Below are positions 1 to 64,000 of a stretch of 64,000 nt of DNA, in pieces. Within the stretch, counting starts at the first letter, position 1. Each line of letters opens with the position of its first letter. The stretch spans positions 1 through 64,000 of the forward strand of contig QUOL01000020.1 in NCBI GenBank assembly GCA_009761415.1. Reading direction: 5' to 3'. The translations under genes and the position numbers were made by a program. The notes below the pieces were generated by a model. The model saw nothing but the letters and a program-made list of their open reading frames with translations, made no database searches and was not told where the DNA came from. The DNA comes from Sarcomyxa edulis (lineage: Eukaryota > Basidiomycota > Agaricomycetes > Agaricales > Mycenaceae).

Positions 1-3000
1 AACAGCTCAACCTACGCTGAAGACGGTGGGGTTCTAGCGGAACCCTTACCTCACGTCAGGTTTGTTGCTCGATCCCTATTAGAAGTTGTTTTATACGCGG
101 TCCGTCAACTACCTGAAGACTATCGCATGCAAGTCGACAGTCAGCAATTACTTGACAGTATCACCCTCGAATCGAATGGGCATCGCCAAACCACTGGACT
201 CTGGGACTTGGCTCCCGGCTGGGCGCGTGTCCCAGATGCGCCTCTCCTTCCTGGCGGTCTACCACTTCTACAGCCTCAAGATGCTGTACGCGAAGCCCAG
301 GTACACAAATGGGCAAAATTCCATCAGAAAATTGCAGAGACCGTTCCGAGAGCTGTTGCAAAGGGAGACACAATGCCTTATGTGTTTTCCCCAAAGTCGG
401 TGAAACCTGTCTATTATGAATACGACGACGACGACGGTTTCATTACGGACAAGTCGCAACGTCAGGTAGCAACAAAAATGCGAGCTGATCAGGAGGTTGA
501 TACATTCCGAGGTCCTCGACCTTCAAATTCTCGAGCTCCTAGTGCGTATATCTTAGTTTGTTTACCCCGTTCGATTCTAATTATTTCACAGAGTCTACCT
601 CTGCTAGCAAAAAGAGGAAAGGTGCATTGTCTTCCGTCTATTCTCTTTTGCTTGTCTTATATTTGGCAGGTACTACTGATGGGGCAAACTCGTCACCATC
701 AAAACAATCCAAACGTCTCAAACGTTCAATCCCTGCCACCGTACATTCATCCGATGACGAGGGCTCTAATACGCCCGTACGCAGTCGTCCCAACAGCACT
801 CGTCAAAAGGGTCATCCGTCTACCTCCAAGAAATCCAGTATGTTATCTTTCTTTCTTTCCAATCATGCACTTGTCGCTAACGCGTATTTGGCAGTGCTTG
901 TTGTGCCTTCCAGTGATGATGAGGAAGAGGAACGTGATCGTATTGCGTTGAGAGGCCTCCCATACGGCTTTAGTGAGTCTGTCGTTCTTTGCCTACCTCT
1001 CTGTTTGGCTCATTCATATCTTGGTTTAGGGCGTAGCTTTGATGTGGAGTCTGAATCTGGTCATTCAAATGGCATACAAAGTCCTGCCGTTCCTTCCAGT
1101 GATCCTGAAGCGGATGGTGAATGGTATGAGAGCGATGGTATGTCTTCCCCTTATAGTTTTTGCCAGTATTTTTATGAATTTACTTCAGCCACTACACGTC
1201 ATACTCGCGGCACCCATCATGACGCTTTGGCCTTAGACGAAGAGGATTCTATGTTCTGTACGTAGTATTTTTTGCAATACATGTTTACTTCGGTCACTCA
1301 AGCGTTCATCTAGCTACACCTCTATTCAGAAAATTGACTCTGAATAATATTGACTCTGAGCAAATCAGCGTCGAGAGGGCCTGCATCTCAAGTTCACGGA
1401 CCAACGTACCTCACAAGTCTGACCGCGAATCCGCCCACATTATAAACCAGTTCTATGGAACTTTGTCCAGTGATCCATCGTCTCTGGGTATGCCGCTACT
1501 CATATCCTCATTATGGCCGGTACTTGCCACAAAACTACAACAGTCAGTCGACAAAGAAATCACCGCGCGTATTGCTCACCGGGACATCATGTTCGCCACG
1601 CTATCTGCATGGACCTGGCTTGAAGATCATTGTGTCAAGGTCATCGCTGACTACCTAATGGGACGTCCTGTACCTGAGACATGGGTGGTTCAGCTGACCG
1701 AGTATATCCTACTCTTGGTCCAAACCAGGGCGCCCAATCGTGACATCCACCCATCAAGATTCTCCAGCCAACTTCCAGGCGAAGTGTTCCACTACACCCT
1801 TACTGGACACCGATATCTGGATTCAATCCAACAGATTCTCCTTACCACAAGGACAACATTGGAAATCGTCCAAACTTGGTTAGGATTTCCTACAGGAAAA
1901 AACAGTCGGTCGCAGGGACTGTTTTTAATATTGTTGGTACGTTTGTGCGGCCACGATATTCTTTTCCTCGACTCCATATGGTCAGCCTATAACAATATAT
2001 GCCGACAAGTTCTCATGCTTCCCGCGCCACCTTCTGCGTCATCGCTGAACATCTCCCTCTTCGATCCATTTGTGAAGGCTCTGAAATCCCACCCTATACA
2101 TTCGCAACATTCTTCTCATCGTTTGTCTCTTGACTTAATGACCAGACACATTCATCTCTACATGTATCATCGGTCCAGCATTGCCCAGCACATCAACCCG
2201 ATCACTAAACGTATAACTTACACAGACCCTGAAGATCCGACCGGAACTTTGTCCTATGTCCTGTTATATCTTCGCCAACTTTCACCGCTACTACCTGGTC
2301 ACCCTCTCCTCGAGGAATCCGCCATGACTCCTCTCCAGTATGCTGTCCACCATAATCGTGATCGTCTACTTCCCTTCCGTGAACGGGCGCCTACAAGAAT
2401 CAATTTCTTAGCAGCGGATGGACCTTATACGTCTAACGTTGTTCGTACTCGGAGCGGGTTTTTTAGCGCTTTGATCATGCGTGGAATAACATTCAACACC
2501 GAGTTCTCTAGAACAAAACAATCCCTGTTCAAAGACATCGACGAATGGGACAACTACATTTCCGCGTTCGCCAATTATCCACCGACCTTCTCATGTAATA
2601 CGCGTGCCTATGGAACTCCCATTGGAGGACGATCCATTGGTCTGGCGGATGGATACTGGAACGCCACGTTGGAAGGGGAAACCTGGTCAGACTTTGTTGG
2701 GACTCACACCATTCCCTTTGACGATTGTGTCCGTTTCCTTCTGCGCTCAGATCCTACCAAGCACTTCCTTGAGATTGGTCCATTCATTGCCTATCTCACA
2801 GCGGTCGATTTCTCATACGCAGGGGTGGTTGATGTGCCATCTACGGACGACATGGGCAAGATCATTCGGAATATCAATCGAGGCGCAGCAGCTGGGTTAG
2901 AATCACTTGGATTGATCCCTCGGCGACCGATTACTGCTGCAGGTAGTATTGGAAAGTCAACCGTTGGCGCCTGTCAGATGGGATTTTCCCGTATGCAGAC

Positions 3001-3139
3001 TTTCCTCGGGCATCATTTCACAGACGCGGAGAAAGAAGACATGGTATTCGATGATTTTCTAGGTGAGAACACCTTATGCAAGCTCCAAAGAGCCATCAAT
3101 CTTGGTTTATTCAATGTACCTACTATTACTCTCTCTTAA
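1..3139 (+). CDS. Unclassified multi-exon fungal protein, 5' end outside the window
   Basis: I do not recognise this family. The frame is open from base 1, so the start lies to the left. Seven exons can be joined in one frame: 1-541, 592-621, 670-837, 895-972, 1030-1137, 1189-1257 and 1314-3139, separated by introns of about 48-57 nt with GT/AG ends. They give at least 939 residues. The first third is low-complexity, basic and acidic in turn, with repeated SSDDE/SSDPE-type patches and a KKRK stretch that could be a nuclear localisation signal. The last 600 residues are a globular, mostly helical region in one long exon with no motif I can name. It ends only about 290 bp before the Helitron ORF, so it could be host sequence or part of another repeat family. 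The open frame across all seven joins argues for a functional gene. Confidence is in the gene model, not in a function. Confidence 0.7.
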
Positions 3140-3432
3140 TTAATGTGATAATAATATGTGTGTGTTATTTTCCTTTCCGTTTTCCCCTTGGTGAAATTTC
3201 GGACTTGTAATTTTAAAGCCCTAAGTCTGTTTATATTTATTTACCAGAGGCCCCTTGTGGCTTTGTTGTAGGTTATGTACCAGCACCCTCCGGCCACGGC
3301 CAATATTTAAAGCTGTGACGTGGCATCTGTTGCTTCTTTCCGAACCATCGTCCATCTTCCTCACCGTAAGAAATTTGCCTTGTGTGCCTCTTGCTGTCTA
3401 ATTGACGAGTTGTTCCTTGAGTTTTAGGGAAT

Positions 3433-6400
3433 ATGTTAGTGAAGATTGATATTCAGTTGGTGCTTTGTGCACTAGTTGCATGTACTGGGATACTTATACC
3501 GCACCTGTGTCCTAATGTGTTATATGGCTTCGAAGACATGGTTCCTATGTCTAGAGTTTCATATGGGGCATTACCATCAGAAAATCTAATTCCAATACGT
3601 GTTTCTACCTCATATAATCTCTCTGTTATGGAGCACACTTGTGTCGTCCAAGACTTACTTTTTACCCTGCAGACGGCCGTAACTTGCCTCTCATCAAAAG
3701 CTTCATCCTCATCCCCTCGCTCTGGCAGAGATCTTGCCCGACAGAAATCCTCGTCGTTAAACCCTCGCTCTGGCAGAGATCTTGCCCGACAATCTTCGTC
3801 GTTAAACCCTCGCTCTGGCAGAGATCTTGCCCGACAGAAATCCTTGTCGTTAAACCTTCGCTTTGGCAAAGACATTGCCCGACAAGACTGCTTGTCGTTA
3901 AATCTCTTTTCTGGCAAAGAACTTGCTCAATGGAAACCCTACCCATTAGACCTCTTTTTTGGCAAAGAAATTGCCCAATGGGAACCCTACCCATCAGACC
4001 TCTTTTTTGGCAAAGAAATTGCCCGACAGCATTTTACATCTCCAAACTTCTCTTTAGGCATAGAACTTGCTACACAGAAGCTTTCCCTCAGTATTTGGCC
4101 ATTATCACTAGGGACGTCAGCAGATGCTAGTTACATGCTTTCTTGTACCAACCTGCCAGTGTATCTCTCCAATTGGAATATATATAGCCAGATTGCATAT
4201 ACAATCATACACAACTATATGTATACAATAATAGCTACATGTGGCCGTATACTGTATTCAATCTGTCAACAAGAGTCTGAGGTTTGGTTCTGCATTTTGG
4301 GACAGTTATCATGTAATTATCTTCAATCTCTGACCTTTATGGTTATTAAATGTCGGTTATTGAACCTTTGTTGCATTAGAAATACTTATCGTAAGCATGA
4401 CTTCCTAGTTATGGCTTCCAAACTACGTGCTAATGTGATGATATTATATTCCTATACTTTTCGACACAGGCTTTTCACTAGTGTCCTCAAATTGATGACT
4501 GTTATATCTATAATTGAACTACTTATCTTGTCTAATGGGAGAACTGATGTTACTAACATCTGTGAATATTCTGACTATGCTCATGTAAGAGGAGGAGCAT
4601 CTGCCCGAGGATTGAAATTATGGAGTGCAGATAGCATCCGGCCATATGCAGTCAACTATATCAAGGTTAAAGTTGCTGAAGATGCTGATAAGTTCAAGTT
4701 TGTTGGGTATATGTCAAAGGAGAAAGCTATTCAGTATAATGTACTGCATCCGTCACATGCTGTCGTGGATATTGATATATCTATACTATCCAATTCTTTG
4801 GCTAAGAAGGATATGTTCACAGTATGCAACAGCCATAAGATATCAGTGTTATCTATGTCCACACTGGCTGTATTACGGAACACCTTACACAATCACAACT
4901 GTGATAAATGCGATGAACAATTTGTATCAGTGTTTGAGCCAATTAGTATTGTTGGTAGAAAAGAGACCAATCAAAAATATAACAAAAAACGCAAGTCCAA
5001 CAATAAACACCAGCTGTACAGTCCTGCTTATCAGCGGAATAAAAAAGCCAAGCAAGAAGAGAGTAAAATGAGAAAAAAACTAGCTATCAGACGAACCAGA
5101 GCTGCTAAATTTCCTCCACCCCCTCTCTCTGACAAGTTAATGGAAACGATCATATCTAGATTTTGTGCTGATACGTCCCCTGATACTTTCATGGAAGCAG
5201 GATGTGCAGTATGTGGTCAATTGACGCCTGTGACTCAGTTGACTCTTCTGACAGAATTAAATTGTGATTTGAGCATATTGGCAGTGGCTGGTGTAACTAG
5301 ACTGGAGCGTAAGGTTGTGACAGACCCTATTGAGGAGATGAATGGTCCTATATTAGATGAAACTTGTGATCGGATATGTGTTACATGTGAAGGATGTATT
5401 CGTGACGGGAACGTGCCAGTTCATGCTTTGGCAAATGGATTATGGATCGGCAAAATCCCATTAGAATTGCAAGATTTGACTTTTGCTGAGAGAATACTTA
5501 TTGCACGAGTACGTCATAACAAGTGTTTGATGAGAGTGTCGTCTGGGAGGGCAAAAATGTCTGCTAATTGTATCATGTTCTCAAATCCCACCTTGAAAGT
5601 CTATAAAATATTACCGCCTAGTCATGAGGAACTCGATGAAGTGTTGGCATTTATATACACAGGATCTGCTCAACCGACAGAAGATGACTTCAAGCGGACA
5701 CCTATGCTTGTACGTCGTAACAAAGTTGCTGTTGCTTTGAGATGGTTGAAATTGAATCATATTGACTATGGTGACCTGATAATATCCCAGGATAATTTAG
5801 ACTCATATCCTCTGAATGGTGTACCTGTCACAGTGGATTATAAGATATTTGAGGATAATGTTGTTTCCAATAAATTGCCAGATGCCATGAGTTCACATGA
5901 TAATGAAATGGAAGAAGGAACCGAGTCTGGTCCGTGTACATTTGCGGTGCATGGTCTTACCGGTGATGAGTATGAGAATCTTTCAATGAGTGCAATCAAA
6001 ATCAGAGCACTTGAGCATCTTGCCAAAGATGGTCACACTTTGGGCATTGGGCATGCAGAAACACCACAATCAATGTACGATAATCCACAAGCATATCCTC
6101 AGATGTTTCCTTGGCTGTTTCCTTTTGGTCATGGAGGTATAGGCAATTCTTTAATCCAGAAGAAAATGGGAGAGTCTGCTCAAAAGAAACATTATCTAAT
6201 GCATCATGATAAACGGTTTCAAATGGACCTATATTTTCCCATGATAGCATTCAACCATGAACAGATCAAAGGCGGTGTGACGGGTAGTGTTATACTAGCA
6301 AAGCGCCAGAAATTTGCTCACATCTCCAATAGATTGCTCAATATTGCGCCTGATGTACTAACAGATCTGGCTACACGTATGATTAGTGGTGAGAGGGTTA

Positions 6401-9400
6401 AGCCGGTAAATTCGGAAGAGCAAGCTTGTTTTGACCTGTTAGAAGATTTGGATCACGTTGGTGGTCATGTCAAAGGTTCATTGACTTCTAAGAAATACAT
6501 GCGTAACGAAATATGGTCTCTCATATCTTTTTTGGGTGCACCTTCCTGGTTTATCACATTTTCGCCCGCAGACAACTCACATCCGATATGCTTATACTTT
6601 GCTGATTCAGAGGAAGTGTTCAAACCCGCAATTAGATTAGCGGATGAACGAAATCTTCTTGTAGCCAGGAATCCTGTTGCTGCAGCTCGCTTCTTCGATT
6701 TCATGGTCAAGATGTTCATCAAACATATACTTGGTGTTGATGAAAGTCATCCTGGAATATACGGCAAAACGTCAGGTTATTATGGAACTGTAGAGCAACA
6801 AGGGCGTCTTACATTACATCTGCATCTACTATTATGGATCAAGGGTGCTCTTTCACCACAAGAAATCAGAAAAAGACTCATGGACAGAGATTCCCCATTT
6901 CAAAAAGAATTGATTGCCTATCTTGAGAGTGTGCATGTTGGAGAATTCCTAACGGGAAAGATGGCAGACATAAAGTCCAAAGTCCCATATGTTCCTCCTT
7001 CCACAAAAGGTATTCATAGAATCATAGAGCCAACCATAGCTCCTCCTCACTCAAATTATCAAAACCCCACCCAGACATTACCAGAAGCACCACCAGCAAG
7101 ATGCCAAAGAAATGCTTGTATAAAATGTACAAAGTGCTCCAATGTAAAGTCGTGGTGGAGCAAGTTTAAAGAGACTGTGGACGATTTGATATTCAGATCC
7201 AATGTACATACATGTCGTGATGCATCAGAAACAGCTGATGCACCAAATATAGCAGAGCTTGATGGAGGGTCAAAAAAGCCCAAGAAAAAAGCTGCAAAAT
7301 TCGAAGTCAAGGGATGTACAAAAGCAGACGGTAGTTGTTCTGCAAGGTTTCCACGAGAGGTGGTAGAAGTCTCTTCGGTTGATCCTAAAGACGGTTACTT
7401 GCATATCAAGAAGTTAGAGCCAATGGTTAACACTCTGACACCAGGTGTTACTTTTCTTCTGAGATGTAACTCTGACGTCACTAGTTTGCTTTCTGGAACA
7501 GCGATCAAGGCGATTGTTGCATATATATCGGACTACGTTACAAAACAAAGCTTAAAGACCTACCAAATCTTTGCTGCTGTCAAACATATATTTGAGAAAA
7601 ACTCTGATGTGATGTCTGGAACATCTGCACGAAAAGAAGTTGCGCGTCGTCTAATGTTACAAATTGTCAATTCATTGACTTCAAAACTTGAGATAGGAAG
7701 TCCGATGGCTTCAATGTATCTGTTAGGAAACCCTGATCACTATACTGGCCATACATTTGTAGTTTTTTGGTGGAAATCATATGTATCTCGAGTGATGGAT
7801 GCTTGGAAACCAGAGAGCAATGAATTATCAAATAATGTAGATCTGTCAGAGCATGTGCTTGATAAGGTTATCATTAAGAAAGAAGGAGATACATATATTG
7901 GTTCTTCAGTAGTAGATGATTATATATACAGGCCTGACCGATATGAAAACATGTCATTGTATGAGTGGATCCAGACTTCTGACAAGAAAAAGAGATCCCG
8001 AGTGGAGATGGAAGAATTTCGGACTAGTTTGAACATTCCAGATGAGATAATTTCAGAAGAGGATGACGTAGATCAATCAGACGGTGACACCGAGGATGAA
8101 TATGAAGAATATTACGAATCTACGGAGGATGCTGCAGATCAATATCTTGACCTTGAAGAGGACAATTGGTATGATGATCAGAAATCTTCTTCTGCTTCAC
8201 CAAGGTGTAAAAGATATGCTTTTGAAGTGAATCATCCACAATACTTCACACACTCTGTTGTGTGCCGTAGAAACAGACTTGACACGGTGCCTAATTTTGT
8301 TGGTGGATCGTTACCAAGATGTGATCAAGGTGATAGAGAATACTATTGCTGTACCATGCTTACATTGTTCAAACCTTGGAGAAATGGATCTACACTAAAA
8401 GGAGAAGTGCAGTCATGGGATCATACATTCACAACATATAAGTTTACAAAGCGCCAGACTGAGTTAATTGCAAACTTTAATATTCGGTACGAATGTAATG
8501 ATGCAAGAGATGACTATCACGCAAAAATGAAAATGAAAAACAAAGGAGGACAAGACTCTTTCCCGGGTCATAGAGATCATATTTTTGGGTACAGTGATGA
8601 TGCATTGAACGACATGAATGGTACCCATTTTGGAATGGATGAATTTCTAGCAGACGGAGATGGTGGAGAGACTTCAATGGAAGAACTGCTATTTCCTGGC
8701 CCCAAATTCTCCAGACAACTTAGAGACATGAAATTGATAGAACAGATAGCAAAAGGAGCTGGATGGTTGAACCCTAGTCCAGATGGAGTTGATATGGTGG
8801 ATACGAACATCTATCAACCAGAGAAATATCTGACAGCTAGTAAATGGAAGTCTGTTGTACAGGAAGAACGACAAAACTTGTTGAAAGCTCGCTTGAAGAA
8901 CTTACCAGACATTTTAGAAAATGATACTCAATCCTTACATGAAGTCAAGACAAGTAAACCAGATGATGTGAGAATCTTGGAAGCAGACTACTTCAATAAA
9001 AACTTCAAGGCTCAGCAAAAAGAAACACAAGAATTGATTGACCATACTGCCAAGGAATTTGATCTGAACGAGGAGCAAGAACGAGCTTTCCGTATTGTAG
9101 CTAATCACGCATCGTCTCCCAACGTAAAACAGCTTAAGATGTACTTGGGTGGAATGGGTGGAACTGGCAAATCCCGAGTTATATTGTCTCTCATCCAATT
9201 TTTCAATAAGCGGAAAGAATCTCATCGATTTCTGGTGGTTGCTCCAACAGGTACTGCCGCTGCGTTATTGAACGGCTCTACTTATCATTCTGTATTTGGA
9301 GTTCGGACAGGTGCAGGCGCGGAAGGTGTCAAAAATGTTTCATCATCAATAGCCCAAGTTCGGGAAAGGTTGCAAGGTGTGGAGTACATTTTTCTAGATG

Positions 9401-11772
9401 AAGTGTCTATGGTTTCGTGTCGGGAATTGTACATGATAAGCGTGCAACTTGCACTAGCACTAAATGTACATGGCATTCCCTTTGGTGGTTTGAATTTTAT
9501 TTTTGCTGGAGATTTTGCTCAATTGCCTCCTGTTGGCAGTGGTGGATCCTTATACAGTGGTTTTGTAGGGACTCAGCGCACTTCTAACATGTCTGTGGCT
9601 TCACAGGAAGCTGTAATAGGCAAGGTGCTTTGGCATCAAGTTACTACCGTAGTGATTTTGAGACAGAACATGAGACAAAAGTCTCAAACGGTAGAAGATA
9701 GTAATTTACGAACAGCTCTAGTCAATATGAGATATGCAGCGTGTACACCAGGAGATATTGCATTTCTTCGTACACTAATATCAAGCAATGAACCAGGACA
9801 TAAACACGTATCTCAGAAAAAGTTCCGGAACATATCTGTAATTACAGGATGGAACGTACAAAAGGATAGGCTGAATGAACTGGGTGTTCATAGATTTTCA
9901 ACAGACACGGCACAAGCTCTTACAGATTTCTTCTCAACAGATGCATTGAATATCAAGATATCAAAGATTGACAGAGGAAAAACCTCGCGAAATAAACTCA
10001 AGGCTGCACGCAATATAAATCCCAATCTTCAGTCTGCATTATGGACATCTGGGCATGCATCAAGTCAACACATTCCGGGAAAATTGTCCTTGTGTATTGG
10101 GATGCCTGTCATGATTAGACACAATTTTGCAACTGAGCTCTGTATCACCAAGGGTCAGGAAGGTGTTGTATTTGGATGGCAAACGGCAAAATGTCCTACT
10201 GGAGAGTTGGCATTAGATACACTGTTCATTAAATTACTCAATCCACCAAAGGAGATAAACTTACCTGGTCTACCAACTAATGTTGTACCTATTCCAAGGA
10301 CATCCCAAGTAATTACCTGTGAATTGCCATGTGGATCTACTGTTACGGTTGATCGCCTTCAAGTTCAAGTTCTTCCTAATTTTTCAATGACTGATTATGC
10401 TGCACAAGGAAAAACCAGACCAATTAATGTTGTTGAGTTGAATAAGTGCAGAGATCACTGTTCTTATTACACATGCTTATCTCGAAGCTCAACAGCAGAA
10501 GGCACTATTATACTACAAGGATTTGACTCAACCAAGATAACAAATGGTGCTAGTGGTTATCTTAGACAAGAGTTCAGAGAACATGAAATCTTAGATGAAA
10601 TCACAAAACTCAGATATGAAGGAACATTGCCAGCTCATGTGATAGGTGAGTTGAGAAACCCTCTTATTCGATCCTATCAGAATTGGAAAGGACCACAGTA
10701 TGTCCCAGAATCCGTTCACTCTGCATTGAAATGGACATCACATGATCCAATGGATCTTCTTGCTGTGGCAACAGATAGTCCTTGGGAGATACTAAACCGC
10801 CGTAAGACTGGAGTTATAGTCAATCAGATCAATCAAAATGAAACAACACAGCCTACTAGTCTGAAACGTAAGCGTGCTACAAACGACAGTTCAACACAAG
10901 ATAGTAGAGAAGTCAGACAACATATGGAAATGCCAGAAGATATCTGCCCCAAAGGTCTGATATGGGATAGTCAAAATTGGAGTTGTGCATATGATTCAAT
11001 ATTGACAATCATGTGCGATATTTGGTTGCAAAATCCTCAGAAATGGTCAAGGAGATGGGCAACCACAAGTGCATCTCTAAAATTACTGTCTAAAGGGTTG
11101 AAATTGGTGGCAAAGAATACAGCTACAAAGGAAGCTATACGTGATCAGCTAAGACATCAGCTCCACGATGCTGATTCAAACATGTTTCCTTATGGTACGA
11201 CTGGTACAGCAGTAGGTGATATTGCAGAGTATATCAACAACCGGGAATCAGCTGGTATAACAAAGACGCACTGTTTATCTTGTGGATATGTTGTTCCCAA
11301 TTCATCAATAGCTTCTATACATGATGTAATGAGCTTACCGCAGGTTATTCCGGGAACATTGTCACCAACTGTAGCTGATTTTATAAAAAGGAAAATAGGC
11401 CGTACATTGAACCAAAACTGCCCAGACTGTTTTGAATCCTCCAGAGAACATAAGTTGTTCAAAGGCACTGAACTTGTACGGATTCCACATACCATGACCT
11501 TTCATTTCATATCTACTGAAGCAGTACTCACATACTCTTTTGCATTACCGACACCAGATGGAAAGGTAAATTACCGATTGAGAGGGGTGATTTATTATGG
11601 GGATTACCATTTTACCTCCCGCATTGTGTCAGAAGATGGAACTGTATGGTTTCATGATGGACAGACTACTGGGTCTCAAAGCACAAGAGAAGGATCCCTC
11701 AGAGACACTGAAATTGACTTGCATTCTTGTAAAGGGAAGACAATCAAACTTGCAATATATGCCCGTAGATAG
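3433..11772 (+). CDS. Helitron Rep-helicase with C-terminal ubiquitin-protease-like domain
   Basis: A single uninterrupted ORF of 2,779 codons encodes a Helitron transposase, the rolling-circle replication initiator plus PIF1-family helicase. Visible modules in order: an N-terminal minisatellite-coded region (about residues 90-220); Cys-rich putative zinc fingers; the Rep HUH motif (His1129 and His1131 in LTLHLHLLLW); the two-tyrosine motif YISDYVTK (Tyr1364, Tyr1368); the PIF1 helicase with Walker A GGMGGTGKS (1906-1914), a DEVSM Walker B near 1990 and AGDFAQLPPVG near 2025. The last 270 residues resemble a ubiquitin-specific protease: NWSCAYDS with Cys2518, two CxxC pairs, and GDYHFTS with His2726 followed by WFHDG. 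All catalytic residues I can check are present, so it may be active. The true start is uncertain: the first ~550 residues are unlike core Helitron proteins and an unrecognised intron is possible. Element ends were not found. Confidence 0.93.
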   Translation: MLVKIDIQLVLCALVACTGILIPHLCPNVLYGFEDMVPMSRVSYGALPSENLIPIRVSTSYNLSVMEHTCVVQDLLFTLQTAVTCLSSKASSSSPRSGRDLARQKSSSLNPRSGRDLARQSSSLNPRSGRDLARQKSLSLNLRFGKDIARQDCLSLNLFSGKELAQWKPYPLDLFFGKEIAQWEPYPSDLFFGKEIARQHFTSPNFSLGIELATQKLSLSIWPLSLGTSADASYMLSCTNLPVYLSNWNIYSQIAYTIIHNYMYTIIATCGRILYSICQQESEVWFCILGQLSCNYLQSLTFMVIKCRLLNLCCIRNTYRKHDFLVMASKLRANVMILYSYTFRHRLFTSVLKLMTVISIIELLILSNGRTDVTNICEYSDYAHVRGGASARGLKLWSADSIRPYAVNYIKVKVAEDADKFKFVGYMSKEKAIQYNVLHPSHAVVDIDISILSNSLAKKDMFTVCNSHKISVLSMSTLAVLRNTLHNHNCDKCDEQFVSVFEPISIVGRKETNQKYNKKRKSNNKHQLYSPAYQRNKKAKQEESKMRKKLAIRRTRAAKFPPPPLSDKLMETIISRFCADTSPDTFMEAGCAVCGQLTPVTQLTLLTELNCDLSILAVAGVTRLERKVVTDPIEEMNGPILDETCDRICVTCEGCIRDGNVPVHALANGLWIGKIPLELQDLTFAERILIARVRHNKCLMRVSSGRAKMSANCIMFSNPTLKVYKILPPSHEELDEVLAFIYTGSAQPTEDDFKRTPMLVRRNKVAVALRWLKLNHIDYGDLIISQDNLDSYPLNGVPVTVDYKIFEDNVVSNKLPDAMSSHDNEMEEGTESGPCTFAVHGLTGDEYENLSMSAIKIRALEHLAKDGHTLGIGHAETPQSMYDNPQAYPQMFPWLFPFGHGGIGNSLIQKKMGESAQKKHYLMHHDKRFQMDLYFPMIAFNHEQIKGGVTGSVILAKRQKFAHISNRLLNIAPDVLTDLATRMISGERVKPVNSEEQACFDLLEDLDHVGGHVKGSLTSKKYMRNEIWSLISFLGAPSWFITFSPADNSHPICLYFADSEEVFKPAIRLADERNLLVARNPVAAARFFDFMVKMFIKHILGVDESHPGIYGKTSGYYGTVEQQGRLTLHLHLLLWIKGALSPQEIRKRLMDRDSPFQKELIAYLESVHVGEFLTGKMADIKSKVPYVPPSTKGIHRIIEPTIAPPHSNYQNPTQTLPEAPPARCQRNACIKCTKCSNVKSWWSKFKETVDDLIFRSNVHTCRDASETADAPNIAELDGGSKKPKKKAAKFEVKGCTKADGSCSARFPREVVEVSSVDPKDGYLHIKKLEPMVNTLTPGVTFLLRCNSDVTSLLSGTAIKAIVAYISDYVTKQSLKTYQIFAAVKHIFEKNSDVMSGTSARKEVARRLMLQIVNSLTSKLEIGSPMASMYLLGNPDHYTGHTFVVFWWKSYVSRVMDAWKPESNELSNNVDLSEHVLDKVIIKKEGDTYIGSSVVDDYIYRPDRYENMSLYEWIQTSDKKKRSRVEMEEFRTSLNIPDEIISEEDDVDQSDGDTEDEYEEYYESTEDAADQYLDLEEDNWYDDQKSSSASPRCKRYAFEVNHPQYFTHSVVCRRNRLDTVPNFVGGSLPRCDQGDREYYCCTMLTLFKPWRNGSTLKGEVQSWDHTFTTYKFTKRQTELIANFNIRYECNDARDDYHAKMKMKNKGGQDSFPGHRDHIFGYSDDALNDMNGTHFGMDEFLADGDGGETSMEELLFPGPKFSRQLRDMKLIEQIAKGAGWLNPSPDGVDMVDTNIYQPEKYLTASKWKSVVQEERQNLLKARLKNLPDILENDTQSLHEVKTSKPDDVRILEADYFNKNFKAQQKETQELIDHTAKEFDLNEEQERAFRIVANHASSPNVKQLKMYLGGMGGTGKSRVILSLIQFFNKRKESHRFLVVAPTGTAAALLNGSTYHSVFGVRTGAGAEGVKNVSSSIAQVRERLQGVEYIFLDEVSMVSCRELYMISVQLALALNVHGIPFGGLNFIFAGDFAQLPPVGSGGSLYSGFVGTQRTSNMSVASQEAVIGKVLWHQVTTVVILRQNMRQKSQTVEDSNLRTALVNMRYAACTPGDIAFLRTLISSNEPGHKHVSQKKFRNISVITGWNVQKDRLNELGVHRFSTDTAQALTDFFSTDALNIKISKIDRGKTSRNKLKAARNINPNLQSALWTSGHASSQHIPGKLSLCIGMPVMIRHNFATELCITKGQEGVVFGWQTAKCPTGELALDTLFIKLLNPPKEINLPGLPTNVVPIPRTSQVITCELPCGSTVTVDRLQVQVLPNFSMTDYAAQGKTRPINVVELNKCRDHCSYYTCLSRSSTAEGTIILQGFDSTKITNGASGYLRQEFREHEILDEITKLRYEGTLPAHVIGELRNPLIRSYQNWKGPQYVPESVHSALKWTSHDPMDLLAVATDSPWEILNRRKTGVIVNQINQNETTQPTSLKRKRATNDSSTQDSREVRQHMEMPEDICPKGLIWDSQNWSCAYDSILTIMCDIWLQNPQKWSRRWATTSASLKLLSKGLKLVAKNTATKEAIRDQLRHQLHDADSNMFPYGTTGTAVGDIAEYINNRESAGITKTHCLSCGYVVPNSSIASIHDVMSLPQVIPGTLSPTVADFIKRKIGRTLNQNCPDCFESSREHKLFKGTELVRIPHTMTFHFISTEAVLTYSFALPTPDGKVNYRLRGVIYYGDYHFTSRIVSEDGTVWFHDGQTTGSQSTREGSLRDTEIDLHSCKGKTIKLAIYARR
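3708..4090 (+). repeat. 48-bp coding minisatellite in the Helitron ORF
   Basis: About eight units begin with a GGCA[GA]AGA..TTGC core at roughly 3724, 3772, 3817, 3865, 3913, 3961, 4009 and 4057. The spacing is 48 bp except for one 45-bp unit. Each unit codes for 16 residues of the type RSGRDLARQKSSSLNP. The first three units are nearly identical and later ones diverge. As 48 and 45 are multiples of three, all frames repeat and several stay open on both strands. Confidence 0.9.
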
Positions 11773-14700
11773 TATATGTTGGTAGATAGAATAATAATTC
11801 TCAATATGTATTTAAATTGTACGTAAAAAAACCTGGACTCGTATTGCCGTTTACCGGCCTCACCGGCAAGTTGCAACATGTTGCCTTGGCCCCCACAGCG
11901 TTGGCCCTCGAGTTTGATTTGTGGGCGACGCGTACGGCTGTACGTCGCTCCGTTTGTTTCTATGCCTTGTTCGCATGTTCACTGTACTGCTGTGGACTGT
12001 GGACTTCGAGTTCTATCATCGAATTTGAGAGTGTGAGTTGAACGGCGTGAGTTGAACGGCGATTCCGAGGCATGTGATGCTGTGCTGAACCCGAAGGGTG
12101 CAAATGTTGACCGGACGTGATTGTCGCCTCTGAGGTAGCTCTGCCCGAGTTGTTATACGAGTTTGTTCAGCTACCCAAGGGCAGCGAGTATGGAGGGTCG
12201 AAGGTGGTCTAATTCCAGTTCCTCCTCGTTCTCCACTACTCTTGATAAATCGTACTCGTTGCATTGTCGCGTGCATGTCGATAGCGTGAATGGTGGGGCA
12301 TCTCGTGGATTTTGTACTTTTATGAAACATGCGAATACGAGTCCTACGAGTGACGTTGCCGTGCTATGGGAATAAGGTGTATGGTAGGTATGTGAGTTGC
12401 ATTGTGTGCGTGGGTTTCAGATTGCGTATGGCCGCGATTAGGGCGAACGGTGGTGCCGGAGATATTGTGGTGAACTTGGGGTTGGAATATCGTATCGCTG
12501 TGGTGGACTCCAAAAATCCATCCTAGTTCAGCTTCTGTTCCCATCCTACGGTCTAAGCTCATGCCACACGCGCGTCCTTGATGAAGTTAACAAAATATGG
12601 AAAGCGAGTTATAGCGGGGTCGTTGTATTGTCGTTATGGTCATTGAGTCTGAACCTTTGATGGTTGACTCGTGGGGTGCCGCATGTGGTGATCAGGCACT
12701 ATGCATGGCTGTTCGTTATCTCGTAAAGGCGGGTTGGCCGTCGAGTAAGGGGTTGAATCTAAATGCCCGCCAAGGACCATTCGCTTCGAGGCGTGGTCGA
12801 CGGTGCAAGTAGTCCAGAGTAATGCCGTTCGGGGTTGGAGCGTGCATCGGTCCGACTATCAGTATGTCGGTAGACTGCCTGTGTACATTGGGTTCAGTCC
12901 GATTTCAGGAAGGCCGTGCGCTGGTTCGGCGGTCCATATGGCCAAGGCGTCTATAGCTCGAGGTCCATGGTTCGAGCGGACATGTAAGTCCGGGGTACGC
13001 CGCCCCCTCCGTGTCCTTGGATTCACGGCCTTTGGTGAGTTCGCGTTTACCGAATCTTGATCCAGGTAGGTGTGTATGTGAGGATAGTTAAGCTAGTAGC
13101 TAGTTAGCGGAATATCAGGGCCCATAACCTGTGAAGATGGATGGATTGGCAGGTAGCGGTACGCGACTAAGGAACAACGTGACTAATCCAGGCTACTTAT
13201 GGGTACGCGTCTGTAGCTGACTAGGAGGCTCATGTACGGAGTGAGTCATCTCCTCCAACAACTTATGCACACCTATTATACCCAATCCGCTTACCACTGA
13301 TTCTGGATACCGTGTATTACATATTTGAATTCTTACTCAATCTTCACTCGACGCGTTCACGATACACGTGACACAAGTCACCCCGTCACAACTCAAGGTT
13401 GCCAGTGCGCTATCAATTCATGATTGGTTGTTTGGTAACTTGTTCCTAACTCGACCCACATCTGCAAATTTCTTGACGTCTCATCTTCTAGTGGCTTGCC
13501 TAATGCTTGGATTCGTACTGCTAGAATCTCGTGTCACCGAGCAATCTCTGGATGTCCGAATACCCGTAAGCCACTGACGTATGGTAGTATACTTATGGCT
13601 TCCTTTCCTGGCTATTCCGACTGCATCTGCCTTGCGAAAAACAGCCATCGTCAGTATATCGTCTGTGCGTGGTGGCTACTGACTGGAGACCTATGTCCAC
13701 AATAAAATTCCCTCTAAACATTGTATTGACCACTGTCTCATCCTTATTCAGTGCTGGGACGCAGACCGGGGACTTGACCACATCCAAGTTTGTCTATACC
13801 GTGGGTGGGTGAACATCTTCTTCGAGCGCTCTATATCAGAATGCACTGACTGACCCCAGTTGCTTTCTCAGTTTCTCACCGAGTTTAAATTATTACAGCG
13901 GGCTGTACAAGATCGTTCGACATTGATTCAAAACTTCCCGTCTCGTACTGCACCCGCAAGAAGGCCGTGCGCGACTCTCCTCAAATTCCGTTTCTCCGAC
14001 CCCCAAGTGAGAATTGTCTCACTCTTTATAGTCAAATCATGAAGACTTGCCGTGCGTGTAATCTGTGTCAATATAGTTCTCTCTGACCGGTGACGCTGAT
14101 GTTCTAGTCATTCTGTGTCTTATCGAGTCTTATCTCTTCCTCGCATCAAGCACGGTAACCGTGTCCCTCACTCTCTTTCGTAGCTGTCAGTTGACATAGG
14201 TGACGTTCATTCCAAAGAGTTCCACTACGCCGACATGCTCCCCAACTCTCGAAATAAACCGGCGCCCGATTAGCCTGACCCAAATTCTGTTATCGGAACA
14301 TTCTCCGGCCCGCTAGCTTGTTCGACGCAGCATCATGACAATATCTCAAGTGGTGGAAAAATCCTAACCTTGTAGCCAAGTAAGGGTACCCCTTGACTCA
14401 AACCAAGGGCTCACATATCGAGTAAGATCTTCCAGTATACCCAGGCTTGAACCTTGCTAACTCCTATCTGTAGGCCACTCTTCCCCTTCTTGTGTTCTCT
14501 TCTCAGTGGTCCGCATATCGAAAGGTCTCACCGTCCCATCCTTTTCAATTGAAGCGGCTACCTCGTCTTTGCTTTGTCCTTTCGCGGAGTCTCCATGCGG
14601 TTTGACATGTTCCCGCATGGACAGCATTACATACGTGCACCACGATTGGGGCTCCAAAGGTCCTACCATTGTATTTCAGTTCATCTTCCACGTCAATCAT

Positions 14701-15353
14701 GATGACCACTTGTGGCATCAGTGTCTTGTGGAAGGATGCGTAAACCCGATTAATGTCCTTAAGGACCGCACCGGCTTTCCAGGACGCGTTCTAGCTTTTA
14801 TCGTTGTGAGTCAAATGAGTGCGAATTAATGACCGTGAACTAAAACTCCCGTACTAGTCTATGTGGCTCCCTAGATACGGCATCAAGAGAAAGTTGGAAG
14901 ACTTGTCAAACTTTTCTATCAACCACTTCCCGTCCTCTAATCCAAATCGGTGCGGTTTGCTCAGTTGCACAGGAGACCATGCAATTTGACCCATATTCAT
15001 GTCGTCAAAGGCGGCGTCCGAGACAGTAGTACAAAAAAATTAATGTGCACGTGAGAGGCTCAGGCAACGGTTCGTGGATTGAAAAATCTCGTTGGAGCCC
15101 GAACGATCCCGTCAACATTCCACTGACTGACAGGACTCGATGGATGCCTTGTAAACGGCATAGTACTGCACGTCTTTGGCAGGTCTCGGGTGTCGTAAGG
15201 CCCAAGTTGATAACCCGCTTTGAGATGAGAATGTAAATAAATACATAATTAATGATTACATAATGAAATTTCTGTTAACCCCATTTCCTCCGCTCAAGCC
15301 TTAAACCAGTCTTGTGGCGAAACTCTCGTCAATCCGATAAATATTTCATCGCC
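11773..15353. other. Gene-poor stretch downstream of the Helitron
   Basis: No ORF here looks like a gene; the longest are about 100 codons and match nothing I know. Two GC-rich hairpins lie just after the Helitron stop (11844-11869 and 11925-11948). A 14-bp unit, TGAGTTGAACGGCG, is perfectly duplicated in tandem at 12034-12061. The rest looks like unique, non-coding sequence or very old repeat remains. No simple C-to-T depletion pattern is obvious by eye. Confidence 0.5.
12034..12061. repeat. Two perfect tandem 14-bp units
   Basis: TGAGTTGAACGGCG occurs twice back to back in the non-coding stretch after the Helitron. It has no evident function. Confidence 0.85.
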
Positions 15354-17331
15354 ATGGCACCAGACCTGCCAGGATTCAAAGCACAACCACAGGCGTCTGG
15401 GTCTGAACACAAGGCAAGGGGGGCCAACAGGTCAACGAAAGTAGCGGGGAAGCTCAAGGTGCTACCTGAACAACCGGAGCCCTCTGAACTGCCATCCAAC
15501 AGCAGTCGAAGACTTCCGAAAGACTCAGAGGAGAGCATTGGGACAACAGGAGATAGCGATGATGGAGACATAGAAGACGACGACGAAGATGTTGAAGAAG
15601 TTGAGGTGCGCCGCAAATTTCCACCCAAGGAGCATGGCAAAATTCCTCACCGCGAAGGGCAATAGATATATAACCAAATATCACTAATTCCTGACGGGAC
15701 GGCTCGTAGAGACGCACTAAGATTGACGAAGAAAAAGGCCAAATCGTTACCGAGAGTAACGGCGTATGCCACTGCGAAGTAAATACATGAACATGTTGGA
15801 CATGCGAGCTTACTGACTTAACTTGACTTCAGCTCTTATCGTCTGCCCGACCTTATGAAATTCTTCAATGCCCGTCAGACAGCATACCATACAAACGCGA
15901 AGCTGATCGACGAAGTAATCTACACTCCATATGTATACGATCCACCCTCTTCAAACGCTGGCGATACGCCCGAAACAAGGCTTTCTCAAGGTCGACAACC
16001 TCGGGGTCCTACTGGCGACCTCCTTGGAATCCCAGAATTGGTGCCAGAAGATGAAGGCGAGAACGGGGGACGTACGAGGAAAAAGAAAAGTAAATTCGAC
16101 ACTACCGCAACTGAAGCAGAAATATTCCTTTTCGACTATGGAACGGTGGTCATCTGGGGGATGACAGAAGCTCAAGAGAAGCGTTTTCTCTCATCAATGT
16201 GGGTACGACCAATACTCGTACACATCCTCTCTGACCTGCTATGTCTAGAAAACGGTTTGAGGTCGAGAAGCTTGGTAAATGAATCCAACAGCCCAACTCG
16301 TATCATCTGTTCAACTGTTTTCAGCCCCAGAGGACGTCGAAATGGAAGACCTCAATTATTACTACGCAAATTACAGTCGGTACGTTCGGTGCTATGATCG
16401 CAACGCCTTGATGGTCTGCTGAATCTTTCCAGAATATACAATGATGTGATTACCCTACGGAAGGGTTCTAGTTATATGTGAGTCTCGAGTGCACGTCTCT
16501 TTCTTCGTATCTGACCTTCGTCCGACGACCAGGACAAAGCTTTCTCTGTCCCATGCACTGTCCCAATCGGTCAAAATATCTCTGGTAAGTTCTTTGTGGC
16601 ATTTTTAGGTCTCCACACAAGATTCAACCGTCCCGTCACCAGTTCGAAAATCTCATATCCAATACAATCGAGGAAACCAAAGATATCCCAGAAATCATCA
16701 GCCAAACCGGCAAGATTGGTATGCCTCACAAAGGCAAGTTATCATGGGCTACCTATTCATTCGCAGCTAATCGAGTCGCAGAAATCATGCAGAAAATCGG
16801 GCAGTTGTTCTTACTACGGACTAACATAAATTCTGTCGGATCTGTTCTTGACTCGCCGGTACGAAAGATGCATTCCTTTGGCCATTGACTCTCCTAACCT
16901 TCTGCGTATATAGGAAGTCTTCTGGGTGAGCTTGCTCAAAATTCGGAGCTATAGTCCAATACTTACGAAAAATTGATTCGGAAAAAATGCAGAGTTTTCC
17001 TGATCTTCAACCTCTATACGAGGCATCTCGGACTTACCTGGAGATTCCCCAACGTATCAACCTACTGAATACCCGCGTTGAAGTAAAGCACATTGCACGG
17101 TTTCGAACTCAACTTTCTAATGCTCTTCATCCCTCCTAGGTCCTCCAGGATATGCTGCAGTTGCTCAAGGAATCCGTCTCTAGCAAACACAACGAATATC
17201 TGGAGCAGGTCGTCATTGCCCTCATTGGCATCGAAATTGGTGCGTCAATTCTTGCCTTGCCGATCGTAATCTTTTCTGATCTCTGGACAGTACTTGGAAT
17301 CATTACTATCCTGGTGGATTTGCTATCGTAG
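15354..17331 (+). CDS. RMD1: RMD1/Sif2-type DUF155 mitochondrial inner-membrane protein
   Basis: Thirteen exons can be joined: 15354-15605, 15666-15778, 15833-16198, 16249-16274, 16325-16379, 16433-16477, 16533-16584, 16643-16733, 16782-16858, 16914-16925, 16993-17082, 17140-17239, 17291-17331. The product carries DUF155 hallmarks: KKKAKSLPRVTAYATA, EIFLFDYGTVVIWGMTEAQE, EDVEMEDLNYYYANYS and VLDSPEVFWSFPDLQPLYEA. It ends in a hydrophobic helix followed by LVDLLS, as in yeast Rmd1 and the RMND1 family, which support mitochondrial translation and sporulation. The N-terminus is low-complexity and acidic. I chose Met15354 (MAPDLPGF) over an in-frame Met at 15312. Intron 8 uses a GC donor (GCAAGT at 16734) and exon 10 is only 12 nt. 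The first intron is an exact multiple of three and ends in an in-frame TAG, so retaining it would truncate the protein. RMD1 converges on SEC5, with 262 bp between the stops. Confidence 0.9.
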
Positions 17332-17593
17332 ACTTCACACCGTGACCTGCGCTGGCACGAGAAGCACAGACCCACAATCTTGTAGAAATAATCGCTCCTG
17401 CTGGGTTAGCATTTGCTAACCGCTGACGTTTCGTCGCCGTGGAGTTGACAAGTCCCTTGTTGCAAGTAAAAAAAAACCCCAAGATTGGGTGGTTGGATGG
17501 GAGCTCCGCAAGCGATCATTACAAGTCATCAACGGTTCATTAAAGGTCCATCATTATAGTTACATTCCGTCTATACAAGTCATCAACTAGCCA

Positions 17594-20500
17594 TCAGCCC
17601 GACTTTCCATCCTTCAGACTACGGTTGCTGTCTTTAGCACGAGCGGCGCTTGGGCGACTTGATGCTTTAGTCTGTCTAAAGCACAGGAATTCGATTCCTG
17701 TCGCTCGCCGGGTATCTGCCAATGTCTTCTTGACGCCATCAAGATTACTCTGGAGGTTTTCATCTCCAGGTCGGCGTGAATACGCCTGCGATATCTTGTT
17801 GTATAGGTCGGAGAGCGTTTTGGCGGCAGAAGGGGTAACATAACGCGCGAGCGTCTGATGCATGAATTCGATTTCCAAGGTTGCCTGTCAGACAGAAGAC
17901 AATAATCACCCCTTGAACAACGTATTGATGGGAAACCCGGAGTGAAAACTTACGCGAAGCATCCCTCCCATGCCAAACCTCTTAACTTGGCGGAAACATC
18001 GCAACGCTTCTTCAGAGAGATCCTCCACCAAAGCACTGAGAGTACGGTCCAACAGGGGCTCGGCAGCACTAGTGATCTGTGCATGAATTCCAACCAGGTA
18101 CATCAACGTCTCGTACATATATGGTCGTATCTCTAGTATCAATGTCAACGTCAACGTCGTCTGACCAAATGGGAGAAGATATATTGAATATACCTGTTGG
18201 CTGTGGCGTTTCGTACCAATCCATTTGGCTATCCAAAATACCGTTGCGGATGATTCCCATGACGATGTTGGCTTTTGGCTTCACATAACCTTCAAAAAGG
18301 GTCTTGTCAAGCTCCTGGACGACCGTCATCAGAGTCTACGGGAGAAAGGAAGGTCAACGCCTTGCACGTGAGATTCAAGAACAAGGTGTACCTGTCTGTC
18401 TTCCGTGATCGAAATCCCAAATGCAGTCTCCAATTGGGTAACCATACTGGGAATTAGTGAAGTTGAAAGGTGACCAAAATTCGAAATGACCAGGAGCAAT
18501 CGAGTATCCTACAGACGACAACATCAGAATCAGCAAAAGAGGGAAAAGGCTCAGTTCTTGCGTACTCCGTTGGTGAAATCAAGGAGTTCCAGCGGGTTCG
18601 AAGTCAATGGAGTCGCGGGCGTAGTCGGGATCTTCCCATTGACGATAGGGGATTCGTCGGATGCAAGGTGGACAAGTCCGTCCAAAAACGCGTAAAGTGC
18701 ATCTAGGAAAGCTTTGGTTATCTTCTGAACAAACGCAGTAGCAATAGGGTTCTGTTTCGCAGGCTTGGCAAGAGACATATTGGATGATAAATCAACACCA
18801 CCAGCTATCTTGAAGGCAGCGGTGGTTATATGTCTCTGGAAGAGTTCCATTTGGGTCAGGTAGTGTGTGTTATACGGGTCGTCAGGACTCGCGATCCAGG
18901 ATTCGAGGTAGTAGAAAATATTAGCATCTGACAAAGCAGACGCAGAGGTCAGCCGAGAAGATTCAGCTATAAGAACCGACAACCGCATACCTCGTAACCA
19001 CGCATTGATAAGAATATCCTCAAATCGCCATTTCGTGCTCTCCAAGAGACTCTTCAATCCGGAAGAAACCTCATTCGATATCTCCATCCCGTTCAACTCA
19101 TTCACACTGTCCTGCACTTCGCCCAATATCTTCATCAAGTAATGCGCCGTTTCAAGGGAGTTAGAGTTGATCGGAAGGAGAGGAGGAGAGGTATTGTTGG
19201 AACCACCGGGAGACGCCATGACCGCCATATCGGATAAGGTAAAAAATTCTGAGATGAGGGATATATAGAGTTTGACAATATCCAAGGCCATCGTTCGGCA
19301 TTGAGTCGGGCTACGGCGTGTGCCACTAAATCCTGTGGAGGACTGTAGCTGACTGTGAGTATTCTCCCGATGTCATAAGGGTGTAGAATCCACCTTTTTG
19401 AATTTTCCATCCAAGAAACTCTTAGAGATTCTCCAAAAGTTCGGAAGCGACGATAACATGACCTCTGATATATTCTTGACCATGTCCAGGATTACCTGCC
19501 AAACCTCCTTCCCTCCCGTACTCGCTGTTATCATATTAAGTCAACAAGGCAGACAGGATTTGTGAGGCTGACGTACTCAGTATTACTTCAGATTGTTTGG
19601 CTTCCAACCCACCGAGAGAAGCTTGTAGCTGTTCTACGAAGACTGTTGTCAAGCTATCAGGGCCTGTGATAGTGGGAGAGTGCTTCTCCAGTGCGGCTTT
19701 AACAAAGAATCATGAGCTCAAGAATTGCACGATACAATGGATAGTTCAGCACCTTTGATGGAAGTTACCGCAGATCGATATGAGTTGTTCATTTGACCTA
19801 AGATATATTTATGTTGACTGTCGAAATAGATCCAAACTGGTTCGTCGTTGTTATGTAGCTCCAAAAGAACCCTATCATCTGTTGAGCAAGTTTCCGGGAA
19901 GGTAACGAAAAGCTTACTCTAGGGTCTTTTCCTGTTCCTCCACACTCCTCGTCGAATCTTGCAATTGTGCCTGGAGCACGTTTCTCATCTCCCCCATGGC
20001 TTTCTCGACACTACCCCATACTTTGTCAAGAATCCGTTTCTGTTGTTGCTCTGCAGATGCAGAGGCCTGGCCATCCTTTGCCGTTCCAAGCGGCAACAGT
20101 TGGCCAGGTCGAGTTTCGAGAAGGTTCTTGCCCTTCTTGTAATCTCGTATAGCCACCTCATATTTACCCTGCATTGCCACTATCGTTAGTTGGGTTTTCA
20201 TGTATCGGAGGAATGACTGACAGCTTCGATTGACTCGATTATGAATCCGGGAAGGTTGAAGAAAAACTTCGATCGATCGAACACAGACAGAGTGGTTCGT
20301 AGTTTCTGTGCCTTTGAGGCGTTCTCTAGGACTGGAAGGAAGACTTGGTCTGCTTTCACAGCAGCCTCTGAAGGGCGCAAAAGAGGAGAGTCAGACATCA
20401 CGAGATATCAGATGAAGGTAAACTCATCATACGCTTTAGCTGATCACGGAGAGGCTTTGATCCATAGTCACTCGAAGGAGCGAGTAGGCCTTCCTTCATT

Positions 20501-21156
20501 TCCGCATATACAGCTGATCCAGGTGTTTGAACAAGTTTCTTGGAGTCTCATGGACGTGGGACAAATGGACGTACCATCTGTGGAAGACTTTACGGCGACA
20601 AACCTATCAAAGTTGTCCTCTACGAGTATTCGGATTGCTTCGGAGCGAGAATCTAGAGATGCTTGCAAATGAGATATTCCAGCAGCAAGGTCCTGATATG
20701 TTGCATTAGGATGGACGGCAGAGAGAAACACTTTCGGGTCGAACGACTTGGAGGTAATTAGAACGGATGCCTCTGGACAATCAAATTTGGGTCTGGTGGG
20801 GACGCCGGATTTATGGTCTCACTCACTAGATTCCATATCCATGTCCTTAACGCTATACTTCCAATTCAGCGCCTATTACAAAACACGAAACGCACTGAGC
20901 ACGCACTTGACGTATGACCCTAGACCCAACGGGTCACCTTCAGCTTCGAAACTCCCAGACGAGCTCGTCAACGTGCCAGCCACAGAGTCTTCTAGATCAT
21001 GATCGACTTGCTCCCATTTCCTGTAAACACAGACATGGTGTTCGTTATTCCTGCAAGAGATGGAGGCTGCCTAGACGTTTACGTTGGGGCAAGAGACGAG
21101 ATACTGTAGGCTTTCAGTATAGATGCATCGTCTATAGCAAAGTTGAATTTGCCCAT
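17594..21156 (-). CDS. SEC5: Exocyst complex component Sec5 (EXOC2)
   Basis: Sec5 is a subunit of the octameric exocyst that tethers secretory vesicles at the plasma membrane. Sixteen exons join with no frame break to 902 residues, the usual fungal length: 21083-21156, 20907-21020, 20827-20852, 20575-20772, 20433-20513, 20222-20367, 19918-20168, 19753-19871, 19577-19696, 19394-19524, 18991-19348, 18566-18927, 18392-18508, 18194-18335, 17954-18132, 17594-17884. Family signatures include an N-terminal [50 protein letters not shown], the [17 protein letters not shown] core and a C-terminal [19 protein letters not shown]. The acceptor of exon 11 has two in-frame choices 6 nt apart (19348 or 19342). 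The long helical make-up is as expected for exocyst rod subunits. It lies head-to-tail with the fatty acid hydroxylase gene. Confidence 0.93.
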
Positions 21157-21645
21157 GACTGCTGCTGAAAACCGTCAAGGTTACGCCAAAGAACCAGGTG
21201 GATGAAAGACAACGAAGTCTGAGTCAGTGAGCGTCACTGCTGCCGATAAGTAGGGATGGAATCCCAATCTGATGGGAGTCTTTCAGCTCTCGGGATACGA
21301 CGATTCGTGCAAAGTTTGTGGCCTTAGGAACGCGTAACTTGGAGAGCTTGAATTCAAGTCCGAAGCGCGGATGATATTTGGTTCAAGTTGATCGTGTGGG
21401 TTCTCCACGCCAACGACCACAAACTATAATAAAAATCCAATTGGCAATTACAACGCTGTACTACAGACTGAGGTATGTACAAGAAGTCAACTGATGCAAC
21501 AGAGTGAACGAAAGAAATCTAAAGAAGAACATATAGTATATCTGATAGGTAGGCGTAGGGTACATGTGTAAGATGGCAAGTGCGAAGAAGACTGGGTCGA
21601 AACAAGGACAGGTTTGGAAAGGATCGACTGACGGGAGGTCTTGCT

Positions 21646-23125
21646 TTAGATGGGGAGCACGGTGTTGAAGACGATGTCCCATATTTTGCCTGTAGACGGG
21701 ATCAGAATATGCTACCCGAAAGAAAAGCAGAGACATACTTGTGACGCCGAAGGCAAGATTGAAATTCTTGTAATGGTGGGCAAGATGGTACTTCTTCATT
21801 TCCTTCATGTATGTTGGAAGATTTGTGTGATGCAAGCTAAGAAGATCATCAGTTTCGGGATATACAAAAGGTACGGGCGATGCTTACGCATAGTGCATGC
21901 AGTCATATAGGACATCTGACGTTGGATCAAGTTTAGAATCAACGAACGTGCACTAGTGATGCACTGACTTACAGAAAGTGAAAGCCCCCGAGATGACTCC
22001 GTTGGCCACTGGCAGTGGCAGTATCTTGTAGGCGAGCTGAGTGAAAGGATATTGCAATATGGTAAACAAGGTCGGAGGCATGACAAGCCGATAACTGTCG
22101 TCAATACGATTAGAGACAATTTGGGCGAACATGAGAGACAACGACTGACTGATCCATAGGCAGGTAATGGTGGACGCCGTGAAGTAGGAAATGCAGTAAG
22201 AGGGCGACAGGTCGGTCGGGCAGATAGTAATCAATGTGGAAAAGGAAGCGATGGAGGGTATACTCCAATATGGTCCAAGCGATGTTCCCAAGGAAGAAGC
22301 ATGCCAATGTCTTGTAGAATGCCGCGAGTGTAATGGAGGAGAGAGCGGATAGCGTGAGGAATGGGTAGGTCGTGAAGTTTGGAATGGGGCCAGTGAATTG
22401 TAGAAGGGACCGCAGGAAAATGTTGATGGTGATTGGGAGCCAGAAAATTGGAACGACAAACCACGCTGCCTTGGTGAAAACCTGTCGTATCGCGTTGTTC
22501 AATACGACTAATATATGCTAAACATCTGTTCCTTACCTCGAGATACTCAGGTCCGAAGAGTCGAGCAGACCCGGCAAGATGACGCGGCTGGTGAACTTGC
22601 TGGAGGTAGTATGCTTTACTAGGTCGATGACAATGTCAGCATTTTATTGCCAGAGAAATTCACCGAACAGCCTCACCTGAAGTTCGCGTACCACAACTGT
22701 TTCAACAGAGGTCTACGAAGATCAAGGAACTCGTTCTTCTCAAAGTCCTTGTCAGAATCCGTATTCTCGGGGTGAAAATCATCCGTTGCCTCCCAGTCTA
22801 TCACATATCAACTTAGACCGAGAGGAGATAGATTGACTGCGGACTCACCATCGCTAACGAGCGTCTCACCAGTCCCAAGACGGCCTATCAAGTACTCGTC
22901 CAACATGTCGAACGCTGAATCCGAATGGTCATGCGATTCTGGGTCCCGCATAACGATCTCCATGTCCTTGCCAGCCTGTTGCACAACGAAGTCATCACCG
23001 CCTGGGTGGTCGGGCAAAAAAGTGGTCACGTCGTATACTTTCGTGCCGCGAGTTACCCAGCAACTGGTAGCTGTCTTGTGCTGGGCAATGTCCTCGGCAG
23101 CGTAGATTCGGATGCGTTTCGACAT
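21646..23125 (-). CDS. SCS7: Fatty acid 2-hydroxylase (ceramide very-long-chain hydroxylase)
   Basis: This ER di-iron enzyme 2-hydroxylates the very-long-chain fatty acid of ceramides in sphingolipid synthesis. Eight exons join to 367 residues: 22849-23125, 22677-22797, 22537-22618, 22150-22481, 21973-22094, 21888-21915, 21739-21836, 21646-21689. An N-terminal cytochrome b5 domain carries the haem-binding HPGG (DHPGGDDF). The hydroxylase domain shows the histidine clusters HRFLFH, HGVHH, ALHHT and HLAHH expected for iron binding, between hydrophobic helices. The start is Met23125 (MSKRIRIY); an in-frame Met eight codons upstream is less likely. Length and domain order match yeast Scs7 and human FA2H. 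The exon 4/5 join gives MDHYRLV at the usual MD-R position, the only slightly uncertain splice. Confidence 0.93.
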
Positions 23126-23310
23126 ATCAGACAAGACTCGCGAAACCAACTCAAAAGTGGGCAGTTCATTAAATAAATATTTCCGGCCGGCGATCGGGAT
23201 ATACCGGACTAGTACTACGCCGAAACGTGCTAGACCTCCAGTAAGCAGGCCGCCATTTATACCTTCTATCCGTCTCGAACGTGCTAGACAGGCAACTTAG
23301 CTAGCACATA

Positions 23311-25932
23311 TTACGCAGTCGGCGCTTTTGCGACCGCTCCGACTCCCCGCTGCGATAAATCTCTACTCCAATCGCGTAAGATATGCTTCATTACCTTGCC
23401 ACTAGCGGTTTTGGGTAATTCCTCTTGCACGCCATCTTCTCCAACGAACCACACCCACGTAGGAGCATTCTAATGATATATTGATCAGCTGTTCGACCGC
23501 TTTAACAACAAGATGACCGTACCTGAGGATTCATATTGTCTGCCACCCTTTTGCGTACTTCCTCTCTCGTCATCTGCGTGTCAGGGTGGCGCACAATCCA
23601 TGCACCGACAACTTCCCCGTATATAGGATCGGGGACAGCAACCACAGCGGCCTCCAGGATTTTGTGCTCATCAGTAAGCGCGTTCTCAATCTGTATCGGG
23701 AACAGATTCTGACGATAGATTTATTGTGAGAATCTTATAAAGCTTTCAGAATGAAACGCACCTCTCCCCCTCGGATAATGATATCCTAGTAGCTCCTTGC
23801 AATCAAACCATCTTGTGTATATATATATTGTATAACCCACCTTGATTCTAGACACGACTAGTTCGAACTGTTAGCTATCAGTAGACCTCCGAACAGCAAA
23901 GATGCGTACTTCGCAGATATCCCTCATCATCCAGGATTCCTTCGTCTCCCGTATGCATCCAAAGAGTACCATCTGTGTCGGTGCGCATCACCGTCTTCGT
24001 GTGTTGCTCATCATTCCAATACCTTTTCAAGACGTTCAACGAGATTCTTCATATGACGACCATTATCTACTCACCCCTTTTGCAAAAGATATCCGGCTAT
24101 GCATATCTCTCCTGGTGTTCCGACTGGAACAATGTTACCTTCTGAGTCAATCAGCTTTGCTTTGACATGGGGCTGGACCTTGCCGACAGTCTCGACCCGT
24201 TTGATGATAGGATCTGCAGGCGTGGTTTGGAACGATACTGGGCTGTGGAAAACCAAATCATGAAGAATACCTCCTTGTGATGACACTTCGTACGCACCTA
24301 GTCTCCGCTAGTCCGCAGGACGTCGGTCAAAGAACATGGCAAGATCTCAAAGGAACGAAACTCACTCATGCCATACGCGTTAGTAATTTCGCGTAGATTG
24401 AGCTGAGAAATGAGCCTTTTCATCAGCTCAATTGGGATCGGTGACCCAGCAGCAATCCCAGTCCTATGAGTGATTGAGTCCATGTTTCATCGAGGGTGAA
24501 CAAAGTGAGTGAAAAGGTCCACCTCAATCTACTGAAATCCAGATCTTCGCCAGCTTTGCGCCTCTTCTCGACCTCCCCCAAGACACCGTGGAAATGGGTC
24601 GGGACGCCATGTAATGCCGTACAGTGTTGCTCCAGGACGGCATCTACGATTGCCTTCGGGTCGAATATTTCTGCTGGATAGACGATGCACGCTCCCTTGG
24701 ACCAGGCTGCGAGGTTCCCCAGAACCAGGCGTATTGAGCGAGGTTGTAGGGTTAGACTAACGCAATTACGAGAGTGGCGAAACAAAAAAAACTCATCAAA
24801 ACAATGGAAAATTGGAGGGACATTGCATACTACGTCCTTTTGAGTCAAGCGCATGCATCGAGCTATCGACAACGCATTGTTGAGGAGATTGGAGTGTGTG
24901 AGCTATGTGCATGTTAGCTGTTTGCAAAGAGAATGAAGAAGGTGTTTCACCGAAACAGCCTTCGGAGAACCTGTAGTGCCACTGAGAAAAAGAAGCCATG
25001 TCAGTAAGTGCCACAGGCAGTCAATGAAGCTGAGAACCTAGTGAATTGTAGATTGATGACATCGTCCTTCTGTAACGAGGCCGCGATATCCTTGCGTAAC
25101 AGATCAGTCTGAGCATCACGCTGCCATAGAAGAATTTCGCGCCAATCGATGGTGCATTTTATGTCGAACTCGCCTTGATCATCTACTACGATGATGCTAC
25201 GAAGGTCGGGAAGTGCAGGAACATGGATGGCACCAGGGACAGAAGTCCGGAGCTCTGGAATGGCTTCGGAAAGCATAGACAGATAGGCCGAAGTCCGAAT
25301 ACGCGGTACAAGGAAGAGGTGTTGGACACCGGCGAGATTGAGAGTCTCAATCTATATCGAAGGTCAGGCAGATCTTGACGGGCCATACGGGAGAGATACA
25401 TACAAGCTCTTTTATACGATACGCAGGATTTATGGTAACCATGATGGCTCCAATACTGGCACAAGCCCATTGAAGACAAGCATACGCGCTGTAACGAGCC
25501 AGCGGTCAGACCTATCATACTAGAGTTCGGAAGGAATCAACGATCAAACCTGTTGTTTCCCATAAGAACACCAACTCGATCGCCTTTTTTAACGCCCATA
25601 TCCAACAATCCTCTGACCACTGCGTCGATGTGCCATCCAAATTCATTAAAATCCCAAGCCAGATATTGAGTTTGGAAATTTGGCTGGTAACGCAAAGTCC
25701 ATCCCCCGTGGAAGCGTTCATTGCGACATATTAGAGCTGGTCGTGGACCGTGTTGTGCTAGGATGTGAGTCTCGAAATACTCTCCCAACGTAGCATTGTC
25801 CAAAGGAGGTTCTAGGGGACCTTCGACGGCAGATAGTTGCAATAATCGCCTGAATCCAAGCGTCGTCGAAAGGCCTACTAGTACTGGCAACCGACGAAAT
25901 GAGTGAGAACTTGAAGAGCGAAGTGATAGCAT
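23311..25932 (-). CDS. Medium-chain acyl-CoA synthetase (ACSF2-like AMP-binding enzyme)
   Basis: An ANL-superfamily ligase that activates fatty acids to acyl-CoA through an acyl-adenylate. The P-loop SGTTGSPK (near 24975), the NAYGMTE adenylate motif, the WMHTGD motif, the hinge [15 protein letters not shown] and the C-terminal lysine in PKTASGK are all present, so the enzyme should be active. The first 30 residues from Met25932 are rich in Arg and Ser with no acid ([16 protein letters not shown]), a likely mitochondrial targeting sequence. There is no peroxisomal C-terminal signal. An in-frame Met at 26022 would lengthen the leader by 30 residues. Many short introns split the gene. The TET of the adenylate motif depends on a 10-nt exon (24298-24307). 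It lies between the hydroxylase and isoleucyl-tRNA synthetase genes on the same strand, with no evident functional link. Confidence 0.88.
24298..24307 (-). other. 10-nt microexon of the acyl-CoA synthetase gene
   Basis: The upstream exon ends ...AYGM plus A and is followed by GTGAGT. CTAG precedes the ten bases CGGAGACTAG, then GTGCGT follows. The next exon begins after a CACAG acceptor with CCCAGTATC. Joining all three restores MTETSPVS, the standard continuation of the A5 motif of this superfamily, with phases 1 and 2 matching. Without the microexon the motif is lost and the frame breaks. Confidence 0.82.
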
Positions 25933-26255
25933 TCCGAGCTCAATTGCTATGGATGTTATAGCAATTCGCTGGTGAGGTCTGGTCTTGTCTGGCCTTGCTC
26001 TTGTGGGTCCTGGGATAGACAACTCTAAAATAGGATCTTGCAGGGATCAATCGCCGGATAAGATTCTCAGGTGACCATTTCGTAAAGCTTAAGACGGTTT
26101 TGAGCAAGTCGCGATAATCCGACAAGTCAACAATGGCGCTAACAAATCATCTCAAGTGGCACATATGTATTCTGACAAGTCTCGGACACTCAACACAACC
26201 GATTTACTAGTCGCAACATTACCAATGAGCATGAGACCACCTAGGCTGTTGAAGG

Positions 26256-30303
<4,048 letters not shown>

Positions 30304-30414
30304 GGGGGTACCAAGCAGAAAACGACTGGACGTCCAAAAAGTTTGACGCCCAAAAAGTTGACGCGAACAACTTGAGTCAAGACCACGACCTTTCTCGAAC
30401 AAAATATCTCCTAG
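30304..30414. promoter_or_regulatory. 111-bp divergent promoter between ISM1 and the coiled-coil gene
   Basis: Only 111 bp separate the two start codons on opposite strands, so both genes must be driven from here unless their start sites are internal. It contains a near-perfect direct repeat, CCAAAAAGTTTGACGC (30334-30349) and CCAAAAAGTTGACGC (30350-30364). No TATA box is evident. A regulatory role for the repeat is inferred. Confidence 0.55.
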
Positions 30415-32308
30415 ATGGCTCACGATCTAGGCACCGATACGAATCCTTCGTCCGAGTGGCATTCAATTCGTCCATGGACACCCCAATTGTCTCTTGCAGT
30501 CCGCGAAATCACCTCAGTATCTGCTACTTTCATTCTCTCCTCGTCTTTCTCGGAGACTAGCAGCGAGTCAGAGCCATTACTAGCGTCTTTGGGACTAACA
30601 ATTGAGGACGACAACGAAGAAAGTCCCGAAGAACTATCAATATCCTCAGAATCCAAGAAACGGACCGTCATCGCAGACGCACTCGCCAAAGGCCTTTCCG
30701 TAAACGTTAACGGCACCCCATGGCAAAGAGTGCTGATCCGTATAGACGACGCCTCGGATGAAGCAGTCATAATACTATATGGTCTCATGCCTGGTAGGCA
30801 ATATGACATCGATCTCAGTTTGGTACAGGCAGGACATAGCAGTAATATACGAAAGCAGGTTACGACAGAAGGTACATACTATCATTTATGACTCCTCTTC
30901 TAAAGATCACTGATCCAGAAACCAAGATATCGATATATCTATCACCGAATCATGCGATAGTTCCGAGTCTTCTTCTCTTGACCAACGCCATTCTGAACCA
31001 CCATCATCGACGCCATCTACCTCTCCTAGTCGCACCGTTCCAAATACTCCACCAATGGGATCAAACACCCATGTGGCGCAAGGCTCCTCACCTCTCACAG
31101 TAGAAGACCGTCTCAATCAACTCCAACATACCCTCTCCCTTCTCATCTCCGAACGTGAGTCCCTGACCGCCTCCTTGAAAACCGCACGGCGAGACGCACA
31201 GAAGGCCGATGCAGCCGTCCGATCTGAGATCGACGTGCTCAAGCGTGCATCGGAGAAACATGTCGCCGCAGAACATCGAGCTCGACAAAAAGTCCTAGCA
31301 TTGCAAGAAGCCGTGAAGCGTGCGCATAGCGCCACCCGGGAGATGGAGAATTCGGTGAAAGTGATCGAAAAATCATTACCTGGTCTAAAAGCGAAACGAG
31401 CGGAGAAAGAGGAGGAGTACACGAAAGTGAAGGAAGATGCTGATCGGGGGAGGAAAGAGATGGAGAAGGAAGCAGAGAAGGATAGGAAAAAGGTGGAGAA
31501 TATGAAAGGAGAACTGAGCACGTTAGGGAACAAGATGGAAAAGCTGACTGGGAAGAGAGAGAAGCTAGAAACGGTCGTCATCCCCGATTTAGAGGAGCAG
31601 TTGAGGGAAATCGAACGAGAGATTGAGAAGGCTGAATCCGAACCTCATGTCGTGTATGAGTTCCCATCATCGTCAGATGACGGATTCTACGATGAAGGTG
31701 ATCAAAATGGGGGAACAGATCGACAATCATACCTCCCAGTTCAAAGAACTCGCCATTCATCCGCGACATCCTCGCATCCTTCCACAGCAGGTGCTATCGG
31801 CCGACCACCACCTCCACCTCAAAATCTAGTTACTCCCATCCAACGACCTTCGTATACACCACTCTGGGCCCCTGCACCAGCACCTACTTCACGGAATCGA
31901 ACGCAGTCTTCCCAACTCAGCCCCGTCACATCCATGAGAAACGCCACCGCCTCTCACCCGTCAGGCAACTCCAACTCCAACTCCAACTCAACATCCTCAT
32001 CGTCAAGTCCAACCCCAGCCGCTGCACAATCATCCACTTTATCCAGCCGAGCACCAGCGTTCGAACCAGGTCGAATACCACTCGCTCTTCGATCAAGCCC
32101 ATCTCACAGTTCCACTCTTGCGAACTCCTCAAGATCAAGATCGGGGTCATCTTCTGGGATGGGCCCAGCTCCTGGGTCTGGTTCTGGATACACTCCCTCT
32201 CCTCCTATAACAATTCAACGCCAAAATCACCATACTAATCCCAGCCCTTCACACTACGGAAACAACATCTGGGGAGGGTTCGAAGGTAGAGCCAACGGTG
32301 CTGGGTAG
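30415..32308 (+). CDS. Coiled-coil protein with FN3-like N-terminal region
   Basis: Two exons (30415-30871 and 30927-32308) give 612 residues. The second exon starts after the ACCAAG acceptor at 30926; the nearer acceptors bring in stops or shift the frame. Residues ~10-150 form a beta-rich region (SLAVREITSVSATFILSS ... VLIRIDDASDEAVIILYGLMPGRQYDIDL) that looks like a fibronectin III-type fold. Next come a Ser/Pro-rich linker, a long heptad coiled coil (about 220-390, rich in E, K and R) and a Ser/Pro/Asn-rich tail with an (ACTCCA)n microsatellite coding NSNSNS. The layout recalls fungal proteins annotated as AcrB-like ubiquitination-network signalling proteins, but I cannot confirm that assignment. 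No catalytic motif is seen. It is transcribed divergently from ISM1. Confidence 0.8.
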
Positions 32309-32802
32309 GTAGAACAAGGTCGGTGCTTTCGGCCGTTCATGGCTCTCGATCATATATCGATTATCCAGGGACGAACGAGTCAGGGCGCATCATACTCGCT
32401 TCCTGCATACTTATTTACCAGTGGTATCATAAGGGATGCGCAGTCACTTGTGGAGGAAGAAGCTCTCTGCATTGCAATGTCGAGTGTTGACTATTTGACT
32501 CATAGGCCTAGGCAAGTACTTACAGTACTCTGACTGTAAAAACCTTGGGGTGGAAGTTGAAAATCCAAATTGGCATTGGCGCTTCGTTGGAAGTTGTCCC
32601 TTGCCTATCGCTTGTCAGATGATACAGATGAGGATGAAATGTCGTGATGCATTGGTAAGCCTTTGTGGAAATGACTGATGTCTATCCTGCAGTTCATTGC
32701 TATTGGTCTTGTTTTGTACGGAGGCGCAATATGACTCGAATTTCTGATTAACGCTTGATAACAGCATGGCGCTTGCTGACTGTGAGAGTCCTCTCTAGCG
32801 CG

Positions 32803-32810
32803 TTTATATA
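32803..32810 (+). promoter_or_regulatory. TATA-like box upstream of the small ORF at 32873
   Basis: TTTATATA lies about 65 bp before the first ATG of the small ORF, a spacing also seen at the ADH, laccase and MACPF genes here. Confidence 0.45.
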
Positions 32811-32872
32811 GCGAGGGGAGGAGGAGGCGCTTGTTTATCTCCATCTCTTTGCCTCCACACCCCCACTCAAAC

Positions 32873-33185
32873 AATGCTAGCGCCCTCTCGTACACCATCT
32901 CATCCCCAAGATGGTTTGTCCCACTTACGGGATGAATCTACCACTACTCTCGTCGCTTCGGAGCCTCAGAAGGAGAAGGCTGAACCTCAGCTCCAGCCAC
33001 CGTCGCCAAAGTCGTTACGGTCGAAAGGCATCGATCTCTTGAAACGCTTCAACACCACCACCTCGCCCAAACAGACACCTTCGTCGCTACTCTCAGCTCA
33101 AGCCACGCGTGCTGAAGCCAACAAGGCTTCTACCGCTGCTGCTACCAGGGCTGAGGCTATGGCTACATACGCGTCCTTGAGATGA
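32873..33185 (+). CDS. Possible small Ser/Thr/Ala-rich protein
   Basis: I do not recognise this ORF. It encodes about 103 residues, rich in Ser, Thr, Pro and Ala, with a basic patch in the middle (SLRSKGIDLLKRF) and an Ala-rich repeat near the end (ATRAEANKASTAAATRAEAMA). No signal peptide or membrane segment is visible. A TATA-like box lies 65 bp upstream, which favours a real gene. The sequence after the stop has a plausible splice donor, so a longer spliced form is possible. Confidence 0.45.
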
Positions 33186-35256
33186 ATAAGGTACTTACAC
33201 TCTGTTTTCGTAACGTCTGTCACCCGTATTGATTTACGCAGCCCGTGAATTCTAAAAGAAGGTTTCGCGTCCATCGTGATGCCTGATTCGCGAGATCCCA
33301 GTGCTGCGCCGCAGCCTTTGGAAGTAGAGGGACTGTTCTAGAATCTCCTCGACGGGGTTATGGGCCATTGTCAACACGAGCTGCTACAAGTGGGTGGGTT
33401 GCGGGGGCAAGTGGACGCGTTCTGGGATGATAGTACTGGAGGACGTTTGGTTATTGTATTCAGCTTCTTCAAATATACGCTTCTCTTACAAATCCACCGC
33501 TGCAATATAAGTGTGCATGCTAGGCTCCTCGTTGCAATACAAGCACTCAAATACCACAGGAGAGAGATTTCAGCGATACTATCTTTTCAGGCTGCGGTCC
33601 GCAATGGAGCAGAGAAGGCCTGAGGATCCATACTTTCTTCACGACTGATTTCTCTGCTCTGAGAAGTACCCGGTATACATGTGGACTTGCTGTAGCCTGT
33701 AACAACGGGCGGACCTTTATGCATATTATGAGTCTCAGGACGGCTGATATTCTCATCTAGAGCCATTATTTGTGTCACAAGCCTGTATATATTCTGGTAT
33801 TCGTACTTACTAAAGGCCCATCTACTTACTTATTCTAATCAAACATGTAGTTGCTTTCACCGAGTCCTTACTCGGCCTTCGGCCTATGCGGCGGGTGCCG
33901 TTGCCAAACATGCACAGATCGCGGACAGTATCGGCCTAGACGGCATATCCCGTGACCTGGATAAGGCCGAAAATGCCACGGAACCTTGCACAACTCTTGC
34001 ACAACTCTTGTTGCTCTCTCTTGTTGCTCTCTTGCCTTGCATCGATGCCAGATTTCCGCAACAATACGCGCTCACTCAGTATCGAGGCTCCAGCTTGCAG
34101 ACCTGGGCATGCGTATATACCCCCATATTCAAAGTTATCCTAAAACTCCTGCTACTAAGGATTTGTCGAGGCTCTCATCGATGTATGACTGCCTAAGCTG
34201 GACTCATTCGCGTGTTCCTGGACGCGACTAAGCACGATTGCACGCGCCTACAGTCTCCCAGGTCCGGCATGATCATCAAACCACATATGGTACTGCGGCC
34301 GCTGGTTCCATTTGTGTGTTGGGCCGTACTTACTACTCTAGTCGCTGTTATCGCCAACTGGCACTGGCTACATCTCCTTCAGGTGCTGGGTAAGCCGTGT
34401 TGATTTTGCGTTGACCTCGCTGATGTCTAGATCGATACGATTCTCGGAATCGCGACAGCTCATATTGAGCCCCGTGTGCAGGGCTTCGGATAGGTGAGCC
34501 GTCATCTCGCTACTCCAAGTTCTCAATGATGCTTTCTTGTGCACATAAGTAATCGACCTTTCCATTGCGTCTTCGATGCGTCTACATGACTGACTATCGA
34601 TGCAGATGGAATGGCTTGATGCTCCCATCCATCCGAGTTATCTACGGTCTCGTGCCTCCTTATAAGCTTACACGCTGGCATTTTAGACTCTACCTTTGTT
34701 CCAAATCAGTCAAACTCGGACTTTCTAGCGGTGACTTGGCACGGACATTTGTTTGGCAACGGCTTCCGGGACCGTGGAGGCGCTAATCATTTCTCCTTAT
34801 GGGACTTTTCCGGCGATTGTAGTCCAGGAACAACGCGATGCATTTTCAGCGCTGAGGAGCAGTACTATGAGGAGATAGCAAGGGAACAGCCCCCGGGGAT
34901 GCAATCGCAGTAATCGCAACAGGTTACTAGTCTTCTTCCTCTCGAGACTTGGACTCTCCAGCTGCCCTCCAGTCCTTTTCGTTTAAAATTCAGGCACTCT
35001 AGTACGTATTATAGGTGTATATCTAATCTAATCTTGATTGTATGACATCACGGGCGAAGAGTGGAGTATCGAACGCAGTTTTTCTCGAAAATGGGGCTCT
35101 GCATGTTGATGATTCTCCCGTATCGTATGGTATCCCTGACAATTGTATATCCTCGTTTGTCACCTATAAAACCCCTTTAGACCCCCCGCCTCGCTTCTCT
35201 TTCCACAACCACAACATCCACCACTATCACTTACTTTTTCATCCATTTCATCCAAT
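33186..35256. other. Intergenic stretch without a convincing gene
   Basis: Only short ORFs with no recognisable similarity are found. It holds two small tandem duplications at 33986-34031: TTGCACAACTC twice, then TTGTTGCTCTC twice separated by two bases. The last ~100 bp are the promoter of the dehydrogenase gene. Confidence 0.5.
35165..35170 (+). promoter_or_regulatory. TATA box of the alcohol dehydrogenase gene
   Basis: TATAAA lies 87 bp upstream of the ATG at 35257, followed by a C/T-rich leader with CCACAACCACAACATCCACC, typical of a fungal core promoter and 5' UTR. Confidence 0.65.
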
Positions 35257-36615
35257 ATGCCTCAAGGAACCATGAAAGCGCTCTGGTACAATGCAGTATG
35301 TGCTTGCGAACTTGTAACGTTATCTCACATTCTCATTGTCCCCTTTCAAAAAGCCAAAAGACTTTGTCATTAAACAAGTACCCATCCCCACAGTGGGAGA
35401 CGATGAAGTACTCCTCAAGGGTGAGTTCACTACTTACTTGGAAGCCATATCTCGATACTAACTCTTGTCGTCAGTCCACTGCTGTGGTGAGAACAACGTG
35501 TTCCTTCTATAATCTATATTTGCGCGCTAACGATTTCGTGAACAAAGGCGTTTGCGGCACTGATGGCCATATCCACGAAGGCGAGTTTATCTCGACATTC
35601 CCTTTGATCCCAGGCCACGAAGCCATCGGCTCCGTCGTCGAAATGGGCAAAAACGTCAAAGGATTCGCCATGGGCGACCGCTGTGTCGCCGATGTCGGCA
35701 TCACCGTACGTTTATATTTAGCTTCCCTGTGAACCGTCCGCGTCCACATTCGTACCCTCAAATCTAAAACTGACGCTCGCGAAAAAAAACAACTAGTGCG
35801 ACGACTGCTTCTACTGCCGCCGTGGCCAATCCCTCCTCTGCGAAAATTTCAACGCCTGCGGAGTAACCCAAGACGGCGGTTTCGCAGAATACATTCTATA
35901 CCACCAAAAGAAACTCTACAAGATCAAGAACCTCTCTGATGAAGATTCTACCCTCCTCGAACCCGCCGCATGCGCCATCCACGGACTCGACAAACTAAAC
36001 CCTCCCGTCGGTATTGAGGTCCTCCTCCTAGGCGCAGGTCCCACCGGACTCATCCTCGCACAACTTCTCAAGCTCAACGGTGCCTCCCGAGTGGTGATCG
36101 CAGCGAACAAGGGTATCAAGATGCAAATCGCCAAAGAGCTCGATGCGGGTGATGAGTATATCGAGTTGGACAGGACGAACCCCGATGCGCAGTGGAAGAA
36201 ACTGAAGGAGGATAATCCGTATGGGTTTGATGTCGTCGTGGAGGCTACTGGGGTGGAGAAATTGGCGAATGAGAGTATCAACTATGTACGACGGGGTGGT
36301 ACTTTGATGATTTATGGTGTCTATCAGGATAGCGGTGCGTCTCCCCCTTCGAAGTCTGATCGATATCAGTACTGACGTCATGCTTGCTTACTAGCCCGCG
36401 TCCACTGGCCTCCGTCCAAGATCTTCGGAGACGAAATCCGCATTATCGGGTCCTTCTCCCAGACCTACTGCTTCCCTCGCGCCGTCGCCTACCTCGACAG
36501 CGGCAAGATACGCGTCAAAGGAATGGTGACCGACGTCTACAAACTCGACGATTATCAGAAAGCTTTGGATAAGATGAACAGCAGAGAGGCGGTCAAGATT
36601 TGTATCAAGCCATAG
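35257..36615 (+). CDS. Zinc-dependent medium-chain alcohol/polyol dehydrogenase
   Basis: An NAD(P)-dependent MDR-family oxidoreductase. Six exons (35257-35295, 35354-35420, 35475-35486, 35548-35705, 35797-36334, 36395-36615) join to 344 residues, the normal length. The catalytic zinc ligands are in [10 protein letters not shown] and GHEAIG, and the four structural-zinc cysteines in [15 protein letters not shown]. The nucleotide-binding motif is GAGPTG, followed by the Rossmann fold. The C-terminus is [20 protein letters not shown]. It resembles D-arabinitol/sorbitol dehydrogenases, but the substrate cannot be told from the sequence. The third exon is only 12 nt and codes VHCC, including a zinc-ligand cysteine. 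It has its own TATA promoter and points toward the laccase gene (convergent). Confidence 0.9.
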
Positions 36616-36952
36616 AGCTCCAGAGCGGATTCGATGGATGGATTAAAGCATTTTTCTTTTGTATCATATGTATTACCCTGGCTTCGAGTAAACGCATCGT
36701 GATTTCCTGTATACCATTTCCCTTCTCGCCGCCTTGATACCGAATTCATATCATATCTGGTTCGAAACATTGATTGTGATTGAATTGCCCAATTCATTAG
36801 ATATATGTAACAAGTCCGAAAGATGGCGAGTAAGTTCCTACGTTTCCTCCCTACTGGATAAATACACAACGACCCCGAAGATAATGAAAATGCATTGATA
36901 GTTATGTTTGATTGGTAGCTGTCTTGCTCGTCGTAGACGCAGATTGCCGCTT

Positions 36953-39772
36953 TTAAAGATCGGACGGGTCTTGGGCGTTGTAGATGGGGCACAAATCATT
37001 CCAGGCATCTGAGTCATAATACAAAGGTGTCAGCATTGATATTGGAGGCAGAGCGGGCAAGGAAGCTCGGTCGTCTTACCCGGAACGGGGTTTGCAGTGC
37101 TCCAATCGGGAGTGTCCTCAGCGAACACGACTGCGAATCCACTATCAGAAGAAAACATGTTCAGCCAGACCATTCGACTATGCAGAGACTCTGGTGTGCT
37201 TACAGTTGCAAATGCCAATCGATGTGGCTAGACGAAGTAACAATTAGTATCAGAGGAAACGGACGAGGGGAAAGGATGCAAACCAATGGAGGAACCAAGG
37301 CCCCTAAGTGATCACACGAGTATCAGCACGTATAAAATGCACGAATGAGGAGAATGAACTTACGGGGTTATCAGTAGTCCACCTAATAGTAACATTATCT
37401 CCGGCGCCACCAATGTTCACGACATCACGACGAACAGGGTTGTCGTAGTTATAAACGCTACTGCCGGCGCTACGAACTACAGAGAACGCATGTCCGTGCA
37501 AGTGGAAAGGATGCTAGTGCGGTGTCAGTGTCAGCATAGCCTCTTGAATTTTGGGAGCTGTACTTACTCCGCCTCCGATGACACCTCCAGGCAACGAGAG
37601 TTCGATGACGCTGTTGGCAGGTAGAGGAATGACTGACCCGGCGGGCATGAGAGTGTCGGCGGTTTGTGCTCCACTGAGAAGTTGGAGGAGGACTGGGACG
37701 GTGGGTGGGACGAAGGAGACACCGTCGATGGTGAACGCTCCATTAGCCTGAGAGACAGCAGAAGCAAAGAAAAAACGATGAAAATGATTGATTCGAAATG
37801 AAAAGGTGAACGATCACTCACGAAAGCAAAGACGAGGTTCTTGACAACATCAGCACCACCTGCTACAGCAGTTCCAGGCTAGAAAAAATTTGTTAGAAAG
37901 AACTCATCATAGACTTCGAGGTGAAAAAAAAAATTACAGCAGCGGGGTTATCAAGAGGCTGGAGAAGAAAATCGACCAATTCAGTCAAGTATCAGGATCA
38001 CAGGGTTTCAGGGTACCTACGTGAAGATTGACTTCGTTCAACGGAAGAACGCTGGTGGATGCAGTAGTCGTCGGGTCTGCGTCAGCTGCGCCAGTGTATC
38101 GAAGGATAGCAGAGTTCATTCCTCCAGCAAAGCTAGAGTTACCGGTATTGGGCTGAGCACGAACCCCTGTGATAGAGAAGATAAGAGATTGTTGGAAGTC
38201 ATCCTGGATACACGAAAGTAGACATACAATAGTTGTCGACTGGTTGACTGGCATCGAGCTACGATACGAAGAGAAGCAATTCAACCAGGTGAATCTTGCT
38301 GTTGAGAGATGCGACTTACGACGAAAGAGTAACGCTGAGCCGGATAAATTTGAATGGAATCCACGAGGAGAGGTTCAGTACTGATACCGTCCGCCTAAAT
38401 CAAGTATTTCACCGTCAGCTAATATTCAATCTAGAAATCAGTGGCACTGAAGTGACACACCTCGATGACAGTCATCTGATGACCGTCGATGGTGAAGATG
38501 TAGTTGGGGTCGCAAGCCATAGAAATAAGCCGGAACCGATACCTGATTCAATAGAGTCAATCATGAGATTGGTTAGATATTGTCGGGTTAGACGAACTTG
38601 GTGCCCGAAACGACAGTTATCACAGCAAGGGGAGACGCGGGTCCACCTGGACGAATCAATCATCAGTAAGAACGTTCTTCACCAATGAGTAGCTGAGACA
38701 TACCGCTATAGCGGCCAAGGCCGTTGATGAGCGTCGATGCAGGAGTTCTATTTGATGTGATCTCTGATTAGTCACATAGCTAGATCAGAAAAGCTTGAGA
38801 ACGCACGGAACGGCGCCTGCACTTTTAGCAGGGACGTGATACCAGTCGGCTAAAGTAAGAACAGTGCTTTCTGTGTGAAACAAGACATTTGTTAGAATGA
38901 GGGAGACGATTGAGGAGGTACGTTGGTACTGACCATCATCAACATCATACAAGCTGGCATGTGGATCGTCGGGATCCGTAATGACAAAGGGCCCTAGTCC
39001 ACGGATCAGGTTTAGCTCAAGATTCCGGGAGAAATATGCGGAGAATTACCTCGAAGACCATCACAGTACTGGGTTTCCAAATGCGAATGATACCAGAAAG
39101 TACCAGCCTGGCCGGCAGAGTTAAAATCGTACAAGAACGAATGTCCTTTCGCGATAGGACTAGAAATGACAGGTTTAGCGGTTGAGCACTAAGGAAGTAT
39201 ATATTTGTAATCCGGGCAAAACTGACCATTGGTTTACCTTTAAATATCAAGACCCGAGTCAAAATTTATATTTAGAAGGGAAGTAAAAATACTGACAAAA
39301 GCTGGACCGTCAGCCCAGTTAGTTCCTGCTTGGAACAATCCGTGCCAATGCTACGAAAACGCCTTGGAGTCAGTTATACGAGAGTATTAATGTCCATTAA
39401 ACTCACGATCGACGTGCTTTGCAGCATGGTGTTATCATCCAGGTTGTTAACCACGGTGATCTGGAAATTGTCTCCCTGAAGATACGATGAGTATTTTGCC
39501 TATGCATCTCGTACGCGCATCAAATTGATACCTTGCTGCCGAGGATGAGAGGCCCAGTCACGGTGCCTCCTGCAAGAGAGGCGCTAGATTATTGGTTTCA
39601 GCTCTGAGACCAAGTAGAAGGGAGGGAAAGTTACTGACGAACGACTGAAGCCGTCAGGAGCGACGTTGACATTCGAGATGACAAGGTCGGCAACAGGACC
39701 GATAGATGCAAGAGAGCGTCCAGCGAATAGAGCTAGAGCAGTAAGGCTGTATAACGCGTGGAACTGGAACAT
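36953..39772 (-). CDS. Laccase (multicopper oxidase), secreted
   Basis: Laccases oxidise phenols with O2 through one type-1 and three type-2/3 copper ions. All four copper signatures are present: L1 [18 protein letters not shown] (about 39300-39353), L2 [16 protein letters not shown] (about 39050-39100), L3 [14 protein letters not shown] (about 37470-37515) and L4 [16 protein letters not shown] (about 37110-37230, split by introns). The first residues from Met39772 ([20 protein letters not shown]) form a signal peptide, so the enzyme is secreted. The C-terminus ends [11 protein letters not shown]. It has many short introns, as is usual for basidiomycete laccases; I did not fix every junction. 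A TATA box lies 78 bp upstream of the ATG. A 6.3-kb mobile element is inserted about 440 bp upstream, which may separate the gene from upstream control elements. Confidence 0.93.
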
Positions 39773-39849
39773 CTTGGATGTTATCAGAGAGGTGGTGAAA
39801 GGCAACCGCAACAAATGCTGCTGTGATGAAAGCCTGAATTGAAGGCCTG

Positions 39850-39857
39850 CTTTTATA
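39850..39857 (-). promoter_or_regulatory. TATA box of the laccase gene
   Basis: On the minus strand TATAAAAG occurs 78 bp before the laccase ATG, in a good core-promoter position. Confidence 0.7.
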
Positions 39858-40204
39858 CCTGTTATACGAAGAGGGTGCCATACCGGCGGCGATTTTGACA
39901 CCGAAAGCTGACTCGGTGATCAGAGCTAGACTCTCATGAAAACTTCAATTCATCATGTAAATCGTTTGAGGAAATCATAATGCCCACACTCAGCTTCCAC
40001 AGCCGTTCGAGAGAAGCATCGGCGGGAGCATCATCCCATTGGCTATCCAAGAAGGTAGTACGTGTACCTGACGGCCAGAATATACCCAAGCGTCGTAAGA
40101 ATCGATTCCATGCAGTCAAGATGGTTGTCTCTCACCTGCCGTTGTTTTGGGGTGACGAACCAGACTGGCATGAAACGCCGCTGACTTAGTTGAAGTGAAG
40201 CACC

Positions 40205-40211
40205 GTGACCG
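40205..40211 (+). repeat. Target-site duplication, left copy (GTGACCG)
   Basis: GTGACCG directly precedes the left TIR and is repeated in the same orientation directly after the right TIR at 46466-46472. It is 7 bp as read here. It becomes 8 bp (CGTGACCG) if the terminal C of the right TIR is counted as target instead. Confidence 0.85.
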
Positions 40212-40415
40212 GCAGACTCCTACCCATCCGTTATGGGAAGAGTTAAAAGCGAAATCTGAGGATGTCGTTCGATGCTGAATCCTACCTAATCGGGTTTATC
40301 TCTTATCTAAGTTATCTTATCTTTGTTTGTTTTATGTTTACTCTGAACCTTATGTCTTTTAACTCTTCCCATAACGACTGGCAAAATTCTCGGTGGCGGT
40401 ATGCGCATGCTTGGT
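40212..40415 (+). repeat. Left terminal inverted repeat
   Basis: It begins GCAGACTCCTACCCATCC. It is itself bracketed by an inverted pair of a 21-bp motif (CGTTATGGG...TTAAAAG type): 40229-40249 outward and its reverse complement at 40356-40376. The inner edge is near 40415, where similarity to the right TIR fades. Confidence 0.9.
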
Positions 40416-40569
40416 CTGTGGCGCAAAACCGAAGTGCCCGAGCTTGCCCGAGGCATGTAGAGAGTCCGAGAAGCACCTCGTGTACGCCTCTCTGCATGAA
40501 GCGTGGGCCCAGCGTGTAGTGTAGATATATAATACATGAACTGCTAGTGATATTAGTAACTTTTCCAAC

Positions 40570-40971
40570 ATGAATCGAAGCTATCTACTGCAAATTATCA
40601 CCCTCACTGCCATACTTCTGACCGGCTGCCTTTGGCTCGTTCGCAACAAGCGTCGAATGAATACAGACCGTGATATGTGCCGTGAGGTAGTCACAGACTC
40701 AGAGGACATCACGGAGATGGATGAGGATGAACTTCCGGATCTAACAGAGCCAAGTGAGGAGGGGGATGCCTTGACAGAGTCGCGATTTGGCATGAGTGAA
40801 GTAGACGGCGGAGAGTCAGATTCGGGGTATGATTCAGAGGAAGAGAGGTTTGTGGGAGTAGGGAACATCGTTGGACTCAGCGGAATAGTGTTGGGGCCAC
40901 TCGAGACGTCAGTTGGATCTGCGATACTGATTTCAGGGGATGCAATGACAGTCGAAAGGATAAGGGCCTAG
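40570..40971 (+). CDS. Small acidic single-pass membrane protein of the mobile element
   Basis: I do not recognise this family. The ORF codes 133 residues: a short N-terminus, one hydrophobic helix (residues ~5-24, LLQIITLTAILLTGCLWLV), a basic stop-transfer patch (RNKRRM), then a strongly acidic, Ser-rich region with repeated E/D runs, and a glycine-rich tail (VGNIVGLSGIVLGPLET). It lies between the left TIR and the DUF6589 gene in the same orientation, with an AT-rich TATATAATA just upstream. It may be an accessory gene of the element or an N-terminal exon remnant. No homologue comes to mind. Confidence 0.5.
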   Translation: MNRSYLLQIITLTAILLTGCLWLVRNKRRMNTDRDMCREVVTDSEDITEMDEDELPDLTEPSEEGDALTESRFGMSEVDGGESDSGYDSEEERFVGVGNIVGLSGIVLGPLETSVGSAILISGDAMTVERIRA

Positions 40972-41094
40972 GATTACAACTTACCAGGTGTATGACTCGT
41001 GGAGGCTAACAAAAGCATAATGACAGCCGTGGTACGCATGGAGAACACATGTTCACTCTACCTGTCATATATAAATGAGTAAAAGAGAGACTTT

Positions 41095-43854
41095 ATGCAC
41101 AAAACCATGGACGCACATCTTCTTGGCCGTATTCTCTCGATTCTGGACCAGAACAACACCAGTATCTTTGAGCTGATCCTTCTCGTACTACGTAGTCGGA
41201 CAGGGCATGCGGGGAACCATCGTGAGGCCCTTCTTCGCAGAACCCGGGACCTGTTGGATGTCTTTTCAGAACAAGCCAGTGATATTGCCCAAGCGTGGGC
41301 TACAGACGTTGCAGTGGAAACTTACCGCGTCGAGCTGGTGGCCCTAATTCAGCCAAATGTCGGGTTCCATCTCAATGGCAGGAAGGCGAATCTAGAGAAG
41401 ATTGAAACGTTCTCGGTTGCGGAGATGAGCCAGACGATTGAACGTGTGTGCCCAAGATTGTGGAGCCTTCTCGGTGTTCTTCTTGATGCCGATCCGACAC
41501 GAGTACGAGTAGCTCCCGACGAAACAGCGGAGTTCGACGAGGAACGTGAAATGAACCTGGCGGAGATTGACGGGGACGAAGAGATAGAGGATACTTCGGG
41601 CTCTGAGTCGGATTCGGATGCGGATGCGGAATCAGATGCGGAGGAGTCAGAGTCGGGAGGAAGTGACGACGATGAAGACCAGGATAGCATGGCGATGGAT
41701 ATCGACGATGAACCGCCTCGAGCTGTGGCGAGGCCACCCAAAAAACGGCGCAGAAGGCAGAACCCCGCGAGGAGAAATGCTGCATTACTACTGATTGTGA
41801 GTCGTTATGGCTGTAGGTGTAATTTACTATCTACTCACATACGTCGTGTTATAGAAGCGCGTAGTATTGTTTTCCATAATGGGCAATAGCTGCAATAAAA
41901 ACTTCAATGCTCTTCAGTGCATCATTGGTTTTTTTTGCGAGTCAAAAACGGTGCCAGACAAAGTCGTTGAGCTTCTTGCGCACATGGGAATCTCGGTCTC
42001 CACTGTCACAAATCAAAACATGGTCAATTCCTTGTCAAAACACGCCAGCCAGCGCTTGAAGGACTTGCCGTACTGTAACATGATCTACGACAACTTTGAT
42101 ATGGACTTCAAAGTTGCACAGCCAACGGCCGGAAAGCAGGGCCTTCACATGAGCGCGACAGGTGCAACGTTCGCACCGTACGTCAATGTAGATCCCGAGG
42201 ACCTACGTTTCACCAAGGAACTACACGAAACAAGTGCTTTCAACAAAGATCTCAGTGCCGATGACCCAAAGATATACAGACCCACCATTCGAGATGTGCT
42301 GCCCAAGCCACCTGCGACAGATGGCGACGATCTGAGCCCACTCTTGAGAGCGTTTGCGTGGCATTTCCGGGATGTTCTTGTACAGCAGGAACCTGGATTT
42401 GAAGTTTATCGAGAGAAGCTTGGGTTGCCGGAGGTTGTTGATGCACTAACGGTGCTAAAAACAAGTCAGTATCCAGCGCACGCGATCAATGCAGATGAAG
42501 GCTCTCACGATGGGAACTGGGAAGTATTGCAAAGTCTTTTGAGACAGGCGAACATACCGGACCAGAGGCTGGAGGAATACATCACCTTAGTCCATGGTGA
42601 TTTAGGGACAAAGGAGAAGCTTGATGGCCTACGTAGGATGAGAACAATTGAGGCTACAGCCAAAAATCGGCTCGGGTGGATTGTTTTTATTCCTGGGCTA
42701 TTTCACGTCAAAATGGCATGCGCTGATGCGATCTGGAGGACCCACATTCAACCAAAGGAGGGACGAGAGGATGCTACCGGAATGTTCGAGTATATACGTC
42801 ACTTACGACCAAAGGAGACATTGAAATTTGGCAGCAATCCGGGATTTCGTAGGATGCACGACATCATACACCACACAACATGGGTTGATATTCTGGATTG
42901 TTGGAGAATAGAGGCGGAGAAGTTGGGGTACCCCACACTTGACGACTTTCTCAAGGCAAAGCCGTCTTGGGAAGTAATCGTCAATACATCTCGAGAGATG
43001 GCTGTGACATACTTACCTGGGTTAGACTTCCAAGACGAGCGTGAAAAGCCAGCGGAGGAACGCGATGCTTGCTTCGAGAACCACAAACTCCGAAAACAGC
43101 ATTCTCTGCTGTACCTTGAATTGTCGCACGCAATGAATTACGGCGACGTTGGACGCATATTGCGAGTCCTCCCTTACTGGATAGCGATCTTCAAAGGAAC
43201 TGGAAAGCATAAGTATGCTGCGCACATGACAAAATTCATGACAGACCTTGATCATGTATTTCCACCACGGCTCCGGTAAGTTTGGCTTGAGGCTGGGATT
43301 CTCCCCGACACTTATGTGTTACTGCTTGACACAGGCGAGCCATTTTGAACAATTGGCTATGTAATCCAACGGGAAAAGTAAATGGATTCCGGGGCTATGA
43401 CTGGTTAATGGAAAGAAATAATCTTTACATGAAAGTGAGTTCTTCTTTGACTGTTCGAAGCAGGGGGAAATATTTATCGACTTGGGAATAGGTTGTTTTT
43501 CCGGGGGCGGGTCCCAATCGGACGATGCGTTTGGTATTCAAGAGATCGGTCCTGATTGAAGTTTATCGATCAGTTCATCAAATCATCGAGAATAATTTCT
43601 ATCTCACTCACCGAACTATTAGGCATTCCCATCCCAGGATGACGCGTACGCTCAGAAAGCTCGCCAGGTATATCAAAAAAGAAAATCCGCATATATTTAC
43701 ACTAGGGAGAACAGTAAAGCACGAAGTCGCAGATTCCATTAACGAGGGAATCGCACTGTTGGTGGAGAGTACTGACCTGTGTACTATTCCGGACGCAGAA
43801 GCTGGAACGCGGGATGTTGACATTCCAACTGGTAATGATATCGGTGTTGATTAG
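41095..43854 (+). CDS. DUF6589-family protein, candidate transposase of the TIR element
   Basis: Four exons (41095-41796, 41855-43275, 43335-43434, 43492-43854) join to 861 residues with no frame break. The region from about residue 300 onward has the DUF6589 pattern known from multicopy Agaricomycete proteins: YDNFDMDFK (312-316 for YDNFD), HGDLGT (481-486), then RRMRTIEATAKNRLGWIVFIPGLFHVKMACADAIWR (517-529 for the last part). The N-terminal half has an acidic Asp/Glu/Ser run followed by a basic KKRRRRQ stretch, a plausible nuclear localisation signal. The molecular function of DUF6589 is unknown to me. The conserved acidic residues in short motifs and its place in a TIR element make a nuclease or transposase role reasonable, but this is inference. 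In-frame Met at 41107 is an alternative start. The stop is 37 bp from that of the convergent RecQ gene. Confidence 0.88.
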
Positions 43855-43891
43855 TATCATCGGGTGTGGTCAGAAAAATAGATGTATACCT

Positions 43892-46184
43892 TCAAGTTGA
43901 AGGATCCGAGTTCTCTTTCTCGCTAGTAGACTTTGTCGCAGGACCAGAGAAGGCAGGGCAGTTCTTGTTGTTTCCTGGTCAATAAATCAATATCATGGCT
44001 AAGTACGCGTCGTGGAGAGCCAGAGATCACGTACTATTATGACCGACACCACCACAGGCACCGCACGTTCTTGGTTTCTTGACAGAAGTAGAACTACCCG
44101 CACCTGTGGGTTGGTTACTGGCAGAAGACGGTCCACTGTGGGCTCGGGGCTGGAGAGGGACTGTGGTGAATGGTAAAGATGGAGGCGGGGGAGGGCAAAA
44201 CTGTTGTACAAGACCAACAATTTTGACTCCGTACGTATCTAGAAAGGCCCAAGTGATTTGGTCTCGTAGCTTGTCGATGGTAGTGAGTTTTTGATAATGA
44301 GCGAGGTCGACAATCCGTTCTAAGAGCTTGGTAGACATGAGTGCCTGTGGAGTAATAAAATCTGCTCCTTTTGCCGTCTCTTCGAAGAGTTGCTTGCGCA
44401 TCGCGATAAGAGCTGTGCGCAAGTTCTTCTCAGGTAAGCCTCGGTCATAAGACGGCGGCATGAATTTGGAGGCTGTACGAGGTGGTTTTTTGTAAGGTTC
44501 TGATAGAGGGAGTATAGCGTGCTCTGGATTGCAGAGATCACAACAAAATACGGCTATTCGAGGGGAGCAACGAGGACAGCACTCTTTGTCAATGACAGGT
44601 GCTTGGGAAAATGCGCGATAAGATCAGTGTTCTTTCTTGATGGACCGAAAAAGGCAAATCAAGAAGACTTACGTAGATCGATGTTCCCAAAATGGTTGTT
44701 TGCAACTTTCCGCCGACACCTCTCTTCTCGTCGATCCGCGTTGATAAAATCGTCCATAGCTTTCTCGATTTTTAGACGAGGATCGTCGCTCCCAGTAGCA
44801 ACCGCTTCTGACCCCGAGGCACCCTCGGTCGTGAGATTTTGGCGTGACCAGTGTGCGTTTGCCGTACGTCTTGTACGTTTTGCGGATGCTGGCTGAAATT
44901 GCCCTTCTGCTACTCTCTTTTTCGCTCGTTCAGATGCTTCAGCAGCCTTCTGAGCAGCCTTCTCCTTTTCTTCGTCAAAAAAGCACGGCTCCGCAAGCAG
45001 TACAGCGGTTCCTTGTATATTCGGGTTCCGAGCCACACGCCCTGCTCTTTGTATGAAGGTACTCAAGGAACGAGGTACACGGTACTGTACAACCAATTTG
45101 ATATCAGGAATATCGATGCCCTGAGGTTATATTAGCTTCTGACCAAGCAAAATAGAAGAGATAACGTACCATTCCTGCTGCATCAGTGGCGGCATGGCCG
45201 AAGGCATCTCCAATCTGAAGTGCGTACATTTGATCTTGTCGAAACTCGTCCGTCATACCAGAATGGAACCATTTAATTTTGTCTCGCAACTCTTCCGGCA
45301 GTCTCTCACGCAAAACCTGACCACCGGCTTGTGCTTCAGCTCGAGAGTTGAAGAACACAAGAAATTTCTGTGGAGATGGGTCCCCAGGTTTGAAGGTCTT
45401 GGATATGAGGAATGCGAGGTCGTGGTACGAGTTGACTGGATGAACCATTTTTTGTACGCGGTAGAAGATGTTTGGGCGATCTGTGGACAGACGGATGATG
45501 GTAGTGCGGTCTTCTCGAAGATGAAGATTTCGTTTGATTTCCGGAAGTAGAGAAGGTGGCATTGTGGCGGTCCCGAGATGGTAGCCAATTCGACGGCCGA
45601 GGAGATACCGGATTGGGCCCAGTTTAGTATAGTCTGCACGAAATGTGCCTCCCCAATCCCTTATAACGTGTGCCTCATCAAAAACTACATTGATCAATTT
45701 GTCCGTAAATTGTTTTTTGCCCCAGAGGAGATCAAATCGACTGTCATTCAGCAGAAGCTCGGGGCTGACAATGACTATGCGATAAGTGCCACGGCCAATT
45801 TCCTGTCGTTTTATCAGCACTACATTTTGGAGAAGCTTTAGAGTATCTAGTCACCTCAAAGAGTTCGTTTGTTGCATTCCCAGCTGTCATCGAGATGGCT
45901 CTGATATTTTTGGCAGAAAGCTGCTGTACAAATTGTGTACCTAGCTGTTTAAGAGGAGTTACAAGCACAGATATGCCATGTTTAATGTAGAGGAGTGGAA
46001 TCCAATATGTCATTGATTTTCCAGCACCAGTAGGGGCGATAGTAATGACATCGTCCATGGCTAAAACATGGCGAGCCACACGAATTTGCCAGAGACAGGG
46101 GCGAATTCCCAATATAGCTTCGACCTGAGCCTGGGCCTCTTCATCACTGTCCGGCATTGTATGTTTCATGCGAGTTTGGGACAT
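43892..46184 (-). CDS. RecQ-type ATP-dependent DNA helicase of the TIR element
   Basis: A superfamily 2 helicase. Motifs in order: Q-like/I APTGAGKS (Walker A, near 46040), II VVFDEAH (near 45675), III TATMP, V TDAAGMGIDIPD (spliced) and VI QRAGRVAR (near 45030). Exon 1 runs 46184-45855, with a 52-nt intron to 45802. A second intron interrupts AAGM|GIDIPD. The C-terminal part has a Lys/Glu-rich helix, a Cys cluster (CCPRCS...CCDLCNPEHA) resembling a zinc-binding module, and a CCHC-like knuckle (CGACGGVGHN..NKNC) just before the stop. No HRDC domain is seen. In-frame Met at 46157 is an alternative start. The closest known context is the mobile or subtelomeric RecQ helicases of fungi. Here the gene lies inside a TIR element facing a DUF6589 gene, which suggests both act in transposition. 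Confidence 0.88.
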
Positions 46185-46261
46185 CAGAATAGACGCAAAT
46201 GTAAAAGTATAGAGCAGAGACGAAAGCTGGTTGTAATTCGGTCACCTCGGCGACGAGTAGA

Positions 46262-46465
46262 TCGAGAGGCAAGCCAAACATGCGCATACCGCCACCGAGA
46301 ATTTTGCCAGTCGTTATGGGAAGAGTTAAAAGAAACAAGGTTCAGAGTAAACAACATACAAACAACGATAAGATAAGATAAACCCGATTAGGAAGGATCT
46401 AGCATCGACCTATATCCTAGGATCTCGCTTTTAACTCTTCCCATAACGGATGGGTAGGAGTCTGC
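46262..46465 (-). repeat. Right terminal inverted repeat
   Basis: It ends GGATGGGTAGGAGTCTGC, the reverse complement of the left terminus. It contains the same 21-bp motif pair at 46312-46332 and 46428-46448. It lies directly upstream of the RecQ gene, so it probably also serves as that gene's promoter region. Confidence 0.9.
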
Positions 46466-46472
46466 GTGACCG
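46466..46472 (+). repeat. Target-site duplication, right copy (GTGACCG)
   Basis: Identical to 40205-40211. Removing the element plus one copy would leave ...AGCACCGTGACCGGGAGTTC as the empty site. Confidence 0.85.
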
Positions 46473-49400
46473 GGAGTTCAAGAACATGATCTAGGCTGGT
46501 TTCTGAATTGTCGCTTCGGCCCATGCAGTGCGCAATATTGGCGCACAATCTGACAGCTGTGCGAAATACATTGATGAACAGATAGACGCGACCATCACGC
46601 CGCTCGACCTCGACCTCCTCGATGAGTTTCAGAATCAGAAGTAAAAGTCACGGAGGAACCTGAAAGCCTCGGAATAGACTTCCAGGGCGTCTCGGCACTT
46701 GGCGAAGGTTCAGGCTCCGACGCTTCTCCGACTTGGCGCCTTCAATCCAACTTGTTCAATCATTGACACAACGCTTGCAGTACCAGTGACACTCTCCATG
46801 CGTCTCCATGCGTCCTGCCTTCGACAAAAACTTGCCGGACTGTACATGCATGTCCTTATGTCTTTGGAAACATTTCGTTCGAAATACTTCGAAATCTTCA
46901 GTCCCATCGATCTATCAGCGCCTGGTATCCGCTCGAATCAATAATCGCTAGCGGTATGATGCGGGATCCATAACGATGTTTTCTAGTTCTCACTGACTCT
47001 CACGGACCGATTACTTTCTCACCTTCCATCCCCGACTTCCCGGCATCCAACTGATGAGCCATATACGCGACCATCTTTTTCGGTCGAAGTACCTTCTCGG
47101 GACCGGTGAGCGACCTCGAAGATGGTTTATATATACAAGGATGGTATGCCTAAAGTAGGTATGTCAGGGCTATCTGATAACCACGTCGATGCCTTGCGGT
47201 CGTCTCGAGCCAATATTCTCCATTGGTATCGACCTGTGTCCGCTGTTTTCGACGGCTTCCTAAAGCCCTCCTTCTTTCCGAGACGAACAAGACCACAATC
47301 CCCAAACTATACAATTAGGCGGCATGTAATCGAAAGATATCGGCCTTCCTATCCCGCCCTTTGATGCGCGCTTGGAGTTAATCGGTTCAACAGTCGTCTT
47401 TGCACTGCTATTCAACAAGATAGTCGGTTGATGTTCCGTCGTCTCTGACTGACCATGTGTACCTCGCGAACACATGGTCATCCTACCTTCCAAATCTAGA
47501 TACAGTTCCGAGAATGAGTCCAGTTTCTTTGTCTCGTCCTCTTACTGATGCATAATATGCTCATGTCCTAATAAGCTCATGTCCCCTTTCGTCTCAGGAA
47601 CCTCTTGGACTATGGCTGCGCTTCCGAGAAACTTGTTTCGCTCATTGTTGACAATGCTGATCGAACCCGAAATGTATGTCACCCTAACCTCCTTCATCCG
47701 CCGTACATGGGACCCAGTGCCTGTCTATCACTCCCACCAGCTCCTTCCAGACACGATTTCTAGCACGAATCATTCATAGCACTTTCCCCTTCTTGCGACT
47801 CCTCTCGAAGCGGACCACTTCCGGGTGTACTCCGACGGATATGCAACTTTCCAGTCTCGAAGATTTGGTCCGAGAACTGCAATCCATATGTGCGCGATAG
47901 TCTTTCGTGATCCTTGGACCCTTCCGGGAGACTCGTATATCCCTTTGTGCGCTTTCTACGTCTATTCAGTCAAGCTGCCAAGACGTGTCTGCTGACTATC
48001 ATCAAATGACAGATGTAGCCTCCATCCATGAGACCAACTTGAGGGATTAAGATGGGAAACCGTCAATTCACTTCTCGTGGTACCTCTTATTCCTCGGATG
48101 CCTATTCCTCTTAGTTGCGGTCCTTGTTTCCCGTATACTCATTGTCTCCCCTGCTCACGGCAAAATATGATACTCATCTGACTGCATTGAGGCCGAGACT
48201 GACTATTTACACTTAGGATCGGTGGCCCTCCCCAGAAAATCAGAATTTCCCATAGAGATTCCCCTTACTCCTGGCGGTACCTCTTTCATCCCTTGGCCCA
48301 ATCACTCCCTGATGTATCGCTCTGGAATTTCTAGTACATGAACATTTCTAACCCGATAGACGGAGACAGTTCACATGGGAGGTAAATTCTGCCCGAGTCC
48401 TGATCCTGGATAATTCTACCGACTTCGTTCTTCATGTGGCACGTAGACCTTCATATGCCTTCATAGCAGGTTCATGGCCCGATACTTCTGGAGTGCGTGT
48501 ACATCTCTTGTTACACCTCTTCAGACGAGTTCTCGAGCAGTGAGCATCTCCCCACCGTACGTTCGTGACCTCTTGTTCTATTCATTGTTGATCATCCTGT
48601 GGGGCGAACCCTCTGGTGGAGCAATACATGTGGCAGACCAGCTTCCTATGTACAACGCGTTCGTGACCTTACCAGCTCTTGCTGTACTTTTGGCCAGTGA
48701 TGATCTAGGTCAGTGACGTCTTGTCCCGAGGGCTTCGTCGTTCACTTTGAAAGACGTTCATTGACACATCGCCATGATCTGTTTGTCGGAGCTGACTGGC
48801 GCTGAATACTGCTTTGTTGACAGATTATATCCCGATCTTTCCGTCGCCTGCATTATCTGTCGAATATGTCGAGTATCGGATGCTCGAGTCCCTTCTCACA
48901 ACTACTCTCCGGTACCCCTTGCAATTGGTATTTCGCCATCTTCAACCGCTGTACATATACTTATTTTAGCTTGCCATCTGGTTGACCTCTTTCAAATATA
49001 TGGTCGTAGGTTGGTCACCTAGACTGCTCAAATGAAGGTGTGTCGTATCTTATGAAAAGTGCATCGCGTTTCGAGCGTTGAACAGGCAACCGTTGAAAAA
49101 ATTATAGACTCCGACTGCAACCTCTTCCCTCTCTCCGCTCCGCTAGGACCTTGCTCCAACTAGTCTTGTCGCGTGAAGCCTATGGCGATCTGCTGTCATG
49201 TTCGTGCGTATCAGAGAAAATATGAGGTGACAATGTCTTGTTCGAGGTGCAGTCTATTTCTTGGTCGATCCTTCTATATTGGAGTCAGTCAAGTCATTAT
49301 GTTCATGAGATGATGATCGTACTCTTGAAAATAGAGAGTATGCCTTTGGATTTCGATTTAGTGTCACCGGAAGCAGATATTGATGCGTCTTTCGACGACG

Positions 49401-50380
49401 ATGAAGATTGTTCAAGGGAGATTGGTATTGGCGCAGAGGTAGAGGCTGATTTGTCTGCGGTAGGTTGGGTTCTTGATCCTCCGAATACTGTGTTCTCGGA
49501 TGTTACAGCAGCAACGGGCATGTAAGGCATTTTGTAGTGGATGTAGCTTGATGGCAAAAGTGCAAGTTTTATCGATGATTTGGCTAAGGTGCGAGGAAGA
49601 GATTAAGTAGGTTCGCGGTCGCGCTAGTCGAGTCAGTGATAGCCATCAAGCCCTGCACTCGAGTCATTGATGCTTCCGGGAGGCACGCGCGAGACGTGCA
49701 GACGTGCTATGCTGCGATCTTACTAGAGAATCGTCTTCAACGCGTCCACACAGGTACTGGCGTTGGCCGTAGGAGATTCCATGACCTTGAGTACTTAAGT
49801 GCTGTTAAAAGTTATATTTAGATCAGCGCTTCTTTCTGATCTGAGTATCAGATGATAGATAACCAAAGTTTGAGGGAGACTTTGGTAAATATGTACAAGC
49901 ACACCGTGTCGCCTGAAGAAGCCTGAAGACTCTAAAGCGATCCGCGATCGTGAGATTCCACATGCAGAATTCTGTCTGAGTTGTTTCCACGATGAACTTT
50001 AAGCGGAACCAGGCAAGGACTTGGTAGAATGAACGCATTTTTCTTCCTTCTAAATCACGTGACAGCGCGTCGAAGGTCACGAGCAAAGCCTTCACAAATT
50101 TCTCTTTCACTGTTTCAGTTCATGGACGAGAGACATGTACAATGTACAGTCATATCAGAAATATTGTTCTCAAAAGAGAGATCTCTACCTGAGAAATTGA
50201 CATTGTCTAACTCTATTTCACGGCTTATACGCGTCCTCGAGTCTGTTGCCTCCCAGGAACGTGGTCTCAATTGATTGGAAATGCTGGAAAATTGGTGCGT
50301 ACTGAGGTACAAAAAATGCTTTACTTCATTTGGAATTTGACTCCCCTCTACACCGTTATCTAAAAATGGTCAATTCCACT
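46473..50380. other. Gene-poor stretch right of the TIR element
   Basis: About 3.9 kb with only short ORFs (maximum ~95 codons) and no recognisable domain on either strand. An acidic 95-codon ORF at 49238-49525 has no supporting context. I see no TIRs, LTRs, tRNA or tandem arrays here. It may hold very degraded repeats. Confidence 0.5.
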
Positions 50381-52069
50381 TCACTCCACGAGACTTGGAT
50401 CAGAATCGAGAGTATCTCCGACTGGACACCGGTAGAAATATTCGGTGTTCCAGCTATCTTCGGTGATATGGTCATTTGTGTAAGTTTCCTGCGGAGAATG
50501 TAAGACCAGCTGCTCCTTCCCGGAATAGTTAATGAGATGACCCACTCCTGCAAAAGTTACGGATCCTGAACCAGATACATGACGTTCCGCATCACTGCCG
50601 TGAGAGATGTAGAGGTCCACAGGCGCTCCGTCGTTCATTATCTCGAACCTAAGTATCGGACATTAGAGAATTCACCGTCAGAGAGGTATGAACCTCGGCA
50701 CTTACTCGACAGTGAATCTCCTAATCTTGTGACTCAGCTCTGTTCCCAGCTTAATTCTGGATTGTGTAAATAGGATAGGAAGCTTCGGGTGAGGGTGAGG
50801 GTGGTGGTGGTGGTGGTGATAACGAGAGGAGTCCTCCTTCTCGTCAGATGAAAGGTCGGAGTCAGCGTATGGAGTCGGAAGAGGGAGTAAGATGGCGGCT
50901 GGTGTCAACAACCCTACCTCTCCCCAACTGGAATGAATGGTAAATGAGCCTGAGGTGCGATATTTCTGAGGGTGACTCATTATCCAGTCATATGCATCCT
51001 GGACGGAGCCAGCTGCTTTAACGACCGACGTCTCGCCAGAGTCCCTCATGAGGTTCCACAGCTCGATTGTTTGGAGATTGACAGCCTCAGGGTTGACTTT
51101 GATGTTCTTTGACCATTCGTCAAATTTCGATTTGTTGGTAGGATCAGAACGAAGTGCGTCTGAGGCACTTTCGTCACCCCCTCGGACGACGACGAGTCTC
51201 TGCATCTGCTTCTCGAACGTCTTGTAGTCATCCGTATCCTTGATGTCGGGATCGAACGCACCCTGGCTAGGGATACCGTTGAAAGCGGCAGTGACCAGCT
51301 CCTTGAAGTTATTGGCGTCTACTTGCGTGTTGGCAGTCCAGACCATCTGGAAATTCTATAAATATTGTACTAAATCGCAAATTGGAACATACCATCTGGT
51401 ATCGAGCACCATAACTTGCGCCAACTATAACGTGGGAACCAAAGGTATCGAAAAACTCCTGGTATTTCTGGATTATTTCAGGTGTCGACGTGAACGGTAG
51501 AGGTAAATCCTTGAGCATATTCAGAAAGGCCTCCTCGTTGAGACTCGTGGCGTAATTCCTGATACTGGTAGCATAGATATCAGCGTTGAAGCTGAACAAT
51601 GCATATGCATCGCTGGGTAGAAATGTCCTAGTCATGGTGGAAACACCTCCTTTCAGAGCTAAATATATCGATGCTAAATTTGGATCGGCTTGGAGAGCAC
51701 CGATAACGTTTGTGCCACTCTGGTACGTGACATAGCGATTGGTGACGTTCAGGACATCTTCAGCGACAATGATGTTTCTAGGGATATCATAAATGATCCC
51801 CCCTGTAACAACCGATTGTGAGGTATTCCGAGAGGTAATGTGGAAGTGCATACCCATATCATACTGGCGCGTTCTTGGATCCAGTTCGATGAGTCTGGTA
51901 TCCTTCAAGATCGCTCTGGCTACCTGAAGGTGATGTTTTCTCGTTAAGTGGAAGTGTGATATGAGAGGGAAGGTCGCACTGAATTGATATCAATGGGAGT
52001 ACTCTTGATCATATTCAAAGAGTAGCCGAGCCAGGTCAAGGCAGGGAAATCCGCAAGGGCAGTAGGCAT
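50381..52069 (-). CDS. MACPF-domain (perforin-like) protein, pleurotolysin B-like
   Basis: The central part carries the MACPF signature: a TFGSHVIVGASYGAR-type stretch (about 51400-51440), preceded by the usual block ending in EIIQKYQEFFDTFG. MACPF proteins form beta-barrel membrane pores; fungal examples such as pleurotolysin B work with an aegerolysin partner. I see no aegerolysin gene in the neighbourhood. No clear secretion signal is seen from Met52069, as in known fungal members. The C-terminal part is beta-rich and includes a His-rich run coded by a CAC microsatellite (about 50785-50825), which is unusual. Several short introns are present; I did not fix all joins. No frame damage was noticed. 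Assignment to the MACPF family is firm; activity and partner are not known. Confidence 0.82.
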
Positions 52070-52136
52070 AGCACTATAAAAGACAAGAAGAGGTGAGGTG
52101 CAGAAGGATAAGGACAAGACTGGGTCGATTCGAGAC

Positions 52137-52143
52137 CTTTATA
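52137..52143 (-). promoter_or_regulatory. TATA box of the MACPF gene
   Basis: TATAAAG on the minus strand, about 68 bp upstream of the start codon at 52069. Confidence 0.55.
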
Positions 52144-53163
52144 TCTTGCAGAAAACTTCCTGCCAACATCTTAGCCTTCCGAATGTGCCCCGGCGATTTT
52201 GACTTTGTCGGATCCGTGATCATGTGTGGGGCATTTCGAAGGCTTAACTTGCCACAATAACCACAGCAGGACAGGCAAGTATAGGGCCCCGATACGTATG
52301 ACGACCACCCTTCTCATCGGAAGATGACGCGCCCCGACAGCGAAGGCTCATACGAAAAGATCTAGTCGGCGACCATGCGGAAGTAAGAGTACCAGGCGAG
52401 CACGGAGCAGTATCATATCCGAATGATATAAACCGAGCAGTGTAGTTCTGAGACCGAGAGGGGATTAGACGTAGATCCTCAAGTTCGTGACCGGTGACAC
52501 AGGAAGTCATCTATCCACCAGTTGCCGAGTCATAGTCCGATGCTACAGAGAGGGGGTGACAGTTCTCTATCATCGGCTTCATGCTTGCAACGTTTGTTTT
52601 GCAAGTGTTTGAGTTTTCTTTGCTTAACGGTCTTTTGTCACTTCTAGACGAACTCTGCGGTCAAGGTACATTCAGCTTTATCGCAGATATGATGAGAGTT
52701 GTCTTTCACTTCCAAGATCCGGTTTTGAGCGAACTTTGAGCGAAATAAAACCCACGAGTCAGACATCTGGGATTGGAAAATGGAGGTCATGCTCGAAACT
52801 TGAAAGAGAGTATACGATCGTGACACAACGGTGTGTCACGCCTGTACAGCCACTTAGTTAGACACGTGTTCAACGCAAACCCAACGCGTGCCTCTCTTGT
52901 GCCTCTCAAGTCAATTTTAGATGTCTCTCTTTAGGTTCTGGTCTTTCAGCAGCAAATTGACGCGCTATAGCTAGCTCAATGACGATCTGTGAGTTGTGAC
53001 GGTCTCTCGACCACTTGGGATTATGACGTGTTTTCTCGATGCAGCAACGCTTGAGTAGAAGTAAGTAGTGTTCTTGTACATAGTTGCGATCATCATACGG
53101 TATTCTAGGGGACTGGCAAGACCAAAAGAAAGGATGAAGGGATACTATTGGGGTTCCCATTGA
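52144..53163. other. Intergenic stretch between MACPF and old yellow enzyme genes
   Basis: Short ORFs only, none recognisable. In particular nothing resembles an aegerolysin, the partner often encoded next to pleurotolysin B-type genes. Confidence 0.5.
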
Positions 53164-54805
<1,642 letters not shown>

Positions 54806-55331
54806 AATCGATAGGTGGGCAGTCGACGAGCAAAAAAGTGAGTTAGGGAGATAGGGGTTCAAGTGCGCCTTCATATATGAGAGAAGATATAGAGCCTCAT
54901 GACCATTGGCAAAGGTTCTATCTCGTATTTGATCGACCCTGCATGATCGTGGTCTTCGGAGTGGATCGAATGCACTCCCGAGTCCCAGAGTATCCAATGA
55001 TACACCAGATATATCCGAGAAGAGCATTCGTTTGTGGACTTTCAAGCCACCTGTGGCAAGATACGGTTCATGATGTCACACGATCTACGGGGGAAGAGCG
55101 GGGAGCATGCTGGAGAGCGCTTAGATATCGAAATCCACACGGCGATGGGCGGTCAGCCCGTAATCGGATGTGAGCGTCGACGGTCCTTCCCTTACTGCTT
55201 GCCCTCGACAAACTACCAATACGATTGAAGTTATTATCTTGTCACGATAAAACAGCATCTGCAATGAATAAATTATAAGTTCATCGACAAGAATGCAATA
55301 CGAAGACGAAGTAAAGAGATAGAAGGATAGC

Positions 55332-57036
55332 TTAATTCATCACTTGAACGGGATCCAATCCTAACCCACTGATAACCTTGTCGTTGACATCCTTCACCCC
55401 TTTCTCAGCTTTGACCAACCCAAAACCGAAGCTCACGCCAGCCACATTCGCCCTCTCGTCCAGACTACTCAAGCCTTTCTTATATTCCTTGACCGTCTCA
55501 TGCAAGCCCTGCATGGTATTCCAGGCGCCTTTGTAACCAAGCCCACCCTTTGCAGGGGGAAGACGCGCTCGGTAATCATCGAAGATAACATGCGCCATAG
55601 TCAAGGTGAACAACGACGGTTGCAGATTGACGATGTCCCCGTTAATAGGGGGCATCAATGTAGCTATTGCTTGAGCAGCAGCGGACGAAGAGCTGACTAG
55701 GCGGTGGCGAGTAAGATAGTAAATCTCAATCAAATGCGAAATGAATAGCATCAGAGTAGGCGAAAAATATGGGAAATAGGTCTCGCCGTTTGTGAGGGTT
55801 CCAAGTGTGACGTAGACGTCTCCGTACGTAGCAGGAGGACCGGGGTCTGTTACGATGAAGGCTTGGCCACCGATATCGGGATTGGAAGTCCCTTGCATGA
55901 TTTCCAGAAGACGTTTCTCATACAATAGATGGGCTGTCACTCAAATGGTCAAAAATAGGTCATGAGATGATAGGTAGACAAGATATCGCACCCAGAGAGC
56001 AGTTTTCCACATAGACGAAGGACTGCATAGTAGAGTGTATCCACGATGGATTGGCCTTTCGTACAAGATACGCTCCACACAGCATATCACCACCAGGACC
56101 ATATACACCATTACCCGGGCGCACACAACCAGTGCGTATAACTTTCGAGTCTCCATCGATAGATGAACCGTCCGCTTCCCGAACGATCCTTTCCGCGCGA
56201 ATTTTTGTGGCGGCGTAATTGGAGAAGAAGTCCCGATGCCTCTTTGGCACAGGTGTATCATCGTTGATGGCTTGGACGAAGAACTTTGGTTCTTTCTCCC
56301 AAGGCCACAGCCAAACGCGGGAGCTTCGGACAGCGACGGAACCCGACGAAGTATAGACAAGAGCTGTCGCACCGATAGCACGAGCGGAATTAACGACATT
56401 TTGAGTGCCTTGGACGTTTACTTTGGCAGAGTTAGGCACTAGGCTTTCGTGGCGTTCGTAAAATCGAATATTCGCCGCAGTATGGAAGACGGAGATCTCT
56501 GGATGTGCGTGTCCATCGTCCACGACGGGCCAAGGGGCTTTGAATGCAGCGTCAACAGCTTCTGTATCCGAAACGTCGACTTTGAAGAACGCGACGTCTC
56601 TGGCAGAGCCACTGGTAAGGTCATGACGGGTGGGTGCGCGTATGTCGAGGATTCTGATATTTCGAGGATGTTCCCCTCGGCGGAGTCTGAACGGGAAATT
56701 GCAATTGGGTCAAGGTCCAGACAAAGAGTTAGTTTGATAACTAAATCAAGGGACTAACAGGTGAACGACCAACCAACCCCCGAGGAATCCAGACCCGCCG
56801 ACGACAATATACCTCCTTCCAGTTTGCGGCGGAAGCTGGTCAAGAATGGATATGGGCTTTTCATCGAAACCGGAGGCTATGAAGCGAACATCGTCTTCTG
56901 AGCATCTTTTTGGAGAGAAAGCGAGTGCTTCCTGTGGTGTGGTGGTCAGAGCAGAGTCATTGCGTCGAATATACAAGACTGATGCAATAATCAGCACTAA
57001 GCCTAAGGGAACGATCCCCGAGAGCCAAAAGCTCAT
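55332..57036 (-). CDS. 3-beta-HSD family dehydrogenase (ERG26-like)
   Basis: An extended short-chain dehydrogenase. The Rossmann motif GGSGFLGGWLV, the catalytic NYAATKIRAER (YxxxK), the YTSSGSV strand and VRPGNGVYGPGGDML are present. These match sterol-4-alpha-carboxylate 3-dehydrogenase (Erg26) and 3-beta-hydroxysteroid dehydrogenases. An N-terminal membrane anchor lies at residues ~5-24 (LSGIVPLGLVLIIASVLYI) before the catalytic domain. The C-terminal part is hydrophobic in one stretch (SPTLMLFISHLIEIYYL) and may form a second membrane contact. The product is roughly 490 residues. Basidiomycete genomes often have several paralogues of this kind, so it is not necessarily the single ERG26 of ergosterol synthesis. 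Confidence 0.82.
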
Positions 57037-57280
57037 GATCTGCAGATGAGGGTGAGACGTAACTTATAAATCTCAAAAGTGGTGTGTTCGCAAAAAAAAC
57101 CTCTAATCTTGCGTTTTCGTCACACGCTAAACAAGGAATGGTCCAAGATCACTCCTAATACAAAGATTTACTACACTAGAAAGATCAATGCAACCCACTG
57201 AGGAACTGGAAAAGATAACAGAACAACTCGTAGCCAACGCCTCTACAACCGACCCGGACTATACGTGGGACTGAATCGAC

Positions 57281-58940
57281 TCATGACGGAGGTGGTGGTG
57301 GTGGAGGTTGGTCGGTTGGTTGTGTTGCGTCGGCTGCAGGATACGCCCCCGTCGCACTATAACCTTGCGCTGCATAATATTGAGCGTATTGCTGCTGCTG
57401 ACTGGCCTGCCATTCCTTGAACTCGGGAGAATTGACGTCGTAACCATACGCGGCCCTGATGATACGATACAAGTCAGTAAGAGTCGTATGAAGTGATGGA
57501 CTGCTACTAACCAGTATGCAGCGTAGGCCTCGACGTCAGTCACAGCTGGAGGTCCTGCTACTGCGGCACCATACTGCTGGGAAGCGTCAGGAGCAGGGGC
57601 ACTACCATCAGGTGGTGGCGGAGGAGCATCTCCAGGCGGAGGTGGTGGCGGAGCTCCCGACGGAGGTGGAGGAGCATAACCCTAGAAAAGAGTCAAGATA
57701 TTAGTTTGCGGAAAAACATCCCCAAGTCACCTATATGAAGTGAAGTGGAGGGGGAGAAGAATATTTAAGATGTTCCGAAGGATACTTACACCCATAGCGC
57801 TATACGCAGCATACTGCGCTTGCGCATGATGCAATTCCATTTGCTGTTGTTGCACTAGAACCTTGACCTTTGCATGTTCCTGTCTGACGACTTCCAGGAG
57901 GTCATCTGTAAGCACTTTGGCACGAGCGACCTGGCCTTCATCAGGACCGCTGTAGAAATACGGGTTAGAGAATATTGCAAGGTGAATACATGGTATACTC
58001 GCGTAATGTGTATGTGCATTGGTTCGTCAGATTCTCTTCCAGTCTCCTGATCAACAAATCCAGAACCGATGCCCTTTATTTGTACTCGGGTAGACGTTTC
58101 TTGTTGAATATATTTTACAAACATTCCCTGTAGTGACTCGTCGTAAAACCAGCGGAGAGTCAGTCTAAGATGAACACTCACGGAAGGCCCGACAACTTTT
58201 GCTCGTACGTTAAAATTCCGAATGGTATCAATCCCTACTGGAATCTTTTCTTCCGGCCATTTTCGCTGGAAACAACATACGTCAGTAACGACAGATTCGT
58301 CAGATCTCGGTGCGCCCATACCCGTTCTCTCGGTCTGTCAGACTTGTTTTCAACCAATGAGCCCATATCGATGGCAATAAGCTCGTTGACCTTGTCGATT
58401 GCTTTTTGTAACATCTCCTTCGTACTCGCAGATATATGGAGGTATAGTGCTGGATCCTTTTCCGTAGCTTTGGTGCGATCTGGGTACCAGATCCCCTTGG
58501 TCCCCACGGATGCTCCAGTTTCTTCGTGAATCTATGACAGTGGAAGCCTCTCGTTCGGCAACTCGTCCGACTGGTGAGATGTGATTGTAGACGCACCTGC
58601 ATTTGTGTTGATCCCTTCGTCAACATATAGCGATTCCTCAGATCGTTGATATCAATATCATGTGTAAATTCAGCATCGTGGATATCCTTCTGTGCGCTCC
58701 CCCCTCCGGAAGAATCCAATCCACTGCCGGCAAATTGAGCAGCAATTTTGGCAGCAATAGCAGCCTATTTTGCGTATGAACGGAAAAAAGTCAGTGAATA
58801 TCGTAGAAGCATACTTGCTGGAAACGTACAGCAGCTGCTGCTGCTTCCGATGCAGTTTTCGATTCCTCGGTTTTGGAGACTTTGGCAGGTGCCTCTTCTT
58901 CGCCAGGTGCCGGTTGATCCCATTTTCGTTTCGACGACAT
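57281..58940 (-). CDS. KH-domain RNA-binding protein, KHDC4/BLOM7-like
   Basis: An RNA-binding protein of the type that takes part in pre-mRNA splicing. The N-terminus MSSKRKWDQPAPGEEEAPAK is followed by an Ala-rich helix (AAAIAAKIAAQFAGSG). Next come DINDLRNRYMLTKGSTQMQ..EETGASVGTKG (first KH region) and FNVRAKVVGPSGMFVKYIQQETSTRVQIKGIGSGF (second KH region with the GxxG-like loop). The C-terminal third is Pro-, Gln-, Tyr- and Ala-rich (PPPPPSGAPPPPPPGD, YAQYYAAQGY), a pattern shared with SF1 and KHDC4 proteins. Short introns split the gene into about seven exons. Its start is 228 bp from the stop of the antiporter gene. Confidence 0.87.
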
Positions 58941-59167
58941 GTTCGCAATAGAGTAAGGGACTCGGTGGGTCTGTTAGTTGGTGTGTAGTTAAGTTGATGG
59001 AAATCTGGGCTGAACTTTGAATTCGAGGAGAAGTTGTTGCTCGTGTGTTCCTGTTGACTCAGAGTGGCAGATCGAAACAATCGTACTCAAGTGGCTGTGC
59101 GTTTCGACATAAATCCAACGTAAATCATATAAAAAAGTACCAAGTAGACTACAAGAAGGAAAAGAAA

Positions 59168-60884
59168 TCATACTTCAACGATAACGGCTGGCACCCTGAG
59201 CACTGCAGAACTTCCCATGTCCAAGTCCTCTGATTTCGTGTCGCCAACGTCAGTACCAGAACTGGGAGCTACACCGTGAGTGGCACTATGCCTTGTGCGA
59301 AGAATAACGGCCGTAAGAGGTGTTATGGAGAATGTAAGGATCATAGCGTGAACAACAAACATGGCAAAAAGTTGTGTACTCATGATTCCTGCCTGCAGCC
59401 CAAGATTGAGGACGATAAGTTCTAGAAGTCTGGTAGATAGACAGTCAATTCATTGTATCGGTGGATTGGACGGTACAATTTACCCTTTACATGTCATCAG
59501 TGTGCCTATAGCACAGGAATCTCGAGTGGAGAACCCCAAAAATCTTGCGGTAATACCGCACCCGATGGATTTCCCAAAATATGCAAAGAGGCATACGATT
59601 ATTGTATAGCCCCACGCTTTCCCGGTGTTGAGCAAGCCAAGGTCGGTCTTCAGACCCGAAAGTGTAAAATACTGCATCCGCATTAGACTTGTGAAAATCT
59701 GTAAAATATTCGACTTACGACTGGCAGAAAGATATTCAAGACAATGTCCTCCATCCTATAAACAAGCCTTTTGGAGAAGTCATTCTCATGCGGTATAAGA
59801 AGACCCGATAAGAAGCCCCCTATTTACCACAGTCCATGATAGAAATACGAAATCATGAATTCAGCACTCACCAAAAATAGCATGCAGACCAATTATATCC
59901 GTGAAGAAAGCGTTGACAAGGACCATGACAATAGCTAGCGTAATCATCAAAGAGGACGGTTCTCCACTTTCGAGACTCCCTGTCCTCATGGCTATCCACC
60001 TATATCCCAAACGGACAGGGTACCAACAGAAAGCCGTATAACCGATGCAGGTGAGGAGAATCCATAACGCAGTAAGATTTGACTTCGAATTGGTGAGGGA
60101 GACCGTCAGAGCAAGGAGTACCCATCCTACAACATCGTTACCAACCCCCGCCGTAATGACCACTACCCCGATGTTGGTATCGAAGAGATTCAGCTCTGTC
60201 AGCATACGGCATAGGATAGGAAATGCCGTGATACTGACAGATACGACGATGAATAGCAAGAAGTGGCCGAAATTGACAGAGGCATCGCTGAACTGAGGGT
60301 AGAGGATCGTGGCCAAGATGGCACCGAAACCAGCTGGAAGAACGAGGCCTGAGATTGAGATGGCGACCGAGGCTTTCATATGGGAACGCATACCGCGCAT
60401 GTCGATTTCCAACGCGGCGATGAACAAGAAAAAGACTAAACCGATTGTCGCACAAAGCTGGAGGAGGGGGATGGATTCAACAGGGAATATAGTTGCGCTG
60501 AACCCAGGAATACGGCCCAAGAGTGTTGGTCCCAAGATGATTCCACCCATGATCTCCGCTACAACTCTGGGTTGTCTCATCTTGTAGAATAATCCGAGAC
60601 ATATCCTGGATGTGGCTATTATGAGGAATGGGAAGGATATGTTGTACGGTTACGTTACACACAGAAGCAGTACAAAGCCACTTACCAATCTGAATGGCCC
60701 ATAACCTGAAAGGGTCGCTCGAGTTATAGACAGTTGGATTGTCACCGGATATGACTCCCCCCTAATCAGCACCTAAGATTAGTCTGGACGTGTTAGAATA
60801 TACCTAGACAAACCTGTTCTGCCGCCGTCCTTACGAAGAGCCTTGATCCTTCCACAAGAGATACTCTAGGATCGATGGTCATAG
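59168..60884 (-). CDS. CPA2-family cation/proton antiporter (KHA1-like, short form)
   Basis: A multi-pass monovalent cation/H+ exchanger. GGIILGPTLLGRIPGF, LFFLFIAALEIDMRGM and the ion-binding AGVGNDVVGW motif are typical of CPA2 and of yeast Kha1, a K+/H+ antiporter of internal membranes. The N-terminal exon (MTIDPRVSLVEGSRLFVRTAAEQ) joins to GGVISGDNP, giving the conserved luminal start. Helices can be followed to FVVHAMILTFSITPLTAVI. A short tail of ~45 residues follows and the frame stops at 59168. Kha1 proteins normally carry a cytosolic C-terminal domain of several hundred residues, and I see none here. It is therefore a naturally short paralogue or a truncated one. Confidence 0.85.
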
Positions 60885-61885
60885 TTCCGTGGACCAAACG
60901 TTGTCGAAAAGTGGCGAGTGATGGGAGGCAACCAACCTCTACCCGTCATCTTTATGAGCAACAGGAAAGAAGTAATGCCAGAGCGGCCATAGTAGCTGAT
61001 CCTTGAGCTTCGTAATGAACCTAATCCAGATCCAGAAATGGCAGAGACGATTTGGCTCTATAAACGTACCTGGCATCATTCCAACAGTATCCACGATTCA
61101 TCGCGCTCATGTAGTGCACATCTGAAGGTATTTGCGCAGTGCCCAGTAGAGAAGACCGACGGACGGACCTGAATGTTGTGCTCACACCGCCGTTTTGTGG
61201 AACTTGTTGCTTAATTCGGTGCAGGGCACAGCAAAAAATAGGTACACCTCTAAGCATAGACCACCGAAGTTTATACCTTCGGGATGATGAAGCGAGAAGC
61301 ACGATTATGTGCGGGCGCCGATAAAAGCCAAGGGCAAGCCCAGAGGTCTTGGATTCAAGTAGTATCCGCTAGTGAAAGTCCAAGACGGAGGACAACGTCT
61401 CAGGACACACGATATTGGAGCTTCGATGCGACCTATTAATGAGCCCATTAGTTTTACTGACAGGCTTACTCGGATCTATCATCTGGCAGTATAGAGCCAT
61501 CTGAAGTCGCGTTTGAGCCCTATCGTAGACTTCAGACTAGAAAGAGCGATAGCAGAGCCTATCAGTACTTTACTTTTACTATTCATATGGAGCGTCATTC
61601 AAAGATAGTAAGGAGGTACTGAGTTTTGACATACTTTTTTCAATGGTCGTAGTACGCGTGTCCGCAAAGCGACTGTCGGTAACATCTAGAGGGAGGATCT
61701 GGGTCGACATCAAACGTGCATGGTTGTTTAGAAATAAATTTAGAGCTGGTGGTTTGGGAAAGCCGAAATCGCACTGTCGTGGGATCGTGCCCATTGAGCA
61801 AGTTTAGTGGATCACATGATGAAGACGCGACGCGCTTTCGCATGTTTTGAGATACGCCAGATCTATGCTCCTTGTATTTATACTA
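60885..61885. other. Intergenic stretch upstream of the antiporter gene
   Basis: One kilobase with no ORF worth calling. It should hold the antiporter promoter and the 3' UTR of the reductase gene. No repeats or RNA genes seen. Confidence 0.5.
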
Positions 61886-63280
61886 TCACAAGCGCTCAAA
61901 GCGCAGAACGGACTTCCTCCCGTGCAAGAACCCAGTACGCTGCCAAAAAGCGAGCCACCTCTCGACATCTTGATCAGCGAGTGGTGCTGTACGGCTTAAA
62001 CTCGGTGCACCTCTCTGTGCATTGATGCTGGAAACCGATAGTAATTTGGAGGAGCTTTTTCCCGTCCCGTCCTTGAGCCATTGGAGGAAAGGTAGGAGTC
62101 GAATGGCAGGGTTTTTGGAAGGACCAGCTCTTTCTGCGAGCTTATGAAACCATTCGGCTTGGGATACTATTGGAAGATTGAGAGACTTCGAAATGCACCT
62201 CACAATGACGTCGGCAGCTACGGGATGAGGGTGCACAATATGAGCAATGTTTATGGTGGAGTCCATCAGTTCGACTAATGCAACGGCGGCAGGTTGGACG
62301 GGAATAAAGTTGACGAACTTCGAGCAAGTCAACATCATACTAAATGTAATTGATAGAGCGAACTAGTACGCACACGTTTGTCCATTGGGAGGCATCCCAT
62401 GATCTGGCTGGACTTGATAACCAACGGAAACCATTCGTTTGTTTTCCAGGCCCCACTCGAGCTCCCAGTCAGCTGGCCTAATCTAGCGATGGTCGCAGTA
62501 AGCGTGGTTTGCTTGGAAGCGGCTGCAATGATCTTTTCGCTGATCCATTTTGATTCGCAATAACCTTGTCCAACAAAGGGGTCTTCGACCTCAATCTCGA
62601 GGAGAGGGGTGGTTAACCTAGCATTTCCTGGAAAGAAATCAGAAATCTTTAGAGCTCAACGTGAGATCATGCGTACCTTGGAGAACGACCACCGAAGAGC
62701 AGAATAGTAGATGTGGGGGACGCGACTGTGGGGACTTTAACGCCATATCGATGATATTTCGAAGCCCCGCAATAGCAGGTTCAAAGACTGCTAGGGAGGA
62801 GGAGAAGTCCACAAGCCATGCGTTCAAGATTATGCCAGTGATAGACTCCGACACCTGATGATAATGTTATCGAGTCAGACGTATCCAAAGAAAGAGAGGG
62901 AACGCTCTCGCCTCTCTATACGTTTCCGGGGCTAATCCAAAATATTCTTTAGAAGTATCTCCCTCCAACAGCAAGAGCTTCGGCGACGAGGCAAGCGATT
63001 TTGGGAGAGCATGACATTCAAATTCGTCGGCTTGCCTCTCAACTGCTGTTTTTCCATCGGCGTGAACGCGATTTAATGCAAAGACTCTGGTAACATCTTT
63101 GTGCTCGATGAGTTGAGCCAAAATATTGGCGCCAAGCCCTCCACGAGTCCCAGTGAGGAGAACGACGCTCAAATACGGCTGTATCGGGAGGTCACTAGCT
63201 AGATGCTGAGGAAAATCCTTGGAATATTTATCCAAGAGGTGATGCATATATTCGATAGTCTGAGAAGATGGCTGAGACAT
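61886..63280 (-). CDS. Stand-alone thioester-reductase (NRPS-like R domain) protein
   Basis: An NAD(P)H-dependent extended short-chain reductase of the Male-sterile/thioester-reductase group. In adenylate-forming reductases this domain releases a carrier-bound acyl chain as an aldehyde. The N-terminus (TIEYMHHLLDKYSKDFPQHL) looks like the linker between a carrier protein and the R domain. LLTGTRGGLGANILAQLI is the nucleotide-binding loop, and GQGYCESKWISEKII holds the catalytic Tyr and Lys. FIPVQPAAVALVEL and LLPFLQWLKDG follow as in NRPS-like reductases. The adenylation and carrier domains that normally precede it are absent: only ~580 bp separate it from the prolyl-tRNA synthetase gene. Met63280 is chosen; an in-frame Met at 63334 is possible. 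About four short introns interrupt it. Confidence 0.82.
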
Positions 63281-63423
63281 TATGGTTGATGGAGGGGTGT
63301 TAAGGTTTTTTTCCTGGTTGAGCTGAGAGTGCATTTTATATGGGAGTCGCTGGAAGTTCGCTTACCTCGTATGATCATTTGACATATTCATCCCAACAAA
63401 GCCAATTCGAAGCTGTTAGGGAT

Positions 63424-63657
63424 TCAAATAATCTCCGAGAAGTCTAGGGGTATCCCGACAAGCAACTGCGTCTCATCGAGCGACAGAACAGGCGGAACAG
63501 GCGGTGATACTAAGTATAATTTGGAAACGCTTGACCGAAAAACAGCATGTTTTGACTCTTCGTTCCAAGATAGTCCTGTATCATGCGCGTCAAATTTGAA
63601 GAGCGGATGTAGTCCAAGGTGTGTGGTGGATGCGAACAAGATGATTTGAAGATCCAA
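63424..63657 (-). CDS. Uncertain short ORF between reductase and prolyl-tRNA synthetase genes
   Basis: This 77-codon ORF has no family I recognise. A good acceptor (TCTTTCAG) sits just upstream and reading continues in frame from it (VPISLDLQII), so it might be the last exon of a small gene starting near 63750. The sequence has no signal peptide or motif. It could also be a remnant of the missing upstream domains of the reductase, though nothing in it looks like an adenylation or carrier domain. Confidence 0.25.
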   Translation of the reverse strand: MDLQIILFASTTHLGLHPLFKFDAHDTGLSWNEESKHAVFRSSVSKLYLVSPPVPPVLSLDETQLLVGIPLDFSEII

Positions 63658-63860
63658 CGAAATCGGAACCTGAAAGAGAAAGTCTCATGTCACGCTCGCG
63701 TGTCAGGCCATGCGCGTGACGCGTGACTGTAATCACAGCGAGAAAGCCCATTCAAAATTTTCGAACGAAGGTCTGCAAGTCAACTACTGTGACAGCAGGA
63801 TGTTCAATGAATCAGAATTCCGTATGACACTGTGTTACATTCAATACTTTCGGACTTTCT

Positions 63861-64000
63861 CTAATACGACCGACCGAACATGGTCCACCTCTTCGCATCC
63901 TTTCCACAAGCCGGGCACTTGGTCTTGCCAGGCTCGATGGGTGTCCAACGAGACTGATCGAAAGGAATCGCCAGTGATTTCGCACCGGCGGACGGAGCGC
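63861..64000 (-). CDS. Prolyl-tRNA synthetase, C-terminal end only
   Basis: Only the last 45 residues lie in the window; the gene continues past the right edge. APSAGAKSLAIPF..CPACGKDAKRWTMFGRSY is the zinc-binding C-terminus of eukaryote/archaeal-type prolyl-tRNA synthetase (cytosolic ProRS, the C-terminal part of EPRS in animals). The chain ends in the conserved GRSY, which contributes to the active site. The frame is open to the window edge. Confidence 0.88.
   Translation of the reverse strand, partial: APSAGAKSLAIPFDQSRWTPIEPGKTKCPACGKDAKRWTMFGRSY

What the first reader, a model, noticed from the sequence alone, without database searches (positions are those of the whole stretch)
40212..46465. 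TIR transposon that pairs a DUF6589 protein with a RecQ helicase
Seen: ~204-bp inverted repeats, a 7-bp target duplication, and two convergent genes filling the interior. Known: DUF6589 genes are numerous in Agaricomycetes and have no assigned function; mobile RecQ helicases are known from subtelomeres. Inferred: DUF6589 is the transposase of an undescribed superfamily and the RecQ helicase its replication or repair partner. This would explain why DUF6589 genes are multicopy.
Basis: partly seen in the sequence, partly recalled or inferred. Interest (0 to 1): 0.92.

Follow-up and report, generated by a model that had tools for sequence, protein, structure and literature searches.

The report
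AcademH-like transposon with DUF6589 transposase
A recently mobile mushroom 'jumping gene' carries a protein of unknown function (DUF6589) that is very probably its cutting-and-pasting enzyme, together with a DNA-unwinding enzyme; its layout matches a transposon group already described in 2020 (AcademH), so the link to DUF6589 is the new part.

Summary
The element is 6,252 bp (40213-46464). Its TIRs start CAGACTCC, and the target duplication is 9 bp (CGTGACCGG), not 7. Six elements with these ends were found in the host genome; all six have an exact 9-bp duplication. One, on another contig, is 100% identical over all 6,252 bp (later split by an LTR-type insert), so movement was recent. Four are short derivatives without DUF6589. 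Two further DUF6589+RecQ elements, one with a transposase only 21% identical, also have TIRs and exact 9-bp duplications.

'Undescribed superfamily' is not supported: a 9-10-bp duplication plus an encoded helicase in Basidiomycota is the published signature of AcademH (Kojima 2020). No Academ transposase sequence was available, so membership is probable, not proven. Four of nine DUF6589 loci showed no TIRs in what was read.

The parts
40204..40212 (.). left copy of 9-bp target-site duplication CGTGACCGG
46465..46473 (.). right copy of 9-bp target-site duplication CGTGACCGG
40213..40414 (+). left terminal inverted repeat, begins CAGACTCCTACCCATCCG
46274..46464 (-). right terminal inverted repeat (86.6% identical to the left, 11 bp shorter)
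40224..40249 (+). subterminal 26-mer, outer copy in left TIR; inverted inner copy at 40356-40381 (92%); putative transposase-binding sites (inferred)
   Evidence: I3
40356..40381 (-). inner inverted copy of the subterminal 26-mer, left TIR
   Evidence: I3
46307..46332 (+). inner copy of the subterminal 26-mer, right TIR
   Evidence: I4
46428..46453 (-). outer copy of the subterminal 26-mer, right TIR
   Evidence: I4
40570..40971 (+). small ORF, 133 aa, no Pfam match; found in the own genome only in the window and the identical C17 copy; function and coding status unknown
41095..43854 (+). DUF6589 (PF20231) gene, predicted DDE transposase, 861 aa; exons 41095-41796, 41855-43275, 43335-43434, 43492-43854 (gene model by hand, no transcript evidence)
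   Evidence: fold on a homologue
44027..46169 (-). RecQ-type superfamily-2 helicase gene, 656 aa; exons 46169-45855, 45802-45170, 45120-44673, 44601-44027 (gene model by hand, no transcript evidence); DEAD + Helicase_C, Cys-rich stretch and short zinc-knuckle-like C-terminus

Best explanation
This is a low-copy, recently active cut-and-paste DNA transposon of an Agaricomycete, of the AcademH type. SHOWN: long TIRs, exact 9-bp target duplication, two convergent genes without internal stops, an identical second copy elsewhere, short derivatives with the same ends, and two diverged sister elements built the same way. STRONGLY SUPPORTED by predicted fold and conserved acidic residues: the DUF6589 protein is a DDE (RNase-H-fold) transposase. 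It would bind the TIRs, cut the element out and join it to target DNA at nicks 9 bp apart; gap filling makes the 9-bp duplication. INFERRED: the RecQ helicase, encoded on the other strand and kept in lineages whose transposases are ~21% identical, unwinds or remodels DNA at the transposon ends or at donor or target gaps during strand transfer or repair. INFERRED: the element belongs to AcademH, so that DUF6589 is the catalytic part of (at least fungal) AcademH transposases; the short elements are mobilised in trans.
Confidence: 0.78

Rival explanations
1. A separate, undescribed superfamily: DUF6589-RecQ elements are independent of Academ and only resemble AcademH in duplication length and helicase.
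For: Listed named DUF6589 relatives are all Agaricomycetes (taxonomy recalled), narrower than AcademH's reported range; 0 held papers contain DUF6589, and a search for PF20231, pfam20231, DUF6589 or AcademX gave one paper with AcademX and one unrelated physics paper.
Against: Two unusual features, a 9-bp duplication and an encoded helicase in Basidiomycota, both match AcademH as described in PMC10045372 and PMC10799480 (passages). The protein search is not sensitive enough to exclude animal or ascomycete relatives.
Confidence: 0.15
2. A MULE (MuDR) element with an acquired RecQ: long TIRs and 9-bp duplication are MULE-like (recalled), and the helicase is a passenger.
Against: No MULE Pfam domain in the spliced window protein, in P0026, or among the 25 of 30 families shown for 60 DUF6589 members. 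A C/DxxH is not a conserved feature: at most 19 of 60 rows at any fixed column.
Confidence: 0.05
3. A KolobokH element, the other fungal transposon lineage that encodes a RecQ helicase.
For: KolobokH encodes RecQ and has been found only in fungi (PMC9587614, passage).
Against: In KolobokH the helicase lies downstream of the transposase domain, here it is a separate convergent gene; the duplication is 9 bp in the 8 insertions whose ends could be placed, against TTAA in Kolobok (recalled).
Confidence: 0.01
4. DUF6589 is a passenger or regulatory gene and the true transposase is another ORF or acts from elsewhere.
For: Several DUF6589 loci stand without visible TIRs or RecQ; a 133-aa ORF of unknown function also lies in the element.
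Against: The only other long gene is a RecQ-type helicase; the DUF6589 model matches DDE transposases and carries conserved D, D, E; DUF6589 is shared by three diverged TIR elements; the 133-aa ORF was found only in the two identical copies.
Confidence: 0.03

Closest known systems
AcademH (Academ superfamily; Kojima 2020, Mob DNA 11:15; not read, described from passages in PMC10045372 and PMC10799480)
   Same: DNA transposon with encoded helicase, 9- or 10-bp duplications, low copy number, Basidiomycota.
   Different: Transposase homology not tested here; whether AcademH records carry the DUF6589 name could not be looked up.
KolobokH (Kolobok superfamily; PMC9587614 passages)
   Same: Fungal DDD/E transposon that encodes a RecQ helicase.
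   Different: [quoted passage not shown] TTAA duplication (recalled).
hAT transposase Hermes and P-element transposase (PDB 4d1q, 6p5a)
   Same: [quoted passage not shown]
   Different: 9% sequence identity in the aligned part; 8-bp duplications and no encoded helicase (recalled).
RAG1/Transib
   Different: Not matched by the DUF6589 sequence profile in PDB at E<=1; duplications of 5 bp (recalled).

Membership tests
AcademH | 9- or 10-bp target-site duplication (PMC10045372) | tested here: met
   9 bp exact in 6 of 6 same-TIR elements and in 2 diverged DUF6589+RecQ elements
AcademH | encoded helicase (DEAD and Helicase_C; also found in KolobokH and Helitron, PMC10799480) | tested here: met
   spliced helicase: PF00270 6e-19, PF00271 5.7e-16; RecQ-type by best NCBIfam (below cut-off) and PDB matches
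AcademH | terminal inverted repeats (recalled for Academ) | tested here: met
AcademH | transposase homologous to Academ transposases | not testable with these tools
   no Academ protein, profile or paper with sequences available; Kojima 2020 not held
DDE transposase (RNase-H fold) | RNase-H-like transposase fold | tested here: met
   on a predicted model of a homologue only (P0026, pLDDT 82.4): VIA-align ranks 1-20 are all DDE transposases/RAG1
DDE transposase (RNase-H fold) | conserved D, D, E/D triad in the fold's active site | tested here: inconclusive
   D172 60/60, D349 59/60, E603 32/33 ungapped; spatial closeness not measured
Kolobok / KolobokH | TTAA 4-bp duplication (recalled) | tested here: not met
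   9 bp in the 8 insertions whose ends could be placed
Kolobok / KolobokH | C/DxxH between second D and last E (PMC9587614) | tested here: inconclusive
   present at one fixed column in 15 of 60 rows including the window's, at another in 19 of 60; not conserved
MULE (MuDR) | MULE transposase domain | tested here: not met
   no MULE Pfam match for the window protein at E<=0.1 or P0026 at E<=1; 25 of 30 families shown for the other members
MULE (MuDR) | C/DxxH between second D and last E (PMC9587614) | tested here: inconclusive
   as for Kolobok
hAT | 8-bp duplication (recalled) | tested here: not met
   9 bp
PF20231 (DUF6589) | match above Pfam cut-off | tested here: met
   330 bits against a cut-off of 27

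The most novel reading that the evidence does not exclude
DUF6589-RecQ elements form a superfamily of eukaryotic DNA transposons of their own, distinct from Academ, with a hAT-like-folded DDE transposase and a standing RecQ partner, spread through Agaricomycetes and repeatedly leaving domesticated, TIR-free DUF6589 genes behind.
Probability: 0.15. Interest if true: 0.75.

Novelty: new member of a known kind. Interest (0 to 1): 0.5.

Why it matters
It proposes a function for a Pfam 'unknown function' family: 632 proteins passed E<=0.001 in one search, and all 120 that were listed carry PF20231. DUF6589 is very probably a DDE transposase that often travels with a RecQ helicase, which would let many mushroom proteins be annotated as transposon genes. 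A whole-looking copy, an identical second insertion and short derivatives with the same ends in one genome are a practical starting point for asking experimentally why a cut-and-paste transposon carries its own helicase. If membership in AcademH is confirmed, DUF6589 becomes a ready profile for finding that lineage.

Tried and rejected
Rejected: 7-bp duplication with ends GCAGACTCC. The scan finds it too, but several other family members match the left TIR only from its second base and the one-base-shorter ends give 9 bp in all six. Rejected: the C17 copy as a large cargo element; the extra ~12.25 kb has identical 474-bp direct repeats and a 5-bp duplication, i.e. a nested LTR-type insert. Rejected: the 7.8-kb C37 element as autonomous; it is a ~1.4-kb derivative (97% like the second C37 copy) with a nested insert encoding a reverse-transcriptase-like ORF and a phage-integrase-like ORF, both weak Pfam matches.

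Led nowhere: DUF6589 relatives in viral contigs, prokaryote genomes and plasmids (none); an empty site for the window insertion in the own genome (only the two flanks); telomere repeats in the window (none); solved structures by sequence profile (nothing relevant). TIR/duplication searches around DUF6589 loci C1:2528848 (16 kb read), C6 and C5 (9 kb each) and C10 (9 kb) found none; C19 has convergent RecQ and a 45-nt 80% inverted repeat without duplication. The C1 and C11 duplications were found by scans that allowed 7-11 bp and 9-mers only, then 9 and 10 bp, so for C11 the length was partly presupposed. The alignment A1 used the window exon and 59 of the 120 listed proteins. One search is the first, smaller version (4 of 12, 0.37 expected). 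On checking, the claim that C/DxxH is absent from DUF6589 did not stand; it is now 'inconclusive', and I lowered the best explanation from 0.80 to 0.78 and raised the MULE rival from 0.03 to 0.05 for it.

Full report
What is there. The interval 40213-46464 is a 6,252-bp element with terminal inverted repeats of 202 and 191 bp (86.6% identical). Read with ends CAGACTCC...GGAGTCTG it is flanked by an exact 9-bp duplication, CGTGACCGG. Each TIR holds two inverted copies of a 26-mer, plausible binding sites (inferred). Inside lie two convergent genes: an 861-aa DUF6589 protein in four exons and a 656-aa RecQ-type helicase in four exons on the other strand, both without internal stops under canonical GT-AG introns placed by hand. 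Above the curated cut-off, Pfam sees only DUF6589 in the first and DEAD + Helicase_C in the second.

It is a mobile family. In the 35.6-Mb host assembly the terminal 18-mer has 12 zero-mismatch hits, the two ends of six elements, and 15 more hits at two mismatches that were not examined (searches give the same elements by TIR similarity). All six have an exact 9-bp duplication, each of a different sequence. One, C17:250574-269080, is identical to the window element over all 6,252 bp but interrupted by a ~12.25-kb insert with identical 474-bp direct repeats and a 5-bp duplication. Two insertions at two sites with no substitution between them mean very recent transposition. The insert falls in the last DUF6589 exon (window equivalent 43811-43815), so the C17 DUF6589 gene is interrupted near its end. 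Four others are shorter derivatives: two of ~1.4 kb, one of which carries a nested retroelement, and two of 1.07 and 1.9 kb with TIRs about 70-81% like the window's. No DUF6589 match lies in them, so they must be moved in trans if at all (inferred).

The architecture is old. The genome has nine DUF6589 loci (21 exon matches). Five of nine have a convergent RecQ relative: the window, C17 (there separated by the 12-kb insert), C1:2876079, C11 and C19. The C1 element (L048 1755-7422; TIR TAGTCTCG..., duplication TCTATATGC) and the C11 element (L049 1970-8548; TIR TAGAC..., duplication GGAAGGACA) have exact 9-bp duplications. The criteria used were met in 12 and 8 of 1000 first-order resamples of these two loci, and inverted repeats of 51 nt (80%) and 98 nt (92%) lie just inside the ends. 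The C1 transposase exon is only 21% identical to the window's, so TIR + 9 bp + RecQ has been kept over a long divergence. C19 keeps the convergent RecQ and a degraded inverted repeat, without a duplication. Against generality: C1:2528848 has a RecQ relative ~8 kb away in divergent orientation and no TIR found; C5, C6 and C10 showed neither TIR nor RecQ in the 9 kb read around each. The tblastn also missed the DUF6589 exons of C5 and C10, so it could have missed a diverged helicase. These loci may be decayed, larger than what was read, or domesticated.

Pairing beyond this genome. Neighbouring DNA of other fungi could not be fetched, so contigs were compared by species and length. Of 24 named DUF6589 proteins in species that also gave a listed RecQ relative, 7 share a contig length with that relative, against about 0.7 expected for assumed 45-Mb genomes (simulated P 1.5e-5): Armillaria luteobubalina, Lentinula raphanica (two, on contigs of 44 and 128 kb), Fomitopsis serialis, Gymnopilus dilepis (a 14.5-kb contig, tags CVT26_012793 and CVT26_012791), Pleurotus pulmonarius (consecutive tags EYR36_011614 and EYR36_011613) and Plicaturopsis crispa. 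17 of 24 do not; only listed hits (120 of 632, 120 of 271, 46 of 46) could be matched. In the listing the fungal relatives fill the first 63 rows (61 with a species name, entered), above RecQ proteins that mostly carry RQC or Zn-binding domains (domain names recalled from the accessions).

How it most likely works. The DUF6589 protein binds the TIRs, excises the element and joins it to target DNA with a 9-bp stagger, giving the 9-bp duplication. The helicase, kept beside the transposase in diverged lineages, most likely unwinds or remodels DNA at the ends or gaps during transposition or repair; this is inference only. PMC10045372 (passage) says that the difference in duplication length between AcademH (9-10 bp) and AcademX (3-4 bp) seems related to the helicase or nuclease they encode.

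What it is among known things. [quoted passage not shown] The original paper is not held. The AcademH features I could test are met; the decisive one, homology of the transposase to Academ transposases, could not be tested. KolobokH, the other RecQ-bearing fungal lineage (PMC9587614), is made unlikely by duplication length (TTAA recalled) and gene arrangement. So 'undescribed superfamily' is not supported, while 'DUF6589 is the transposase' is. In the held library no paper contains DUF6589, and a search with PF20231, pfam20231, DUF6589 and AcademX found nothing on DUF6589; within those two searches the DUF6589-transposase link looks unreported.

Verdict. A real, recently mobile, AcademH-like element: a new member of a known kind, with the functional assignment of DUF6589 as the part worth keeping. 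Interest 0.5.

Noticed in passing
window 38785-39045 (-) and upstream exons to ~39919: A laccase gene on the minus strand lies next to the element (35 PDB sequences matched, most named laccase, best E 1.9e-10); the insertion seems to lie a few hundred bases from its start (start judged by eye, gene not modelled; Pfam gave no match on single exon frames).
   Followed up: partly
G000:C17:250574-269080 (L009, L010): The identical second copy is split by a ~12.25-kb LTR-type insert with identical 474-bp repeats that holds an 897-aa open frame without a Pfam match.
   Followed up: partly
L012 3290-9700 (G000:C37): Nested retroelement with an RT/RNase-H-like ORF (weak PF13456) and a phage-integrase-like ORF (weak PF00589), DIRS-like in layout (inferred), inserted inside a TIR of a short derivative.
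   Followed up: partly
G000:C6:533128-534547, C10:418945-420465, C5:76487-77963, C1:2528848-2530288: DUF6589 genes with no TIRs in the stretches read; the C6 and C1 exon matches have no stops in them; possible domesticated transposases.
   Followed up: partly
window 40570-40971 (+): A 133-aa ORF with an N-terminal hydrophobic stretch and an acidic middle, found in this genome only in the two identical copies; possible third gene.
   Followed up: partly
P0259 (Coprinellus aureogranulatus, 1228 aa) and P0268 (Pleurotus pulmonarius, 1171 aa): Gene models that join DUF6589 with DNA-ligase-type domains (PF01068/PF14743) and with an F-box-type domain (PF12937) (domain names recalled); may be annotation fusions or captured domains.
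   Followed up: no
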